The notes below the pieces were generated by a model, which saw only the letters and a program-made list of their open reading frames with translations, was not told the DNA's origin and ran no database searches. A stretch of DNA of 64,000 bases from an uncultured Bacteroidia bacterium. GTDB lineage: Bacteria; Bacteroidota; Bacteroidia; Bacteroidales; F082. Every line of letters begins with the position of its first letter. The stretch's first letter is position 1. Positions 1 through 64,000 of this stretch are shown piece after piece. Location: positions 62,001-126,000 of the forward strand of contig CADCGK010000006.1 of assembly GCA_902800965.1 (NCBI GenBank). The letters are read 5' to 3'. Both the position numbers and the translations under genes were made by a program.

Positions 1-888
1 TGTTTCTTTTTTCTTGAAGTCGTCGCTTTCGACTATGGCTTGGGCTTGTTGGAGTGCTAAGGACGCCTCGGTGACTCCCTTGGCCAGTTCCTTTTCTGTC
101 TTGATCCATTGAAGTTTGGCTTTATCAGTCTCGCCTGCTTTCTTTACTTGTTCCAACAATGCTTCGTATTTGGCAATCTCTTCCTGTTTGGCCGTGATCT
201 CTTCATCGGTCAAGGTGCGCATGCCTGCTATCTTTTGCTGGGCTTGTTCCCATTCTGTTTTCTTTTGACCAGTTACCTCAAAGACCTTCCTGCCGATCTT
301 CGAATAGATATCCACTCCGGTGATTTTCTCTAGGATTTCTGCCTTGTCGTCATCTTTGCTGTTCAGAAAACGGGTGAACTCGCCTTGAGCCAGGAGGGTG
401 GTGCGGCAGAACTGGCCGAAATCTAGGCCGATGGCCGTCTGGATCTCATCTTTGATATCGTTGTCTTTGGTGTGGATAATTTCCGAATCGAGGTTTGTCA
501 GTTGCCAGGTTTTGCTTTGGATGTTTCCGTTTACCTTTTTTCTGGCTCTGGCCACCGACCATTTGGCTTCATAGTGCACATCATTGCTTCCTGTGAAGGT
601 GAGCGACACGAAAGCCTCACCGGTATTTCGACGCATCAGTTGGCGCGGGTCTTTGATGGCGACGTCTGCCTCTCCGTCTTTAGTGCCTCCTTGCATCTGT
701 GTCCCAGCCAACCTTGGGGTGTTGGCAAACAGGGCAAGGCAGATGGCGTCAAGGATGGTTGACTTTCCTGAACCTGTCTTACCTGTGATCAGGAACACTT
801 CGCTGTCGGCTAGTGGTTTTGCTTCAAAATCGATGGTGGCATCTTCAATTGATGCGATGTTGTGTATGGTCAGTTTCTGTAGTTTCAT
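1..888 (-). CDS. sbcC: Exonuclease subunit SbcC, N-terminal part (runs off the window)
   Basis: This is the first 296 codons of the large ATPase subunit of the SbcCD nuclease, which opens DNA hairpins and processes blocked double-strand ends. The protein begins MKLQKLTIHNIASIEDATI and has a clean Walker A (GKTGSGKST) near residue 35, followed by ILDAICLALF, as expected of SMC/Rad50-type ATPases. From about residue 150 the composition turns Lys/Glu/Gln/Ala-rich, consistent with the start of the coiled coil. The frame is open to base 1, so the C-terminal ATPase half lies outside. It starts 11 nt after the sbcD stop and is surely co-transcribed with it. Confidence 0.95.
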   Translation of the reverse strand, partial: MKLQKLTIHNIASIEDATIDFEAKPLADSEVFLITGKTGSGKSTILDAICLALFANTPRLAGTQMQGGTKDGEADVAIKDPRQLMRRNTGEAFVSLTFTGSNDVHYEAKWSVARARKKVNGNIQSKTWQLTNLDSEIIHTKDNDIKDEIQTAIGLDFGQFCRTTLLAQGEFTRFLNSKDDDKAEILEKITGVDIYSKIGRKVFEVTGQKKTEWEQAQQKIAGMRTLTDEEITAKQEEIAKYEALLEQVKKAGETDKAKLQWIKTEKELAKGVTEASLALQQAQAIVESDDFKKKET

Positions 889-899
889 GGTCTTGGTTT

Positions 900-2069
900 T
901 TATTTTTCGTTTCGGGTGTCGTTTTCCACCAAGTTCAGAACCTCATCGAACAGCTCAGTCATCTCTTCGTCGAAGTCGATGCCTTCGTATGCTGCATATT
1001 GCTTGGCGATTTCAATGGGTTTTTCCGCTTGGAATTCTTGCACAGTTAGCACTTTGGCCTCAGCTTGGTTGTCGGCTTTCTTTTTGAAGTTGAGCGTGCA
1101 AAAACGACATTGTTTTCCCTCGGTCAGTTTTGCTGCTTCTGCCGAAGCTTCTACAGGCTGGAAGTCTTCGATTTCTACATTTAATCTGATATAGGCAGGA
1201 TCGTCATCAGCGTATTCTTCTAACAGCTTTTTGGTTGTCTCCCAGGGCGCAAATCCTTCTTCAGGTAGGGTGACCAAGGGGTGTGGGTTGTGGATTCCGA
1301 TTTCTGTCACGGTTGGAATAGCGCCGTGCTTGTCGATTTCAACCATGCTGATGGAATGGCTGAAGTTTTCGTCGAAGCTGATGGGCAGAGGGGTGCCGCA
1401 GTATCGTGCGCGGTGTTTGCCAAGATCAACAAATTGTCCATGATGAATATGGCCTAGAGCCAGATAGTCATAGCCTTCGCCCAGCTGTTCCAGTTGGATT
1501 GCGTCGATGCCTCCCACGGTAAGTTCCGTTGCAAATTCATGGCATTTGAAGGTACAACCTTTCACCGTGGTGTGGGCGGTCATCACCACGGGCAACCCTT
1601 CGGTATTCCTTTCCGTTACCTTGTCGAGCAATTGTTGGAAGAAACCTTCCGGGAGCGTCTGCTCGTTCACATGGGGGATGGCAATGATGAAGCCTTTTCC
1701 GGGGATTTCGATGATGTGCTCATCCAGCTCCTCTTTCTTCAGTTGTCCGATGGCATATACGTTCAATGCCCGCCAAGGTTTTTGGAAGATCACGTGTTTC
1801 GTGGGGCTGTCGTGGTTGCCTGCGGTCATCACGATGACCATCTGAGGGTTGGCCTCGTGTATTTTCATGAGGGCGTCCGACAGCATGGTCTGTGTCATAT
1901 TCGAGGGTTGTGAGGTATGGAACACGTCGCCGCACAGCAGAAACACGTCGGGTTGTTGTTCTTCAACGATGTGGACCATTTGGTCGAGCATGGACTGTTG
2001 CTCTTCCGTACGGTCATGGCCATAGAGCACATGTCCCAGGTGCCAGTCGCTGGTATGTAGGATTTTCAT
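900..2069 (-). CDS. sbcD: Exonuclease subunit SbcD
   Basis: This is the 389-residue calcineurin-like nuclease subunit of SbcCD. The metal-binding motifs are in order: TSDWHLG (residues 6-12), CGDVFH near 46, TAGNHDSPTK near 81-90, MTAHTTV near 165 and LGHIHHGQ near 205-212. It is first in a two-gene operon with sbcC, and a TATCTTTG promoter box lies 26-33 nt upstream. The second motif reads GDVFH where many homologues have GDxxD; I take this as family variation, not loss of function, because all other ligands are present. Confidence 0.95.
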   Translation of the reverse strand: MKILHTSDWHLGHVLYGHDRTEEQQSMLDQMVHIVEEQQPDVFLLCGDVFHTSQPSNMTQTMLSDALMKIHEANPQMVIVMTAGNHDSPTKHVIFQKPWRALNVYAIGQLKKEELDEHIIEIPGKGFIIAIPHVNEQTLPEGFFQQLLDKVTERNTEGLPVVMTAHTTVKGCTFKCHEFATELTVGGIDAIQLEQLGEGYDYLALGHIHHGQFVDLGKHRARYCGTPLPISFDENFSHSISMVEIDKHGAIPTVTEIGIHNPHPLVTLPEEGFAPWETTKKLLEEYADDDPAYIRLNVEIEDFQPVEASAEAAKLTEGKQCRFCTLNFKKKADNQAEAKVLTVQEFQAEKPIEIAKQYAAYEGIDFDEEMTELFDEVLNLVENDTRNEK

Positions 2070-2094
2070 GGGTTACGATTTGTTGAAACATTAG

Positions 2095-2102
2095 CAAAGA
2101 TA
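2095..2102 (-). promoter_or_regulatory. Bacteroidota -7 box upstream of sbcD
   Basis: The minus strand reads TATCTTTG, an exact match to TAnnTTTG, 26-33 nt before the sbcD ATG. I did not identify a clear -33 element. Confidence 0.6.
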
Positions 2103-2200
2103 AGAAATCTTTTGTTCATTCGGAGGACATCGCGTGGACACGAAAGGCATAAAAAAAGTATCAACCTGTTCATTGTCAGATTGATACTAGATGCTTTCTG

Positions 2201-2273
2201 TTGCCCAACCAGGGTTCGAACCTGGACTTTACTGATCCAGAGTCAGTCGTGTTGCCAATTACACCATTGGGCA
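2201..2273 (-). tRNA. tRNA-Gln (anticodon CTG)
   Basis: A 73-nt cloverleaf. The acceptor arms TGCCCAA and TTGGGCA pair fully. The anticodon arm is ACTGA-CTCTGGA-TCAGT, giving anticodon CTG for CAG codons. The T loop is GTTCGAA and the discriminator is A. CCA is not encoded. An exact TAnnTTTG box lies just upstream. Confidence 0.95.
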
Positions 2274-2286
2274 TCTGTTGCGACTG

Positions 2287-2294
2287 CAAAAATA
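2287..2294 (-). promoter_or_regulatory. -7 box for tRNA-Gln
   Basis: The minus strand reads TATTTTTG, 14-21 nt before the mature tRNA 5' end, a spacing that suits a short tRNA leader. Confidence 0.6.
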
Positions 2295-2373
2295 CACTTT
2301 TTTTATTTTACACAAGAAAAAAATGAGATTTTTTGTCTTTGTGAAAAAAATCATTAAAAAACTAAAAAATTAG

Positions 2374-2402
2374 TTGCAAGATTAAAATATTTGTTATATT
2401 TG
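2374..2402 (+). promoter_or_regulatory. Promoter of the LRR lipoprotein gene
   Basis: A TTG at 2374-2376 and a TATATTTG at 2395-2402 are separated by 18 nt, matching the Bacteroidota -33/-7 arrangement. It settles the downstream start: a TTG-initiated frame at 2391 would begin inside the promoter, so the ATG at 2421 is the real start. Confidence 0.7.
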
Positions 2403-2420
2403 CAGCGTTATACGGTTGAA

Positions 2421-3344
2421 ATGAAAACAAAATACGTCATAGCACTCCTGTTTCTAGCCTTGCTGATGCCTTCTTGCGCATCGCTTCGCAACTATGACTA
2501 TACCGTTGAAGAGCTTAATCTCTCCAGAAGCAACCTGAAAAGGATTCCTTCTTATATAAAAAGGTGTAAAAACCTCAGGTCGCTCAACCTCGAAAGGAAT
2601 CATATCAAACATATCCCCGCATGGGTTTCGTCTCTCGACAGCCTTAAGGAAATCAACCTCAACCATAACCAGTTGCGACTGACGAAAGCTGACATCCGTC
2701 ATCTCGCCAAAGTTGAACGCCTGTTGATGATGGAAAATGGCATTGAGAAACTACCTGGAAACGTAGGCATACTGCAATGCAAGACCCTGGTGCTGATGCG
2801 AAACAAATTGAGTTCGTTGCCCGAATCCTTCGGCGACATGAAGCAGATTAACAATGTCGTTTTGTATGAGAATCGGTTTGAATCCATTCCCGATTGTATC
2901 GGGCGACTGAAAACCTTGCGCCAAATCGACTTTTATAAGAATCATATCAAGGAGATCCCTGAGTTTATGGGCAATTTGGAAAACCTTGAGCAAATTTATC
3001 TGTCGTTTAACGAGATAGAGCGAATCCCCGATACGTTGCGTAATCTCAAGAAGTTGAAATACTTCTATATCCATCACAACAACTTGAAGTTTCTACCCGA
3101 GTGGATAGCGGAAATGGATTCCATACAGCGTTTCGGCGTGGGTTATAACCAATTATTGGAACTGCCCAACTTGGCTAAGATGAAGTCGCTGTACGAATTT
3201 GACTGCGAGCACAATCTGTTGGATGAATGTCCTTGGAACTTGGTGGAAAAACCAGGAATGGAAATCTTGGTCATCCGCGATAACTATTTCAAGTTGACCC
3301 TTGAAGAGGAACTGCATTTAGATACGTTGGGAATTATTTATTAA
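2421..3344 (+). CDS. Leucine-rich-repeat lipoprotein
   Basis: A 307-residue exported lipoprotein. The N-terminus MKTKYVIALLFLALLMPSC is a lipoprotein signal with the acylated Cys at residue 19. The rest is about ten 23-residue leucine-rich repeats of the type LxxLxLxxNxIxxIPxxIxxLxxL, from about residue 30 to 290. Such proteins usually mediate protein contacts at the cell envelope; nothing here shows the ligand. It ends 18 nt before the MecI-like repressor, and its stop codon lies in a 16-nt palindrome, so it may be co-expressed with or bound by that system. Confidence 0.85.
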   Translation: MKTKYVIALLFLALLMPSCASLRNYDYTVEELNLSRSNLKRIPSYIKRCKNLRSLNLERNHIKHIPAWVSSLDSLKEINLNHNQLRLTKADIRHLAKVERLLMMENGIEKLPGNVGILQCKTLVLMRNKLSSLPESFGDMKQINNVVLYENRFESIPDCIGRLKTLRQIDFYKNHIKEIPEFMGNLENLEQIYLSFNEIERIPDTLRNLKKLKYFYIHHNNLKFLPEWIAEMDSIQRFGVGYNQLLELPNLAKMKSLYEFDCEHNLLDECPWNLVEKPGMEILVIRDNYFKLTLEEELHLDTLGIIY

Positions 3345-3354
3345 TCGATTAATA
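3339..3354. promoter_or_regulatory. 16-nt palindrome before the MecI-like gene, possible operator
   Basis: TATTAATCGATTAATA is a perfect dyad that contains the LRR gene stop codon and ends 8 nt before the repressor ATG. MecI/BlaI repressors are known to bind dyads in their own promoters, so autoregulation is plausible. The classic TACA/TGTA half-sites are absent. Confidence 0.4.
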
Positions 3355-3362
3355 TATTTAAG

Positions 3363-3737
3363 ATGAAAGAGTTAACAAAAGCAGAGGAACAAGTGATGCA
3401 GGTGCTGTGGGGCATCGGACAGGGTTTTGCCAGCGATATCATGGCGGCTTTCCCCGAACCGAAACCTGCCTATAACACGGTGCTCACCATCATCAGGATT
3501 CTCGAAAAGAAGGGCTTCGTGAAGCACGAAACCTTTTGTAAAGCCAACCGTTATCAACCTGCCATCAGCAAAGAGGAATATTCGGAGAATTTCCTCGGCA
3601 GCGTGGTGGAACGCTACTTCAACAACTCCTACCTCGACCTGGTATCGGCCTTCGCCAAAAAGGAGAACTTCAGCTTGGAGGAGCTGGAGGCTTTAAAGAA
3701 AATGATTGACAATGCCATTGAGGACGAAAAGAAATAA
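3363..3737 (+). CDS. MecI/BlaI-family transcriptional repressor
   Basis: This 124-residue winged-helix repressor has the family signature: LTKAEEQVMQVLW at the N-terminus, the recognition segment PAYNTVLTIIRILEKKGFV at about 36-55, and a C-terminal dimerisation/cleavage half ending in an acidic-basic helix. In this family the paired M56 metalloprotease inactivates the repressor after a signal. The M56 gene follows after 3 nt, so the two form a sensor-repressor unit. No beta-lactamase is nearby, so the regulated genes are unknown; the upstream LRR gene or distant targets are possible. Confidence 0.92.
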   Translation: MKELTKAEEQVMQVLWGIGQGFASDIMAAFPEPKPAYNTVLTIIRILEKKGFVKHETFCKANRYQPAISKEEYSENFLGSVVERYFNNSYLDLVSAFAKKENFSLEELEALKKMIDNAIEDEKK

Positions 3738-3740
3738 GCC

Positions 3741-5447
3741 ATGAACACACAAGTATTATTCACCGAATATCTTCTGCCCATCGCTCTTGGTTTGATGGTG
3801 TTGTGGGTGGCATATCGTCTGCTGTTCACCAACAGCAACCGGTTCCAATTCAACCGCTTCTATCTGCTTTCGGCGATGCTGTTCTCGTTGGCGTTGCCTT
3901 TGTTCGGGTTTCTGATGGGACAAAACTCACCTCAAGTGGTGGCCTTCAAGCAAAATTTGTTAGGCGGCTTCATGCTCAAAGAAATCACCATCTCATACGG
4001 AGAACCGACAGCGGTGACTTTGCCCGAGGTGGAAGTAGCAACCCCTACCCGAATACACTTCTCCCTGTGGCAGGTGTTGGGGGTCATCTACTTAATAGGT
4101 GTGGCGGTGACGGCCTTGCTTTTCCTTTTTAAGATGGGCAAACTGGTCGCCATGATCATCCGCTCGCCCAAGCGCAAGATGGATGGCTATACCATGGTGT
4201 TTACCCACAAAGAACATGGACCCTATTCGTTCTTCCGCTATGCCTTTTTCACGGATGAGAATGTCAATCCCGACATCATCCGCCATGAGTTGAGCCATAT
4301 CAGCCATCACCATTCGTGGGACATCCTGATGGTGGAGCTGATGAAGATTTTCCAATGGTTCAACCCCTTCATATACTTTTATAAGAGAGAACTCCAGAGC
4401 CTTCACGAATACATCGCCGACGATGATGTGGTGGCTACCGGAGCCGACAAACGAAACTACATGATGCTGATCTTGCAGCAGTGCACGGCCGTCGATTTCA
4501 GCGACATGAGCAATAATTTCAGTTTAATCTTAACCAAAAAACGTATCAAGATGATTACAAAACATGAAAAGGCCAAAGGCTTCTGGTGGAAGCTGCTGGC
4601 GACGTTGCCCGTGTTGGCGTTATTGCTGATTGTCAACGCTAGGGCTTCGGCACAACAAATGAAAAAAACGGACGAGACCGTCTATGAGTTCAGCACCAAA
4701 GACATCACCAACATCAAGAAGGTCGATAACGACAGCATCTACCAAATCGTGGAAGTGATGCCGGAATTTCCCGGTGGCACGGAAAAGATGATGGATTATC
4801 TCTCCAAAAACATCAAATATCCTGAAGCAGCCAAGGAGAAAGGCATCAGTGGCAGGGTGTTCCTGAGTTTTGTGATTGAAAAAGACGGCGCGGTCTCCAA
4901 TGTCAAAGTGGCAAAAGGTATTGGGAAAGAATGCGACGACGAGGCGCTCCGCGTGGTGAAGGCCATGCCGAAATGGAAACCTGGGTTGCAAAAAGGCAAA
5001 CCGGTCCGAGTCAACTACATGCTTCCCATCTTCTTTAAGTTGGATGAGAGTGAAAAGTATGCGCCCGTCAAGGGAGAGACCATTGCTCCCCAAGCCGATG
5101 TGAAACCCGACAAAAACGGTATTTGGGACATTGCAGAAACGATGCCCGAATACCCTGGTGGCATAGATGGCCTGAGGACTTTTATGCAGGATAACCTGAC
5201 CGTACCCGAGAAGTACAAAGACATGGATACCAAGGCGGAATACCGTATCTTTGTGCAGTTTGTGGTCGCCGAAGACGGTTCCATAACCAATGTGGAGCTG
5301 AAGAAGCCTGAGCCTTCCAAGAAAGACCTTAACGACGAGGCGATCCGTGTGGTGAAAGCCATGCCGAAATGGAAACCTGGCACCGTGGATGGCAAGCCAG
5401 TCAGAGTGAGATACGTGTTGCCGGTGACCTACCGCTTAGGCAAATGA
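3741..5447 (+). CDS. BlaR1-like M56 metalloprotease with two C-terminal TonB domains
   Basis: A 568-residue membrane sensor protease. Hydrophobic segments lie near residues 8-28, 38-56, 100-130 and 285-305. The zinc motif HELSH is at about 182-186, followed by the conserved ELMKIFQWFNPF and a downstream LHEYIADDDV segment. After the last membrane segment come two tandem TonB C-terminal domains, about 335-435 and 455-565, each with PEFPGG/PEYPGG at its start and the motif DEAxRVVKAMPKWKPG. M56-TonB fusions are typical of Bacteroidota; doubling the TonB part is less common. It probably cleaves the MecI-like repressor encoded 3 nt upstream. Confidence 0.92.
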   Translation: MNTQVLFTEYLLPIALGLMVLWVAYRLLFTNSNRFQFNRFYLLSAMLFSLALPLFGFLMGQNSPQVVAFKQNLLGGFMLKEITISYGEPTAVTLPEVEVATPTRIHFSLWQVLGVIYLIGVAVTALLFLFKMGKLVAMIIRSPKRKMDGYTMVFTHKEHGPYSFFRYAFFTDENVNPDIIRHELSHISHHHSWDILMVELMKIFQWFNPFIYFYKRELQSLHEYIADDDVVATGADKRNYMMLILQQCTAVDFSDMSNNFSLILTKKRIKMITKHEKAKGFWWKLLATLPVLALLLIVNARASAQQMKKTDETVYEFSTKDITNIKKVDNDSIYQIVEVMPEFPGGTEKMMDYLSKNIKYPEAAKEKGISGRVFLSFVIEKDGAVSNVKVAKGIGKECDDEALRVVKAMPKWKPGLQKGKPVRVNYMLPIFFKLDESEKYAPVKGETIAPQADVKPDKNGIWDIAETMPEYPGGIDGLRTFMQDNLTVPEKYKDMDTKAEYRIFVQFVVAEDGSITNVELKKPEPSKKDLNDEAIRVVKAMPKWKPGTVDGKPVRVRYVLPVTYRLGK

Positions 5448-5463
5448 AAAAAGGGGGCGTGAT

Positions 5464-5547
5464 CGTCATTGCGAGCGCAGCGAAGCAATCCAACCTGACC
5501 ATTTCGAGTCGAGTTGGATTGCTTCGTCGTTCCTCCTCGCAATGACG
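5464..5547. repeat. Head-to-head pair of palindromic repeat element P (copies 1 and 2)
   Basis: Arms 5464-5494 and 5513-5547 are inverted copies sharing CGTCATTGCGAG and CGAAGCAATCCAAC, with a short variable core in each (5 versus 9 nt). They can fold into one long hairpin with an 18-nt loop. The pair fills the gap between the convergent ends of the M56 gene and glnS, so it may also end transcription. Single copies recur at 33403, 47802 and 52435. Confidence 0.9.
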
Positions 5548-5555
5548 TAGTCGAA

Positions 5556-7298
<1,743 letters not shown>

Positions 7299-7324
7299 AG
7301 GTCAAAATAGTATAAATGAGGTTT

Positions 7325-8947
7325 CTATTCTGCTGGATCGGGTCCAAATGAAGTTCCGTTCCAATTGTATTTTACGGTATAAAAATCAGGGTTGATGAAT
7401 ATTCCAAATTCATCTCTCATATCCGTCTCGTCATTGCGTTCCGAGCGGGTGTAGTATTCAATGCCTGCATTAGTGAAACTCAATTGGTAGCCGTCAGCAG
7501 GGATGGTGCTGTCGAAATTGATACGCCACGCGCGGAAATCCTCGGGTCGCGGCTTGGGCAAACTGACCGTTGTCTTTGTGAGGTTGCCGTTTTGGAAATG
7601 CCAAAACTCGGGAATGGTGAGGTCCTCTTTTTCATAGTGTTTGGAGAGCACGACGAGGGTTTTGCCATCAACAGCAGGGTATGTCTGGAATCTTACTTCA
7701 TCTACGGCTCCTTTGAAATGAATGGTGAATCCATTGTCGGATCCGCCCACGTAGTCGAACTCCCCGAAATCCGGGTCGTTGACGTCGAAGTTGACGGCCT
7801 GGAAAATCGATTTTGTTGTTGAATTGATGTCGTCATTATTGCGAAGCTCGTCCTCCAAGGTGACCACAATCTCTTCGCTGTAAACGCGTATGGACTCAAT
7901 GTTTGAATTCTTGTCTTTGGCAGTGAATTCGATGAAAATGTCTAATCTGTCCAGCGTATTGTGCATCAGTTGTTGGGTGATCACATAGTTGCCGTCCTTT
8001 TGATTTGTGACAATGGTGGTGTCTTTGATACTTAAAGGCTTCTTTTCGTAATCGAGCACGTTCTGGATGGGAAAACCGATGGCGATGGGTTTGCTGGTAA
8101 TCCGATCAACTCCAGCTTGGTAGTCGGTGGTTTGAACGAATCCGCATTTTGGACTTTTCAAAGTATAGCTGGTGGTTTTACCGTCTTTCAAAAGGAAATG
8201 AGCCATCACTTCGCCATCATAGACAAAGTCATCGTTGTTATTCAGTCCTTCAGGCTCTTTGCCAATGGCAAGATATCCGATGCCAGGGGCATCAAAATAA
8301 CCATAAAAGTTATGGATGGAATTGCGTAAAACAACCGATTCGGGATCTTGTTCAAAGGTTTTGCCGTTCCAGTTGTAACGGATGGGCCAATACGCTGTTG
8401 AACAGAAGGAGAGTCCGTCGTTGTCGAAAACCAGACAACTTTCATAATAAGAGGCATTAAAATAGTCTGTAGCGATCTTGAAGGATTCTGGGAACAGCGT
8501 ATTGATGTCGCGATCTGTCAGTGTTCCGTTTTTGTAATCGACGGCAAAGACTTTCTTTCCATGGTCTTTTTCGTCAAGTCCGTAACCTCTCGCTTCTTTC
8601 AAAACAATGCACAGCCATGAGTCGTCAAGAGTTTGATAGCATTTCACTTGATAGAGGGCTACTAGAAGGTTGTCTTCTTCCTCAGAACCGCGGTCTATGA
8701 AGTAGTTGTACTTCAAATAGGTTTTGGAGATATGGGTGGTTGCTTCGTCATCAGAAAAATAGTCGATATCTACTGCTTGTTTATATACTGGCGCTACTTC
8801 CTGATGCTGGGTCTTCAAACAATTCCATACCCGCTCCGCGATGTCCTCTTCGGGCTCCACGTACTGATATACTTTTGTCGGCTTCCTTTCGCAAGCAAGC
8901 AAGGAGAAGCCCAGCACAACCATTATGAATATTCTCAATCCTTTCAT
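7325..8947 (-). CDS. Uncharacterised lipoprotein, 540 aa
   Basis: I do not recognise this protein. It has a lipoprotein signal (MKGLRIFIMVVLGFSLLAC, acylated Cys at 19) followed by a mature part rich in Asp, Tyr and Phe with alternating beta-type segments and no Cys cluster. Several short stretches of the form 'x-Y-N-W-N-G-K-x-F-x-x-D-P' recur (about residue 191 and at the C-terminus, YNWNGTSFGPDPAE), suggesting two related beta domains. It lies between the C69 peptidase and glnS on the same strand, separated from the peptidase by a 7-nt-unit tandem array and a short hairpin. Confidence 0.75.
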   Translation of the reverse strand: MKGLRIFIMVVLGFSLLACERKPTKVYQYVEPEEDIAERVWNCLKTQHQEVAPVYKQAVDIDYFSDDEATTHISKTYLKYNYFIDRGSEEEDNLLVALYQVKCYQTLDDSWLCIVLKEARGYGLDEKDHGKKVFAVDYKNGTLTDRDINTLFPESFKIATDYFNASYYESCLVFDNDGLSFCSTAYWPIRYNWNGKTFEQDPESVVLRNSIHNFYGYFDAPGIGYLAIGKEPEGLNNNDDFVYDGEVMAHFLLKDGKTTSYTLKSPKCGFVQTTDYQAGVDRITSKPIAIGFPIQNVLDYEKKPLSIKDTTIVTNQKDGNYVITQQLMHNTLDRLDIFIEFTAKDKNSNIESIRVYSEEIVVTLEDELRNNDDINSTTKSIFQAVNFDVNDPDFGEFDYVGGSDNGFTIHFKGAVDEVRFQTYPAVDGKTLVVLSKHYEKEDLTIPEFWHFQNGNLTKTTVSLPKPRPEDFRAWRINFDSTIPADGYQLSFTNAGIEYYTRSERNDETDMRDEFGIFINPDFYTVKYNWNGTSFGPDPAE

Positions 8948-8983
8948 GTTTTTTCTGCCGATTCTACCGATTCTACCGAGCTT

Positions 8984-9000
8984 GAACCCCTACGGGGTTC
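8984..9000. repeat. Short perfect hairpin in the pepD-lipoprotein spacer
   Basis: GAACCCC and GGGGTTC are separated by TAC. It directly abuts the heptanucleotide array at 9000. A two-copy 9-nt repeat (ccgattcta) lies on the other side at about 8958-8980. There is no T-run typical of a terminator on either strand. Confidence 0.6.
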
Positions 9001-9034
9001 TTCTTGCTTCTTACTTCTTACTTCTGTCTTCTTA
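9000..9034. repeat. Heptanucleotide tandem array 1 (5 units, spacer)
   Basis: Five units of the CTTCTTA/CTTCTTG type in exact 7-nt phase. The last unit contains the stop codon of the C69 peptidase gene (9032-9034, minus strand). Confidence 0.9.
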
Positions 9035-10765
9035 ATATGCTTTATACTTCTCCCCTGTCTTTTCGATGAGGATGCGATAGTATTCGTCGCTGTACTTGGG
9101 ATGTTCGCTCTTGATGGGCGTGTATTTGCTGCCAGCCTTGACGGGCTGGGCGGTGTTCAGGTTACCGTCCATATACTTCATGAAGAGTTCGTGATAGAAT
9201 TGTTTCCATGAAGCGCACAGCTCATTGGCGGTGTTGCAGGAGAAACGTGTCATTTCCAGCACCATGCCGTCGTGGCCTTTGATGGTAGAGACCCTGTTGT
9301 CCAGCTCGGGTACCAGCTTCTCCACCCATTTGGTCTCCATTTCACGTTGGCGTTTGCGGATCTCGGGATGGATGTAGTTGTATTTGGTGTAGGCCCAGTT
9401 GCTCATCTGGTTGAAGGTCCAGAAAGCGGAGGTCTCTGACCATTTGCTCATCGAGCCGTTGCCTTCGCGATAGCTCTCGGGGATCTCGGTCATGCAGGTG
9501 TACATGGGGCAATAGACGCAGTTATCGGTGTCGTCAACACCAAACCAGATGATGCCGAAGGGGTTGTAGCCACGGCTCTGTGCCACGAAGCTGAAACCGG
9601 TCTGTTGGGTGGCGGTGGTGCGTTCATGCACATAGTGCACGCCATCGACTTCCCAGTCCATGGGACGCCAGCGGTAGGGGCAGTGGAAAGGACCGGCGCC
9701 GACGTCTTGTGACATGTCAAGTTCGGTACCTTCGAGGTGGTCGCGCATGAAGTCCATCATGTCGAGCACGCTGACCTTCTTGTTGGGTTGGATCCACAAG
9801 GGCATGCGGTTGGTCGGGAAGTTATCGGGTGTCTGGCACATATTGGTGGTGTAAGGCAGCGCACGTTTGATGTCGCGGCCTGTGGCATAGCCCCAATAGT
9901 CCTTCATGATGTCTGACACCTTGTTGAACATGGCCCACACGCGGAGATCGCAGAAACGGGCGCCGTCGAAGGTGACAGGGTTATAGACATCGGAGAAAGA
10001 GAACAGGGCATCGGGTCCATTGTAAAGCTTGGCATCCTTGGCGAACTTGATGACATCATCGGCATACACGCAGTCGATCTTGGGATCTTTCAGGAGCTTG
10101 TCGATGTTTTTGTAGGTGACGCTGGTCTTGCATTTGCGTGAAGCCAATGGGAAGGTTGTGATGCGTGCCTGGTTGGCGTGGCCGCTGACGTAGCCATCGG
10201 GGATGCGACGGGCAACCCACACGGCACCTTTGTTCTGGGGACCTTTGCCGATCATCTCCATGATCCAAACCTCTTCGGTGTCGCAGATGGAGAACGACTC
10301 GCCTTCGCTGACGTAGCCGTAATCGGTGACGAGCTTGGTCATCCACCAGATGGCTTCACGGGCGGTCTTGGAACGCTGCAGGGCGATGTACATCAGGCTG
10401 CCATAGTCGATGCAACCTTGTCCATTATAGAGAGCTTCGATGCCGCCGTAGGTGGTCTCACCGATGGCGACCTGCCATTCGTTCATGTTGCCAACGACGT
10501 TGTAAGTGTGGGCCACTTCGGGAATCTGTCCGAGGTAGGCGCCGCCGTCCCAGTCATAGATGTCGCGCATGGCGCCGGCCGCATGGTCGGCAGCAGGGTA
10601 GTGGTACAGCTCGCCGTAGAGCACGTGGCTGTCGGCAGCGTAGGAGATCATGCAGCTGCCATCGGCAGAAGCGCCTTTAGTGATCAGGAAGTTGGTGCAG
10701 GCATTGGCTTTCCCGAAGGCAAACACAAGGGCCAAGGCCGTCAAAATGGTAAGTAATCTTTTCAT
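9032..10765 (-). CDS. C69-family dipeptidase (PepD-like)
   Basis: A 577-residue secreted peptidase of the Ntn-hydrolase fold. The signal peptide ends ...FGKANA and is followed by CTNFLITKGASADGS; the Cys at about 23 is the expected N-terminal nucleophile after processing. Family landmarks include the GGIEALYNGQGCIDYGSLMYIALQRSKTAREA stretch (shown in part: GCIDYGSLMYIALQR) and YGYVSEGESFSICDTEEVWIMEMIGKG-like region at about 170-195. It cleaves dipeptides, probably in the periplasm. A TAATTTTG promoter box lies 43-50 nt upstream. Confidence 0.9.
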   Translation of the reverse strand: MKRLLTILTALALVFAFGKANACTNFLITKGASADGSCMISYAADSHVLYGELYHYPAADHAAGAMRDIYDWDGGAYLGQIPEVAHTYNVVGNMNEWQVAIGETTYGGIEALYNGQGCIDYGSLMYIALQRSKTAREAIWWMTKLVTDYGYVSEGESFSICDTEEVWIMEMIGKGPQNKGAVWVARRIPDGYVSGHANQARITTFPLASRKCKTSVTYKNIDKLLKDPKIDCVYADDVIKFAKDAKLYNGPDALFSFSDVYNPVTFDGARFCDLRVWAMFNKVSDIMKDYWGYATGRDIKRALPYTTNMCQTPDNFPTNRMPLWIQPNKKVSVLDMMDFMRDHLEGTELDMSQDVGAGPFHCPYRWRPMDWEVDGVHYVHERTTATQQTGFSFVAQSRGYNPFGIIWFGVDDTDNCVYCPMYTCMTEIPESYREGNGSMSKWSETSAFWTFNQMSNWAYTKYNYIHPEIRKRQREMETKWVEKLVPELDNRVSTIKGHDGMVLEMTRFSCNTANELCASWKQFYHELFMKYMDGNLNTAQPVKAGSKYTPIKSEHPKYSDEYYRILIEKTGEKYKAY

Positions 10766-10807
10766 TATAAACTGTTTATTTATTGTTGTTTCAAGTTGTT
10801 AAAGCTA

Positions 10808-10815
10808 CAAAATTA
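10808..10815 (-). promoter_or_regulatory. -7 box upstream of the C69 dipeptidase
   Basis: The minus strand reads TAATTTTG, an exact TAnnTTTG match, 43-50 nt before the start codon and just beyond the ribF stop codon region (ribF ends at 10817). Confidence 0.55.
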
Positions 10816-10816
10816 T

Positions 10817-11767
10817 TCATTTTGAGGGATTATTCAAAAAGTATTCTTTGACTTTTTTACGATCCTGTTCCAGCTGGGCTTTCAGAGCCTCCAAACCTTT
10901 GAACTTCTCCTCGTCACGGATGCGGTCTAAAAACCACACCTTTAAGGTCTTCCCATAGAGATCGCCGTTGAAGTCGAAAATGTTCACTTCGATGATAAAG
11001 TCACCGTCGGTACGATCTTCTACTGTAGGTCGCAGGCCAGTGTTAGCCATGGCATTGTAAGGCTTCCCGTCGATCATGGTTTGGCAGGCATAGACGCCGG
11101 GGTTGTTGATCATCATGTATTCATTAGGAATGTCAAGATTAGCGGTTGGGAAGCCGATGGTGCGTCCAATCTTGTTGCCTTCGACCACTGTTCCTGTCAC
11201 GGAGTAGGGATACCCTAACAGCTCGTTGGCGGCCTTCACATTGCCTGCCCATAAGAAGTTGCGTATTTTTGTGGAACTCACGGCTACCTCATTGACGTCC
11301 TGGGCTTCTACTTGAACAGTGCGGAAGTTGTATTGCTTGCCAAGTTGCGTCAGCATCTCGTAATCGCCCATCCGGTTTTTACCGAAATGATGGTCGTAAC
11401 CCACCACGATGATCGAAGGATGGATGCTGTCAATGATATAGTCTTTGATGAAATCCTCTGACGGAGTGCTGGCGAACTCTTTGGTGAAAGGAATGATGAG
11501 CACGTTGTCGATGCCAAACTCCTCGATCTTTTTCAGTTTCTCTTCTTGGGAGCAGATGAAGCGGAGCCGTTCGGTCCCGATGGAGAGCACCTGACGTGGA
11601 TGGGGATGGAAAGTGACCACCACGGTCTCGCCTCCGATTTCTTGTGCGAGACGGCGCATCTCCTTGAAGATGGCCTGATGACCGAGGTGCACTCCATCAA
11701 AAGTGCCTATTGTGACCACGGCATTCTTGATGTTCCGGGCCTGTATGCTATTGTTGATGATTCTCAT
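10817..11767 (-). CDS. ribF: Bifunctional riboflavin kinase/FAD synthetase
   Basis: A 316-residue enzyme that converts riboflavin to FMN and FMN to FAD. The N-terminal nucleotidyltransferase half has TIGTFDGVHLGHQAI (about 20-34) and the later VVGYDHHFGKNRMGDY. The C-terminal kinase half has GYPYSVTGTVVEGNKIGRTIGFPTANL-type sequence near 185-210 (GRTIGFPTANL is the key part) and GVYACQTMIDGK. Its start overlaps the asd stop by 4 nt (ATGA), so the two are translationally coupled. Confidence 0.96.
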   Translation of the reverse strand: MRIINNSIQARNIKNAVVTIGTFDGVHLGHQAIFKEMRRLAQEIGGETVVVTFHPHPRQVLSIGTERLRFICSQEEKLKKIEEFGIDNVLIIPFTKEFASTPSEDFIKDYIIDSIHPSIIVVGYDHHFGKNRMGDYEMLTQLGKQYNFRTVQVEAQDVNEVAVSSTKIRNFLWAGNVKAANELLGYPYSVTGTVVEGNKIGRTIGFPTANLDIPNEYMMINNPGVYACQTMIDGKPYNAMANTGLRPTVEDRTDGDFIIEVNIFDFNGDLYGKTLKVWFLDRIRDEEKFKGLEALKAQLEQDRKKVKEYFLNNPSK

Positions 11768-12795
11768 AGGATGTGTTCGATGACGTATCTGGCGATCTGT
11801 ACAGCGTTGGTGGCAGCACCTTTGCGGATGTTGTCGCTGACCACCCAGAAATTGAGGCCGTTGTCGATGCTGAAATCCCTTCTGATCCTGCCTACAAACA
11901 CCTCGTCCTTATCGTAGGCGTTGATGGCCATTGGATAGACGTTGTGGACGGGATCATCCTCCACCACGATGCCGGGATAGTTTTTCAGCAAACGACGCAC
12001 ATCGTCCAACTCGTATGGTTTGTTGAACTCAACGTTGACGGCTTCGGAATGCCCACCGGTCACAGGAACACGGCACACCGTGGCAGTGATGGCAATCTGT
12101 GGGGCTCTCAAGATCTTGCGGGTCTCGTTCACCAGCTTTTCCTCTTCTGTGGTGTAGCCGTTTTCACAGAAATCGCCACCATGAGGCAGAACGTTGCGGT
12201 AGATCTGGTGGGGGTAGGCGTTGGGGAGTTGGGAGTTAGGAGTGAGGAGTGAGGAGTTAGAAGTGGGGAGTTTCCCCTTTTCCATTTCTTCGCGGTTAAG
12301 TTGGTTAATTCCCTTGAGTCCGCTGCCACTCACACTTTGGTAGGTCGCAATGACTAATCGCTTGATGTCGTAAGCCTTGTGTAAAGGAGCCAAGGCCAGC
12401 ACCATCTCAATGGTGGAGCAGTTCGGATTGGCGATGATATGGGTATCCTTGGTGATGGTGTCGGCGTTGATTTCTGGGACGACCAACGGGATTTCGGGGA
12501 ACATGCGCCAGGCAGAGCTGTTGTCGATGACGTAGGTGCCTTTTGCCGCAAACAAGGGCGCGTATTGCTTCGAAGCTGAGGCGCCTGCCGAGAAAATGGC
12601 GATGTCGGGACGTGCTTCAATGGCATCCTCCACGCTGATCACACGATGTGTCTTTCCTTGGAAAACGATCTCCTTGCCAACGGATCTTTCCGAAGCTGCA
12701 ACAATCAATTCATCTATCTTAATCTTCTGTTCATCAAGAACTTGAAGCATCTTTGAACCGACCAACCCAGTGGCCCCTACAACCGCGATTTTCAT
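11764..12795 (-). CDS. asd: Aspartate-semialdehyde dehydrogenase with a repeat-encoded insertion
   Basis: This 343-residue enzyme reduces aspartyl phosphate to aspartate semialdehyde, the branch point to lysine, diaminopimelate, threonine and methionine. The Rossmann motif VVGATGLVGSKM is at 5-16; the catalytic Cys lies in NPNCSTIEMVLALAPL near 130; a histidine-containing GGHSEAVNVEF segment follows near 240. I chose the ATG at 12795 because homologues begin MKIAVVGATG and it follows the promoter. Residues about 175-190 (PTSNSSLLTPNSQLP) are encoded by a 7-unit heptanucleotide array, an insertion not expected in the family and probably a surface loop. Confidence 0.95.
   Translation of the reverse strand: MKIAVVGATGLVGSKMLQVLDEQKIKIDELIVAASERSVGKEIVFQGKTHRVISVEDAIEARPDIAIFSAGASASKQYAPLFAAKGTYVIDNSSAWRMFPEIPLVVPEINADTITKDTHIIANPNCSTIEMVLALAPLHKAYDIKRLVIATYQSVSGSGLKGINQLNREEMEKGKLPTSNSSLLTPNSQLPNAYPHQIYRNVLPHGGDFCENGYTTEEEKLVNETRKILRAPQIAITATVCRVPVTGGHSEAVNVEFNKPYELDDVRRLLKNYPGIVVEDDPVHNVYPMAINAYDKDEVFVGRIRRDFSIDNGLNFWVVSDNIRKGAATNAVQIARYVIEHIL
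12225..12273. repeat. Heptanucleotide tandem array 2 (7 units, inside asd)
   Basis: Seven units in phase, of the GGAGTTA/GGAGTGA type, in the asd coding region. The frame is kept. It encodes the Ser/Thr/Leu/Pro-rich stretch SNSSLLTPNS. Confidence 0.92.
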
Positions 12796-12845
12796 TTTTA
12801 TTGGATTTGTTTTCAACATTTTTATATGAATGGACACTCCTATTG

Positions 12846-12853
12846 TAATTTTG
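12846..12853 (+). promoter_or_regulatory. -7 box for the lamin-tail surface protein gene
   Basis: TAATTTTG, exact TAnnTTTG, 37-44 nt before the start at 12890, within the 94-nt gap between divergent genes. Confidence 0.55.
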
Positions 12854-12873
12854 CAATGAAAATATCCAACATG

Positions 12874-12881
12874 CAAAAATA
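12874..12881 (-). promoter_or_regulatory. -7 box for asd-ribF
   Basis: The minus strand reads TATTTTTG, 79-86 nt before the asd ATG. It lies beyond the plus-strand box, so the divergent promoters overlap. Confidence 0.55.
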
Positions 12882-12889
12882 ATAATAAT

Positions 12890-15460
12890 ATGAGAACAAT
12901 ACTGCTACTTTTGATAATTCTGCCTTTCTGCGCCTTCTCTCAAGTGATGGATGATTTCTCTGACGGTGATTTCACGACTAATCCTGCATGGATTGGTACT
13001 GCGAATAGTTTTATTGTGAACAACAACCATCAGCTTCAATCGGCGGCTACCGAGGCAGGAGAGGCGTTTCTCTCTCTCGCCGTTGCGGGTGATATTATGG
13101 AATGGCGTTTCTGGATCCGCGAGGCCTTCAGCCCCTCGGGAAACAACTATGCTGAGGTCTGGCTCGCCGCCGACACAGCCGATCTCACGCATGCCAACCG
13201 AGGTTATTTCCTTCGTTTTGGCGCTGCCGGGAGTCAGGACGCCATTGAGTTATATAGAAAGGATGGAAACGCTGAGACACTTGTTTGCAAAGGAACGGAT
13301 GCCGCCATCGCCTCTTCGTTTCAGGTGGCAGTGAAGGTCAACCGTGATAGGGAAGGACGTTGGTCCTTGCAAACGGATTACGACAACATAGGCAACTATG
13401 CCGTTGAGGCGGAAGGCTTCGACGACTCTTTTCCCGTCGAAGGCTATTTTGGGTTTTATCTTAAATTCACTTCCAGTAACGCCAAGAAATTCTATTTTGA
13501 CGACGTCTATGTCGGACCGAAGATTATCGATCATGATCCTCCTGAACTTTTGTCTTTGGAGGTAAGGGACAATAAGCATCTTTTGCTGATTTTCAATGAG
13601 TCGCTGGATGTGTCGGCGCTGGATACACAACACTATTCAATTCCCAATGTGCCCGATTCTGTGTGTTTTGACGGTGTTCCTTCAAAAGTGCTGCTGGTCT
13701 TTAACGATCCCTTACCTCAGAACATCACGCTGCAGCTTCGTATCACGGGCATCAGCGACTTGGCAGGTAATGTCATGCCCAATACCATCTGGGATTTTTC
13801 CATTTACCAACCTTCTGAAAGCGATGTGGTGATCAACGAGATCATGGCGGATCCGACACCTGCGGTGGGTCTGCCGGAATGGGAATACGTGGAGCTATTC
13901 AACACCACGCAGCTGCCCGTTGACTTAAAAGATTGGTCTTTGAGCATTGGTACGACGACCAAGACCTTACCTGCTATTCAAATAGAGCCCTTAGGCTATC
14001 TGATTCTATGCAAGGACGATGCGGTGGAAGAATTGTCTGCCTTTGGTGTCACCTGCGGCTTTTCAAGCTTCTCTATCGCCAACATCGGTGCCACGTTGAG
14101 GCTGTTTTCACCTGATGAAATGCTGATTTCTGAAGTGTCATTCAACGACACTTGGTATCACGATGCCGACAAGAGAAACGGCGGTTGGTCGCTGGAGCAG
14201 ATAGACCCGTTCAACCCTTGTGCTGGCACAGTAAATTGGTCGGCCTCGAATGATGTTTCAGGTGGGACGCCGGGGCGTGAGAATTCCATCAATGCAATTA
14301 ACGAGATAGCACCTCAGATTTCGAGGGTGAGTGTGTTGGACGACAATATGGTGTTGCTTTGGTTTGACCAGCAAATGGACCGAGCGAGTCTTGCAGATAG
14401 GGCGCATTATCAAGTAGAAGAGCTGGGCATTCAACCTATTGAGGTGATCTGCAATCCTGTGAACTCAACCTCAGTGGAGCTGCTGTTTGACTATAGCTTT
14501 CAGGAAGGGGTGGTTTATACTCTGGTGATGAACGGCTTGGAAAGCTGTAGCGGCCAGCCCATAGCACCTGATACGCGTGTCCGTTTTGGCATCCCTAATG
14601 AAATAGGCCCAGGCGAGGTGCTTATCAACGAGATCTTGTTTGATCCTATCAGTCCGGGAGTGGATTATGTGGAGCTGTACAACCATTCTGACAAGACCTT
14701 TGATTTGAGTGAATTGAAATTAGGGGTCATCAAAGAAAGCTTCCCGAATCCAGCGGATACCGTATTGAAAGAGATCACGGCCGACATGTTCCTTTTCATG
14801 CCGCACAGCTATGTGTTGCTCTCGACGGATGGCTATACGGTAGGACAACAATATGGTTGTGGTACTGGGAATTTCTTCGATATGGCTTCGTTTCCATCGT
14901 ATGTCAATGCCGGAGGAACGGCGTTGTTGATGAGCCGTCAAGGGGTGGTGGTGGATCAGATGTCGTTCTCTGAAAAGATGCATTATCCCTTGCTGAAAGA
15001 GACTAAAGGGGTGGCATTGGAACGGGTATCTTGGGATGCGCCCTCAGACCAGTCCGACAACTGGCATTCGGCTGTAGAGGCCTTGCATTTTGGTACGCCT
15101 GGTTATGAGAATTCCATGATGGCAGTGCAGCAAAATGATCCTGAAGAAGAGGCGATAAAGATTAAACCCAAGGTGTTTTCACCCGATGGAGATGGCATGG
15201 ATGACAACTGCTTGGTCAACTATGCTTTTGAGGAGGCGGGTTGCACGATGAATGTCTATGTTTTCAACGTCGAAGGACAGTTGATTCGGCATCTGGTCAA
15301 GGGGGAGCTGATTTCCCAAGCAGGAAGTTTCGTTTGGAATGGCTTAGATGAACGAGGTCAACGTGTACCGATCGGCCTCTATGTCATGGTTGCCGAAGTG
15401 TTCAATTTAGATGGAATGGTAAAGAAATATAAACAGGCAGTGGTAGTGGCTTCCCGATGA
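12890..15460 (+). CDS. Secreted multidomain protein with lamin-tail domains and a C-terminal CHU_C/FlgD-like module
   Basis: An 856-residue exported protein with signal peptide MRTILLLLIILPFCAFSQ. Residues about 20-210 form a jelly-roll-like beta domain. From about 215 and 475 come Ig-like domains of the SbsA/Big type (DPPELLSLEVRDNKHLLLIF and APQISRVSVLDDNMVLLWF). Two lamin-tail (LTD) domains follow the motifs VVINEIMADPTP (about 315) and VLINEILFDPIS (about 580). The C-terminus has KVFSPDGDGMDDN then a FlgD-like Ig module (FVWNGLDERGQRVPIGLYV), common on Bacteroidota surface proteins exported by T9SS. Ligand unknown. It abuts the phosphatase gene tail-to-tail. Confidence 0.88.
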   Translation: MRTILLLLIILPFCAFSQVMDDFSDGDFTTNPAWIGTANSFIVNNNHQLQSAATEAGEAFLSLAVAGDIMEWRFWIREAFSPSGNNYAEVWLAADTADLTHANRGYFLRFGAAGSQDAIELYRKDGNAETLVCKGTDAAIASSFQVAVKVNRDREGRWSLQTDYDNIGNYAVEAEGFDDSFPVEGYFGFYLKFTSSNAKKFYFDDVYVGPKIIDHDPPELLSLEVRDNKHLLLIFNESLDVSALDTQHYSIPNVPDSVCFDGVPSKVLLVFNDPLPQNITLQLRITGISDLAGNVMPNTIWDFSIYQPSESDVVINEIMADPTPAVGLPEWEYVELFNTTQLPVDLKDWSLSIGTTTKTLPAIQIEPLGYLILCKDDAVEELSAFGVTCGFSSFSIANIGATLRLFSPDEMLISEVSFNDTWYHDADKRNGGWSLEQIDPFNPCAGTVNWSASNDVSGGTPGRENSINAINEIAPQISRVSVLDDNMVLLWFDQQMDRASLADRAHYQVEELGIQPIEVICNPVNSTSVELLFDYSFQEGVVYTLVMNGLESCSGQPIAPDTRVRFGIPNEIGPGEVLINEILFDPISPGVDYVELYNHSDKTFDLSELKLGVIKESFPNPADTVLKEITADMFLFMPHSYVLLSTDGYTVGQQYGCGTGNFFDMASFPSYVNAGGTALLMSRQGVVVDQMSFSEKMHYPLLKETKGVALERVSWDAPSDQSDNWHSAVEALHFGTPGYENSMMAVQQNDPEEEAIKIKPKVFSPDGDGMDDNCLVNYAFEEAGCTMNVYVFNVEGQLIRHLVKGELISQAGSFVWNGLDERGQRVPIGLYVMVAEVFNLDGMVKKYKQAVVVASR

Positions 15461-16162
15461 TTACATGTCCATGTTGGACTGCGCCATCAGCTGGTTGGTA
15501 TCAGGATCGAAAGCCATCAGGTTGCCCATGCCAGGCTTGTCATTGTAGAACACGCCATTATCCAACGCGATGAAGTCGTGGCCTTTGGGGTTGTTGATGA
15601 CAAAGTCGATGAAGCTGTAATCGACAGGGATGTGACCGTGGATGATCTTTCGCCCGTTGGTCTTGCTGAAGTCCACCTTGAAATTCCTAACCGAGACCAT
15701 GCTGTGGAAGTCCTCGAAAGGATTGTCGGCTTTGAAATTCATGCCGGCGTGCACCAGGATGTAGTCCTCCAATTCGTAATAATAGTCAAGATGCCGCATC
15801 CACTCGATGTAGGATTCTGGAATGTCGCGGGGGCGTTTGCCACCGAAGCTCTTGTAGGTCTCGGTGGCACCTACGCTTTCCCACAGTTTTTGTCGATCTG
15901 ACTTGAAGAGATGAAAGCTTTGGTCGGCCTCCCAGACTTGTATGCAGTATTCCTCATGGTTTCCTCTGAGGCAATGCATGTTTTGTCCGCTTTCCTGCAA
16001 GTTCATGAGATAATCGAGGACCTCTTTGCTATTGGGGCCGCGGTCGATGTAGTCGCCAAGGAAGAACAACTCATCGTCCTTGCTGATTTTTAACATGTTC
16101 TCAAGCAAGGTCTTGAGCGTCTTGGCGCAGCCATGAATATCAGGAATGATCCACCTAGTCAT
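15461..16162 (-). CDS. PPP-family metallophosphatase
   Basis: A 233-residue calcineurin-like phosphatase of the serine/threonine or diadenosine-tetraphosphatase type. Metal motifs: IPDIHGC (6-12), FLGDYIDRGPNS (about 35-46), LRGNHEEYC (about 63-71), VHAGMNF and IIHGHIPV. No signal peptide, so cytoplasmic. The stop codon directly abuts the stop of the convergent surface-protein gene (positions 15460/15461). It lies downstream of gpmA on the same strand, with a heptanucleotide array in the 37-nt spacer. Confidence 0.9.
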   Translation of the reverse strand: MTRWIIPDIHGCAKTLKTLLENMLKISKDDELFFLGDYIDRGPNSKEVLDYLMNLQESGQNMHCLRGNHEEYCIQVWEADQSFHLFKSDRQKLWESVGATETYKSFGGKRPRDIPESYIEWMRHLDYYYELEDYILVHAGMNFKADNPFEDFHSMVSVRNFKVDFSKTNGRKIIHGHIPVDYSFIDFVINNPKGHDFIALDNGVFYNDKPGMGNLMAFDPDTNQLMAQSNMDM

Positions 16163-16166
16163 TTTT

Positions 16167-16201
16167 CAGTTGGAAGTTAGCAGTTAGCAGTTGGCAGTTT
16201 T
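16167..16201. repeat. Heptanucleotide tandem array 3 (5 units, spacer)
   Basis: Five units of the CAGTTAG/CAGTTGG type in 7-nt phase filling the gpmA-phosphatase spacer and reaching into the gpmA stop codon. Confidence 0.9.
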
Positions 16202-16943
16202 ATTTTTTTCCTTGGTTGGCGACGGCGGCCATCAGCGCTGCGACTTTCTCTGGATCGCCGAGGAAGAAGTCCTTCGTCAGGTTCATGTTGTCGTCGAACT
16301 CAAAGATATAAGGGATTCCAGTAGGGATATTGAAGGCGATGATCTCGTCGTTTGACATGTTCTTGAGCACTTTCACGACGCCGCGGAGGCTATTGCCGTG
16401 GGCAACCACCATCACTTCGTCATGGGTCTCGAAGGCTTTCATGATATGGTCCTTGTAATAGGGCATCACACGCTCGATGGTGTCGCAGAGAGCTTCGGTC
16501 AACGGAATCTGGTCGTCAGTTAGTTCTGCGTAGCGGGGATCCATACGGGGACTCCTGGGGTCGTTCATGTCCAACGCTGGAGGGCGCACATCGAAGGCAC
16601 GGCGCCACAAACGCACTTGTTCGTCGCCGTATTTCTCGGCAGTCATCTTCTTGTCAAGGCCTTGCAGCTGCCCATACGACTTCTCGTTCAGACGCCAGGT
16701 CTTGTAAACCGGCAGCCAGTCCATATCCATGGTGTCAAGGACATAGTTCAAAGTCTTGATGGCTCTTTTCAGGTACGAGGTGAAACAGATCTCGGGTTTG
16801 TAGCCGTTATCTTTCAGCACTTTGCCCGCTTCGATGGCTTCCTGAATGCCTTTTTCGGAAAGATCCACATTGGTCCATCCAGTAAATAAATTGAGTTTGT
16901 TCCATTGGCTTTCGCCGTGACGTATTAAAATCAGTTTTTTCAT
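16200..16943 (-). CDS. gpmA: 2,3-bisphosphoglycerate-dependent phosphoglycerate mutase
   Basis: This 247-residue glycolytic enzyme interconverts 3- and 2-phosphoglycerate. The phosphohistidine motif LIRHGESQWN is at 6-15, then LFTGWTNVDLSEKG; the second catalytic His is in VVAHGNSLRGVVK near 180-192. KSYGQLQGLDK near 88-98 is the conserved substrate loop. Length is standard. An exact TATCTTTG promoter box lies upstream. Confidence 0.97.
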   Translation of the reverse strand: MKKLILIRHGESQWNKLNLFTGWTNVDLSEKGIQEAIEAGKVLKDNGYKPEICFTSYLKRAIKTLNYVLDTMDMDWLPVYKTWRLNEKSYGQLQGLDKKMTAEKYGDEQVRLWRRAFDVRPPALDMNDPRSPRMDPRYAELTDDQIPLTEALCDTIERVMPYYKDHIMKAFETHDEVMVVAHGNSLRGVVKVLKNMSNDEIIAFNIPTGIPYIFEFDDNMNLTKDFFLGDPEKVAALMAAVANQGKK

Positions 16944-16966
16944 GGTTAGCGTTATTGTTTCGGCAA

Positions 16967-16974
16967 CAAAGATA
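16967..16974 (-). promoter_or_regulatory. -7 box for gpmA
   Basis: The minus strand reads TATCTTTG, 24-31 nt before the gpmA start codon. Confidence 0.6.
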
Positions 16975-17013
16975 GTATTTTATTGTAAAGTATTGAAAAA
17001 AACCGTCTCACTA

Positions 17014-17043
17014 TTGATTCTTTAAAAATAATTTATATTTTTG
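17014..17043 (+). promoter_or_regulatory. Promoter of the DUF2135-like lipoprotein gene
   Basis: TTG at 17014-17016 and TATTTTTG at 17036-17043 with 19 nt between them; the -7 box is 27-34 nt before the ATG at 17070. Confidence 0.65.
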
Positions 17044-17069
17044 CAATTGAACCTTAAAAATAATTATGT

Positions 17070-18062
17070 ATGAAGAAAACACTATCGTTACTTGGCGGTC
17101 TGTTAGTTTTGACTGCCTTGATTTTTGTGAGCTGCAAAAAGGATGATGAGGTTACTCCAACTATTAACAAGTATTTCTCAGTGGAGAACGCTTCATTGAT
17201 TAAGAAAGCCATGCCTGAGGCTACGGTGGATGATGAAATAGAGGTGGTGATGAATAGCAAAGTCATTCCAGGAGGATCATCTATCGTGAGTCTGTATACT
17301 GAAAGGATCGCAAAGAAGATCCTAGTTGGCATGAAGGACCAGGCTGGTTACTATGAGATTCTGCCATCTGCCCGTGGGGAGTATTCTTTCCTGATGATGA
17401 TTAATCAAGACATTGATTTGGGTGAGGATGCAAGGGGATTTACAGTTCTAGTGGCTGTTGAAGATGAAAATGGCGACATTTCCAAGATTTGGGAAACTTC
17501 GGTTGAGTTACTTGTTGTAGGAACAGGTGCCCTTCAGGTAAGTCTGAGTTTCGATAATGCCAAAGATGTTGACCTTCATCTGATTGAACCTGAATACAAT
17601 GATGAGTATGGAGATCCTGTTTCGTTCAGTGATCGCCATATATACTATTCCAATAAAGTTGCCTATTACAGTGGCGGCGAGTTGGATCTCGATTCCAATC
17701 CAGGTTGTAGCATCGATAATATCAACAATGAAAACATCACCTACAGTTCAGACAATTCGTTCATAGCTCCCGGCACCTACAAGGTGTATGTGGATCTTTT
17801 CGAAAACTGTGATTATGAAATTGCTACCAATTATGTGGTGACAGTGTTCTACGGAGGTGTGCTCATTGCTAGTAAAGCGGGTGTGTTTGAGATTGGTGCT
17901 GAAAGCACGTACAATCCTATCGATGAGGATTATGTTGCTAACAACCTCCCGTTCCTGACCTTCTCGATTGCTGACAAGGGTCAGAAGAGTTCCAAGACCT
18001 ACGGCCGCGCTCCGATAAGTGAAAGTGCCATGGAAAAAGAATCCTATGCTGTTCACAAATAA
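17070..18062 (+). CDS. Lipoprotein with a DUF2135-like beta domain
   Basis: A 330-residue lipoprotein: signal MKKTLSLLGGLLVLTALIFVSC, then a charged KKDDEVTP linker. The second half contains LSFDNAKDVDLHLIEPE (about 156-172), then SPG-type turns and FIAPGTYKVYVDLFENC near 231-247. This arrangement (DVDLHxxxP ... GxYxVxV) resembles DUF2135/YfaP domains, which are putative periplasmic beta-sandwiches of unknown role. The gene is monocistronic, with a promoter upstream and a shared terminator downstream. Confidence 0.75.
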   Translation: MKKTLSLLGGLLVLTALIFVSCKKDDEVTPTINKYFSVENASLIKKAMPEATVDDEIEVVMNSKVIPGGSSIVSLYTERIAKKILVGMKDQAGYYEILPSARGEYSFLMMINQDIDLGEDARGFTVLVAVEDENGDISKIWETSVELLVVGTGALQVSLSFDNAKDVDLHLIEPEYNDEYGDPVSFSDRHIYYSNKVAYYSGGELDLDSNPGCSIDNINNENITYSSDNSFIAPGTYKVYVDLFENCDYEIATNYVVTVFYGGVLIASKAGVFEIGAESTYNPIDEDYVANNLPFLTFSIADKGQKSSKTYGRAPISESAMEKESYAVHK

Positions 18063-18086
18063 GGTTTGGGCTGTATTAGTGAAAAA

Positions 18087-18116
18087 AAGAACGGCTTCCT
18101 ATGGGGAGCCGTTCTT
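18087..18116. terminator. Bidirectional terminator between the lipoprotein gene and lspA
   Basis: A 10-bp stem AAGAACGGCT/AGCCGTTCTT with a 10-nt loop, flanked by an A-run on the left and a T-run on the right, so it can serve both convergent genes. Confidence 0.85.
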
Positions 18117-18125
18117 TTTATATCA

Positions 18126-18716
18126 TCAAAGTGACTTCATCCACTTCCACTGGAAGAAGATCATGTAAAACACGCCCACCGTAATGGCGGCGTCGGCGAA
18201 ATTGAAGATGGGTCTGAAAAAGATGAAATGCCCGTCAGGGCCGAAAAAGAAGTTGGGCAGCCAGCTGTTGTCTTCCCGAGCGATGTCGATGATGGGGAAA
18301 TACAGCATATCGACCACCTTGCCATGAAGCCATCCCGCATAGTGGAAGACTTCGCCATAAAACACGCTGTCAATGATGTTGCCCATGGCGCCAGCTGTGA
18401 TGAGGGCGATGCCGAACATCACGCCAAACTTGGTGTTCTTCTTGGAAAGGCGGAACAAAAGAAAGAATAGTGCCACGACGGCAACAATCCTAAAAATGCT
18501 CAAAAAGGCTTTCATGGCGCCTCCACCTCCCATCCAGCCGAAAGCCATGCCGGGATTCTCAACGAAAAGCAACTTAAACCAATTGCCAAGGACTGGAATC
18601 TCCTGGCCAAGTTCCATATGCGTCTTGACCCAGATCTTAAGGATCTGGTCGATGAGCAAAACGGCAAGAATAATGATGAAAGAGCCTATCAGGCCCTTAC
18701 GTTTTGTTTTAGTCAC
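18126..18716 (-). CDS. lspA: Signal peptidase II (prolipoprotein signal peptidase)
   Basis: A 196-residue inner-membrane aspartic protease that removes signal peptides from lipoproteins; this window encodes several substrates. There are four hydrophobic segments. The catalytic aspartates are in NIIDSVFYG (about 112-120) and FNFADAAITVG (about 166-176). FVENPGMAFGWM near 50 is the conserved periplasmic motif. It overlaps the DksA-like gene by 4 nt, completing the ileS-dksA-lspA neighbourhood common in this phylum. Confidence 0.96.
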   Translation of the reverse strand: MTKTKRKGLIGSFIIILAVLLIDQILKIWVKTHMELGQEIPVLGNWFKLLFVENPGMAFGWMGGGGAMKAFLSIFRIVAVVALFFLLFRLSKKNTKFGVMFGIALITAGAMGNIIDSVFYGEVFHYAGWLHGKVVDMLYFPIIDIAREDNSWLPNFFFGPDGHFIFFRPIFNFADAAITVGVFYMIFFQWKWMKSL

Positions 18717-19117
18717 TTTTTCTTTTCCTTCATTTTAGCGTCAAGGCAAATCGTTGTAGTGGGTACACAACGCAGTCTTTCCTTGGGAATCAACTTGCCA
18801 GTGGCACGGCAAATGCCATAGGTCTTGTTCTCGATGCGCATCAGAGCGAATTCCAGGTTCTGGATATATTTCTCGGTACGTGCCGCGAGCTTGGCATTTT
18901 CCTCTTTTTGCGAGACGGAATAACCTTCTTCCAAGATCTTGAACGTCGGTGCGGTGTCATCAGTGCTGTTTTCACCGCCGGCAATATTTTCACTGAGCAG
19001 TGCGAGGTTTTCGCGTGCCTGTTGAAGTTTCTGCAGGATCAATTCCTTAAACTCCTCTAACTCCTCGTCGGAATACCGCACAGTAGGAGTGACTTTAATC
19101 TTCTCTTCCATAACCAT
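18713..19117 (-). CDS. DksA/TraR-family protein with an incomplete zinc finger
   Basis: This 134-residue protein is of the DksA/TraR type, small RNA-polymerase-binding factors with a coiled-coil hairpin and a C-terminal zinc-finger fold. The coiled-coil region spans about 20-95. The C-terminal fold keeps YGICRATGKLIPKERLRCVP, but the CxxC...CxxC pattern is broken: only three isolated Cys remain, in GIC, RCV and TIC. Loss of zinc ligands is seen in other DksA-like proteins. The start could also be the ATG two codons later (19111). It is downstream of ileS and coupled to lspA. Confidence 0.85.
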   Translation of the reverse strand: MVMEEKIKVTPTVRYSDEELEEFKELILQKLQQARENLALLSENIAGGENSTDDTAPTFKILEEGYSVSQKEENAKLAARTEKYIQNLEFALMRIENKTYGICRATGKLIPKERLRCVPTTTICLDAKMKEKKK

Positions 19118-19176
19118 TTTATTTTAGGTCCTACGAAAGTGCTAAAATACAAAAAAATCCTTACACCAACAATTTA

Positions 19177-22100
19177 TTAATTGTTTTTTTGAATCTTCAT
19201 CCTGACCTTGACATTTTCGGTAAGTTCGTCTTCCAAGGCATCGCCTTCGAGTTTATCGACGATTTGGATGGCGGTGGCCAACGTCTCAGCGCAGATGTAG
19301 CTGCTGAATACTTTGACGGCGGATTCAATCTTATCGTTCTTCTCGATGAATACCTCGATCCGGTCAGTAACTTCCAAGCCTGAGTTCTTACGCAAGGTCT
19401 GGATGCGGTTGACGATTTCACGGGCGAGGCCTTCGTTGAAGAGGTCTTCGGTGATGGTCATGTCCAAAGCAACGGTGTAGTTGTCCTGTGACGTGACAGC
19501 CCAGCCAGGAATGTCTTGGGTGGAGATCAGAGCGTCTTCAAGGGTCAGCTCGACATCGACGCCATCCACATCCAAGTGGGTGCCGTTGTTCTTCTCGTAG
19601 GCATGGATCTCGTCTTGACTCATGTTGGCGAAGTAGGTCTGGATCTGTTTCATCTGCTTGCCATACTTCCTGCCCAAGGTCTTGAAGTTGGGCTTCACGT
19701 TCTTCACCAGAATGTTGTTGTCGGGGGCAAGGAACTCGATGCCTTTGATGTTGACCTCACTCATGATGAGGTGGGAGATCTTTTCCAGTTGAGCCTTCAT
19801 CTCTTCGTTGGCCACGGGGATCATGATCTTTGACAGCGGCTGACGTACGCGGATGTTGGCTTTCTTACGCAGTGAAAGCACCAGCGAAGAAATCAGCTGT
19901 GCGGCTTCCATGCGTTCCTCCAATGCCTTGTCGATGAGCTTGTTGTCGGCTGCCGGGAAGTCGGTGAGATGTACGGACTCGGCGGCATTTTTGCCAGTGG
20001 CGTTGTTGAGGTCACGGTAAAGCTGCTCGCTGAAGAACGGTGCAATCGGAGAGCTAAGACGAGCCACGGTCTCCAAGCAGGTGTAAAGGGTCTGATAGGC
20101 AGAGAGCTTGTCCTTGTCATCATCGCTTCTCCAGAAACGACGGCGTGAGAGACGCACGTACCAGTTGCTGAGGTGGGCATCCACGAAGTCGGCAATGGCG
20201 CGACCGGCACGGGTGGGCTCATAGTCACTGTAGGCTTCGTCAACGGTGAGGATCAGGGAATTCAACTCCGATAGGATCCAACGGTCGATCTCAGGACGCT
20301 CTGTGTATGGGATGTTGGCTTCCTTATAGTCGAACTTGTCGATGTTGGCATACAGTGCAAAGAAGGCGTAGGTGTTATAGAGTGTTCCAAAGAACTTACG
20401 GCGCACTTCGTCAACACCGGCCTCGTCAAATTTCAAGTTGTCCCAAGGCTGGGAGTTGGTAATCATGTACCAACGCACGGCATCGGCGCCATATTTCTCG
20501 ATGGCACCGAAGGGGTCAACGGCATTGCCCAAACGTTTCGACATCTTGTTGCCGTTCTTGTCGAGCACCAAGCCGTTGGAGATGACATTCTTATAAGCAA
20601 CACTGTCGAAGCACATCGTGGCGATGGCATGCAGGGTGAAGAACCAGCCACGGGTTTGATCCACGCCCTCAGCGATGAAATCAGCGGGGAAGGGAATAGG
20701 TGAGAGGTGAGAGGTGAGAGGTGAGTGTTTTCCACCTTCATCTTTCTTAGCCATGCAATGATACTGGGCGTACGGCATGGCACCTGAGTCGAACCACACG
20801 TCAATCAAATCGGGTTCGCGGAACATCTTCTTGCCGCTAGCAGAGCAGAGGATGACGCCATCGATATATGGTCTATGCAGGTCGAACTTGGTGTAGTCTT
20901 CCGAAGCGTATGGATTCGAGGTCATGAATCCTGCCTTGATGGATTTTTCGATTTCGTTGCGGAGCTCTTCGACGCTGCCGATGCAGATCTCCTCTTTGCC
21001 GTCCTCGGTGCGCCAGATGGGCAATGGAGTGCCCCAGTAGCGTGAACGGGAGAGGTTCCAGTCCACCAGGTTCTCAAGCCAGTTGCCGAAACGACCGCTG
21101 CCGGTGGCTTCAGGCTTCCAGTTGATGGTCTTGTTAAGCTCGATCATACGGTCTTTCAGGGCCGTGGTCTTGATGAACCAGCTGTCGAGGGGATAATAGA
21201 GCACGGGCTTGTCGGTGCGCCAGCAGTGTGGGTAGTTGTGGACATGTTTCTCACTCTTGAAGAGCTTGCCTTGTTCCTTGAGGAGCATCACGATGTCAAC
21301 ATCGAGGCTCTTGTCCTTCTCGGTCTTGGTGGGGTCATAGGCGTTCTTGACGAACTGTCCGGCGTAGGGGCGGTAGGCTTCCACGTCCATGCAGTTCTTG
21401 ACAAACTCGGGATCCAGGTCCTCGATACGCCAGAACTTGCCGGTACGATCCACCATCGGCTGGGCTTTGCCGTCCTTGTCGATCATCTGCAAAGGCGGGA
21501 TGCCAGCAGCGGCGGCAACGCGTTTGTCGTCAGCGCCAAAGGTCGGAGCGATATGGACGATGCCCGTACCGTCTTCGGTGGTGACATAGTCGCCAGGGAT
21601 GATGCGGAAGGCGCCTTTACCCGGGTTGACCCATGGGATGAGTTGTTCATATTCGATGCCAACCAGCTCGCTGCCTTTGAACTCCTTCACAATCTCAGGA
21701 GCTTCCTTGAACATGGTGCCTATCAAGGCTTTGGCCATCAGGATGTAGCAAGGCTCCTCGGTGTAGGGATGCACGGTCTTCAGCAGCACATAGTCGATAT
21801 TGGGACCAACGCACAAAGCCGTGTTGCTCGGCAAGGTCCATGGTGTGGTGGTCCATGCAATGGCGTAAGTGGTAAGCTTTTCTCCTACTCCTAACTCCTC
21901 ACTCCTAACTCCTAACTTAAACAGCGCCACGCAAGTCAAATCCTTTACGTCGCGATAGCAGCCGGGCATGTTCAGTTCGTGGGAGCTGAGGCCAGTGCCA
22001 GCAGCAGGTGAGTAGGGCTGGATGGTATAGCCTTTATAGAGCAGGCCTTTGTTATAGAGGTCTTTCAGCAGGAACCACAAGGTCTCGATGTAGTCGTTGG

Positions 22101-22560
22101 TGAAAGTGATGTAAGGATCGTTGAGGTTGACCCAATAGCCCATCTTACGGGTAAGGTCGTCCCACATGTCCTTGTATTTCATCACTTCCTCGCGGCAGGC
22201 ACGGTTGTAGTCATCGACGCTGATCTTCTTGCCGATGTCTTCCTTCGTGATGCCGAGTTTCTTCTCCACGCCGAGTTCCACAGGCAGGCCGTGGGTGTCC
22301 CAGCCGGCCTTGCGCACCACGTGTTTTCCTTTCAAGGTCTGGTAGCGGCATACCACGTCCTTGATGGAACGGGCCATCACATGGTGGATACCGGGGGTGC
22401 CGTTGGCACTCGGCGGACCTTCAAAGAACACAAAAGCGTTGTCTTTGTCGCGATTATCGAGGCTCTTTTGGAAGGTGTCGTTTTCTTCCCAATACTTACG
22501 AATTTCGTTGGCTGTCTCAGTGAGATTCAGCTGTTTATACTCTTTGTAATTCTGCTTCAT
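19177..22560 (-). CDS. ileS: Isoleucyl-tRNA synthetase with two repeat-encoded insertions
   Basis: This 1127-residue class I enzyme charges tRNA-Ile and edits valine. The HIGH motif appears as PSANGTPGIHHV (about 51-62), the editing-domain landmark as AIAWTTTPWTLPSN (about 233-246), and KMSKS as NKMSKRLGNAVDPF (about 655-668). A C-terminal anticodon and tail region follows. Two stretches are encoded by heptanucleotide arrays: LGVRSEELGVGE at about 215-226, before the editing domain, and SPLTSHLSP at about 612-621, between catalytic-core blocks. Both keep frame. A TATCTTTG promoter box lies upstream. Confidence 0.97.
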   Translation of the reverse strand: MKQNYKEYKQLNLTETANEIRKYWEENDTFQKSLDNRDKDNAFVFFEGPPSANGTPGIHHVMARSIKDVVCRYQTLKGKHVVRKAGWDTHGLPVELGVEKKLGITKEDIGKKISVDDYNRACREEVMKYKDMWDDLTRKMGYWVNLNDPYITFTNDYIETLWFLLKDLYNKGLLYKGYTIQPYSPAAGTGLSSHELNMPGCYRDVKDLTCVALFKLGVRSEELGVGEKLTTYAIAWTTTPWTLPSNTALCVGPNIDYVLLKTVHPYTEEPCYILMAKALIGTMFKEAPEIVKEFKGSELVGIEYEQLIPWVNPGKGAFRIIPGDYVTTEDGTGIVHIAPTFGADDKRVAAAAGIPPLQMIDKDGKAQPMVDRTGKFWRIEDLDPEFVKNCMDVEAYRPYAGQFVKNAYDPTKTEKDKSLDVDIVMLLKEQGKLFKSEKHVHNYPHCWRTDKPVLYYPLDSWFIKTTALKDRMIELNKTINWKPEATGSGRFGNWLENLVDWNLSRSRYWGTPLPIWRTEDGKEEICIGSVEELRNEIEKSIKAGFMTSNPYASEDYTKFDLHRPYIDGVILCSASGKKMFREPDLIDVWFDSGAMPYAQYHCMAKKDEGGKHSPLTSHLSPIPFPADFIAEGVDQTRGWFFTLHAIATMCFDSVAYKNVISNGLVLDKNGNKMSKRLGNAVDPFGAIEKYGADAVRWYMITNSQPWDNLKFDEAGVDEVRRKFFGTLYNTYAFFALYANIDKFDYKEANIPYTERPEIDRWILSELNSLILTVDEAYSDYEPTRAGRAIADFVDAHLSNWYVRLSRRRFWRSDDDKDKLSAYQTLYTCLETVARLSSPIAPFFSEQLYRDLNNATGKNAAESVHLTDFPAADNKLIDKALEERMEAAQLISSLVLSLRKKANIRVRQPLSKIMIPVANEEMKAQLEKISHLIMSEVNIKGIEFLAPDNNILVKNVKPNFKTLGRKYGKQMKQIQTYFANMSQDEIHAYEKNNGTHLDVDGVDVELTLEDALISTQDIPGWAVTSQDNYTVALDMTITEDLFNEGLAREIVNRIQTLRKNSGLEVTDRIEVFIEKNDKIESAVKVFSSYICAETLATAIQIVDKLEGDALEDELTENVKVRMKIQKNN
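20699..20726. repeat. Heptanucleotide tandem array 4 (4 units, inside ileS)
   Basis: Four units of GGTGAGA type, encoding the peptide SPLTSHLSP on the minus strand within IleRS. The same unit occurs in arrays 9, 15 and 16. Confidence 0.92.
21881..21917. repeat. Heptanucleotide tandem array 5 (about 5 units, inside ileS)
   Basis: Units of the ACTCCTA/ACTCCTC type, encoding LGVRSEELGVGE within IleRS. Here the coding strand is the purine-rich one, opposite to array 4. Confidence 0.92.
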
Positions 22561-22583
22561 CTTGCGGGCTTGAATTAAAGCCG

Positions 22584-22591
22584 CAAAGATA
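22584..22591 (-). promoter_or_regulatory. -7 box for ileS
   Basis: The minus strand reads TATCTTTG, 24-31 nt before the ileS ATG. Confidence 0.6.
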
Positions 22592-22603
22592 CAAAACTTT
22601 TTT

Positions 22604-22636
22604 CAGTTTACAGTTTACAGTTTGCAGTTTTCAGTG
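22604..22636. repeat. Heptanucleotide tandem array 6 (4.7 units, spacer)
   Basis: Units CAGTTTA, CAGTTTA, CAGTTTG, CAGTTTT, CAGTG in the gap between the SPFH gene stop and ileS. It lies just upstream of the ileS promoter box. Confidence 0.9.
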
Positions 22637-22645
22637 AAGAGTTTT

Positions 22646-23656
22646 TTACTTTTCGAGATTCAGCAACAGTCCATTGCCATCACCAGTCATGATTTCGGGC
22701 AGTTTGCCATCCCATTTGTTGATCCATTCGAGTTGGACGATCTTCGGGTTGCTGGAGACGGAAGCGCCTTTGATTTTCAGGGCTTCAGCTTCACCTTCAG
22801 CGTTGAGGATCTGGATGTCTTTCTCGATCTCAGCTTGTTTCTTCAGCTCTTCCTTCTGCTTAGTGACCTCTGAGAGGGTAAGGGCTTTCTGCTCCTCAAG
22901 TTTCTTTTGGTTGATGGCGGTCTCGTAATCGCTGTTGTAATATACCTCACGGATGTCGATCTGGTCAAGAATGAGATGATAAGACAGGATGTCTTTTTTC
23001 ATCCTTTCGAGCACAAATGACTGGATTTCTTCGCGGCTAGTGCTATACACCTGTATGGGGGTGTATTTGCTGGTGGTCAAGGCCAACGCGGATTTCAGTT
23101 TTGGTTTGATCACATTTTCTTCCAGCCAATAGAAACGGCCGTTTTCCTTGCCGTCGGTCTCTGAGACATTGTCGTAGATCCACCAAGCATATTCGGGATC
23201 GATACGCCATGAGGCGCTGATGTCGAAGCCCATCTTGATACCGTCGATAGTGGGAGTCCAAACGGTTTCCGACTGTGTGGCCTCAGCCTTATAGGACTTG
23301 TATTCCGGGTCGCTTCGGTTGACACTGGTGCGCTTGGCGCAGGTATAAACCTGTTCGGTCTTGTCCATGGTTTGAACCGTGTACCAAGGCAGGATGAGGT
23401 GCCATCCAGTGTGGTAGGTCTGTTGTTTCACGCCACTTGGGGTGATGACGACACCACATTCCTGGGCAGGGATGATGGTGAGGAATCTGGTGACGGCAAG
23501 AAAGATGACAGGGATCAGCCAAAGCAAGATGCTGTTGGACATTTTCTTGGGATTTTTGCCCCTGCTTTGCTCGTTTTTGACGATGGTGTTGTTGTAAAAT
23601 GCAGCAAAGAGGCTGTAGCAGATCAGTATAACTGCTAAAATGTTGAGGTACTTCAT
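22646..23656 (-). CDS. SPFH/prohibitin-family membrane protein
   Basis: A 336-residue protein with two N-terminal hydrophobic segments (about 4-22 and 43-62), then an SPFH/Band 7 domain starting IIPAQECGVVITPSGVKQQ and GWHLILPWYTVQTMDK. From about 235 there is a charged helical region (KKLEEQKALTLSEVTKQKEELKKQ-like, about 242-275) typical of oligomerising SPFH proteins. It probably forms membrane microdomain scaffolds; a specific partner cannot be seen. It is the last gene after the acyl-CoA dehydrogenase on the same strand. Confidence 0.88.
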   Translation of the reverse strand: MKYLNILAVILICYSLFAAFYNNTIVKNEQSRGKNPKKMSNSILLWLIPVIFLAVTRFLTIIPAQECGVVITPSGVKQQTYHTGWHLILPWYTVQTMDKTEQVYTCAKRTSVNRSDPEYKSYKAEATQSETVWTPTIDGIKMGFDISASWRIDPEYAWWIYDNVSETDGKENGRFYWLEENVIKPKLKSALALTTSKYTPIQVYSTSREEIQSFVLERMKKDILSYHLILDQIDIREVYYNSDYETAINQKKLEEQKALTLSEVTKQKEELKKQAEIEKDIQILNAEGEAEALKIKGASVSSNPKIVQLEWINKWDGKLPEIMTGDGNGLLLNLEK

Positions 23657-23676
23657 TTTTATTAATCTTTTTAATT

Positions 23677-23704
23677 ACTCCTAACTCCTAACTCCTCACT
23701 CCTT
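23677..23704. repeat. Heptanucleotide tandem array 7 (4 units, spacer)
   Basis: Four ACTCCTA/ACTCCTC/ACTCCTT units between the SPFH start and the acyl-CoA dehydrogenase stop; the last unit overlaps that stop codon. Confidence 0.9.
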
Positions 23705-24845
23705 AACATCCAATTGCTCTGGAAATAACCAGTCTCAGGATCTCGGAAGTGCCTTCTCCGATTTGAAGGATGCGTTGATCGCGATAGAAGCGTTCCATGT
23801 CGAACTCTTTGAGGAGTCCGTGACCGCCCATCACTTGCACGGCGTTGTCGCACACTTCGGCGGCGACTTCGGAGCAATAGAGCTTGGCCATGGCGGCTTC
23901 TTTGCCAAAGGGACGGTGCTGGTCCTTCAGCCAGCAGGCATGGTACAGCAGGTTGCGTGCTGCTTCGACTTTCATGGCCATGTCGGCGAGTTTGAAGGCC
24001 ACTGCTTGGAACTTGCACACGGGTTTGCCGAACTGGACGCGTTTCTTGGAGTAGGCGAGGGCCATCTCGTAGGCGCCTTGGGCACAGCCGAGGCCCATGG
24101 CGGCGATGGAGAGACGTCCGGAGTCGAGGGTGGCCAACATCATGTGGGAGCCTTCCCCAGGCTCGCCCAAGATGCACTCCCTGGGCAGCCGCACGTTGTC
24201 GAACACGAGCTTGCCGGTGTTGGAAGCACGCCACATCATCTTGTCGTCCATCGGGGTCTGGGTGAAGCCTGGGACGGAGTTCTCAACCAGCAAGGCGGTA
24301 AACTCGGGCTTGCCGTCCTTTTCACCGGAGACGGCTTGTACGCTCGTGCCTAGGGTGATCGGCGTAGCGCTGTTGGTGATGAAGATCTTGGTGCCGTTGA
24401 GCAGCCAGGTGTCGCCTTCGAGCTTGGCCGTGGTCTTGGTGCCACGCGAGTCACTGCCAGCGTCCTCTTCCGTCAGTCCGAAGCCCCAGAGCTTATCTTT
24501 GCAGAGTTGGGGCAGGTACTTGCGTTTCTGCTCCTCAGTGCCGTAGTCTTTGATGGGACCGATGCCCAACGAGTTGTCGGCAGCGATGGTGGCTGCGGTG
24601 GAGCCATCCACACGAGCGAGTTCTTCCACGGCGATGATATAGCTGAGGTTATCCAAGCCCTGACCGCCATATTCTTTCGGTACGGTCATGCCTAACAGAC
24701 CTAGCTCACCCATCTTGAGAGTCAGTTCAGTGTCGAAATGCTGGTGCTCGTCGTTGTAACGGGCTACAGGTTTCACTTCTGCCTCGGCGAAATCTCTAAC
24801 CTTCTGCCGCAAGGCTTCTTGTTCTTTTGTTAAGTCAAAGTTCAT
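23703..24845 (-). CDS. Acyl-CoA dehydrogenase
   Basis: A 380-residue flavoenzyme that introduces the alpha-beta double bond into an acyl-CoA, passing electrons to ETF. The three-domain acyl-CoA dehydrogenase fold is complete: ALTEEDAGSD-like motif (GFGLTEEDAGSDSRG, about 132-146), FITNSA near 167, RVQFGKPVCKFQAV near 278, and the C-terminal QVMGGHGLLKEFDMERFYRDQRI region. The Glu in IGEGTSEI near 366 sits where short/medium-chain enzymes keep the catalytic base; isovaleryl-CoA dehydrogenases use another position. The operon suggests a branched or short acyl-CoA substrate. Confidence 0.93.
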   Translation of the reverse strand: MNFDLTKEQEALRQKVRDFAEAEVKPVARYNDEHQHFDTELTLKMGELGLLGMTVPKEYGGQGLDNLSYIIAVEELARVDGSTAATIAADNSLGIGPIKDYGTEEQKRKYLPQLCKDKLWGFGLTEEDAGSDSRGTKTTAKLEGDTWLLNGTKIFITNSATPITLGTSVQAVSGEKDGKPEFTALLVENSVPGFTQTPMDDKMMWRASNTGKLVFDNVRLPRECILGEPGEGSHMMLATLDSGRLSIAAMGLGCAQGAYEMALAYSKKRVQFGKPVCKFQAVAFKLADMAMKVEAARNLLYHACWLKDQHRPFGKEAAMAKLYCSEVAAEVCDNAVQVMGGHGLLKEFDMERFYRDQRILQIGEGTSEILRLVISRAIGC

Positions 24846-24846
24846 A

Positions 24847-24881
24847 TTCTTACTTCTTGCTTCTAACTTCTTTCTTCTAAC
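24847..24881. repeat. Heptanucleotide tandem array 8 (5 units, operon junction)
   Basis: Units TTCTTAC, TTCTTGC, TTCTAAC, TTCTTTC, TTCTAAC. The array makes up the whole 17-nt gap between the carboxylase and dehydrogenase genes and also encodes the last residues (LEERS) and stop of the carboxylase. Confidence 0.92.
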
Positions 24882-26893
24882 TCTATAAGTTGCATCTTAT
24901 TGTCCACCATCTCACCTTCAGTGACCAAAATGCGTTTTACCTTGGCTTTGGCAGTGGCGACAATGTTGTTTTCCATCTTCATGGCCTCCACCACGATCAT
25001 CACTGTGCCAGCGTTTACCTCGTCGCCTTCCTTCACGTTGATCTTCACCACCTTGCCAGGCATGGGCGAGATCAAGGTTGATTTGTCGTTCACATTCTCT
25101 TTGCAAGAATAGTCGAGGGTATCGTTGAGCTGGTCGGTGCGGAAGCAACTGAAGTTCAGTCCACGGAAGTTCACGATGGTTTTCTGCTCATCATTGACGG
25201 AACAATAGACAACTTCATTCTTTCCGTTAAGCATGATCTTCAGCTGGTGGCCATCGTGTCCGATGAGTTCGGCGGAGAAGTGAGAGGTGAGAGGTGAGAG
25301 GTCAGAGGTGAGACTTTCCACTTTCAACTTTCCACTTTCCGCTTCCCAATGTGTGATATGGACTGGAATCTTTTGGCCTTCCACGTCAACGGTGAAATGA
25401 CTGTGGAAACGCCAGAAGCCGATGTCTTCCCAAACGTTTTCAATATGATGTTCAAAGCGTTTCTTGCAGAAATCATAAAGTAGGAATGACACCGCTATAT
25501 CATTGATGCTTAAACTATTGCGGCTATCGTTCAAGGCCTTTATGAGTGCTTCTTGGTGGGAGGCGCAGAAGGAAGTGTCGATCTTGTTGTCAACAAAATC
25601 CTGGTTTTTGATGACTTCCCATAGGTAGGCTTTGTTGGTGGTCAAGCCTTGAATGATGAACTCTTTCAGGGCGTGTTGCGCTGTCTCAATGGCAGCTTGA
25701 CGGGTCTTGCCATGGCAGATGAGCTTGGCGATCATGGGATCGTAGGCTTCGCTGATGGTGCAGGGACCATCGATGCTGCTATCGACACGGGCGCCTCTGA
25801 CCTGTGGCTCATGGTATGCCGTCACTTTTCCAGGAGTAGGCAGGAAGCCGTTTTCGGGATCTTCAGCATAGACGCGCATCTCAATGGCATGTCCCTGGGC
25901 TTGGATCATATCCTGTGTCCAGCCCATCTCTTTGCCTCGGGCGATGCGGATCTGTTCCTCCACAATGTCGATGCCCGTACGCATCTCGGTGACGGGATGT
26001 TCCACTTGGATACGGGTGTTCACCTCCAAGAAATAGAAGTTCAGGTCTTGATCCACGATGAACTCCACGGTGCCGGCGTTTTTGTAGCCGATGCCTTTAC
26101 AGAGCTTCACGGCAGTGGCCAGCAGCTGTTGCCGTTTCTCTTCAGTCAAAGTGGGAGAGGGCGACTCCTCGATGATCTTCTGGTAGCGTCGTTGAATGGT
26201 GCATTCGCGCTCATAAAGGTGTATGATGTTGCCGTGATGATCGGCGAGAATCTGCACTTCGATATGGCGCGGATTTTCGATATATTGCTCAACGAAGACG
26301 GTGCCGTCGCCGAAGTATTTCTCTGCTTCTCGGGAAGCGCGTTCCAGCTCGTCTTTGAGATCGTCTTTCTTTCTGACGATATGCATGCCTTTGCCTCCAC
26401 CGCCTGCCGCCGCCTTGATGAGAACGGGGTAGGGCAGTGTGTCGGCCTTTACCATGATATCCTCTAAGCTGCCCGTAAGGCCGAAGGTGACGGGGATGCC
26501 ATTGTCGATGGCAACCTGCCTTGCAGCGATCTTGTTGCCCATGAGCCGCATGGTGTCGGCATCGGGGCCGATGAAGATGAGGTTGTTTGCGGCGCAGGCT
26601 TCAGCGAAATCGGGATTCTCAGAGAGGAATCCATAGCCTGGGTGAATGGCATCGACACCAGCGTCCAAAGCGGCGTCGATGATCTTCTGTATGTTGAGAT
26701 AGGTGTCCTTGAGACTGCCATTTCCCAGGGGATAGGCCTCATCGGCGAGCCTACGGTGCAGCGCTTCGGCATCGTTGTCGGCAAACACCGCCACACTCTC
26801 GATGTGAAGCCGTCTCAAAGTGCGGATAATGCGCACAGCAATCTCCCCGCGGTTGGCAATCAGGACTTTATTTATCTTCCTACTATTCATCAA
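24863..26893 (-). CDS. Acyl-CoA carboxylase alpha subunit (biotin carboxylase + biotin carrier)
   Basis: A 676-residue subunit of a propionyl-, methylcrotonyl- or geranyl-CoA-type carboxylase. The biotin carboxylase domain (about 6-455) has VLIANRGEIAVRIIRTLRR, HPGYGFLSENPDFAEAC, the ATP-grasp loop KAAAGGGGKGMHIV and EVNTRIQVEHPVTE. The biotin carrier domain holds EAMKMENN with the biotinylated Lys near 639. Length and single-chain BC-BCCP layout favour methylcrotonyl/propionyl-CoA carboxylase over acetyl-CoA carboxylase. The matching carboxyltransferase (beta) subunit is not in the window. Residues about 516-538 come from a 10-unit heptanucleotide array. Start 26893 or the ATG one codon later. 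Confidence 0.93.
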   Translation of the reverse strand: MMNSRKINKVLIANRGEIAVRIIRTLRRLHIESVAVFADNDAEALHRRLADEAYPLGNGSLKDTYLNIQKIIDAALDAGVDAIHPGYGFLSENPDFAEACAANNLIFIGPDADTMRLMGNKIAARQVAIDNGIPVTFGLTGSLEDIMVKADTLPYPVLIKAAAGGGGKGMHIVRKKDDLKDELERASREAEKYFGDGTVFVEQYIENPRHIEVQILADHHGNIIHLYERECTIQRRYQKIIEESPSPTLTEEKRQQLLATAVKLCKGIGYKNAGTVEFIVDQDLNFYFLEVNTRIQVEHPVTEMRTGIDIVEEQIRIARGKEMGWTQDMIQAQGHAIEMRVYAEDPENGFLPTPGKVTAYHEPQVRGARVDSSIDGPCTISEAYDPMIAKLICHGKTRQAAIETAQHALKEFIIQGLTTNKAYLWEVIKNQDFVDNKIDTSFCASHQEALIKALNDSRNSLSINDIAVSFLLYDFCKKRFEHHIENVWEDIGFWRFHSHFTVDVEGQKIPVHITHWEAESGKLKVESLTSDLSPLTSHFSAELIGHDGHQLKIMLNGKNEVVYCSVNDEQKTIVNFRGLNFSCFRTDQLNDTLDYSCKENVNDKSTLISPMPGKVVKINVKEGDEVNAGTVMIVVEAMKMENNIVATAKAKVKRILVTEGEMVDNKMQLIELEERS
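25279..25348. repeat. Heptanucleotide tandem array 9 (10 units, two motifs, inside the carboxylase)
   Basis: Five GGTGAGA-type units (25279-25313) join five CTTTCCA-type units (25314-25348) with no phase break. Together they encode the segments SGKLKVES and LTSDLSPLTSHFS between the BC and carrier domains. It is the longest array in the window. Confidence 0.93.
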
Positions 26894-26896
26894 CTT

Positions 26897-26938
26897 TTAT
26901 CTTTAATCTCTTATCTCTTATCTTTTATCTTTTATCTC
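26897..26938. repeat. Heptanucleotide tandem array 10 (6 units, operon spacer)
   Basis: Six TTATCTT/TTATCTC units fill the spacer between the enoyl-CoA hydratase stop (26932-26934, inside the array) and the carboxylase start. Confidence 0.92.
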
Positions 26939-27720
26939 TCCCATTCCGGCTTCCGTTTCTCAAAGAACGCCGCCATGCCTTCTTGTCCCGCCTTGGAGAT
27001 ACGTTGGCTGGCGATGAGCGCGGAGGTTTCGTAAAAAACAGAGGCGTAAGGGTCGCCGGTGTTGCTCACCAAACGCAACAGATTTTTGCATTCGGCCACG
27101 GCATCGGGCGAGGCATGCATGAAGTGCTCGATGTACTGCCGTTCGGTCTCAATCAAGGCGGCTTCATCGACAACGACATTCACCAATTTGAATGCCTTGG
27201 CCTCGGCAGCGGTGAAGACGCGGCCGGTAAGCATCAGCTCCTTGGCGGCGGTGTTGCCAATCCGCTGTACCACAAAAGGAGAGATGGTAGCTGGTGTGAT
27301 GCCTAGGCGTACCTCAGAGAAGGCGAACTTGGTTCCGGTCTCGGCAATCACAATATCGGAGGCAGCGATAATGCCATTGGCACCGCCGATGCAAGCGCCG
27401 TGCACCACAGCGATGACAGCCTTGTTGCAGAAATAGATGTTGCGGAACAGCTTGGAGAGTCGCTCGGCATCGGCCAGGTTCTGGGCGTGGCCGAAATTGG
27501 CCATTTCCTTCATATAGGCCAAGTCAGCACCAGCACAGAACGACTTCCCGTTGCCTTTCAAGATGATGACACGGATGTCGTCGCGGCTGTTCAACCAATC
27601 GATGGCTTCGGTGAGCTCGCGGATCATCTCGGAATTCAACGCATTGCGCACCTCGGGGCGGTCAAAATTGACCCAAGCCATGCTTTCCCCTAATTGTATT
27701 TTGATGGTCTTGAAATCCAT
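26932..27720 (-). CDS. Enoyl-CoA hydratase, methylglutaconyl-CoA hydratase-like
   Basis: This 262-residue crotonase-fold enzyme hydrates an enoyl-CoA. Oxyanion-hole motifs: KSFCAGADLAYMKEM (about 58-72) and HGACIGGANGIIAASD (about 107-122), followed by FAFSEVRLGITPATISPFVV with the catalytic Glu region near 131-150. SEVRLGxxPAxISPFV is characteristic of methylglutaconyl-CoA hydratases of leucine catabolism, which fits a downstream carboxylase of the methylcrotonyl type. It is the promoter-proximal gene of the four-gene operon; I saw no clear TAnnTTTG box. Confidence 0.9.
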   Translation of the reverse strand: MDFKTIKIQLGESMAWVNFDRPEVRNALNSEMIRELTEAIDWLNSRDDIRVIILKGNGKSFCAGADLAYMKEMANFGHAQNLADAERLSKLFRNIYFCNKAVIAVVHGACIGGANGIIAASDIVIAETGTKFAFSEVRLGITPATISPFVVQRIGNTAAKELMLTGRVFTAAEAKAFKLVNVVVDEAALIETERQYIEHFMHASPDAVAECKNLLRLVSNTGDPYASVFYETSALIASQRISKAGQEGMAAFFEKRKPEWER

Positions 27721-27818
27721 ATCGCAAAAATCGGAAATTTTGTCATAAAACCCCTCTGTTTCAGAAAAAATATTTTCCTTTGCACATTATTTGTTCAGAT
27801 GATTGAAAAATCACGATT

Positions 27819-28283
27819 ATGGAAGACGAGAATTTCAGAAAGGAATTGGAAGATTTGTTCAAGTTGTTCAAACGCTTGATCGAAAAGGAAAACCTGAACG
27901 ACCTTCCTGGTGTTGACCCCCATCAGGTTGAACAGCTCAAAGCCTTCATGGCGCAGTTTGACGATGTCAAGGATAAGATCAATATCGATATGTACAAGGT
28001 GGATCCTGTCACCAAGATGATGATTTCCACCATTGTGCAACAGCTCCGCGAACAGTTGGGAGATGAAGCGTATGATCTCGACGAGGTGGAGAGAATATCT
28101 CCCGAGGAAATTGTGAGCCAACGTGAGGAGCAACTCAAAGACGTCTCCGATGAGACCGCCCGTAACCGTTCGCTGCTTGAGACTATTGACGAACAATTGA
28201 AGAATCCTGACCTTACGGATGAGGAAATTGACGCCTTGCTTGACAAACGCACTCAAATTTCAAGCAAATTGTCGGTCATTTGA
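27819..28283 (+). CDS. Uncharacterised acidic helical protein, 154 aa
   Basis: I do not recognise this protein. It has no signal or membrane segment and is strongly acidic and helical, with heptad-like stretches at about 1-25 (FRKELEDLFKLFKRLIEKE) and 85-150 (SPEEIVSQREEQLKDVSDE onward). It begins about 100 nt from the divergent hydratase gene and ends 40 nt before an outer-membrane protein gene that has its own promoter. It may be a cytoplasmic oligomerisation or scaffold protein. Confidence 0.7.
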   Translation: MEDENFRKELEDLFKLFKRLIEKENLNDLPGVDPHQVEQLKAFMAQFDDVKDKINIDMYKVDPVTKMMISTIVQQLREQLGDEAYDLDEVERISPEEIVSQREEQLKDVSDETARNRSLLETIDEQLKNPDLTDEEIDALLDKRTQISSKLSVI

Positions 28284-28293
28284 AAATAATTCC

Positions 28294-28301
28294 TATTTTT
28301 G
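28294..28301 (+). promoter_or_regulatory. -7 box for the outer-membrane barrel gene
   Basis: TATTTTTG, exact TAnnTTTG, 22-29 nt before the ATG at 28323; an in-frame upstream start at 28299 would overlap it, which favours 28323. Confidence 0.6.
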
Positions 28302-28322
28302 TCATTTCTACCAAACACTAAT

Positions 28323-28997
28323 ATGAAGAGAGTTCTTATCACATTGGCAGCTATGCTGCTGTCCACAGGCGCTTTTGCTCAGCTTATCGCCAACAAGACC
28401 GACAACAAAGTCACCCTAGGCTTTGACATTTTCAACGACTTTCAATTGGCCACTTCCGACAACTGGGATGCCCGTATGTTGAACCAAGGCTTCAGCTGTG
28501 CCTTGACTTACAATTTCCCCTTGGGAGAGAGTAAACACCATACCATTGGCATCGGCTTGGGCTATACGGGTCATAACTATTTCTCATATAGCAGGATCAT
28601 GAATCCTTACAGTGCCTCCGACACCTTGAGGATTGTTCAATACCGCGGTGTGGACGGCTTCAAAAGATATAAGGTAAACTGCAACTATATCGACATTCCG
28701 ATCGAAATCCGTTTCCGTATCAATAACGCCTGGAAGATCGGTTTAGGTTTCAAAGTGGGTTATCTGGTGAACGCCAAGACCAAGTTCGTCGGCAACAACG
28801 AAGATGGCGACAGGATTCACGAGAAGCTTTCCTATATCAACAATGTGGAGAAATTCGCCTATTCAGCCACCCTGCGTGTCGGCTATAAATGGGTGAGCCT
28901 ATTCTGTGCTTATCAGCTGGTTCCTGTGTTTGAAGTTGGCCAGGATGCCCCCGTCATCCATCCTTTGTCGGTAGGTCTTACCTTCGCTCCGTTCTAA
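28323..28997 (+). CDS. Outer-membrane beta-barrel protein
   Basis: A 224-residue protein with signal peptide MKRVLITLAAMLLSTGAFAQ. The mature part alternates hydrophobic/polar residues in about eight strands and ends with a strand finishing in F (LSVGLTFAPF), as expected for a small 8-stranded barrel of the PorT/OmpA-barrel type common in this phylum. No ligand can be assigned. It overlaps its convergent neighbour, another barrel, by 4 nt. Confidence 0.8.
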   Translation: MKRVLITLAAMLLSTGAFAQLIANKTDNKVTLGFDIFNDFQLATSDNWDARMLNQGFSCALTYNFPLGESKHHTIGIGLGYTGHNYFSYSRIMNPYSASDTLRIVQYRGVDGFKRYKVNCNYIDIPIEIRFRINNAWKIGLGFKVGYLVNAKTKFVGNNEDGDRIHEKLSYINNVEKFAYSATLRVGYKWVSLFCAYQLVPVFEVGQDAPVIHPLSVGLTFAPF

Positions 28998-29644
28998 TTG
29001 GCGTGTAAGATGGTGTAAACCACCGTTGCCTGCAAAACAGAATTATAGTAGTGTCGGAAAGAGAAGACCGGCACTTCTGGATGCAGGCGACAAGGTGTAA
29101 GTGAATACATGGATCGGATGTTGATCCCCAGCCGATCGTTGATGTCGAGCTGCACACCTACGTTCCCTGTGACGGAAAAGAATAGCCAAGAAGGATTGTC
29201 GAAATGGTTCTCGTGGTTGGCGGATTGCGTTCCTTTCACAAGGAAGTCGCCGCTTAAGCCAATCTCTAATGTAATGAAATCCAATGATTTTCCGCTGATG
29301 TTGAGCCGGGAAAGGTCGTATCTGAACATGATGGGAAGCTCAATATAATGCAAGCGGATGTCCATAGGATTCATTCCCAAATCCTCCACTTCTTTTACGT
29401 CTGAATGTGCACCAAAGAGGGAGTACTTCAGCTCCATCTGCCACGAAGAAGGTCCGTCGGTGGGGATGCGGCCGAAGACGCCTGCCGTCAAGCCGATCTG
29501 ATGGAAACCGGAATAGCCATCACCATCGATTTGTGAGGTTACAATGCCAGCCATCAAGCCGCCATCGAAAGATTGGGCATGTGATTTCAGGCAGCTAAGG
29601 GATAAAAGGGCTGCTGCTAACAGCAAAAACAGGTTCTTTTTCAT
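28994..29644 (-). CDS. Outer-membrane beta-barrel protein (PorT-like)
   Basis: A 216-residue protein with signal peptide MKKNLFLLLAAALLSLSCLKSHAQ followed by FDGGLMAGIVTSQIDGDGYSGFHQ, a typical start of Bacteroidota porin-family/PorT-like barrels, and amphipathic strands up to VLQATVVYTIL. The upstream transglycosylase gene overlaps its start by 4 nt, so expression is coupled. Function unknown. Confidence 0.82.
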   Translation of the reverse strand: MKKNLFLLLAAALLSLSCLKSHAQSFDGGLMAGIVTSQIDGDGYSGFHQIGLTAGVFGRIPTDGPSSWQMELKYSLFGAHSDVKEVEDLGMNPMDIRLHYIELPIMFRYDLSRLNISGKSLDFITLEIGLSGDFLVKGTQSANHENHFDNPSWLFFSVTGNVGVQLDINDRLGINIRSMYSLTPCRLHPEVPVFSFRHYYNSVLQATVVYTILHAN

Positions 29645-30687
29645 TCGATCAATGCTTTATAATGTGAATATCGTTTGGTTACTTCCTTGACGAAATAATA
29701 GGTCTGTTTTGGGCCGAAGAACTCGACGTTGTCCGTCCAAAGATTGGGGTCTTTCCCGTGTTTTTCGGCGGCGAGGCGCGATTCGAGCACGTGGCCCATC
29801 CCCGCGTTGTAGCAGGCAAGCATGAATTTTTCGCGTTCGAGAGTGTCGGATATGCTTGCCGGAAGGTTTTGGTCGAAGTGGAGCAACAGCTTGCCGCCGG
29901 CCTCCAGCTGCTCTTCCACCGACGAGTCATAGTCGATGCCGTATTTGTCCATAGTGACGGGCATCAGCTGCATCAGGCCGTATGCGCCCTGTTCGCTTTC
30001 CAAATCGAGTTTGAAATGGGATTCCTGATAGATGATGGAAGCCAGCAACCGCCAGTCCCAACCCATTCGTTTGGCCTCCGCCTTGATCAGGTTGTCGTAT
30101 TGGGAGATGTGCGACATGGCCCTGAATGAAGAGTCGTTCCGGATGTTCTTGCCATTGTAATAGCGATAATAGCACTTCCTGAGGTCGCTGCTCTTGTAGT
30201 CGTCCATCCATAGATCGATGACGGAAGTGAGACTGGTGTCGCCGTCCATGATGCAGGTAACCCAAGCGAATAAACGGTCTTGTTCCACTGGCAATTCAAT
30301 CATCCTGTAACAAAGGCTGCTATCGATGCATAGGCTGTCGATTTCGCCGGCAAAGATGTCGATTTCGCCGTCTTTCAACAGCTGATAACACTCGAGAAGG
30401 CTGTCGTTTACCGACAAAGAGAGATCCAAATCAAGGGCTTCGGTGAAGTCGTCTAACAAGTCAAATTGGAATCCCGCAGGATGACCTTCCAAAAGGCGGT
30501 AGTTGACATGGCGTTTGTTGGTGACTGCGCGGATCATGCCCCTGTCCTGGATGTGTTCCAAAACCGACAAGGTGTCTTCGGGCACTTCGATGATCTCAGG
30601 TTCAGGTTCAGGTACCTTGATTTCATCGCATGAAACTGCAAAAAGAAGGCAAAACAACCACCAAAAGAAACGTTCAAAACACTTCAT
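29641..30687 (-). CDS. Membrane-bound lytic transglycosylase (MltF-like) lipoprotein
   Basis: A 348-residue periplasmic murein hydrolase. The start at 30687 gives a lipoprotein signal ending FAVSC (Cys about 20) and follows a promoter box. Residues about 45-165 resemble a solute-binding domain (IRAVTNKRHVNYRLLEG), and about 200-340 form the SLT lysozyme-like domain with the catalytic Glu in LASIIYQESHF, then GAYGLMQLMP and ACYNAGMGHV. This two-domain layout is that of MltF. It makes nicks in peptidoglycan during growth or machine assembly. Confidence 0.92.
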   Translation of the reverse strand: MKCFERFFWWLFCLLFAVSCDEIKVPEPEPEIIEVPEDTLSVLEHIQDRGMIRAVTNKRHVNYRLLEGHPAGFQFDLLDDFTEALDLDLSLSVNDSLLECYQLLKDGEIDIFAGEIDSLCIDSSLCYRMIELPVEQDRLFAWVTCIMDGDTSLTSVIDLWMDDYKSSDLRKCYYRYYNGKNIRNDSSFRAMSHISQYDNLIKAEAKRMGWDWRLLASIIYQESHFKLDLESEQGAYGLMQLMPVTMDKYGIDYDSSVEEQLEAGGKLLLHFDQNLPASISDTLEREKFMLACYNAGMGHVLESRLAAEKHGKDPNLWTDNVEFFGPKQTYYFVKEVTKRYSHYKALIE

Positions 30688-30705
30688 TCTGTGTAAATTT
30701 GTTGA

Positions 30706-30713
30706 CAAAGATA
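30706..30713 (-). promoter_or_regulatory. -7 box for the MltF-like gene
   Basis: The minus strand reads TATCTTTG, 19-26 nt before the ATG at 30687, which supports that start over longer upstream frames. Confidence 0.6.
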
Positions 30714-30751
30714 AAAAATTTCTTATTTTCGCAACTTCTTTATGGTGTAAT

Positions 30752-32044
30752 ATGGTTAAGAAGAAAATCCAAGATAACGACCGACTATATTCAGCCCTGC
30801 GTCCGTGGGTTGATTTCAACACTCGTCATTCGTACCGACGTTTCGAGGTGCATGGAAGGGAAAACTTTCCCAAGAAAGGGGCGATGATCTTTGGCATCAA
30901 CCACAGCAACACGCTGATGGATGCCTTGGTGGTGCTGGCCACAAGTCGTCATAAAAAGGTGTTCATGGCTCGTGGTGACATTTTCGCCAATCCTACTGTG
31001 GCCAAGATACTGCGGTTCACCCGCATCCTTCCCTTGTTCCGGATCCGCAACGGTGTGGCAGCAGTGCGCAACAATACCGATTCGATGGAGCAGGCGGTCG
31101 ATGTGGTGCATGACGGCGTGGGACTTTACATGTTCCCCGAAGGTCGTCACCGTACGAAACACTCCCTGCTGCAGCTCAGCAAAGGCATCTTCCACATCGC
31201 CATGGACTCCAACCGCGAGTTCGGTGAAGATAGACCTGTTTATCTGGTTCCGGTCGGCATTGAGTACGGCGACTATTTCCGTTTCCGTTCCACCTGTATG
31301 GTAAACTTCGGCGAGCCCATCAATGTGACGGATTTCATCAAGAACAGCACAGAAGAGAACGAGGCTGTGTTGATGAACCAGCTCCGTGGCATGCTCTCTG
31401 AGCGGATTTCCAAGCTGATCACTTACATCCCCGATGACGAGGACTACGATGCCATCTGGGAGATGGTGAAGATGAAAAACGAGAAACGGGCAGGAGGCTT
31501 ATACAAGAAGATGCTCCGCAACCGCGCCACTGTGGAGAAGATCGAGCAGTTTAAGGAGTCCCATCCTGAAGAGGCCAAGAACCTGTTTGCCAAGGTGATG
31601 GACTTCGCAAAAGAACGCGTGCGGCAAAAGATCTCCGTTACCTCTACGGCAAAAAAACGTCCCTTGTTGAATTCCCTCTGGAAACTGTTGGTCGCCATCA
31701 TAGGATTGCCTTATTTCTTGGCTTCGACGGTAATCAACGCCATCGTGTGGATTCCGACTTTGATTGTGAAATCGAAGCTGAAGGATAAAGCTTGGGGTAA
31801 CACGGTGTGCTTTGGCGGCAAGTTGTTGATTTTTCCCCTGGTGTTCATCGGTGGTACCGTTGCCTTGTTCTGCAACCTGCCATGGTACTGGGCCTTAGCT
31901 GGAACAGCCGCCTTGTCGTATTCCTATTTGTTCTGGTATGACTATCAGGAGCTGGTCCGCCGCATGATTTCCGACATCCGTTGGGTGTTTAAAACAAAGC
32001 TCCGGCAGGAATACCGGAGCCTTGATCTTAACAAGTTATTCTAA
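30752..32044 (+). CDS. PlsC-like acyltransferase
   Basis: A 430-residue membrane-associated acyltransferase of the glycerol-phosphate/lysophosphatidate type. Motif I is NHSNTLMD (H-x4-D, about 52-59), motif III is FPEGRHR near 130. The C-terminal part has three hydrophobic segments near 315-335, 355-375 and 380-400. It probably acylates a phospholipid precursor, but a lipid-A or ornithine-lipid role is possible. The ATG at 30752 (MVKKKIQDNDRLY) is chosen because the upstream frame overlaps the divergent gene's promoter. Confidence 0.88.
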   Translation: MVKKKIQDNDRLYSALRPWVDFNTRHSYRRFEVHGRENFPKKGAMIFGINHSNTLMDALVVLATSRHKKVFMARGDIFANPTVAKILRFTRILPLFRIRNGVAAVRNNTDSMEQAVDVVHDGVGLYMFPEGRHRTKHSLLQLSKGIFHIAMDSNREFGEDRPVYLVPVGIEYGDYFRFRSTCMVNFGEPINVTDFIKNSTEENEAVLMNQLRGMLSERISKLITYIPDDEDYDAIWEMVKMKNEKRAGGLYKKMLRNRATVEKIEQFKESHPEEAKNLFAKVMDFAKERVRQKISVTSTAKKRPLLNSLWKLLVAIIGLPYFLASTVINAIVWIPTLIVKSKLKDKAWGNTVCFGGKLLIFPLVFIGGTVALFCNLPWYWALAGTAALSYSYLFWYDYQELVRRMISDIRWVFKTKLRQEYRSLDLNKLF

Positions 32045-32065
32045 CTTCTTGCTTCTGTCTTCTAA
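32045..32065. repeat. Heptanucleotide tandem array 11 (3 units, convergent spacer)
   Basis: Units CTTCTTG, CTTCTGT, CTTCTAA fill the gap between the acyltransferase stop and the convergent BamA-like stop codon (32062-32064), which is part of the array. Confidence 0.8.
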
Positions 32066-33363
32066 AAAATGTAATTGAACCCGATAAAGGTCTTCAGTTT
32101 CTGTCCGTCGCGGTTGTCGAGGGCACGGCCCATCTCTGCCGATACGATGAGGTTGCGGTTCATGATGAGCTTGAGTCCTAAGCCCGCGCTGGTGTGGATA
32201 TTCTCGTTTTCGCCGCTATAGCTGTCGAAGGCGTTGTCGTGAAGGATAATGCCGCCATTGTCAGCATTCATCAACTCGGTTTCGCGGAACTTCTGGGTCA
32301 CCATACCTGCGTCGAAGAAGGGATTCAAAGCCACTTGCCAGTTCTGGTTGATGAACTGGAAGCCAATGATACGCCAGCGTAGTTCCACGTTGGCAAAGGC
32401 GAAACCTTCCCCGAGGACGCCATTACGGTTCACGCCACGCATGGTGACGGCACCGCCCAGACCTTCGGTGTACATCTTCTGGAAGAACATGGTATTCAAA
32501 TTGTTGATCATGTACCAAGGGGTCTTTCCGGCGATGCGGTTTTGGGCACCCAAACGGTAAGCGAAGGTCAACTTGTCTTGATACAGAGGAAGGTATTGGC
32601 GCCACAAGAAGGTGTAAGACAGGTTGCCGTAGCCCTTGCGGTCGATGAGGTCGGGAGCGCCAACCAAAGTGGCTTCTGCGTAGATGCCCCTGGTAGGATC
32701 GCTGTTGTGATCGCGGCTGTCGTAAACCATGCCGAGACGGATCTGGGTGGTGTTGCCGCCATGGGCTTCGTCTTCCTTGATGATGCCGGTGTTCACATAG
32801 TTCTCGTACAGTGTCACTTGGTCTTCATAGCCTTCCATGTTGATACGGTTGACTTTGGTGTTGTAGTAAGCCAGGCCTGCGGTCCAATAGAGGTTGGGCA
32901 CATCGAAGAAGGGACGTTGCATGCTGCCCACGAAACGGAACTGGTTGCGGTTGATGAAGTGGTAGCCGTCTTTCTCGAAATCGAGGTACGGGTCAAAGGT
33001 GCTGGCTTCGAAGCCGTTGAAGCCGAAGAACTCGTATTTCTTGGCGTAGAAATAAGTCACATCGAAGAAGAGTTTGGTGTCGTCCAACACGTAGGGCATG
33101 TCGCTGTAGAAGCGGAACACGCCAGAACCTTTGGTATAGCGCGAAGCCTCCACATTGAACTTGTAGTTGTAGCGTGGATAGCGCGAGCCGTCACCATAGT
33201 TGAAGATGTCGCAACATACACCGTACTGGAAGCCCAGGTCGGCATCGTAGCCCACCACAGGCAGCGGACCGAAGTTCCAGCCTTTCTTGATGATTTCTTT
33301 TTTCTGCGAGAAGGCGCTGACCGAGAGGAACAGCGCTAGAGCGATAAGAAGTTGTTTTTTCAT
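32062..33363 (-). CDS. BamA/TamA-like outer-membrane protein
   Basis: A 433-residue barrel protein with signal peptide MKKQLLIALALFLSVSAFSQ. The N-terminus GWNFGPLPVVGYDADLGFQYG and the C-terminal barrel (VEASRYTKGSGVFRF, LGGAVTMRGV, VSAEMGRALDNRDGQKLKTFIGFNYIF) match the Bacteroidota surface-antigen D15 relatives without POTRA domains. The final residue is Phe, the usual BAM recognition signal. Export partner unknown. It has an upstream TATCTTTG box. Confidence 0.88.
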   Translation of the reverse strand: MKKQLLIALALFLSVSAFSQKKEIIKKGWNFGPLPVVGYDADLGFQYGVCCDIFNYGDGSRYPRYNYKFNVEASRYTKGSGVFRFYSDMPYVLDDTKLFFDVTYFYAKKYEFFGFNGFEASTFDPYLDFEKDGYHFINRNQFRFVGSMQRPFFDVPNLYWTAGLAYYNTKVNRINMEGYEDQVTLYENYVNTGIIKEDEAHGGNTTQIRLGMVYDSRDHNSDPTRGIYAEATLVGAPDLIDRKGYGNLSYTFLWRQYLPLYQDKLTFAYRLGAQNRIAGKTPWYMINNLNTMFFQKMYTEGLGGAVTMRGVNRNGVLGEGFAFANVELRWRIIGFQFINQNWQVALNPFFDAGMVTQKFRETELMNADNGGIILHDNAFDSYSGENENIHTSAGLGLKLIMNRNLIVSAEMGRALDNRDGQKLKTFIGFNYIF

Positions 33364-33384
33364 GTTCGGTGATTTTTATCAGGG

Positions 33385-33392
33385 CAAAGATA
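33385..33392 (-). promoter_or_regulatory. -7 box for the BamA-like gene
   Basis: The minus strand reads TATCTTTG, 22-29 nt before the start at 33363. Confidence 0.6.
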
Positions 33393-33402
33393 GAATAAAA
33401 AT

Positions 33403-33434
33403 GGATTGCTTCGTCGTTCCTCCTCGCAATGACG
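33403..33434 (+). repeat. Palindromic repeat element P, copy 3
   Basis: 32 nt identical to the right arm at 5516-5547. It lies in the divergent BamA-like/mntP gap, between the two promoter boxes. Confidence 0.92.
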
Positions 33435-33444
33435 TAAAAAACGC

Positions 33445-33452
33445 TATTTTTG
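33445..33452 (+). promoter_or_regulatory. -7 box for mntP
   Basis: TATTTTTG, 24-31 nt before the mntP ATG. The position of the -33 element falls inside repeat copy 3. Confidence 0.55.
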
Positions 33453-33475
33453 CATCTCAAAAACAAGTTGAAAAA

Positions 33476-34045
33476 ATGAGTTTCGTTGAAATACTCCTGA
33501 TTGGCATCGGTTTGTCGATGGACGCTTTTTCGGTTTCGATCTGCAAGGGATTGACAACCAAGAAGTTTTCTTGGAAAATGGCTTTGACATGCGGACTTTG
33601 GTTTGGCTTGTTCCAAGCCCTGATGCCTTTGATCGGGTATTTCCTCGGCTCTCAGTTTGAGCAATACATCACTGCAGTTGACCATTGGATTGCCTTCGGA
33701 TTGCTTTTCTTGATTGGAGCGAACATGATCCGCGAAGCGCTCTCTAAAAAGAATGACGTACCAGACGACAATTCCTTGGATTTCAAAACCATGTTGCTTC
33801 TTGCCATCGCCACCAGTATCGACGCCTTGGCGGTAGGCATTTCCTTCGCCTGTGTCCAGGTGAAAATATGGTCGTCGATACTCATCATCGGTGTCACCAC
33901 CTTCCTCTTTTCGTTGTTAGGCGTCAAGATTGGAAATGTATTCGGTTCCAAGTTTGAGAAATCTGCTGGAATTCTTGGTGGTATTATCCTGATCCTGATA
34001 GGATTAAAGATCTTGTTGGAGCATTTGGGCGTGATGAGTTATTAA
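33476..34045 (+). CDS. mntP: Manganese efflux pump MntP
   Basis: A 189-residue inner-membrane exporter of Mn2+ with six predicted hydrophobic segments. The conserved acidic motifs are [20 protein letters not shown] (about 6-25, key DAFSVS) and [14 protein letters not shown] (about 119-132, key DALAVG), an internal duplication typical of the family. The ATG at 33476 fits the family start ([10 protein letters not shown]). In other bacteria a Mn-sensing element controls mntP; none is visible here. Confidence 0.95.
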
Positions 34046-34096
34046 CGATGGTGATGTTTTGTTGATAATTTTTTGTTTGCTTTTCCAAAAATGTTG

Positions 34097-34104
34097 TATT
34101 TTTG
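34097..34104 (+). promoter_or_regulatory. -7 box for tRNA-Pro
   Basis: TATTTTTG, 15-22 nt before the mature tRNA 5' end. Confidence 0.6.
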
Positions 34105-34118
34105 CATTCTGAAAGTTT

Positions 34119-34192
34119 CGGGATGTAGCGCAGCCCGGTAGCGCGCTTCGTTCGGGACGAAGAGGCCGCAAGTTCGAATCTTGTCATCCCGA
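34119..34192 (+). tRNA. tRNA-Pro (anticodon CGG)
   Basis: A 74-nt cloverleaf. Acceptor arms CGGGATG/CATCCCG; anticodon arm CTTCG-TTCGGGA-CGAAG giving anticodon CGG; T loop GTTCGAA; discriminator A; no encoded CCA. The initial C of the acceptor is typical of tRNA-Pro. A T-run at 34194-34199 follows. Confidence 0.95.
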
Positions 34193-34225
34193 CTTTTTTG
34201 AAAACGAGAGAGAGTTTTTTATTTC

Positions 34226-34792
34226 ATGCCTAACCTGTATATCATATCAGGCTGTAACGGGGCTGGTAAGACCACCGCGTCGATGACGGTATTGCCAGAA
34301 ACACTGCAATGCCGTGAGTTCGTCAATTGTGACGAGATGGCGAAAGGTCTGAATCCGCTCAATCCCGACAGTGCCAAGATCACTGCCGCTAGGCTCATGT
34401 TATCCCGAATCAAGAAACTGATCTCTCTCGACGAAGATTTCGCCATCGAAACCACCTTGGCTACGAAATCGTACCATGCTCTCGTTCAAAAAGCCCAAGA
34501 AAAGGGTTATGACATCAAGCTGATTTATTTCTGGTTACAAAGTCCTGAACTGGCGCTGCAACGTGTTGCAGAACGCGTCAAAAACGGCGGCCACAATGTG
34601 GAAGAACATATTGTTAGGCGCCGCTATACCGCTGGGGTACGGAATTTGTTTAAGTTGTACCTGCCGGTGGTGGATTATTTCATCCTCATCGACAATTCGG
34701 TTGTGCCTCGTGAGGTGGTGGCCGAAGGCAGCACGCATGATGTCGTGAAAGTTTATAATGAAGAAAAATTTAAATTGATCAGACAGATATGA
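34226..34792 (+). CDS. Zeta-toxin-like P-loop kinase
   Basis: A 188-residue P-loop protein of the zeta-toxin/UDP-N-acetylglucosamine kinase-like group. The Walker A motif is SGCNGAGKTTAS (about 8-19), then FVNCDEMAKGLNP (about 33-45; Asp and Asn positions fit the family), DFAIETTLATKSY near 71-83, and KLIYFWLQSPELALQRVAERVKNGGHNV with the basic lid HIVRRRYTAG near 128-138. Some relatives are toxins that phosphorylate cell-wall precursors; many chromosomal ones have no proven toxicity. It overlaps a 65-residue gene by 4 nt. Confidence 0.88.
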   Translation: MPNLYIISGCNGAGKTTASMTVLPETLQCREFVNCDEMAKGLNPLNPDSAKITAARLMLSRIKKLISLDEDFAIETTLATKSYHALVQKAQEKGYDIKLIYFWLQSPELALQRVAERVKNGGHNVEEHIVRRRYTAGVRNLFKLYLPVVDYFILIDNSVVPREVVAEGSTHDVVKVYNEEKFKLIRQI

Positions 34793-34986
34793 CAACAGTA
34801 AAAGTAAATGCTAAAAAGAATGAGGTGTCAGAATTGACCAAGCAGCTGATGACCGGCCTTGACCTGTCGTTCCGCCGCCTCGTGATCATGCGTAGCCGCC
34901 ATAATGGCACCATGTGTTTCTGCGACGAAAAAGGTCGCATCTATACTGTAAGAGCTAAAGATGTCAAAACCATGATGGGCGCATAA
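34789..34986 (+). CDS. Small protein coupled to the zeta-like kinase
   Basis: I do not recognise this 65-residue protein. It starts in an ATGA overlap with the kinase gene, so the two are co-translated. The sequence has a Lys-rich start (MTTVKVNAKKNEVS), a helical stretch, a basic core (FRRLVIMRSRH) and a C-terminal beta-type part with two Cys two residues apart (MCFCDEKGRIYTV). It could be a cognate antitoxin, but that rests only on gene order and size; classical epsilon antitoxins precede zeta. Confidence 0.7.
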   Translation: MTTVKVNAKKNEVSELTKQLMTGLDLSFRRLVIMRSRHNGTMCFCDEKGRIYTVRAKDVKTMMGA

Positions 34987-35007
34987 AAAGCGCTCCATCT
35001 TCTTGAT

Positions 35008-35044
35008 AAACCACGATCGACAGGGAGACCTGTGATCGTGGTTT
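35008..35044. terminator. Bidirectional terminator
   Basis: An 11-bp stem AAACCACGATC/GATCGTGGTTT extended by an inner ACAGG/CCTGT helix and GAGA loop, followed by a T-run on the plus strand. It lies between the small protein gene and the convergent ricin-lectin gene. Confidence 0.88.
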
Positions 35045-35045
35045 T

Positions 35046-36905
35046 TTATTTGTTAATTTTCCATCGCTGGGCTGCGTTCTTCTTGCTGTGATAGATCTCG
35101 ATGTTGGCGCCATTTTGGACGTTGGCTTGTTCCAAATCAATCACATAGTTGTCATTAAGCGCAGAGTGGATGTAATAGAGATCTTGGGAGCATTGTTCAA
35201 TGTACCATCTTTGATTAGCTTTGCCATTGAAACGGTACAAAATGAGATTCGTGCCATCAGCGGCAATGCCGCCTTTTGCATCCAGGACATAGTCGTTGTT
35301 CACGCGCGATCGGATGTAGTAGGATCCATCATTGTTCGGTTCAAAATACCATTGTTGTGCAGCGGATCCGTCAGAACGTTGGAGTTGAATGTTCTGTCCG
35401 CTACTCGCGACGCCGTTCTTCACCTCAATACAATAGTTGGGGTCTTTGGCAATGTGGATGTAATAATAGCCTTTTTGCAACGAAGTTGAAGGGCTGTATG
35501 AAGCATTGGACTTTTTATTGGAATTGTTGTTGGAGTTTGAGCTTCCTGTTTGAGTATAAGTCAAATAGTCCGATTTCCCAAGTGTCTTCCCCGTCGTCAA
35601 ATCTTTGGCGGTTATGCGGACGTAATAAGTGTTTTTTCCAGGGAATGGGTTGAGGTTATCATTGTAAATCCCTTGCCATTTGTCGAATTTGGTGTTTTCA
35701 TAGGAAGCAGTAAGTGTTTTGCTTTTGGCCTCCAAGACTTTTCCATCCTTCCCGTAAATGAGTGTCCCTTTGGGACATTCAATAGTCATTGTAAATTGGA
35801 TTTCGTGCCCCTTGACGCCTTGAACATTTGCTATATAATTGCATTTGAGCATTTTTCTATCGTTATGGATCACGTTATGTTCAAGGTTGAGCTTGGAGAA
35901 GGTTACTGAGGGTCCGCTGGAAGACTGTTTGTTAGACGAAGAATTGTTGTTGTTTTTATTGTTATTGTTACTACTATTTTTATTATTGGAGCTTCCTGTT
36001 TGAGTATAAGTCAAATAGTCCGACTCCCCAAGTGTCTTCCCCGTCGTCAAATCTTTGGCGGTTATGCGAACGTAATATGTGTTTTTCCCGGGCAATGGAT
36101 TGAGATTATCATTGTAAATCCCTTGCCATTTGTCGAATTTGGTGTTGTCATAGGTAGCAGTAAGTGTTTTGCTTTTGGACTCCAAGACTTTTCCATCTTT
36201 TCCGTAATGAAATGTCCCTTTGGGACTTTCAATAGTCATGATAAATTGGATTTCGTGCCCCTTGACTCCTCGAACGTTTGCTACATAACTGTATTTGAGC
36301 ATTTTTTTGTCGTTATACATCACGTTATGTTCAAGGTTGCACTGGGAAAAGGTTACCGAGGGTTCGGAATCTCCTTTACCTGTTATGGTGACCGCCATGT
36401 AAGGCGACGACCCGATCTCGGCATGGGTGTCTTCATCGTAAGCAGTAAGACGCACATAGAAGGTGTTTTCTCCCTCCTTGAGGTGGAGTTTGCTGTTCTC
36501 TATCCCGACAATTTTGTTTTTGAGGCTGAAGCTGTCAGTTTGGTTCTTGTTTTGGAAGTCTTTTTTCGCCCTCACTATAATCTCGTCGCCTTCCTCGTCA
36601 ACGTAAGTATATGGGGTGCCTTTGGGCGACTCAACGGACATGACCATCTGGATGCCGTGTTCCTTCATCCCCGACAATTCCGCAGTGAAGTGGTACACCA
36701 TCCTAGGGTTTCCATTGTCGTCCTTTGAGTTCGTCTCGATTGAGCAATCGGAAAAGATGATTGACTGTTCGGTATTGTTTTTAGGGGCTGAGGAATTGCC
36801 GTTTTCATCCTCGCTGTCGCTGAACAGCCAAAAGCATCCCTGTTGTGTAAGTGTCACTGTGCCGACGAACAGCAACAAGGCTAATACTCTAATAATGTTT
36901 TTCAT
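35046..36905 (-). CDS. Ricin-type lectin lipoprotein with three repeated beta domains
   Basis: A 619-residue lipoprotein (signal ending TLTQQGC, then acidic Asn/Ser linker). Three homologous domains follow (about 48-180, 184-305, 330-455); each begins SDCSIE/SQCNLEHNV/SKLNLEHNV and carries an ES/ECPKG motif and a G-K/E-NTYYVRxTAxD strand. Domains 2 and 3 are about 450 nt apart and nearly identical at DNA level. Asn-rich linkers (about 305-330 and 455-475) separate them. The C-terminus (about 475-619) is a ricin-B beta-trefoil with three QxW-type motifs: AAQQWYF, ANQRWYI, AAQRWKI. Probably a surface carbohydrate-binding protein. Confidence 0.85.
   Translation of the reverse strand: MKNIIRVLALLLFVGTVTLTQQGCFWLFSDSEDENGNSSAPKNNTEQSIIFSDCSIETNSKDDNGNPRMVYHFTAELSGMKEHGIQMVMSVESPKGTPYTYVDEEGDEIIVRAKKDFQNKNQTDSFSLKNKIVGIENSKLHLKEGENTFYVRLTAYDEDTHAEIGSSPYMAVTITGKGDSEPSVTFSQCNLEHNVMYNDKKMLKYSYVANVRGVKGHEIQFIMTIESPKGTFHYGKDGKVLESKSKTLTATYDNTKFDKWQGIYNDNLNPLPGKNTYYVRITAKDLTTGKTLGESDYLTYTQTGSSNNKNSSNNNNKNNNNSSSNKQSSSGPSVTFSKLNLEHNVIHNDRKMLKCNYIANVQGVKGHEIQFTMTIECPKGTLIYGKDGKVLEAKSKTLTASYENTKFDKWQGIYNDNLNPFPGKNTYYVRITAKDLTTGKTLGKSDYLTYTQTGSSNSNNNSNKKSNASYSPSTSLQKGYYYIHIAKDPNYCIEVKNGVASSGQNIQLQRSDGSAAQQWYFEPNNDGSYYIRSRVNNDYVLDAKGGIAADGTNLILYRFNGKANQRWYIEQCSQDLYYIHSALNDNYVIDLEQANVQNGANIEIYHSKKNAAQRWKINK
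35539..36357. repeat. Direct duplication inside the ricin-lectin gene
   Basis: Copies at about 35539-35910 and 35989-36357 (offset 450 nt) are very similar at DNA level, differing at scattered sites, with a poly-Asn/Ser spacer between. The high identity points to a recent tandem domain duplication or gene conversion. Confidence 0.85.
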
Positions 36906-36926
36906 TAGTCAATGTTTTGTTGGAAA

Positions 36927-36934
36927 CAAAAGTA
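36927..36934 (-). promoter_or_regulatory. -7 box for the ricin-lectin lipoprotein gene
   Basis: The minus strand reads TACTTTTG, 22-29 nt before the start codon at 36905. Confidence 0.55.
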
Positions 36935-36975
36935 CAACTTTTTTGGTTTTAGAAGGAAAAGGAGGATTATTTCTC

Positions 36976-36983
36976 TACCTTTG
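36976..36983 (+). promoter_or_regulatory. -7 box for the fucosidase gene
   Basis: TACCTTTG, 22-29 nt before the ATG at 37005. Confidence 0.55.
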
Positions 36984-37004
36984 CACAGCAAAAAATAACC
37001 TTCT

Positions 37005-38411
37005 ATGAAGAAACGCTTTTTCACCGTGCTTTTGTGCCTTGTATGCATGATGGCCTTCGCGCAAACTGATGACCAACTTCCCGAAACTGACCCCGTCATT
37101 ACCAATCGTATCAGCCAGTGGCAGGACCTGAAGTTTGGCTTCATGATGCACTGGGGCATGTATTCCCAATGGGAAGTGGTTGAGTCGTGGTCGATATGTA
37201 ATGAGCCATGGATCAACCGTGATGGTGCCGACTATTACAAATACAAAACCGATTACCAAAACCTTAACAAGACTTTCAACCCCAAGAGTTTTGACCCTTC
37301 GAAATGGGCTCAAGCTGCTTTCGATGCTGGAATGAAATACGTGGTCTTCACCACCAAACACCACGACGGTTTCTGTATGTTTGATACGAAAGAAACCACC
37401 TATTCCACTGTCGATCCTTCATGCCCGTTTTCATCCAATCCTAAAGCCGATGTCACTGGCGAAGTGGTGAAAGCCTTCCGCGAAAAGGGCTTTTGGACAG
37501 GCCTCTATTTTTCAAAACCCGATTGGCACTGCGATGATTACTGGGCGCATGAATGGGCCACTCCCGACCGTAACGTCAACTACGACCCAACGGTCATGCC
37601 AGAGCGTTTTGAGAAATACAAGCAATTCACGCATCGGCAGATTCGCGAGCTTACCCATAACTATGGTGACATCGACATCCTCTGGCTTGATGGGGGCTGG
37701 GTTCGTCCCGAATGGAGCGTGAACGAGGAAACACGCCCCTGGCTCGGTTGTCAAGGCTACATCCAAGACATCGACATGCCCACGGTGGCAAAAATCGCCC
37801 GTGAGAACAATCCTGACCTCATCATTGTAGATCGCTCGGTGGGCGGGAAGTACGAGAATTACCAGACCCCCGAACAACAGGTGCCTGACTCGTTGTTGCC
37901 CTATCCTTGGGAGACCTGTATGTCGATGGGTGACTCTTGGTCCTACGTCTCCACCGACCATTACAAAAGCACCAACAAACTCATTCACCTGCTTTGCGAC
38001 ATCGTGGCCAAAGGCGGCAACTTCCTCCTCAATGTGGGTCCCGATGCCGATGGCAACTTACCCGATACAGCCCTGTTCCGCATGAAGGAGATCGGCGAGT
38101 GGATGAAGGTGAACGGTGAGGCCATTTATGGCACTCGTCCCGTCTATCCTTACGCATACGGCAAGTTCCGTTTCACCCAAAAAGGTGATAAGGTGTATGC
38201 CATCTTTCTCCTTGATGAGCAGGAAAGCCCAGTGCCAGATACCTATTGGTTTGACGGCAAGGGCATGAGCTTGAAGACAGGCAAAGTCAAAGTTTTGGGC
38301 AGCAAGAAAAATGCCTCCCTTCACAAGGAGGCTGATGGACATTATCGTATAGACTTCCCGAACCATTTCGAGATGCCCCATGCGGTGGTATTTGAATTAC
38401 AGAAACGATGA
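37005..38411 (+). CDS. Alpha-L-fucosidase, GH29
   Basis: A 468-residue secreted glycosidase with signal peptide MKKRFFTVLLCLVCMMAFAQ. GH29 landmarks: LKFGFMMHWGMYSQWEV near 43-59, YVVFTTKHHDGFCMFDTKET near 112-131, GLYFSKPDWH near 167, and the likely nucleophile Asp229 in DILWLDGGWVRPEW. A C-terminal beta-sandwich ends the protein. It releases L-fucose from host or plant glycans. No polysaccharide-utilisation-locus partners (SusC/D) are in the window; a sugar-isomerase-like gene lies 5 kb away. Confidence 0.93.
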   Translation: MKKRFFTVLLCLVCMMAFAQTDDQLPETDPVITNRISQWQDLKFGFMMHWGMYSQWEVVESWSICNEPWINRDGADYYKYKTDYQNLNKTFNPKSFDPSKWAQAAFDAGMKYVVFTTKHHDGFCMFDTKETTYSTVDPSCPFSSNPKADVTGEVVKAFREKGFWTGLYFSKPDWHCDDYWAHEWATPDRNVNYDPTVMPERFEKYKQFTHRQIRELTHNYGDIDILWLDGGWVRPEWSVNEETRPWLGCQGYIQDIDMPTVAKIARENNPDLIIVDRSVGGKYENYQTPEQQVPDSLLPYPWETCMSMGDSWSYVSTDHYKSTNKLIHLLCDIVAKGGNFLLNVGPDADGNLPDTALFRMKEIGEWMKVNGEAIYGTRPVYPYAYGKFRFTQKGDKVYAIFLLDEQESPVPDTYWFDGKGMSLKTGKVKVLGSKKNASLHKEADGHYRIDFPNHFEMPHAVVFELQKR

Positions 38412-38417
38412 TTCGGA

Positions 38418-38441
38418 AGAGACGTAGCGCGCTACGTCTCT
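38418..38441. repeat. 24-nt palindromic element Q, copy 1
   Basis: A perfect 24-nt palindrome with ends AGAGACG/CGTCTCT and core TAGCGCGCTA, in the 39-nt gap between the convergent fucosidase and leuS genes. The same ends with another core recur inside the gene at 44021. It may also act as a terminator hairpin, although no T-run follows. Confidence 0.88.
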
Positions 38442-38450
38442 ACAAATTGA

Positions 38451-41400
38451 TTATCCCACCACGATATTCACAATCTTCTTCGGCACGTAGATGACCTTGC
38501 GCACCTGCTTGCCTTCGATCCACTTGGCGGCTTCGGGGGCGGCGAGCACAGCGGCTTGCACCTCGTCGGCGTTCATCGTCACGGGCAGTTCCATGTTGAA
38601 ACGCATCTTGCCGTTGAAGCTGATGGGGTAGTTGAAGCTGTTTTCCACAGTCTTTGACTCATCATATACCGGGAAGGTCGCCTTCACCACAGAATCGTTG
38701 TGTCCCAGCAGGTGCCACAACTCTTCAGCGATATGCGGTGCGTAGGGCGAAATCATCACGGTCAAAGGTTCCATGATCTCGCGCTTGTTGCACTTGAGGT
38801 CGTTGAGTTCGTTGACGCAGATCATGAAAGCTGAGACGACCGTGTTGAACGAGATGCTCTCAATGCCTTCTTCCTCTTTCTTGATAAGGGTGTGCAGGCT
38901 CTTCAGCTCGGGTGCGGTGGCGGGCTCGTCACTGACGCAGAACTCGTTGTTTTCGTTGTGGAACAGTCTCCAGAACTTACGCACGAAGCGGAAAGTGCCT
39001 TCGATACCTTGCGTGTCCCAGGGCTTGGATTGCTCCAAGGGGCCGAGGAACATCTCATAGAGACGCAGCGTGTCGGCACCGTATTTCTCCACGAGGTCGT
39101 CAGGGTTCTGCACGTTGTATTTCGACTTCGACATCTTCTCGATCTCGTTGCCACAAACAAAGATGTCGTTGCCGTCTTTGTCCTTTTCGAAGATGAATTG
39201 GGCGTCTTTCAAGTCATCGCGCCATTGACGGAAGGCTTCTATATCCAGGATATCATTGCGCACAATGTTGATGTCCACATGAATCGGGTCGCTGAACTGC
39301 TCACGGTCCTCTATGTTTTTGGAGATGAACAGTGGTCCGCCACTATAGGCCTCACCTTCGACAAAAGCAGGAACCTCCTTGCCGGCAATCAAGTCCTTGA
39401 TTCTCTGTTCCACTTTGTCTGTGCCCTTCAGGTAGTCGTTTACCACATCGATGATTGGCACGAGCAGGAGCTTATAGCCTTTGCTGGCAGCGTATTCTTC
39501 CCAAGGCTCGGCTACCTTTTCGAGGTTACCCATGCGGTTGATCTCGATGAGGATACCTTTTTCGGGGCAGAAGAAGTCGAAACGACGGCGGCCATCCTTG
39601 AAGTCTTTCTCGAACTTCACACCCAGCTTGTTGTCCTTGATGAGACGCCAAACGCCATACTCGCAGAGCTTCTCCATGTTGGCACGATAGGCAAAGCTTG
39701 ATCGGCCTTGGATCATGCCTTGGTTGATCATCCTTTGGAAAGGCTCATCTTTGCACGACAAACCGATGTCATGCAAGAACTTACACCAGAAGCGGCTATA
39801 AATCAAGTGGCCGGTAGCGTGTTCAGCGCCGCCGATATAAAGGTCCACGTTCTGCCAATAATCGTTGGCTTCGTGGCTGAAGTATTCCTTGTCGTTGTGC
39901 GGGTCTTCATAGCGGAAGTAGTAACCGCTGGAACCGGCAAAGCCAGGCATGGTGTTGGTCTCGATGGGGTAGCCTTCCTCAGTGACCCAATTCTTGGCAC
40001 GGGCCAAAGGTGGCTCACCTGTCTCAGTGGGTTTGTACTCGCTGATGGTGGGCAGTTCCAGAGGCAATTTTGACTCGTCCATGGCGTAAGGCATGCCATC
40101 CTTGTAGTAAATCGGGAAGGGCTCGCCCCAATAACGTTGGCGGCTGAAGATGGCGTCGCGGAGACGGTAGTTGGTCTTGCCTGTGCCGACGCCCAGTTTT
40201 TCCAGCTCTTCAATCATACGCTCAATGGCTTTCTTGACGGTCAGGCCGTTGAGGAAACCCGAGTTGACCAGCTCGCCGTCCTTGGCGTCGAAGCTTTCCT
40301 CCCAAGTGTCAGGATCGGTGGTCTCGGTGCCAGGTTTCTTCACCACTTGGATGATGGGCAGGTTGAAATGACGTGCGAAGGCGAAGTCACGGCTGTCGTG
40401 GGCAGGCACGGCCATAATGGCGCCGGTGCCGTAACCCATCAAAACGTAGTCGGCGATCCAGATGGGCAGCTTGGCACCCGTGATGGGGTTGATGCCGTAG
40501 GCACCCGTGAAGGCACCGCTGACCTTGCGGACCTCGGCCATGCGCTCGCGTTCGCTGCGGTTCTTGGTACGGGTGATGTATTCCTCCACCTCGGCGCGTT
40601 GCTCGGGTGTGGTGATCTCGCTCACCAGCTCATGCTCAGGGGCTAGCACCATGAAGGTGGTGCCGAAAAGGGTATCGGCACGGGTGGTGAACACCTCTAA
40701 ATCGATGTCTTTACCATCAATCTTGAAGATGACGGAAGCACCCATGGACTTGCCGATCCAGTTGCGTTGGACGTCCTTCACCGACTCGCTCCAATCGACG
40801 GTCTCCAATCCGGTAAGCAGACGGTCGGCGTATGCCGTGATGCGGAGCAGCCATTGCTTCATCGACTTGCGAACCACGGGATAGCCGCCACGTACGGAGA
40901 GGCCATCGGCCACCTCGTCGTTGGCAAGCACAGTGCCCAGCTCGGGGCACCAGTTGACCAGGGCCTCGGCTTGATAGGCGAGACGGTAGTTCATCAGGGT
41001 CTCCTGCTGTTCTTTCTCACTCATGGCCTTCCACTCAGCTGCAGTGAAACTCAGCGGCTTGCTTTCAGCTACATTGAGTCCTTCCGTGCCTTTTTCCTCG
41101 AAACGGGCAATCAGTTTGCTGATGGGCTGGGCCTTCTGGCAGCCGTTGCAATAGAAGGAGTTGAACAGCTGAAGGAAGGTCCATTGGGTCCACTTGTAAT
41201 ATTGTGGATCACAAGTGCGCACCTCACGGTCCCAGTCGTAACAGAACCCGATCTTGTCCATCTGTTCGCGATAGCGGTTGATGTTCTTTTCGGTGGTGAT
41301 GGCAGGGTGGGTGCCTGTCTGGATGGCATATTGCTCGGCGGGAAGTCCGTATGCATCATAACCCATTGGATGCAGCACGTTGAAACCTTTCAGGCGTTTG

Positions 41401-41591
41401 TAACGGGCGTAGATGTCGGAGGCGATATAACCCAAGGGGTGACCCACATGAAGTCCTGCTCCAGAAGGATAGGGGAACATGTCCAAAACATAGAATTTCG
41501 GCTTATCATGGTCGATATCAACCTTGTAAACTTTCTGGTCGCGCCAATATTGCTGCCACTTTTTCTCGATTTCGATAAAGTTATAATCCAT
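38451..41591 (-). CDS. leuS: Leucyl-tRNA synthetase with an inserted nuclease-fold-like domain
   Basis: This 1046-residue class I enzyme charges tRNA-Leu. HIGH motif: [16 protein letters not shown] (about 39-54); editing-domain threonine-rich loop [16 protein letters not shown] (about 306-321); catalytic blocks [18 protein letters not shown] as EKMSKSKYN near 815. I start at 41591 ([18 protein letters not shown]) because homologues begin there and the promoter precedes it. Between [11 protein letters not shown] and LFISKNIED (residues about 637-753; 39333-39683) an extra domain of about 117 residues replaces a short loop; it resembles DUF559/Vsr-type PD-(D/E)XK folds. Confidence 0.97.
39333..39683 (-). 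other. Extra domain inside LeuRS, DUF559/Vsr-like
   Basis: About 117 residues between conserved LeuRS blocks. They follow the DUF559 pattern: [17 protein letters not shown], then [18 protein letters not shown] (key residues: Asp of FDFFCPE and Glu of IEIN), then [18 protein letters not shown], matching the usual 'helix - VDFYCP - LxIExDG - GYxVLRxxxxEV' layout. The usual third position (IExDG) is here IEINRMG, so catalysis is doubtful. It sits where bacterial LeuRS carries its variable leucine-specific region, just before KMSKS. Confidence 0.75.
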
Positions 41592-41620
41592 AGGGTTTGT
41601 GTTTTTTTCAGAATAACCTG

Positions 41621-41628
41621 CAAAAATA
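41621..41628 (-). promoter_or_regulatory. -7 box for leuS
   Basis: The minus strand reads TATTTTTG, 30-37 nt before the ATG at 41591; a longer frame starting at 41720 would span this promoter and that of the divergent gene. Confidence 0.6.
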
Positions 41629-41639
41629 CAATATTTTGC

Positions 41640-41647
41640 TAACTTTG
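41640..41647 (+). promoter_or_regulatory. -7 box for the histidine kinase gene
   Basis: TAACTTTG, 19-26 nt before the ATG at 41666. Confidence 0.55.
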
Positions 41648-41665
41648 CGTTATAAAAATCAACAA

Positions 41666-43198
41666 ATGAACCTCTACACAAGTAAAAAACGTTGGAAATG
41701 GGCTCTTGCCATAGTGGCACTCCTCATCGTGGGTGCTTCACTGTGGTACACCAACCATTTGGTAAAGTCTATCGCTGAGCAGGAGACAAATCAGGTGAGG
41801 ATGTGGGCAGCGGCCATGGAGCAACATGCGATCATGATGAAGTCAACGGAAGACTTCTTCTCCAAGGTTAGCGATCAGGAAAAGAAGCGTGTGGACTTGT
41901 TGGCTCATGCCTATAGACAGGTGCTTGACTTCTCCTCGAACGAAAATACTGGCATCTATCTGGAGATCATCAAAAGCAATATCAGTATTCCGTTGATTAT
42001 TACTGATGATGCTGGGAATATCATCTTTTCCAATAATCTTCCTGATGATCAGAAAGATAAGAAACTGTTTGATTCAGATCTCCGGAAGGCATATTCAAAG
42101 TTTTCTCCCATCAAGATCAATCCTGGGTTTGGTCAGGTGCAATGGCTCTATTACAACGAATCTTTGATCTATACGGAGTTGAAGGCGGTGTTGGAGGACA
42201 TGATAGACCATTTTCTTGAGGAAATCACTTTGAATGCAGTTGGCGCTCCCGTGATCATCACGAATGCGGATGCCACCAAGATTCTCAGCTATGGCAATCT
42301 GGATTCTGTCATGATGCAAAATCCGGATTATGTGAATCATCAGCTGGAGTTGATGCGCGAGGAAAATGATCCGTTGGAAATTGACTTCATGAACACGGGA
42401 CAAGCCAAGATCTATTATCGTACCACCGATTTGGTGGAACAGATGAAGTACTTCCCCATCATCCAATTCATTGTGGTCGGACTCTATCTCTTGATAGCTT
42501 ATCTGCTCTTCAGCTGGGCGCGTCGTTCTGAACAGAATCAGGTGTGGGCTGGTATGGCCAAGGAGACGGCGCATCAGTTGGGTACGCCTATCTCATCACT
42601 GATGGGTTGGGTGGAATTGCTGAAGATGCAGGAAGAGCCGTTTGCCGGTACTGAGGAGATGGAAAAAGATATTGACCGTTTGCAGGTGGTGACGGACCGT
42701 TTCTCAAAGATTGGCTCAGTGCCTACTTTGGAGCCAACGGACATCATCCCAGTGATCAAGGATACCATGGATTACCTTCAACACCGTTTTTCCAAGAAAT
42801 TCGAGTTCGACATCCAGCTGCCAACAGAATCCTTGGTGCTTCCCTTGGTACCTTCACTGTTCCGTTGGGTACTGGAAAACCTTACCAAGAATGCCGTTGA
42901 TGCCATGGGTGACCACGGCAAGATCACTTTGGAGTTGACAGAAGGAGCTGACGAGGTCCTTATCGACTTGAGTGATACTGGTAAAGGCATCTCCAAATCA
43001 CAAATCAAGCAGGTGTTCAACCCGGGCTATACCAGCAAAAAACGTGGCTGGGGCTTGGGCCTCTCATTGGCCAAGCGTATCATCGAGGAATACCACAAGG
43101 GCAAGATCTTCGTGAAGTCGTCAGTCGTTGGACAAGGTACTACGTTTAGGATTGTCCTTAGGAGAACGGAAAACAGAAAACGGAGAACGGAAAACTAA
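41666..43198 (+). CDS. Membrane sensor histidine kinase
   Basis: A 510-residue kinase. Hydrophobic segments at about 12-30 and 268-288 flank a periplasmic sensor region of about 235 residues with no recognised fold. The dimerisation helix carries the phospho-acceptor His near 303 in [20 protein letters not shown]. The ATPase domain has the N box [11 protein letters not shown]1 DTGKGISKS and G2 [13 protein letters not shown]. No response regulator is adjacent, so its partner is unknown. The last 12 residues ([12 protein letters not shown]) come from a heptanucleotide array that ends at the stop codon. Confidence 0.92.
43161..43195. repeat. Heptanucleotide tandem array 12 (5 units, C-terminus of the kinase)
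   Basis: Units GGAGAAC, GGAAAAC, AGAAAAC, GGAGAAC, GGAAAAC, followed at once by TAA. They encode the basic tail of the histidine kinase, so the native stop was probably upstream. Confidence 0.9.
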
Positions 43199-44373
43199 TT
43201 GCTTACTTTCCACTTTTTCATCACTTCTCTTATGGCCTCAGCATGTTTTCCTTTAATGATCACATGGTGATTTCCAATGGAATTGTGCAGCAGATAAGGT
43301 CTTAAATCTACGTTCAAAGTGATCTGCGTGCGGCAGAAATGGTTGCTATAAGGGGTCTCGACGGCTTGGGCTTCTGTCACGAAATAGCGGTCTAGCTTTG
43401 GTCCGCCCCATTTGAAGATGGTGTAGTCGGTCATGGGTAGGACGCCTTGGATGGCCACACCGATGCCCGACTCGAAATGAGAGCGGATGGTGATGTCGTC
43501 GCACATCTTGAGCGGGATGGTGCAGTGGGCGAGCATGGTGGTTTTGTCAGTAAGCTGTGAAGGGTTCGCCATGAAGGCTTCAGCACCGCAAAGGCGTTTG
43601 ACCAAAAACATGCTCATCAGGGTTTGCATGTCGCCTTCGCAGCCTGCCACGATGCCTTCGTCGTTGAGCAAGGCGAGAGCCAGACAACTCGTGGTACCGC
43701 AAGCATTCACGATGTCGAAACAGCGGATGGTCATGGCATCGAGGCGCTCCTCTTGGCAGATCTTCTTGATGGCAATATAGGCCTTAGCGGCTTCCACCAT
43801 ATCGGCACAAGATGGTTCGATGGTATCCAGAGACCGTTTCACGATGGTTTGAGCCACTTTCACAGCCTCGGTTTGCGATACTGCTTTGATGCCATCAATC
43901 AATCGCTGCAGGTCGATGTCGACGGTTTCCACGCCGAAATGTTCCAGCAGGTAATTGCGGTCAACCCCGCTGGCGATGAGCCAATCCGATGGCTCGCCAA
44001 ACAGCCCGATTCGTCCCTGTAGAGACGGTGTGCACACCGTCTCTGCCAAGGCAGAAACAATCTCGTTGTTCGTCCCATGTAGAATCCGTCCCTCAACATT
44101 TTGCTCCCCCAACCAAGTCAAAATCTCCAAAGCAGCGGCTAGGGAATTGTTTCTGCCATCGGCAATCAAGTTTACTGGACCTTTGCCGGTGAACAGTGTT
44201 TTGAAAAGGTTTTCCACCCCTCCGGTGGCGATCATTACATAATTTGACAATTCATTGCCGTTGATTTGTATTTCAGCCTGAAATTCATTTTTCAACCGAT
44301 CAATCAGCTCGGCATATTCATTCCAAACGAATTCGTCGGTTTGGAAAGAGGAACGTAGGATGTTGATTTTCAT
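43195..44373 (-). CDS. L-fucose/L-arabinose isomerase-like protein
   Basis: A 392-residue cytoplasmic protein resembling the sugar isomerase family (L-fucose/L-arabinose isomerase fold) mainly through its C-terminal half: ALLNDEGIVAGCEGDMQTLMSMFLVKRLCG (about 228-257, key GCEGD), MLAHCTIPLKM near 283, and the terminal NHHVIIKGKH. In active isomerases two acidic residues and a His bind metal. I cannot tell whether all ligands are kept, so substrate and activity are open. Residues about 110-118 (TVCTPSLQG) are encoded by palindromic element Q. It is 4 nt downstream of the T9SS redoxin gene, in one operon. Confidence 0.65.
   Translation of the reverse strand: MKINILRSSFQTDEFVWNEYAELIDRLKNEFQAEIQINGNELSNYVMIATGGVENLFKTLFTGKGPVNLIADGRNNSLAAALEILTWLGEQNVEGRILHGTNNEIVSALAETVCTPSLQGRIGLFGEPSDWLIASGVDRNYLLEHFGVETVDIDLQRLIDGIKAVSQTEAVKVAQTIVKRSLDTIEPSCADMVEAAKAYIAIKKICQEERLDAMTIRCFDIVNACGTTSCLALALLNDEGIVAGCEGDMQTLMSMFLVKRLCGAEAFMANPSQLTDKTTMLAHCTIPLKMCDDITIRSHFESGIGVAIQGVLPMTDYTIFKWGGPKLDRYFVTEAQAVETPYSNHFCRTQITLNVDLRPYLLHNSIGNHHVIIKGKHAEAIREVMKKWKVSN
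44021..44044. repeat. 24-nt palindromic element Q, copy 2 (inside a gene)
   Basis: A perfect 24-nt palindrome, ends AGAGACG/CGTCTCT, core GTGTGCACAC, within the isomerase-like gene. In that frame it reads ETVCTPSL. Confidence 0.9.
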
Positions 44374-44377
44374 TATA

Positions 44378-45130
44378 TTAATGAGTTACTACAAAACGTA
44401 AAGTGGTTTCATTGGCTTTAACGAAATACACGCCATTCGCGTAGTTGGCAGTGTTGATGTTCAGTTCGTCGCCTTTCGTGAGGAATTCATTTAACTTCTG
44501 GCCCAGGGCGTTATAAACGCTTATCGTGCTGAGGTTTTCGCCTTTGAGAGTCACGTTCTCCTTGGCTGGGTTGGGGTAGAGATTCAAGACGAAAGGAGAG
44601 GGCTCATTGATGTCGGTGGAGCAAACATGCTGTTGGATGCCTTGGTTTTCCAAAGCGTGGATGATATCTTGGACATTGTCAATGGGCCATAAATCGTTGA
44701 TGACGATGGAGTGGTCTGGAGCTATGAGGATGACACAGGGAAAGGATCCAATCATGTATTGATCGACTATCGAACTTCCTCCTGCCAGACCGCTGATAGT
44801 GGGATATTCAACGCCGTAATTGGCAACCCAGTTCTGACACATAGTATCAGAATCTCTGTCGGAGATTTCCATATAATAGACATCATGCATGTTGCAGCCG
44901 AAAGCTTGATATGATTGAACCATCATGGGAACTGTGATGTTACATCCCGAACAATTGTAAAAGAAGAAGTCGATCAACACATACTGGCCATGGTCAAGGA
45001 TGTCGAACAGGTGTACCTCGGTGCCATGGCAATCGGTTGCTGTGAAATCAATAGCCGTATGTAACGGGCATTGTGCCTTCACCCCCCATCCTAAGGTCAT
45101 CAAGATCAAAAGCATTAATAGTTTTTTCAT
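44378..45130 (-). CDS. Secreted redoxin-like protein with a T9SS sorting domain
   Basis: A 250-residue exported protein. After the signal peptide (MKKLLMLLILMTLGWGVKAQ) comes a thioredoxin/TlpA-like domain (about 21-165) with LIDFFFYNCSGCNITVPMM; the pair of Cys in CSGC matches the redox-active site. Residues about 175-250 form a T9SS type A sorting domain: LNLYPNPAKENVTLKG, ISVYNALGQKLNEF, YANGVYFVKA. It is probably anchored or released at the cell surface, where it may act on disulfides. It leads a two-gene operon with the isomerase-like gene. Confidence 0.88.
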   Translation of the reverse strand: MKKLLMLLILMTLGWGVKAQCPLHTAIDFTATDCHGTEVHLFDILDHGQYVLIDFFFYNCSGCNITVPMMVQSYQAFGCNMHDVYYMEISDRDSDTMCQNWVANYGVEYPTISGLAGGSSIVDQYMIGSFPCVILIAPDHSIVINDLWPIDNVQDIIHALENQGIQQHVCSTDINEPSPFVLNLYPNPAKENVTLKGENLSTISVYNALGQKLNEFLTKGDELNINTANYANGVYFVKANETTLRFVVTH

Positions 45131-45144
45131 AGCATTTGTTTTTT

Positions 45145-45177
45145 ACTCCTCACTCCTCACTTCTAACTCCTCACTCA
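45145..45177. repeat. Heptanucleotide tandem array 13 (4.6 units, spacer)
   Basis: Units ACTCCTC, ACTCCTC, ACTTCTA, ACTCCTC, ACTCA between lptD and the redoxin gene; the last bases are the lptD stop codon. Confidence 0.9.
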
Positions 45178-48039
45178 ATTGTCCCTATAGTCTTTCTTCT
45201 TTGTCAGCTTCAGGTCCTGCAACGCTTGTGCCTTCACGTTGATGGTGAAGTTCCAGCTCTTGTAGTTGCCGATTGGGATCCAGTTGAAGCGCATCTCCCA
45301 GCAGTGGAGGTCGCGATAGACGTTGAGCGAAGTATAGGAAAGACCGTGGTTGGTGAAGTCCCATCCTGTGGAGAAGCTCACTTTCCATTTCGGGGAAAGG
45401 CTGACATCGCCGTTGATCGTCAGGGTCTGTACTACTTGGTTGGTGGCGATGCCCATGAAGGCAGCGTAGGTCAGGTTGGAGGAATGGCGCAGGTTGTAAC
45501 TCAAGGTCAGCGACCAAGGGGTGTTCCAGTCTATGTAAGATTTGGGATTGCCCAAAATGTCGTCGAGCTCTCCTTCCGTAACGAACTCACTGCCATTGGC
45601 CCTCCGTGTGATCTCATCTTGGAAACTGAATTCCGAAGGTTTTCCATTTCCCGTTTTCAACTTCCCGTTTTCCGTTTTCAACTTCCCGTCCTCCTTTTTC
45701 CATTTCTTCAAATCGTTTTGGCTGAGCGACCAGCTGAGGCTGAAGTTCCAGGCAGAGCTGTTTTTGTGGAACAGGCGTTGGTTTTCTACGATCTCAAAAC
45801 GGTTGACGCGTTTTCCCAAGGAATCGATGACGTACGGATCCCAGACGCTGGAATAAGTCACCTTCAGTTTCTTGAACAGCGTGGTTCGGGCACTTACCGA
45901 CATGTAAGAGAAATTGAGGGAATCCTTTGTGAGGTCGTAGTTGCCAGAAAAGCCCAGTGATTCGAGCAATACCACTTTTTTCATGCCCGTGATGGTGTCG
46001 GATTTCGAAGGCACCTTCATGTCCAACGTGTTGTTGAAGTTGTAGGTAAGCATGCCCGAACGGTTTTGCGATGGGGTGCCATACAAAGCATTCATGAACA
46101 TGTTATAGGTCTGGACTTCGCCGTTGGCGTCGATGTAAGTGTTATAGACGTTCCACTTCGGATCGCTAAAGTCGGGACGGTAGCTGAACCCGATGGTGGG
46201 TGTGAACACATGACGTATGGCGCGGATGGGACCTTTCCTGAAGTTGACCATGCCGTAGATCTTGGTGGTGATGTTGCTCGACACGTTGAAATCAACGAGG
46301 TTGCGAAATCCTCTGATGGTGTCGATCTTCAGGGTGCTGTCGGCCTGCAACCACTGACGCTCTGTACGGCTGAAGTACATGTAGTCGTTGAGGGTGAAGG
46401 AAGTGGTCCAGGTGAAATGCTTGAACAGCTTGACAGGGAGGTTGATCGGGAGGGTGTGCTTGATGCCGTTTTGGGTATATTTTTGAAGGTTGTTGAACCA
46501 CCATGACAGGTTCTCGGACCATCCGCTGGGGAAGAGCAAGGTGTCGATGCCAGAGATGTAGTTTTTGGCATTCATCGTGTAGTTGACGTTCAGATCCTTG
46601 TACCAGCGTTTCTTGCCGGGCTTTCCGAGTTTCTGGAAAGGATAGATGCGGTTGACGGTCAGGGTCATCTCAGGAAGGGAGACGGTGACTTGCTTGGTCA
46701 ATGTATTCTGGCTGTGGCTGGCGTTGAGGGTAAGGAACACCTTCCCGCCGAAGTTGGTTTGGTAGGCGACGCTGCTCTTGAAGGTGTTGCTCAGGTATTC
46801 GTTGGAAGTGGTGGCGTTGTATTTGTTGAAGTTCGAGCTAATGATGTTGACATCGGCGGAGAAGCTGTGCCGCGGATGTGCTTTGGGATCTTGTTTGTGG
46901 GTCCACTTCACCTTGAAGTCGGTGCTCTTGTTGTAGTCGGCAGCACCTTCGTCGCCAATCTTGTTGACGGCGAAGCCCAGAGCCAACGATCCGTTGTGCT
47001 TGTACCGTTGGTTGTATCGGAAAGTGGGCTTGATGGCCCAGCTGCCTCTTGTGTAGATGTCACCAAGCAGCTGGAAATCGTAGTGTTCGTTGATGGCCCA
47101 GTAATAGCCTCCGTTCTCGAGATAGAAGCCGCGGTTGGCCGATTCACCGTAGGTGGGGACAATGATTCCCGATTTCTGTCCCTTGGTGTTGGGGAACATG
47201 GCAAACGGCAGGCCAATGGGTAAAGGCACGTCCATGATGGTGACATACACCGGGCCGGTGACGATCATGTTGTCAGGGATGATCTTGGCTTTGTTGAAAC
47301 GGAATTGATAATGTGGATGGTCCTTGAGATTACAGGTGGTGAAGCCTCCCGACTTGATGTTGATGGTGTTGTCATCCATCCGTTTGATTTTCTCGCCGTG
47401 AATATAGCCACCGCTTTCCTCTGTCCACACTTTGTGGATGATGCCTTTCTTGGTCTGGAAGTTATAGGACATCTCAGCCGCTTCAAACTTGGTCTCGCCT
47501 TGCGTGAACTTGGGCGAGCCTTGGATCTTTCCTGTGGAGTCGGGGAGGCCTGCCGCCGTGACGATGTTGGTGTTGAGATCGAATTTCAGGTAGTTGGCTT
47601 CCAAAGTGATGTCGTCGTATTTCACGACGGCATTGCCATAGTAATGGATCACCTTTTCTTTCACGTTTTGGATGACGGAGTCAACGGCAGTGCGGATCAC
47701 CTTGACTTCGAAGGGGCTCTCTTTTTTTGGAGGTCTGACGGGTTTGACAGGCTTAACGGGTTGGATTGCGGAATCGTTGGATGGACGAATGGAATCTGTC
47801 ACGTCATTGTTAGCTAAGCGAAGCAATCCACTACTGTCAGCATCGCTCATTATGACGTTCGTGTCGATGGCTTCTGCAATGGGCTCAAGCCAAAGCGTAT
47901 CGATCTGAGGCTTGGACGAGTGATGCTTCTCATCAACTACCGAGGCGGGGGTTTTGCATGAATGCATTGTCAAAACGAGTAGCAGCGACAAAAATATTGT
48001 CGTAAAAATCAAATAAATATGTGGTACTGCTCGTTTCAA
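45175..48039 (-). CDS. lptD: LPS-assembly outer-membrane protein LptD
   Basis: A 954-residue outer-membrane translocon that inserts lipopolysaccharide. The N-terminal OstA/LptA-like domain spans about 125-260 (YGNAVVKYDDITLEANYLKFD, GGYIHGEKIKRMDDNTINIKSG); the large barrel follows, with PLPIGLPFAMFPNTKGQKSGIIVPTYGES near 270-298. The only start that gives the hydrophobic leader is a TTG at 48039, preceded in frame by a stop. A copy of palindromic element P encodes about residues 71-80 (GLLRLANNDV), and a heptanucleotide array encodes about 782-800. Both are in regions likely to be loops or linkers. Confidence 0.93.
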   Translation of the reverse strand: MKRAVPHIYLIFTTIFLSLLLVLTMHSCKTPASVVDEKHHSSKPQIDTLWLEPIAEAIDTNVIMSDADSSGLLRLANNDVTDSIRPSNDSAIQPVKPVKPVRPPKKESPFEVKVIRTAVDSVIQNVKEKVIHYYGNAVVKYDDITLEANYLKFDLNTNIVTAAGLPDSTGKIQGSPKFTQGETKFEAAEMSYNFQTKKGIIHKVWTEESGGYIHGEKIKRMDDNTINIKSGGFTTCNLKDHPHYQFRFNKAKIIPDNMIVTGPVYVTIMDVPLPIGLPFAMFPNTKGQKSGIIVPTYGESANRGFYLENGGYYWAINEHYDFQLLGDIYTRGSWAIKPTFRYNQRYKHNGSLALGFAVNKIGDEGAADYNKSTDFKVKWTHKQDPKAHPRHSFSADVNIISSNFNKYNATTSNEYLSNTFKSSVAYQTNFGGKVFLTLNASHSQNTLTKQVTVSLPEMTLTVNRIYPFQKLGKPGKKRWYKDLNVNYTMNAKNYISGIDTLLFPSGWSENLSWWFNNLQKYTQNGIKHTLPINLPVKLFKHFTWTTSFTLNDYMYFSRTERQWLQADSTLKIDTIRGFRNLVDFNVSSNITTKIYGMVNFRKGPIRAIRHVFTPTIGFSYRPDFSDPKWNVYNTYIDANGEVQTYNMFMNALYGTPSQNRSGMLTYNFNNTLDMKVPSKSDTITGMKKVVLLESLGFSGNYDLTKDSLNFSYMSVSARTTLFKKLKVTYSSVWDPYVIDSLGKRVNRFEIVENQRLFHKNSSAWNFSLSWSLSQNDLKKWKKEDGKLKTENGKLKTGNGKPSEFSFQDEITRRANGSEFVTEGELDDILGNPKSYIDWNTPWSLTLSYNLRHSSNLTYAAFMGIATNQVVQTLTINGDVSLSPKWKVSFSTGWDFTNHGLSYTSLNVYRDLHCWEMRFNWIPIGNYKSWNFTINVKAQALQDLKLTKKKDYRDN
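45639..45694. repeat. Heptanucleotide tandem array 14 (8 units, inside lptD)
   Basis: Eight units in phase, alternating GTTTTCC/GTTTTCA and ACTTCCC types. The coding strand reads as KLKTENGKLKTGNGK in the barrel region. Confidence 0.92.
47802..47829. repeat. Palindromic repeat element P, copy 5 (inside lptD)
   Basis: 24 of 28 positions match the left arm at 5464-5491, including intact CGTCATTG and AGCGAAGCAATCC ends at the same spacing. In the lptD frame it reads GLLRLANNDV. Confidence 0.85.
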
Positions 48040-48054
48040 CTACGGAAAATCAAT

Positions 48055-48062
48055 TATTTTTG
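48055..48062 (+). promoter_or_regulatory. -7 box for the amidase gene
   Basis: TATTTTTG, 24-31 nt before the ATG at 48086; a GTG-initiated longer frame at 48062 would begin on the box, so 48086 is preferred. Confidence 0.6.
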
Positions 48063-48085
48063 TGCCAAAATTAAGAATTTTGACT

Positions 48086-49288
48086 ATGTCTCAACGAAAC
48101 TATTTGAAATTTGGTATTCTTTTAATGGCTTTTCTTTTCCCTTTGGCCTTATCAGCTCAACGCGGAGAGAAGATTTCCACTGTCGTCATCGATCCTGGTC
48201 ACGGCGGAAGAGATACAGGCGCCTTGGGTGCCATCAGCAAGGAGAAGGACTTGAATTTGACGGTTGCGTTGTTGGTAGGCGATTACATCAAGAAGAACCT
48301 TCCCGATGTGAAGGTGATCTATACCCGTGAGCGCGATGTTTTCATCGGGTTAAATGAACGTGCCCAAATTGCCAACCGTAACAATGCTGATGTCTTCATC
48401 TCCATTCACTGTAATTCCGCAGGGAAAAAGAACGCTTCAGCTACGGGAGCCGAGACCTTTGTGCTGGGAGAACACAAGAATGCAGCCAATCTCGAGGTGG
48501 CAAAGAAAGAGAACTCATCCATCTTGTACGAGGAGGATGCCGATGAGCAATATGGCAACTTCGATTTGAGCAGTCCGGAAGCCTATATTGCTTTGTCGCT
48601 TTTCCAAAAGGAGTACCTGGACCAAAGCCTGCAGCTGGCCGCCAAAGTACAGGAGCAGTTTACAAAACGTGTGGGCCGCAAGGATCGTGGCGTGCAGCAG
48701 GCAGGATTCCTGGTGCTTTGGAAGACGGCCATGCCCAGCATACTCATTGAATTAGGCTTCATCAGCAATGCCGCTGAGGAGCGTTTTTTGGCTTCCGAGA
48801 GCGGTCAGAGTTACATGGCTTCAGCTATTTACAGGGCTTTCCGCGACTTCAAGGAGAGCTATGAAGGGGAAAACTCCAATACAAAAGCCAATACTGTTGC
48901 GACGACACCCGTTGAGGAGCCAAAACCAATTGAGGCTCCTGTGACGGTCTCTGTAGAGGAACCAGAAGTCAAACCCGAAGTGAAGCCTGAAACTCCTTCC
49001 GAGGTTGAACCAATTCTTAAAACGAAGGTGTCCTTCAAGGTGCAATTCGCTTCCCGTGATACCAAAGTGCCAGTGACAGACAAGGCCTTCGCCAAGGTCC
49101 CTGAGGTGGGCGAGTATTTCTATAATGGTGCCTATCGCTATGTCTCAGGTGACTTCGCGACGAAACAGGAAGCCATGGCACGTCAGGCTGAAATCCGTAA
49201 TATGGGATTCAGCGATGCCTTCGTGGTAGCCTTCATTAATGGAGAGAGGGCAACCATCAAGGAAGCGGAAAACGCACTCAAGAAATAA
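48086..49288 (+). CDS. N-acetylmuramoyl-L-alanine amidase with a SPOR domain
   Basis: A 400-residue periplasmic amidase that cuts stem peptides from glycan strands during cell separation. Signal segment about 10-28 (FGILLMAFLFPLALSAQ). The Amidase_3 domain (about 33-260) has TVVIDPGHGGRDTGALG with the first zinc His, then DVFISIHCNSAGKKN and the C-terminal ILIELGFISNAAEE with the catalytic Glu. A Pro/Glu/Val-rich linker (about 275-315) leads to a SPOR domain (about 318-400, FKVQFASRDTKVPV) that binds septal, denuded peptidoglycan. It ends 1 nt from the convergent ridA. Confidence 0.94.
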   Translation: MSQRNYLKFGILLMAFLFPLALSAQRGEKISTVVIDPGHGGRDTGALGAISKEKDLNLTVALLVGDYIKKNLPDVKVIYTRERDVFIGLNERAQIANRNNADVFISIHCNSAGKKNASATGAETFVLGEHKNAANLEVAKKENSSILYEEDADEQYGNFDLSSPEAYIALSLFQKEYLDQSLQLAAKVQEQFTKRVGRKDRGVQQAGFLVLWKTAMPSILIELGFISNAAEERFLASESGQSYMASAIYRAFRDFKESYEGENSNTKANTVATTPVEEPKPIEAPVTVSVEEPEVKPEVKPETPSEVEPILKTKVSFKVQFASRDTKVPVTDKAFAKVPEVGEYFYNGAYRYVSGDFATKQEAMARQAEIRNMGFSDAFVVAFINGERATIKEAENALKK

Positions 49289-49289
49289 G

Positions 49290-49664
49290 TTAAAGCGCGG
49301 CGATCATCTCAATTTCCACCAGTGCTTTCTTAGGCAGTTCTTTCACTGCAAAGGCGGCACGTGCCGGGCAGTCACCCTTGAAGTATTTGCCATACACGGC
49401 ATTCATGTCGCCGAAATAGCTCATGTCGGCAAGCAAGCAGGTGGATTTCACAACGTTGTCGAAGGTGCAACCAGCCTCGTTGAGGATGGCTTCCAGATTC
49501 TTCATGCATTGTTCAGCTTGTGCCGTGATGCCTTCAGGCATGACGCCCGTGGCAGGATCGATGGGGAGTTGTCCGGAGATGAATATCATTCCGTTGGCTG
49601 CAATAGCTTGGCTGTAAGGTCCGATGGCACCTGGAGCCTTGGTGGTGGCGATGGCTTTTTTCAT
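49290..49664 (-). CDS. ridA: RidA family enamine/imine deaminase
   Basis: A 124-residue trimeric enzyme that hydrolyses reactive enamines and imines such as 2-aminoacrylate, a by-product of serine/threonine dehydratases. Family marks: APGAIGPYSQAI (10-21), FISGQLPIDPATG (about 28-40), and the catalytic Arg in CPARAAFAVKELPKKALVEIEMIAAL (key CPARAAF, near 101-107). It has its own promoter box. Confidence 0.95.
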   Translation of the reverse strand: MKKAIATTKAPGAIGPYSQAIAANGMIFISGQLPIDPATGVMPEGITAQAEQCMKNLEAILNEAGCTFDNVVKSTCLLADMSYFGDMNAVYGKYFKGDCPARAAFAVKELPKKALVEIEMIAAL

Positions 49665-49693
49665 GATATTTTTTGTTGATTGTTTTCTGTCAG

Positions 49694-49701
49694 CAAAAAT
49701 A
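49694..49701 (-). promoter_or_regulatory. -7 box for ridA
   Basis: The minus strand reads TATTTTTG, 30-37 nt before the ridA ATG. Confidence 0.55.
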
Positions 49702-49722
49702 CATTTTATCTTTCAAAATTTG

Positions 49723-49730
49723 TAATTTTG
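49723..49730 (+). promoter_or_regulatory. -7 box for the divIC operon
   Basis: TAATTTTG, 21-28 nt before the ATG at 49751. Confidence 0.6.
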
Positions 49731-49750
49731 CAAATCTATTTTAACGCGTC

Positions 49751-50047
49751 ATGAACTTCAGAAGAATCGTAAGCAAACTCACGAACCGCTATGTGATTGC
49801 CACTGTGGTGTTTGTGCTGGTGATCCTTTTCTTTGACCAATTCAACATTCGTAAGCAGATCAACCTGCATCGTGAGTTGAAAGAACAAGAGGAGGAGATA
49901 GAGCATTTGCAATCACACATAGCTCTTTACAAGGATTCATTGCAAATGGTGACCGAAGATCCTGAAGGCATGGAACAGATCGCTCGCGAGAAGTATTACA
50001 TGAAGCGCGACAACGAGGTGGTCTATAAAATCGCAGATGAAGAATGA
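49751..50047 (+). CDS. Septum formation initiator (FtsB/DivIC-like)
   Basis: A 98-residue bitopic cell-division protein. One membrane segment (about 15-30, VIATVVFVLVILFF) is followed by a coiled coil (about 38-65, HRELKEQEEEIEHLQSHIAL) and the family motif near the C-terminus (DPEGMEQIAREKYYMKRDNEVVYKI, key EQIAREKYYMK). It is expected to bridge FtsL and FtsQ in the divisome. Its stop overlaps the next start (ATGA), leading a four-gene operon. Confidence 0.92.
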   Translation: MNFRRIVSKLTNRYVIATVVFVLVILFFDQFNIRKQINLHRELKEQEEEIEHLQSHIALYKDSLQMVTEDPEGMEQIAREKYYMKRDNEVVYKIADEE

Positions 50048-52422
50048 GACCGCTGCTGTCGATCTTGTTTTGTTTCTTGACACTTGGCTTGTTTGCTCAG
50101 CATCAAGCTGTTTCCGGAAAAATTACCGATGCTCAAAACCGTCAGCCTTTGGCTTTCGTCAACATCGTCGTGAATGATGGTCAATATGGCGGTATGAGCG
50201 ATATTGACGGGAAATACCTGATAGACGCTCAGGAACCTATTCGCAGCTTGAAATTCTCCTGCCTGGGGTATGAAACCTTGGAGGTGAAGTTGGAAGCTAG
50301 TGACAAGCGCATGAATGTCGCCCTTCAACCCAAGGCATTTCAGTTGGGTGAGGTGACCGTCGAGGCAGGGGAAAACCCCGCCCATCGCATTATCGACAGC
50401 GTGATGGCGCATCGCAAGGAAAACAATCCCAACTCGCTGGATTCTTACCGATACAATATCTATGACCAGATGGTCTTCACCATCGACAGCAGTAAATTTG
50501 GAAAGATCAAAGACACGCTGTTGAATGACGCCTCAATGGCAAGGTTCGACAGCCTGTTGAAGAAAAGCGACCTGATGATCATGGAGACTTATTCGGAGGT
50601 GCTGTTCCGCTCGCCGAACCAGTTACGGCAAAATGTGCTGGGCACCAAGATGTCGGGCTCCAAAGACCCCCAAGTGGTGTATCTCGCCAATAAGATGCAG
50701 AGCTCCAGCTTCTATGACCAAATGGTGAGCATCGCAGGAACGGATTATGTCAACCCTATCAGCCGCAACAGCAAAAGCCATTATTTCTTCAACTTGGAAT
50801 CAGTGTCGCCTGCAGGAGGTGCCGACTCACTCTTTGTGATCTCGTTTCATCCCATGAAAGGAAGCGCTTTCAATGGCTTGAGAGGCAGTATGACCATTCA
50901 CTCCGACGGGTGGGCGGTGGTGAACGTGAAGGCGGAACCCGACCAGCAAGGGGGCATGTTCAACATCAGTATCCAGCAACTGTATCAGAAAATTTCAGGG
51001 CGTTGGTTCCCAAAACAGCTGAACACCAATCTGGTGGTCCCCCAAGTTGTAATTGCGACGGGTGATTACTCTTTCCCCTTGGTGGCCGTCGGAAAGAGTT
51101 ATATCTCCGGTGTGATGCTGCATCCTGTTCTTGACGACAGGGCTTTCTCGGAAGTGGAACTGATGGTGCATGAGGAAGCAGGGTATCGCGACGATGCTTT
51201 CTGGACCCAGCATCGTATCGACTCTTTGACGGAACGCATTTTGAACACTTATCATTTGATAGATTCTTTGACGGAGGGGAACGATATCTTCGACCGGGTG
51301 TTGAACGTCACCACAAAGCTGATGGACGAGTCGTCAGTTAGTCTTGGCCCTGTTGACCTAAACCTAGGCAACATGCTTCGCCTCTCTGCGTTCAGAGGCC
51401 TTTATGTTGGCCTTCATCTCTCTACCAACGATCGTTTTTCAAGACATTTCCGCATTAGTGGATACAGTGGCTTTTGGACCCGGCTGCGCGATTTCGACTA
51501 TGGTATTGGTGGCAGTTGGCTCATCAACCGCCAACGACAGATGGAGTTGGGTGCCCGTTATGACCACAAATCGTGGGCGATGGGTGAATTTGGAGGTTTC
51601 GACGAAGGAGCCAGTATGCTTTCTGAAAATGCCTATCGTTATACTTTCTATGAGAACGTCATGACGCGTGGTAACTCCATGGAGGTTTTTTTCAACACGC
51701 GGTTTGCCCGGCATTTCAAGGCTTTCTTGACAGGAGGTGTCTATAACAAGAATTATCACTTGGCGCCATACGATAGCTTGCCAACCCAACGTTTTGCCAA
51801 TGCTGAGTTAAAACTGCGATTTGCGTACAAAGAGAGGTTTATCAGCACGACCAAGGGCATTCAATCTTTAGGCACCGACTATCCCATCGTATGGCTCTCT
51901 TACCAGCGCTCATTCAAAGGTGTTTTGGGCGGTGAATACGACTTTGACCGCTTCAAGTTCCAAATGGAGAAAGACTTCCAAACGCGTTATAGAGGCAAGT
52001 CGTCAGTGCTGTTGCAGGCAGGATACGCTTCGGAAAGTTGCCCTGTGATGGAGACCTTCAACATGTTGGGTTCGTACGAGCCATTCGGATTGTATTCCCC
52101 TGGCAGTTTCGCCACGATGCGCGAGAGCGAGTTCTTCTGCAGCCGTTTCGTGGCCTTGTTTTTAAGCCATGACTTCCAAGGCACGCTGTTGCCCACGAAC
52201 AGTATGTGGTTCAAGCCTCAGCTGACAATTGCGACGGCCATGGGATGGGGACTCCCGACCATGGAACGTGGCTATTTCGAAAGCGGTTTCGTTGTGAAGG
52301 GACTGCTATGTATGCCATTGGTGAATATGGGCGCTGGCGTGTTTTACCGTTATGGCGCCTACGCTCTTCCGAAGACTATTGATAATTTTGCGTTTAAATA
52401 CTCAATTACGTTTGCATTATGA
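50044..52422 (+). CDS. DUF5686-type outer-membrane protein with a carboxypeptidase-like regulatory domain
   Basis: A 792-residue outer-membrane protein. Signal peptide to about residue 19 (LFCFLTLGLFAQ). The carboxypeptidase-regulatory-like beta-sandwich spans about 22-105 (VSGKITDAQNRQPLAFVNIVV, SDIDGKYLI, LKFSCLGYETLEV). The rest matches the Bacteroidota DUF5686 layout: helical linker, then a beta barrel ending FAFKYSITFAL. The molecular role of the family is unknown. Overlaps by 4 nt at both ends place it in the operon divIC-DUF5686-apbE-pseudouridine synthase. Confidence 0.87.
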   Translation: MRPLLSILFCFLTLGLFAQHQAVSGKITDAQNRQPLAFVNIVVNDGQYGGMSDIDGKYLIDAQEPIRSLKFSCLGYETLEVKLEASDKRMNVALQPKAFQLGEVTVEAGENPAHRIIDSVMAHRKENNPNSLDSYRYNIYDQMVFTIDSSKFGKIKDTLLNDASMARFDSLLKKSDLMIMETYSEVLFRSPNQLRQNVLGTKMSGSKDPQVVYLANKMQSSSFYDQMVSIAGTDYVNPISRNSKSHYFFNLESVSPAGGADSLFVISFHPMKGSAFNGLRGSMTIHSDGWAVVNVKAEPDQQGGMFNISIQQLYQKISGRWFPKQLNTNLVVPQVVIATGDYSFPLVAVGKSYISGVMLHPVLDDRAFSEVELMVHEEAGYRDDAFWTQHRIDSLTERILNTYHLIDSLTEGNDIFDRVLNVTTKLMDESSVSLGPVDLNLGNMLRLSAFRGLYVGLHLSTNDRFSRHFRISGYSGFWTRLRDFDYGIGGSWLINRQRQMELGARYDHKSWAMGEFGGFDEGASMLSENAYRYTFYENVMTRGNSMEVFFNTRFARHFKAFLTGGVYNKNYHLAPYDSLPTQRFANAELKLRFAYKERFISTTKGIQSLGTDYPIVWLSYQRSFKGVLGGEYDFDRFKFQMEKDFQTRYRGKSSVLLQAGYASESCPVMETFNMLGSYEPFGLYSPGSFATMRESEFFCSRFVALFLSHDFQGTLLPTNSMWFKPQLTIATAMGWGLPTMERGYFESGFVVKGLLCMPLVNMGAGVFYRYGAYALPKTIDNFAFKYSITFAL

Positions 52423-53417
52423 GAAGGTTTTTATGGTTAGCTTCGTCGTTTCTCCTCGCAATGACGATGTCATGTGTGAAACAGCCTCAGAGAATGTATC
52501 TTGAGGGCTTTGCCCAAGGCTCGTACTATGCCATTACCTATTATGATGAGCAAGGCCGCAACTTCCAACAAGGTATCGATTCCATTTTCCATGCGGTTGA
52601 TCTGTCGGTCAACCTGTGGGTGGACAGCTCGGTCATCTGCAAGGTGAATCGCAACGAAGAGGTTGAATTGGACCAGATCTTCATCGATAATTTCAACATT
52701 GCCCAGCAAGCGGCTGAGCTCTCTGGTGGTTATTTCGATCCCACCATTTCACCCCTGGTGGCAGCATGGGGCTTCAGCGCTAAAACCTCTAACCTCTCCT
52801 CTCTCACCTCTCACCTTATTGATAGCCTCAAGACCTTGGTGGATTACCGCAAGGTGCGCATCGAGGATGGTAAGTTGATCAAAGACGACCCCGCCATGCA
52901 ACTCGATTTCAATGCTGTGGCACAAGGTTATACTTCCGATAGGATTGCAGCATACCTCGACAGCAAAGGGGTGAAGCATTACTTGGTGGATACGGGCGGA
53001 GAGATTATGGCCAAGGGTGGCAAACCTGACGGGAAGCCTTGGGTGGTGGGCATCGAGAAGCCTGCTGAGAATATGGATGATGAGCGTGTGGTGCAGACCC
53101 GTGTTCCCTTGTTCGACAAGGGCTTGGTTACCTCGGGCAGCACCAGGAAATACGTCGAGCGTGACGGCAAGCGATATTCGCATTGTATCGATCCAACCAC
53201 GGGATATCCTGTGGAACATCAGGTGCTCAGTGTCACGGTCTTAGCCGAGAACGCAGTATGGGCGGATGCCTTGGCTTCCATCTGCATGGTGATGGGCATG
53301 GAGAAGTCGCTGGAGCTGATCAAGACCATGGAGGGAGTCGAGGCCTATTATATCTTTGTGAACGACAAAGGCGAATTGGAGACTTTCGCCACGAATGGTT
53401 TTGAAATCTTGGACTAA
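52419..53417 (+). CDS. apbE: FAD:protein FMN transferase (ApbE) with a repeat-derived signal peptide
   Basis: A 332-residue lipoprotein that attaches FMN to target proteins such as Rnf/Nqr subunits. ApbE marks: GSYYAITYYDEQGR (about 31), SGGYFDPTISPLVAAWGF (about 101-118), DFNAVAQGYTSDRIA (about 167-181), YLVDTGGEIMAKGG (about 190-203) and HCIDPTTGYPVEH (about 253-265). Residues 6-16 (LASSFLLAMT), the hydrophobic signal core, are encoded by palindromic element P; Cys19 is the likely lipidation site. Residues about 122-133 (SNLSSLTSHL) are encoded by a heptanucleotide array. Confidence 0.94.
   Translation: MRRFLWLASSFLLAMTMSCVKQPQRMYLEGFAQGSYYAITYYDEQGRNFQQGIDSIFHAVDLSVNLWVDSSVICKVNRNEEVELDQIFIDNFNIAQQAAELSGGYFDPTISPLVAAWGFSAKTSNLSSLTSHLIDSLKTLVDYRKVRIEDGKLIKDDPAMQLDFNAVAQGYTSDRIAAYLDSKGVKHYLVDTGGEIMAKGGKPDGKPWVVGIEKPAENMDDERVVQTRVPLFDKGLVTSGSTRKYVERDGKRYSHCIDPTTGYPVEHQVLSVTVLAENAVWADALASICMVMGMEKSLELIKTMEGVEAYYIFVNDKGELETFATNGFEILD
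52435..52466 (+). repeat. Palindromic repeat element P, copy 4 (inside apbE)
   Basis: 29 of 32 positions match copy 3 (33403-33434) and the right arm of the 5.5-kb pair. In the apbE frame it encodes the signal-peptide core WLASSFLLAMT. Confidence 0.92.
52784..52817. repeat. Heptanucleotide tandem array 15 (4.9 units, inside apbE)
   Basis: Units AACCTCT, AACCTCT, CCTCTCT, CACCTCT, CACCTT, encoding SNLSSLTSHL. The unit is the same as in arrays 4, 9 and 16 in the other orientation. Confidence 0.9.
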
Positions 53418-53950
53418 TGGTAATCTTGTTCAACAAACCATACGGCGTGTTAAGCCAGTTCACTCCCGAGGCGGGGCACCGTGCTCTAGATGAATTCGGT
53501 TTTCCTCCTGGTGTGTATGTGGCTGGACGGTTGGACCACGACAGCGAAGGCGCCTTGTTGCTTACCGATGAGGGGAAGCTGATCAAGAAGCTGCTGGATC
53601 CGAAATACGAACATCCGCGCACCTACTTGGTCCAGGTGGATGGCCAGATCACGCCTGAAGCCTTGCGCCAGTTGTCCAAAGGAGTGACTATCAAAGGCTA
53701 CCGGACCAAGCCATGTAAGGCCGAGATGGCTGTTCCTCCTGATGATTTATGGGAACGCGTGCCGCCCATCCGTTACCGTGCCGCCATCCCAACCAGCTGG
53801 ATCAAGATGACCCTGATCGAAGGCAAAAACCGACAAGTCCGTCACATGACGGCAGCAGTGGGCTTTCCGACACTTCGGCTTATCCGTGTGCAGATTGGCG
53901 ATATCGCACTTGGTGACTTGAAGCCCGGCGAGTGGATTATTGTACGGTGA
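53417..53950 (+). CDS. RsuA/RluE-family pseudouridine synthase
   Basis: A 177-residue enzyme that converts uridine to pseudouridine in ribosomal RNA, without an N-terminal S4 domain, as in RluE. Marks: LFNKPYGVLSQF (4-15), AGRLDHDSEGALLLT with the catalytic Asp (about 36-50), YLVQVDGQI, and the C-terminal MTLIEGKNRQVRHMTAAVG. The specific RNA target is not evident. Its ATG shares one base with the apbE stop, and its end overlaps the convergent gene by 14 nt. Confidence 0.92.
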   Translation: MVILFNKPYGVLSQFTPEAGHRALDEFGFPPGVYVAGRLDHDSEGALLLTDEGKLIKKLLDPKYEHPRTYLVQVDGQITPEALRQLSKGVTIKGYRTKPCKAEMAVPPDDLWERVPPIRYRAAIPTSWIKMTLIEGKNRQVRHMTAAVGFPTLRLIRVQIGDIALGDLKPGEWIIVR

Positions 53951-56420
53951 TATCCTCTGGCTTCACGCCCATGGCGATACAGACCTGTTTCAGCGTTTCT
54001 ACGTCCTCGAAAAGCATGATGCGGTAGCTCTCGTCCTCCATGGCGACGAAGAAGTTGTCAACCACGGCGCCTGGATAGAACTGCTCTCCAATAGGATTAT
54101 GACACGGGAAAGCAGTGCCGGGGAAGAGCAGTATCTTGCGTAGTTCGGCGTTGTTGGTCCAGACGGTGAGACGGCCTTTCAGACCCAGGTGTTGACCGAG
54201 GCTGTACAGCTTTTGCAGACGTGCTGGGTCGTAGATGTCTTCCTCAAAGAGGGCGAACATCTGAAGACCACTGCTCATGATGATGGCTTTGCCATCGGCC
54301 TCAATTCTGGCGAGATAACCTTTGTCGGCGTTGGGGTTGAGTTTGCCATAGTCCATTTGTGCTGGTCTGGCGTCGCTGACAGTACTGATGTCGGTGACGG
54401 TCTCCTTTAAAGTCACGCCCAAGGCGTCGAGCGCTTCCTGTGCCTCGTCCAGGCCATAGAAAGGAACGGGGTCGTAGAGTTTGTCGGCCAAAGAGATGGC
54501 GATATCGCCTGCGATGACACCGTCGAAGAACTTGGCTGCCACGGGGTTTACGAGCAGGCCTTTTCTCGGTGCGTCGAGGTCGATCCAAGCTGTCAGATGG
54601 TCAGTGAGCCCCGCTTGTTTTCCGATCTGTTCAAGGCCGTCCACCCTAAGTGGCATTAGACGTTTGGCACCGATGAGATGCGGCAATTTGAGCCATTCTT
54701 CTTTCTCGAGCTTGTAAGCCGTGGCTGTGCCATTGGGGTGTATGACGGCGACCATCGACATTTTAGCGGTGCCTTCCGTTTGGTGGAGCATGGGAGCGTA
54801 GCATTGCTCGATTTCATCGACAAAAGGAGCGAGTATGCCAGATTTATTGGCCTTGATGAGAGGAACAAGTGCCAACTTGGATCCACGTCTCGCGGCGTTG
54901 AGCAGGCAAATCTCTCTGTAGCCGTCAGGCAAGTCGCCATCGGGATAGTGGCCGTCATCAATGATGCGGACGATGGCAGCGTAGGCGTCGCCGTTTTCAC
55001 GTTCAACAGCCCTGTCGAACCAGTCCCAGGCCTCTTCGACATTTTGCTCGAAGTCACACTCCCCCGTGTAGTAGTATTTTCCGAGATGATAGGCGGCCTC
55101 TCCATTGCCCAACTCATAGGCTTTCTCCAGATCCTCTTTGATTTGTTCTGGGGTGATGTTGGCAGATTCATCATCTTTTTTGGCATAATGATAAGCTCTT
55201 TCCAAGCCTCTTTGGAGGAAACAGTATGGGTTGTTCTCATCACATCCAAAATCAAGCAGCGTGGAGAAGTTGACACGGTAAAAATCCTTGTCGGGGCCCT
55301 CGATGTGGTTTAGGAACTTGTCGGCTTCACATTCAAAATATCCTAGGTCGCTGGCTTTCTCATAGCATTCGTTGGCGCTTTCTTTGTTGCCGACCTTGCG
55401 GTAGGCATCGCCCATCACGGCATACAGGTAAGGGTATTTCGAGGGATTGTTTTCGTCGCTTTCGAGATAGTCAGTGATGATGCTGATGACCTTTTTAGGT
55501 TCGGCTTCAAGGCCATGCTCGCCGTTGGTCAGGTCGAGGAGCCGTTGGCGTAAGGCCATGGCGCTTCCGTTTTTGGAGGCCTGACTGAGGAGTTCTTGGT
55601 AGTGCGCATAATCTACCGGACCGTCGTAGCCGTAGAGGTACATGGTGGCCAACGCCCACTGGGCGTCGCCGATCCCTGCGTCGGCGGCCGATTTCAGCAG
55701 CTCCACAGCAGTTTCCAAGGAGTCTTCTTCAGGTCTTACCACCTGATGATAACGGCCTAAAACATATTGTGCAACGGCGTATTTCTTAGCTTTCTTTTGT
55801 ACTAGCTCCAACTGTTCTTCCGTTAGTCGGAACAGGCGTATGTCGATGCCGGGGAGGATATGGAAATAGTCGTAGGCCTCGGGGTTGGTAAGGGCGAGCT
55901 TGAACAGACCGTCGAAGGCATCTTCGAAGTGTTTCGACTCCAGATCGAATTTCGCTGATTCGATTTTATCTTCGTCCGAAGTTGGGAAGAAGCTTTCTTC
56001 CTCTTCTTCATCGTCATCTTCTTCCTTTGTGTTCTCAGCGAAGTATTCTTGATAGACCATGTCGATCAAGGCCGGCACCGCTTCTTCGGGGTTGTATCCG
56101 AATTGTGCGGTGACGTTGGCGAGGTATTGCTTCTCATTGTCGTCGATCTCGCCGTCGATCATCATCATAAGGGTAAAGTCCTTCAGATAAGCCATCTGTT
56201 CGTCTTCATCCTCAGGCACGGCGATGGGGATGTCTTTTTCGTCGGTTTGTTTCCAATGTTCGACGCAGACGTTGAACTCTTCCTCTGTCAATTCCCATTT
56301 TTCGGCGATGTCGCCAAGGGCGTTGCTTTCTTCTTCCGAGATCTTGCCGTCGGTATATGCGATAGACATCAGGTTGACGACATGCATCATCCTGATTTGT
56401 TTTAGTGTTGGAGCTGCCAT
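53937..56420 (-). CDS. Large cytoplasmic protein with TerB-like and Sel1/TPR repeats
   Basis: An 827-residue protein without a signal. Residues about 1-105 are helical and acidic with MSIAYTDGKISEEESNALG and MMMIDGEIDDNEKQYL, like two half TerB/tellurite-resistance-type modules. An Asp/Glu run (about 138-150) is followed by Sel1-type helical repeats (about 165-520): AVELLKSAADAGIGDAQWALATMYLYG, AAYHLGKYYYTGECDF. The C-terminal 250 residues resemble no family I know. The start at 56420 is chosen over longer frames that would run through the neighbouring gene's terminator. Probably a scaffold protein. Confidence 0.75.
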   Translation of the reverse strand: MAAPTLKQIRMMHVVNLMSIAYTDGKISEEESNALGDIAEKWELTEEEFNVCVEHWKQTDEKDIPIAVPEDEDEQMAYLKDFTLMMMIDGEIDDNEKQYLANVTAQFGYNPEEAVPALIDMVYQEYFAENTKEEDDDEEEEESFFPTSDEDKIESAKFDLESKHFEDAFDGLFKLALTNPEAYDYFHILPGIDIRLFRLTEEQLELVQKKAKKYAVAQYVLGRYHQVVRPEEDSLETAVELLKSAADAGIGDAQWALATMYLYGYDGPVDYAHYQELLSQASKNGSAMALRQRLLDLTNGEHGLEAEPKKVISIITDYLESDENNPSKYPYLYAVMGDAYRKVGNKESANECYEKASDLGYFECEADKFLNHIEGPDKDFYRVNFSTLLDFGCDENNPYCFLQRGLERAYHYAKKDDESANITPEQIKEDLEKAYELGNGEAAYHLGKYYYTGECDFEQNVEEAWDWFDRAVERENGDAYAAIVRIIDDGHYPDGDLPDGYREICLLNAARRGSKLALVPLIKANKSGILAPFVDEIEQCYAPMLHQTEGTAKMSMVAVIHPNGTATAYKLEKEEWLKLPHLIGAKRLMPLRVDGLEQIGKQAGLTDHLTAWIDLDAPRKGLLVNPVAAKFFDGVIAGDIAISLADKLYDPVPFYGLDEAQEALDALGVTLKETVTDISTVSDARPAQMDYGKLNPNADKGYLARIEADGKAIIMSSGLQMFALFEEDIYDPARLQKLYSLGQHLGLKGRLTVWTNNAELRKILLFPGTAFPCHNPIGEQFYPGAVVDNFFVAMEDESYRIMLFEDVETLKQVCIAMGVKPEDITVQ

Positions 56421-56496
56421 GTTATTGTTTTTTTGAGTTTGTTCTTTGCAATAATAGTGTTTTTTCTTGACAAGGCAATGGGTTAATGACAAAAAT

Positions 56497-56518
56497 GGCC
56501 GGCAGCGAGCTGCCGGCC
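56497..56518 (-). terminator. Terminator of the T9SS adhesin gene
   Basis: A perfect 10-bp stem GGCCGGCAGC/GCTGCCGGCC with a 2-nt centre, followed on the minus strand by ATTTTTG. It lies 37 nt after the adhesin stop. Confidence 0.85.
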
Positions 56519-56554
56519 AAAAACACAAAAACTAAATATATAGAATGAAGTTGC

Positions 56555-59500
56555 TTATGGGATCACGATCTTCTGGGTCCTGACTTTGTCGTTTTGAATC
56601 AACTGGATCACATACACACCAGGGGAGGTGAGAGGTGAGAGGTGAGAGGTTAGAGAAGAGAGATCCTTTGTGAAGAGTTGGCGGCCGAGAGCATCGAAGA
56701 CTCGGAGAGTACCTTGGCCATTGATGATGATCTCGCCGTTGTGGTAGAAGGCAAAGTTGTCTTGGTTGTTCAAGTTGTCTTCATTCACATTGAACATCAG
56801 TTTGAATCGGCTGGCGTAGTCGGTTATTTTGGCTTCAAACTCATAGCTTCCTGAAGCCAACAAGTCAATGTCGTTTCCAGTGAGGTTGTCGATCAGATGC
56901 AGGTAATTCACTTCCACGTCTTCGGCGTTTACGCTGATGGAATAGCGTCCATTTCTCGTCGCCTTGAAGTTGACGGGGAGTTCACCGCTTCCTGTGCTGC
57001 GCACTATGGCGTAGTCTTGGCTGTTTTCCGGAATACAAATCTTGGTGCTGTTCGGATTGAGTTGGAACTTGGGCAGGATTCCTCCTTCGTCAAAGCGGAT
57101 GATGGCATTGTCAATGGTTGTGCCTTGGTTGCGATTGATATTGATGTTGAGCATGGGGACTGATTTTGGCGAAATACGTGTCGCAGTGAAAGTAGCCTTT
57201 TGGTCATTTGTTGTAGCTGTTACGAACACGCCTTCCATAGGAGCGACAGCCGTCGTTTCGGTAGTGGCATTAAGCGCAGTGCCGTCGGCATTCATTCTGT
57301 AGTAAGGCAGGTCCAATGTAGCGTTGGTTCCGAAAGGATTGCCGATGAGGTTCCATCCCTCGAACTCAGCTCCAGAAACCTTGTCCAAACTAATCTGTCC
57401 GTCTCCGTTATAAGGTTGTCCGACAAACCTCAATGTGACATTTCCGCTGTTGGCATAAAGATAGCCTTTACCTGGAATTAGGCTGAAGTTGCCGTCGGTT
57501 CCCTCGTAATTGATCCATTCTAGCTCCTTGCTTTGGTTGAAATAGTAGAGGTCATAATTGTTTGCCAACATGTTCGCCACATTCTCAGGATTCACTTCTC
57601 CGACAGGGGAAGCGATGAGGTAGTAACGGTCGTTGCTGCCCTCGGTATAGGCGGTGATGTCCTTGGTGAAGATTTCTCCCACATAGACTTGGACGTTGTC
57701 GATATACCACATGCGGCCGCTGGTGCCGACACCCTTGTATTTGAATGCAATGTAAATATCCCTATCGTTATATGCTGACAAGTCGAGGCTAATGGTTGTT
57801 TTTGTCTTCGGGAATTCCGTAGCAGTCCACAACGTGTTGGTGAAGTCAAGCTTTCCATAACCTGTTGTTGATAAAACCACTGAGCTCTCTTCGCCGGAGC
57901 CATCGCCAGAGAATACCATGTCGAAAGTGAGTTTAGCAGCACCATTGATATGCATTTGAGGCAGGATGAGATAGGTTTCGCCTGTAGGCCAATAACTATA
58001 AGCCGTGCCTTGTTGGTCCAACGGATTGTATTGTCCGGAACTGTGTTGCCAGCCGTAATAATTACTAACTCTTATCCAGTTCCAGCACGCTGGCGGGAAA
58101 GCGGAGCTACTGAAGTCTTCGAACAAAGAGTTCTCTGTGTCGATGGGCCAAACGCCGCAGTCGGTGGTGAAGCTAACCGGCATCGAGTTCCATTCGCTTT
58201 GGTCTTCGGCATCGCAATAGGCTTGGATTCTTGCCTCATATTCAATGCCGCGTTGGAGCCCCGTCAAAGCAAACGGATTTTCCGTGGTTGGGAGCTCGGT
58301 AACATGAATCGGGTTGCTCCATTCGCTGGCGGAAGTCTTTTTGTATTGGATGTTCCATTCTGTTTCGTCCTTGCCAGGCTGCCAGACGAACGAAGCGGAA
58401 TTGTAAGTCACAGCTGTGTTGGTCAAGCCTGTAGGTATCAAGCATGAGGGGATTACTTCAACTGTTACGTCATCAATATAATAGTACAGATAACTGTCGG
58501 AGGAGCCACATTTGATGGCAATATTCCTGCCGTTTCCGGCATAACTTGTCAAAGGAACGGTGAACTCGGTGTAAGAGGTTGAAACACCTTCAACTAACTG
58601 AACTTCCGTGAAATTGCCGTTGTCCATTATACCGACCGAAAGCGTGTTGTCGGAAGAACCTGCTTTAGCCCAAAATCTGATTTGAAGGTCGTTCATGTTG
58701 TATGAATCGTCAATGGCTGGCAAGATAATGGTTTGGTTTGCAGAATTAGGTGTCCTGTACATACGTAAGCTCTTTGTGCCGCCATGCGCATCAGAGCTAT
58801 AGTCATAAACGTATGGATAATAAGTGTATGGTGAATAGCTGCCATATTGCATCTCGATACGATCCCAACATTTTGGCACTGAATAGGTCGAGAAATGCCC
58901 AGCTGTCTCCACGGCGCCTTCGAAGTCGCAGGAGTAGGGCGGTGTAATGGAAGCACAGGCTGTGGTTATCGTTTTGTCCATGCTTTGGTTGGCCAAGCTC
59001 CATTTGCTGTAGTCGTCGCCACCACACCAAGCACGCACGTTCACGTCGTATGACGTGGCAGGCTCCAAGCCCGTCAGCTCGTATGAATTTGACGGATTGT
59101 TTTCCACCAAAACGTAAGTGTATTCACTGGTAGAAGCCTTTCTATAGCGGAACTGCCATGCATTCTGGTCTTCAGCGCCCTTGGTCCAACTAAGCGTGAC
59201 TGAATTGGAACTGACGCTTTCCTCCGTCAAATAGGATGGTGCCAAGCATGTTGCCAAGGTGGTGAATGTCACCCTGCTACTCCATGCGCTCTTACCATCT
59301 TCGGCACCGCAGTTGGCCTGGATATAGATGTAATACTTGGTTTCAGGGGAGAGGTTTTGCAACGTATAGGTGTATTCACTTACGTTTTCAAGCTGGACGC
59401 GGGTGACATCTGTCAAAGTCATGTCCGAAGGGTCGAAGTCGTTTTTCGGCCTATAAGCCACTTCATAAGCGTCGGCGGTGCTTCCTGTCCATGAAACGCT

Positions 59501-61252
59501 GCCAGTATATGCAGTGTTTGAGTTTGTGACATAGCTCAAGTTCGGTTTTGGGCAAGTGGCAAGTGTAGTGAAGTCTTTGACATCGCTCCATGAGCTTTCG
59601 TCGGTGCCGAGCATCGATTTCACGCGAGTGTAATACTTGGTTTCAGGGGTAAGCCCTGTCAATTCTGTTGAAGCAGTTCCGCTGACATTGGTTTCCGTTA
59701 AGCTTTCAGTGAAAGTGTTGTTGGTGGCGTATTGAAGCACCCAATTGGTAGCGGTGCCGTTTTCAGTCCATGAAAGAGTTGCAGTGCGGCCAGTGATGTT
59801 ACTTGCAGTTAAATTGGTGGGTCTCGGGCAAGTCATAAAGCTGATGCTGATGTTGTCGATGGCTGCTGGGATAGTGGTGCCTCCGCTGCCGTCGTTACGC
59901 CAAATGAAGACCATGGTATAAGTGCCTGAAACGGCGGCTTCGGCAGACTGGGTTTGCCAACTGTCGCTCAGATTGAGTTTGCTACCACCGTCAAGGGCGA
60001 TCCAGCCATTAGGAAGCGCATTTGTGCCGACTCCAGTGTACAAACTGGTGCCAGCCGTGAATTCAACATCGCCGGGCGCCAAGGCCACGCGAAGATAGTC
60101 GTAGGTGCTTTCACCTTTGGCGTTCCAATCGAAGAAGAAGGTGTAAGTGCCTTGGGCAAAGTTGAACAGTTTGGAGACATAAATTGCCGTATTGCTGTGT
60201 ATATATTCGTAAGTTGTTCCACCGTCTTTGGAAACATATATGGATTTTTCGCCGCCGTTATTGACTGCACTGCCCCAGCACCAGGTGTTGGTTAGGGTTC
60301 CGTTTTCAAAGCTCCAGTCGTTACTGTTCTCAAAGTCTTGTGAATACGGGTTGTTTGAGTCAACAGTCAGGGCTTCGCGGGTGGTGACGAAAGTCTTGTT
60401 TGCCCATTTGCTCTTGTCATCGGCGGCGCAAACCGTGCGGACATAGACATAATAATTGGTCTGAGCCGTAAGGCCGCTCAAATCTTTGGAGCATTCTGTA
60501 ACCTGATATGTGGGTGTGGTGTTGTCGTCAGGAACGATGGTGGCGTCTGTTGTCACAAACACATCCCAGTTGCTCTGACCCTCAGCTCCCGCAGTCCAAG
60601 TCAACGTGGCGGTATGGGCAGTGATGTTGCTTGCATTGAATTGCTTGGGTTTCGTACAACCTCCGGTTGAGGCTGGTTCGTAAGTAAAAGTGGTCTTGGG
60701 GAGGAACTCTCTTGCAGTGCCAGCTCCTGAACCGCTGTTATTTCTAGAGGATCCTGATGGAGCTTGTATTCCAGAGAAAGTTGTGTTTTTATAAGTGGTG
60801 CTCTTTGTTTTGACATAAGTTCCGATAAGTAGGTTGCCGCCTTCATAGGTATAAGGTTCGTTCAATTCAATTTCCATGGCAGCTTGCGTATTGCTTAATA
60901 CACCTTCATAGACAATAGTGAAATTCGTTGGGCCGTTAAGGCTGCTGAGTGTGGTGCCTTCCACTTCGCCCATATATATTTGAATAACAGGGCTGCCCCA
61001 TGTGGCAGGGCTATTAGTAATATAGAATGTCAACTGTGATATTACACCACCGATTAATGCATCCATGCCTTCTGTAGTAGCTGGGATGATGAATTCCGAT
61101 GTTGTCCCTTGAGTGTCAACATACGAGCCATAAATAGGGATGTAGCTGTTGGTTGTCGTGCCATCACACACAGTCAGTGTTTCCTGTGCTTTCGCTTGCC
61201 ATGGCATGAGTATCGCCATTAGCAGGGATAGAAGTAAAAATTTTTTAAACAT
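56555..61252 (-). CDS. Giant T9SS-exported adhesin with FN3 and cleaved-adhesin-like domains, behind a cobalamin riboswitch
   Basis: A 1565-residue secreted protein. Signal peptide MFKKFLLLSLLMAILMPWQAKAQ. At least five fibronectin type III domains each begin C-x-x-P (e.g. CTKPKQFNASNITAHTATLTW, about 200; CPRPTNL, about 480; CLIPTGL, about 960). Three jelly-roll 'choice-of-anchor'/cleaved-adhesin-like domains start NPYSQDFEN, PPYSCDFEG and LFEDFSSSAFPPACW (about 305, 775, 1055), the type found in gingipain adhesins and HagA. The C-terminus is a T9SS sorting domain (LRVFDALGRQLF ... GVYVIQLIQ) into which a heptanucleotide array inserts LTSHLSPLTS. An alternative ATG at 61285 would add 11 residues. 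Confidence 0.9.
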   Translation of the reverse strand: MFKKFLLLSLLMAILMPWQAKAQETLTVCDGTTTNSYIPIYGSYVDTQGTTSEFIIPATTEGMDALIGGVISQLTFYITNSPATWGSPVIQIYMGEVEGTTLSSLNGPTNFTIVYEGVLSNTQAAMEIELNEPYTYEGGNLLIGTYVKTKSTTYKNTTFSGIQAPSGSSRNNSGSGAGTAREFLPKTTFTYEPASTGGCTKPKQFNASNITAHTATLTWTAGAEGQSNWDVFVTTDATIVPDDNTTPTYQVTECSKDLSGLTAQTNYYVYVRTVCAADDKSKWANKTFVTTREALTVDSNNPYSQDFENSNDWSFENGTLTNTWCWGSAVNNGGEKSIYVSKDGGTTYEYIHSNTAIYVSKLFNFAQGTYTFFFDWNAKGESTYDYLRVALAPGDVEFTAGTSLYTGVGTNALPNGWIALDGGSKLNLSDSWQTQSAEAAVSGTYTMVFIWRNDGSGGTTIPAAIDNISISFMTCPRPTNLTASNITGRTATLSWTENGTATNWVLQYATNNTFTESLTETNVSGTASTELTGLTPETKYYTRVKSMLGTDESSWSDVKDFTTLATCPKPNLSYVTNSNTAYTGSVSWTGSTADAYEVAYRPKNDFDPSDMTLTDVTRVQLENVSEYTYTLQNLSPETKYYIYIQANCGAEDGKSAWSSRVTFTTLATCLAPSYLTEESVSSNSVTLSWTKGAEDQNAWQFRYRKASTSEYTYVLVENNPSNSYELTGLEPATSYDVNVRAWCGGDDYSKWSLANQSMDKTITTACASITPPYSCDFEGAVETAGHFSTYSVPKCWDRIEMQYGSYSPYTYYPYVYDYSSDAHGGTKSLRMYRTPNSANQTIILPAIDDSYNMNDLQIRFWAKAGSSDNTLSVGIMDNGNFTEVQLVEGVSTSYTEFTVPLTSYAGNGRNIAIKCGSSDSYLYYYIDDVTVEVIPSCLIPTGLTNTAVTYNSASFVWQPGKDETEWNIQYKKTSASEWSNPIHVTELPTTENPFALTGLQRGIEYEARIQAYCDAEDQSEWNSMPVSFTTDCGVWPIDTENSLFEDFSSSAFPPACWNWIRVSNYYGWQHSSGQYNPLDQQGTAYSYWPTGETYLILPQMHINGAAKLTFDMVFSGDGSGEESSVVLSTTGYGKLDFTNTLWTATEFPKTKTTISLDLSAYNDRDIYIAFKYKGVGTSGRMWYIDNVQVYVGEIFTKDITAYTEGSNDRYYLIASPVGEVNPENVANMLANNYDLYYFNQSKELEWINYEGTDGNFSLIPGKGYLYANSGNVTLRFVGQPYNGDGQISLDKVSGAEFEGWNLIGNPFGTNATLDLPYYRMNADGTALNATTETTAVAPMEGVFVTATTNDQKATFTATRISPKSVPMLNININRNQGTTIDNAIIRFDEGGILPKFQLNPNSTKICIPENSQDYAIVRSTGSGELPVNFKATRNGRYSISVNAEDVEVNYLHLIDNLTGNDIDLLASGSYEFEAKITDYASRFKLMFNVNEDNLNNQDNFAFYHNGEIIINGQGTLRVFDALGRQLFTKDLSSLTSHLSPLTSPGVYVIQLIQNDKVRTQKIVIP
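56627..56661. repeat. Heptanucleotide tandem array 16 (5 units, inside the T9SS sorting domain)
   Basis: Units GGTGAGA, GGTGAGA, GGTGAGA, GGTTAGA, GAAGAGA, encoding SSLTSHLSPLTS between two strands of the sorting domain. Confidence 0.92.
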
Positions 61253-61396
61253 ATAATACAAAAGTTTTAAAGGTTTGTCAATCATCCAATTACCTCAAAA
61301 CTTCTGGAAAAATGTTGGAATATCTAAAAGGAAGACCGACCCCCTGAAAGGACAATCTTGTTATGTTGTAGAATCCCAGCTCCAATTCCCGGAAGC

Positions 61397-61572
61397 CTTG
61401 TTTCGTGACTTGAGGCAGGTCTTCTGACTGAGGCCTCGCTTCTGCCGCCTTCCCATCCGACGAGCGTCAGACAGTGGCAGAGTGGCAGGCGATTGGCCAT
61501 CACAGCAGCGGGAACTGTCCGGGATTCTCACCCGATTCCCTATTGAGTCCGTGAAGGACACCACAAATCAAG
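61397..61572 (-). promoter_or_regulatory. Cobalamin (AdoCbl) riboswitch
   Basis: The complete conserved core reads on the minus strand: GGGAATCGGGTGAGAATCCC, then GGACAGTTCCCGCTGCTGTGA, GCCACTG, GGGAAGGCGGC, and the B12 box AGTCAGAAGACCTGCC. The P1 stem pairs CTTGATTTG (61564-61572) with CGAAACAAG (61397-61405), one mismatch. A promoter box sits directly upstream. The downstream gene, 145 nt away on the same strand, is the giant T9SS adhesin. High cobalamin normally turns such genes off. I did not resolve the expression platform. Confidence 0.95.
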
Positions 61573-61574
61573 CG

Positions 61575-61582
61575 CAAAGATA
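61575..61582 (-). promoter_or_regulatory. -7 box driving the riboswitch transcript
   Basis: The minus strand reads TATCTTTG, ending 3 nt before the P1 stem, so transcription should begin at the riboswitch. The 382-nt stretch 61286-61667 therefore holds this promoter, the riboswitch and the leader, and no gene. Confidence 0.7.
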
Positions 61583-61667
61583 AAGATTTTTTCTTTCCGA
61601 TGCTGTGAATTTTGGAATTTCGAAAAAAACGACCTTCCCATGATCCATGTCTGGAAGAAACATAAAG

Positions 61668-62852
61668 TTACACAGCAAGCAACACCAACAGTTGCGCTGT
61701 GAAGATTCGCAGGAACATGGTCAGCGGATAGACGGTGGCGTAACCCATATTAGGCAGTTTACAGCCTTCAGGTGCCACGGTGTTGGCAAAAGCCAAGGTG
61801 GGCGGGTCGGTGTGAGATCCTCCGATGAAGCCCATCAGGGTATAATAGTTCATCTTCAGCACCAAGCGGCCGAAGAGCGTGATGATGATGGGCGGTACCA
61901 TGGTAATGATGACACCATAAATGACCCACATATAATGCTCTTGAACTGTGGCGACGAATTGTCCTCCAGCGCTCAATCCCACGCAGGCAAGGAACAGCGC
62001 GATGCCCACTTCGCGGAGCATCCACACGCCATGGCTGTCGGTGAATTCGGTGCTGAACCAGCCTTTTTTCACCCCCAGCCAACCGCCAATGATGGCGACC
62101 ACCAATGGTCCACCAGCCAAACCTAGTTTGATGGGGGCTTTCATTCCAACGGGAATCGGGATGCTCCCCACAATGACACCTAAAGCGATGATCACGAAGA
62201 TTGGAATGAGGTTCACCTTGTGACGTTGTGTGATAGGAGTGGCCTGCTTTTCAGACTTGGAAGCCAATGCGTTTTCAGTGGCAGGTTCCTTGTTGAGGTC
62301 GATGCGGCAAAACGAACGAAGGAGGATACAGCTCACAATCATGCCTACTACGGCGAGGGGATAGGCGACGGCATAACCGGCAGCCAGACGGTCGGCGCCA
62401 CCTTCGATGCCTAGGTCATTGACAGCCTGCTGTGCTGCCGAGAGTCCGGGCGTGTTGGTGATGGCACCCGTATAAACGCCCGCCATGTCGGCTAAGTCCT
62501 GATGGGCAACTTTGGCGATGATGACGGTGATCAACACACCCAAAGCCACGTTGACCAAGGCCATTAGGTTCATGGCCAGGCCGCCTTTTTTAAAGGAACG
62601 GAAAAAGCCGGGTCCCACTTGCAAACCCACGGCCACCACGAAGAGGATCAGGCCGAACTCTTTGACGATATGCAACATCTCCGGGTTAAGGGTGATGCCA
62701 CAAGCGCTGAAGGCGATGCCTACAAAAAGCACCCAAGTGATGCCCAAGGAGATTTTGGCAATTTTGATCTTGCCTAACAACAGGCCTAAAAAGATGGATA
62801 AGGCTAGATATAAAATGGTGGGCCCAACGCCCGAACCAGTGAAAAGGTTCAT
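61668..62852 (-). CDS. AspT/YidE-like transporter lacking the central TrkA-C domains
   Basis: A 394-residue inner-membrane protein built from two homologous halves of about five hydrophobic segments each (about 5-170 and 210-394). Family motifs: GVYTGAITNTPGLSAAQQAV in the first half (about 141-160) and its counterpart FIGGSHTDPPTLAFANTVAP in the second (about 350-369). Relatives in AspT/YidE/YbjL have about 550 residues with two TrkA-C domains between the halves; here only a linker of about 35 residues (LNKEPATENALASKSEKQ) remains. Substrate unknown; relatives exchange amino acids or dicarboxylates. Start at 62852 (MNLFTGSGVGPT). Confidence 0.85.
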   Translation of the reverse strand: MNLFTGSGVGPTILYLALSIFLGLLLGKIKIAKISLGITWVLFVGIAFSACGITLNPEMLHIVKEFGLILFVVAVGLQVGPGFFRSFKKGGLAMNLMALVNVALGVLITVIIAKVAHQDLADMAGVYTGAITNTPGLSAAQQAVNDLGIEGGADRLAAGYAVAYPLAVVGMIVSCILLRSFCRIDLNKEPATENALASKSEKQATPITQRHKVNLIPIFVIIALGVIVGSIPIPVGMKAPIKLGLAGGPLVVAIIGGWLGVKKGWFSTEFTDSHGVWMLREVGIALFLACVGLSAGGQFVATVQEHYMWVIYGVIITMVPPIIITLFGRLVLKMNYYTLMGFIGGSHTDPPTLAFANTVAPEGCKLPNMGYATVYPLTMFLRIFTAQLLVLLAV

Positions 62853-62871
62853 ATCAATGCAAAGTAAGAGG

Positions 62872-63396
62872 TTAATGTTCCATGTCGTAAATCTCCATGG
62901 TGCCACCTATTCTCGAATTGATTGTTTCAGAATCCCAAGAACTGTCAAATTCGTCAAACCCAAGGTCGGATTGCACGCTGATGAGATAATTGCTACCGAA
63001 AATGGTGATTGTGGCATATTTGATAAATTCGCCACTCTCGTCATACACCTGCAATTCCAAGGTTCCAGTGGCTTTTTCAATGTCGAAAGACTCGATCTGG
63101 TACTTCCGTTTTTTTAATGGTTTGATGATGGTGACGGTCGCATAATCAGGTGTAATATCGATAACGAAGTTCGTGATTTCTTCCTTTAGCTCACAATTGA
63201 CCAGCTCGTTCTTGTCATTGATTGTGCAAGTGGTGGTAGCAATGCACTTGTAAACAGATTGTCTGGTTAAATCAGAAGAGTACGATGGTGATCCTGGATT
63301 TGTCGGTGTTACAATTATTTGAGCTTGTGCAAGGTCTCCCATGGCAAAGATCAATGTAAACAGTGCGAAGACTATCAGTAATGCTATTTTTTTCAT
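62872..63396 (-). CDS. Small secreted protein of unknown function
   Basis: I do not recognise this 174-residue protein. The ATG at 63396 gives a clear signal peptide (MKKIALLIVFALFTLIFAMGDLAQAQ); longer frames run into the terminator and tRNA. The mature part is beta-rich and polar with two Cys near 55 and 60 (KCIATTTC), and a further Cys near 70, and it ends acidic (MEIYDMEH). It lies 19 nt upstream of the transporter gene on the same strand, so they may be co-transcribed. Confidence 0.75.
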   Translation of the reverse strand: MKKIALLIVFALFTLIFAMGDLAQAQIIVTPTNPGSPSYSSDLTRQSVYKCIATTTCTINDKNELVNCELKEEITNFVIDITPDYATVTIIKPLKKRKYQIESFDIEKATGTLELQVYDESGEFIKYATITIFGSNYLISVQSDLGFDEFDSSWDSETINSRIGGTMEIYDMEH

Positions 63397-63465
63397 GATA
63401 GAGTGGTTTGCTATTTGTTTGAAGTTGCAATAATAGTCATTTTTTTTGATAAAACCACAGGTTAC

Positions 63466-63496
63466 AAAAAAAGCCGTTGGATCCCAACGGCTTTTT
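63466..63496. terminator. Terminator after tRNA-Lys
   Basis: A 9-bp stem AGCCGTTGG/CCAACGGCT with a 3-nt loop, flanked by A- and T-runs on both sides, 6 nt beyond the tRNA-Lys 3' end. Confidence 0.88.
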
Positions 63497-63501
63497 GGCT
63501 G

Positions 63502-63574
63502 TACTCCCGCAGGGGGTCGAACCCTGGACACCCTGATTAAGAGTCAGGTGCTCTACCAACTGAGCTACGGAAGC
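63502..63574 (-). tRNA. tRNA-Lys (anticodon CTT)
   Basis: A 73-nt cloverleaf. Acceptor arms GCTTCCG/CGGGAGT (two G-U pairs), D arm GCTC..GAGC, anticodon arm CCTGA-CTCTTAA-TCAGG giving CTT, T loop GTTCGAC, discriminator A. CCA not encoded. Confidence 0.95.
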
Positions 63575-63588
63575 ATCGTTTGCGACTG

Positions 63589-63596
63589 CAAAAGTA
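63589..63596 (-). promoter_or_regulatory. -7 box for tRNA-Lys
   Basis: The minus strand reads TACTTTTG, 15-22 nt before the mature tRNA 5' end. Confidence 0.6.
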
Positions 63597-63665
63597 CAAC
63601 CTTTTTTCATTTTGGCAATGATTTTTTCGAATTATTTTCTCCCTTCTTCTCTAAATCATTGTTAA

Positions 63666-64000
63666 TCACTTGATTATTATTTTTTCTGTGTGAATATTCC
63701 CTTCATGCATGATGGAAATGAAATAGATACCTTTCTGATAGGCACTCAAATCAATGGTTGCCTCAGCTTGGGCGACCCTTGAAAGGACCAACTGACCCAA
63801 CAAGTTGTGGACGCGGAATTCGAACGTTGTGGGATAATCTGCCGAAAGGTGAATCAGTCCGTTGGATGGGTTGGGATAGACAGAGAACGAATTGTGGTTT
63901 TCGCTGACATTCACGTAATGATGCATCACTACGTGGATATTGAAGTCGATAGACTGTCCATCGCTGAAGGCTCTTAGCGTAAGATCCGCAACAGCCTCTT
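63666..64000 (-). CDS. Secreted protein with a T9SS sorting domain, C-terminal part
   Basis: The frame is open to the window edge; only the last 111 codons are visible. The end is a T9SS type A sorting domain: FSVYPNPSNGLIHLSA, FRVHNLLGQLVLSR, LSAYQKGIYFISIMH and the terminal KIIIK. The upstream residues (DLTLRAFSDGQSIDF) are beta-type. The function of the main body cannot be inferred. An apparent GTG start at 63929 is only internal. Confidence 0.88.
   Translation of the reverse strand, partial: EAVADLTLRAFSDGQSIDFNIHVVMHHYVNVSENHNSFSVYPNPSNGLIHLSADYPTTFEFRVHNLLGQLVLSRVAQAEATIDLSAYQKGIYFISIMHEGNIHTEKIIIK

Follow-up and report, generated by a model that had tools for sequence, protein, structure and literature searches.

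What purpose could a cobalamin riboswitch serve in front of the gene of a giant surface adhesin? The question is raised by a locus in the window, i.e., the whole stretch of 64,000 nucleotides of DNA that was analyzed, whose host genome (2.7 Mb in 21 contigs, listed as 100% complete) belongs to a group of mostly ruminant-gut Bacteroidales.

The riboswitch and its leader

The initial annotation had described a full cobalamin riboswitch having its own promoter and preceding, with no intervening gene, a T9SS protein of 1565 residues, and this description proved accurate. A full-length match to the RF00174 covariance model (positions 1–189) extends from 61580 to 61397 on the minus strand, with a cmscan score of 107 bits (E 1.8e-26) as compared to a gathering score of 31.5 bits; the −7 box TATCTTTG belongs to a TAnnTTTG box that is invariant across 18 orthologous leaders, and the 144-nt spacer between the aptamer and the adhesin ATG contains no gene (Table 1). 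Sequence comparison also revealed the L5–L13 kissing complementarity expected of this family (UUCCCG/CGGGAA), which is present in the window and kept in the 18 leaders, four of them having a one-base gap and one a mismatch.

The leaders of the 18 species can be aligned over ~380 nt up to the start codon, with a mean column identity of 81%. The P13 hairpin is separated by ~70 nt of less conserved sequence from a terminal hairpin, the probable expression platform, in which 99.5% of the cells are paired, a both-sided change is found at one pair and the z value of the element folded alone is −1.9. When P13, L5–L13 and the terminal hairpin are taken together, 99.0% of the cells are paired, vis-à-vis a maximum of 66% after sliding by 1–3 columns; since both-sided changes occur at one pair only, in five sequences, the support for the leader structure comes mostly from conservation and not from covariation.

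Other elements by which the leader might act were considered. An intrinsic terminator was ruled out, no terminator-like site being found in the window leader, and a conserved leader peptide was rejected: LSFQGVGLPFRYSNIFPEVLR could be translated from the window leader and a similar peptide is found in some relatives, but the reading frame is absent in six of the 18 leaders and is broken by single-base indels. A sigma70-like site (TTGACA-17-TATTAT, matching at 11 of 12 positions) is located within the leader, immediately 5′ of the start codon, at 61253–61281 of the minus strand; it could allow the riboswitch to be bypassed, although it is not of the Bacteroidota promoter type.

That cobalamin represses is presumed from what riboswitches of this class are known to do, and both the response to the ligand and its direction are predictions: plentiful cobalamin would cause the leader to lower adhesin expression, which would be permitted when B12 is scarce. 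In the ligand-bound state the kissing interaction between L5 and L13 would form and the conserved hairpin just 5′ of the start codon would be the element that blocks initiation. Because a terminator-like site is lacking, control would most likely be exerted at translation, and the cells would probably display the adhesin when B12 is scarce.

Table 1. Positions in the window of the leader elements, of the adhesin with its domains and of the neighboring DUF4465 protein
Feature	Position	Strand	Evidence
TATCTTTG, −7 box of Bacteroidota promoter	61575..61582	−	Read directly in the sequence
Cobalamin riboswitch aptamer, RF00174	61397..61580	−	cmscan, 107 bits
L5 loop UUCCCG, kissing partner of L13	61509..61514	−	Complementary to CGGGAA, kept in 18 leaders
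P13 hairpin (L13 loop CGGGAA at 61386–61391)	61378..61397	−	RNAalifold and pair counts, 18 leaders
Terminal hairpin, probable expression platform	61261..61304	−	8 nt before adhesin start codon; pair counts, 18 leaders
T9SS adhesin, 1565 aa	56555..61252	−	ORF reading and domain profiles
J1 jelly-roll, residues 303–474	59831..60346	−	Alignment; AlphaFold; Foldseek
J2 domain, tyrosine-rich, residues 765–945	58418..58960	−	Subfamily almost only in riboswitch-linked adhesins
J3 choice-of-anchor-J domain	57683..58150	−	NF038128, best stretch residues 1043–1189
T9SS type A C-terminal sorting domain, residues 1508–1564	56561..56731	−	TIGR04183, 35.4 bits (cut-off 23)
DUF4465 (BtuJ-like) 1062-aa protein, C-terminal end with T9SS sorting tail	63666..64000	−	Whole gene at L004 2667–5855, the rest beyond the window

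Recurrence of the pairing among relatives

The same riboswitch–adhesin pairing, which the initial annotation had proposed to seek in relatives, was searched for in 60 genomes of the genus, to which further genomes were added from a family-wide search. When the adhesins are defined by a J1 domain scoring at least 236 bits, the set comprises 27 proteins from 27 species of one genus, and all 27 are preceded by a cobalamin riboswitch. In 26 of these the switch is directly upstream (25, including that of the window, detected by a riboswitch motif and one, L138, by Rfam), and in the remaining genome, G054, the adhesin (locus L082) is the third gene of an operon having the order riboswitch–CoA-transferase–MarC–adhesin. 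On the other hand, no riboswitch was found upstream of 12 paralogous proteins (13 J1 domains, 198–236 bits), eleven of which were scanned with Rfam, the scan of the twelfth (L151) being limited to the motif. The riboswitch label is strongly clustered on the J1 tree, with three changes as compared to a mean of 12.3 after shuffling, and its two losses correspond to L138, in which Rfam does find the switch, and to G054. Among 149 genomes of the family J1 was found in 37, only one of which lies outside the genus; the pairing is confined to one genus, whose related species do not represent independent data points. Spread by plasmids was rejected, no plasmid match having been found. Conservation over 27 species gives good support to the earlier claim that the riboswitch controls the adhesin, and makes this control very likely.

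The same comparison bears on the alternative that the riboswitch was left behind when a B12 gene was deleted and that the adhesin is its neighbor by chance, for which a relative with btuB between the two would have spoken. In its favor, the adhesin of G054 is separated from the equivalent riboswitch by a CoA-transferase–MarC cassette; however, this order is exceptional and leaves the adhesin within the riboswitch operon, no btuB lies between switch and adhesin in any of the loci inspected, and in 26 species the pairing is direct, with a leader whose conservation reaches as far as the start codon. A deletion, highly improbable in our judgment, was rejected in view of the recurrence of the pairing in 27 species.

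The adhesin riboswitch of the window shares 91% identity over 300 nt with that preceding CoA-transferase, MarC and adhesin in the close relative G054, the aptamer core being identical, and the switch located before the CoA-transferase in the host genome is 97% identical to that preceding the DUF4465 protein gene in G054; the simplest interpretation is that the cassette has been exchanged between two riboswitch leaders, the adhesins remaining each under its own. The cassette, consisting of a CoA-transferase of the butyryl-CoA:acetate type and a MarC membrane protein, is found under cobalamin riboswitches in the host (L004 5862–7784) and in relatives (L082, L089, L092, L093 and L097), and in L093 and L097 it is extended by an AspT/YidE transporter gene. 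Its role may be to redirect succinate/propionate metabolism upon failure of the B12-dependent mutase. The host genome encodes methylmalonyl-CoA mutase, an enzyme that depends on B12.

Domains of the adhesin

The adhesin is read from the ATG at 61252, an alternative in-frame ATG at 61285 yielding a product of 1576 residues. Its N-terminus is signal-like, and the protein contains five fn3 stretches (137 bits) and two stretches matching choice-of-anchor J (82 bits; NF038128, 81.7 bits for a cut-off of 30). Export and anchoring by the T9SS are predicted from the type A sorting domain recognized by TIGR04183 and from the presence in the host genome of the translocon gene SprA (2500 bits). In the riboswitch-linked adhesins of L089, L090, L091, L088, L094 and L101 the first ORF stops short of the T9SS tail; for L089, L090 and L094 the C-terminal part is on an adjoining ORF, which may reflect a frameshift, a split gene or an assembly error.

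J1 taken alone is not matched by NF038128 in the window protein and is matched weakly in three of 19 members. Its AlphaFold model (pLDDT 92, pTM 0.90) retrieves with Foldseek the MAM domains of meprin and neuropilin and the modules CBM22, CBM4 and CBM61 and, lower down, the cleaved-adhesin domains K1 and K3 of Kgp, and the Pfam profile Cleaved_Adhesin (PF07675) has no match in the adhesin or in the 19 J1 domains. Thus, of the FN3 and cleaved-adhesin-like domains initially attributed to the protein, the former stand and the latter are reduced to a fold resemblance with Kgp K1 and K3; likewise, the analogy with the haem-binding gingipains and HagA extends to the fold and not beyond.

Could the adhesin itself bind corrinoids, through J1 or through the tyrosine-rich J2, and pass them to BtuG/BtuB? 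As far as J1 is concerned, the data argue against it. Homology with DUF4465 was ruled out by hhalign (probability 0.1%, no sequence or profile relation), the adhesin has no Pfam match to DUF4465, and the top 50 Foldseek matches of J1 include no DUF4465 structure. Furthermore, 48 conserved residues of the riboswitch-linked J1 are equally conserved in the riboswitch-free paralogues and only five are group-specific; J1 was consequently rejected as a corrinoid-specific domain and seems not to have been remodeled for a new ligand, which suggests that what changed is expression rather than the ligand of J1.

The case is different for J2, whose riboswitch-linked members score mostly 220–300 bits as compared to at most 153 for other J2-like domains, the exception being a 209-bit second copy within the riboswitch-linked protein L136. 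This subfamily, practically restricted to the riboswitch-linked adhesins, has a tyrosine-rich stretch and the group-specific conserved residues Y811, W861 and Y923, so that J2 may bind corrinoids; set apart as a subfamily by its additional conserved aromatics, it could bind a specific ligand. In BtuJ it is the tyrosines surrounding the corrin that form the binding site (PMC12751083). The J1 and J2 profiles have no matches among PDB sequences. Even considering J2 and the co-regulation of the adhesin with T9SS-exported proteins of proven B12-binder types (see below), we regard corrinoid binding by the adhesin followed by delivery to BtuG/BtuB as unlikely.

The rest of the B12 regulon

The host genome contains three cobalamin riboswitches, including that of the adhesin. 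The second is located 7.2 kb further upstream, before the gene run CoA-transferase–MarC–DUF4465 protein, and the third precedes an operon for two T9SS proteins, a Peripla_BP_2 protein and a DUF5074 propeller of the kind found in BtuG-associated loci. Across the genus, the riboswitch targets other than the adhesin are B12 genes, namely those for a DUF4430 T9SS protein followed by the DUF5074 propeller and Peripla_BP_2, for plug-domain TonB receptors and for the DUF4465 T9SS protein. The plug-domain receptor is riboswitch-controlled in several relatives, unlike its homologue in the host genome (L156, G000:C5:266535–267965), before which no cobalamin riboswitch was detected.

Two products of this regulon are likely corrinoid binders exported by the T9SS. 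The DUF4465 domain of the 1062-residue protein (Pfam, 183 bits) matches PDB entries 9qpm and 9fct with E about 1e-25, and its HI-loop motif TPAYF is invariant in all orthologues covering that loop; in relatives the gene is often under its own cobalamin riboswitch. DUF4465 proteins of eight distant clades bind B12, the HI-loop tyrosine being 97% conserved (PMC13398666). The other candidate, a T9SS-tailed protein of 403 residues conserved across the genus, is encoded by the gene that heads the main riboswitch operon (L005 5566–6777, G000:C3) and contains two tandem repeats, identified by Pfam as DUF4430 in 10 of 14 orthologues; its model matches the transcobalamin beta domain with cyanocobalamin (5np4; Foldseek probability 1.00, E 0.04), and extracellular bacterial transcobalamin-like proteins had earlier been predicted to bind B12 or its precursors (PMC1796856). 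Thus, the idea of T9SS-anchored corrinoid binding contained in the initial annotation finds support for the lineage, in these DUF4465 and DUF4430 neighbors, and not for the adhesin, with its MAM/CBM-like J1 built on residues common to riboswitch-free paralogues.

A probable role for the adhesin

The 107-bit aptamer, the conserved leader, the direct pairing in 26 of 27 cases and the regulon of B12 genes lead us to favor, with moderate confidence, the explanation that the adhesin is a T9SS-borne attachment protein induced by B12 starvation under riboswitch control, corrinoid capture being entrusted to other proteins of the regulon. Weighing against it are the distinct J2 subfamily, the relatives whose first ORF has no T9SS tail, the sigma70-like site and the restriction of the pairing to one genus. 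Exported and anchored by the T9SS, the adhesin would fasten the bacterium to a surface or to its partners, and corrinoids would be captured by the DUF4465 T9SS protein, the tandem DUF4430 T9SS protein and the BtuG/BtuF-like proteins; the adhesin function is suggested by the domain type.

A closely related reading holds that what is captured is neither a free corrinoid nor a neutral surface but a macromolecule or producer cell that bears B12 (a protein, vesicle or cell carrying corrinoids). The modular FN3/MAM-like architecture is suited to protein or glycan binding and the predicted expression is B12-regulated; yet sequence does not separate this reading from the preferred one, and we hold it to be quite improbable. 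A broader proposal, in which DUF4430, DUF4465 and the giant adhesin would be derepressed together to form a T9SS-displayed B12-harvesting surface, with the adhesin as a corrinoid-capture part (binder or scaffold), can be advanced only tentatively and appears doubtful.

If attachment under B12 starvation is indeed its role, a vitamin sensor governing attachment would tie a shared micronutrient to the place where a gut cell settles. Most of the surface proteins with which gut Bacteroidota are known to scavenge B12 are lipoproteins; in the present case an entire genus is predicted to send B12-binding domains and a large adhesin through the T9SS under cobalamin riboswitches. A cobalamin riboswitch paired with a T9SS adhesin was not found in the open-access literature, subscription papers being outside the scope of the survey.

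Comparison with known systems

In B. thetaiotaomicron, cobalamin switches of this kind are carried by the operons for B12-acquisition surface proteins (PMC12751083). The window switch resembles the RF00174 elements of the Bacteroides btu operons in its complete aptamer and L5–L13 complementarity and differs from them in its target, which is a giant T9SS adhesin made of FN3 and jelly-roll domains instead of BtuB or a Btu lipoprotein, and in the ~110 extra conserved nucleotides that, with a second hairpin, extend from P13 to the start codon.

Like the gingipains and HagA, which contain cleaved-adhesin (K) domains, the adhesin is a large T9SS protein and its J1 model resembles K1 (4itc) and K3 (3m1h) of Kgp; unlike them, it has no significant Pfam Cleaved_Adhesin match and no protease domain, and the Foldseek ranking places J1 nearer to MAM and CBM22. 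The domains of proven or predicted B12 binders are instead found in its regulon neighbors: DUF4465 with the conserved TPAYF HI loop in the 1062-residue protein, which has a T9SS sorting tail at its end, unlike the lipoproteins that represent BtuJ in B. thetaiotaomicron (PMC12751083), and two domains of the transcobalamin beta/DUF4430 type, also accompanied by a T9SS tail, in the protein encoded at the head of the main riboswitch operon, the adhesin having neither DUF4465 nor DUF4430.
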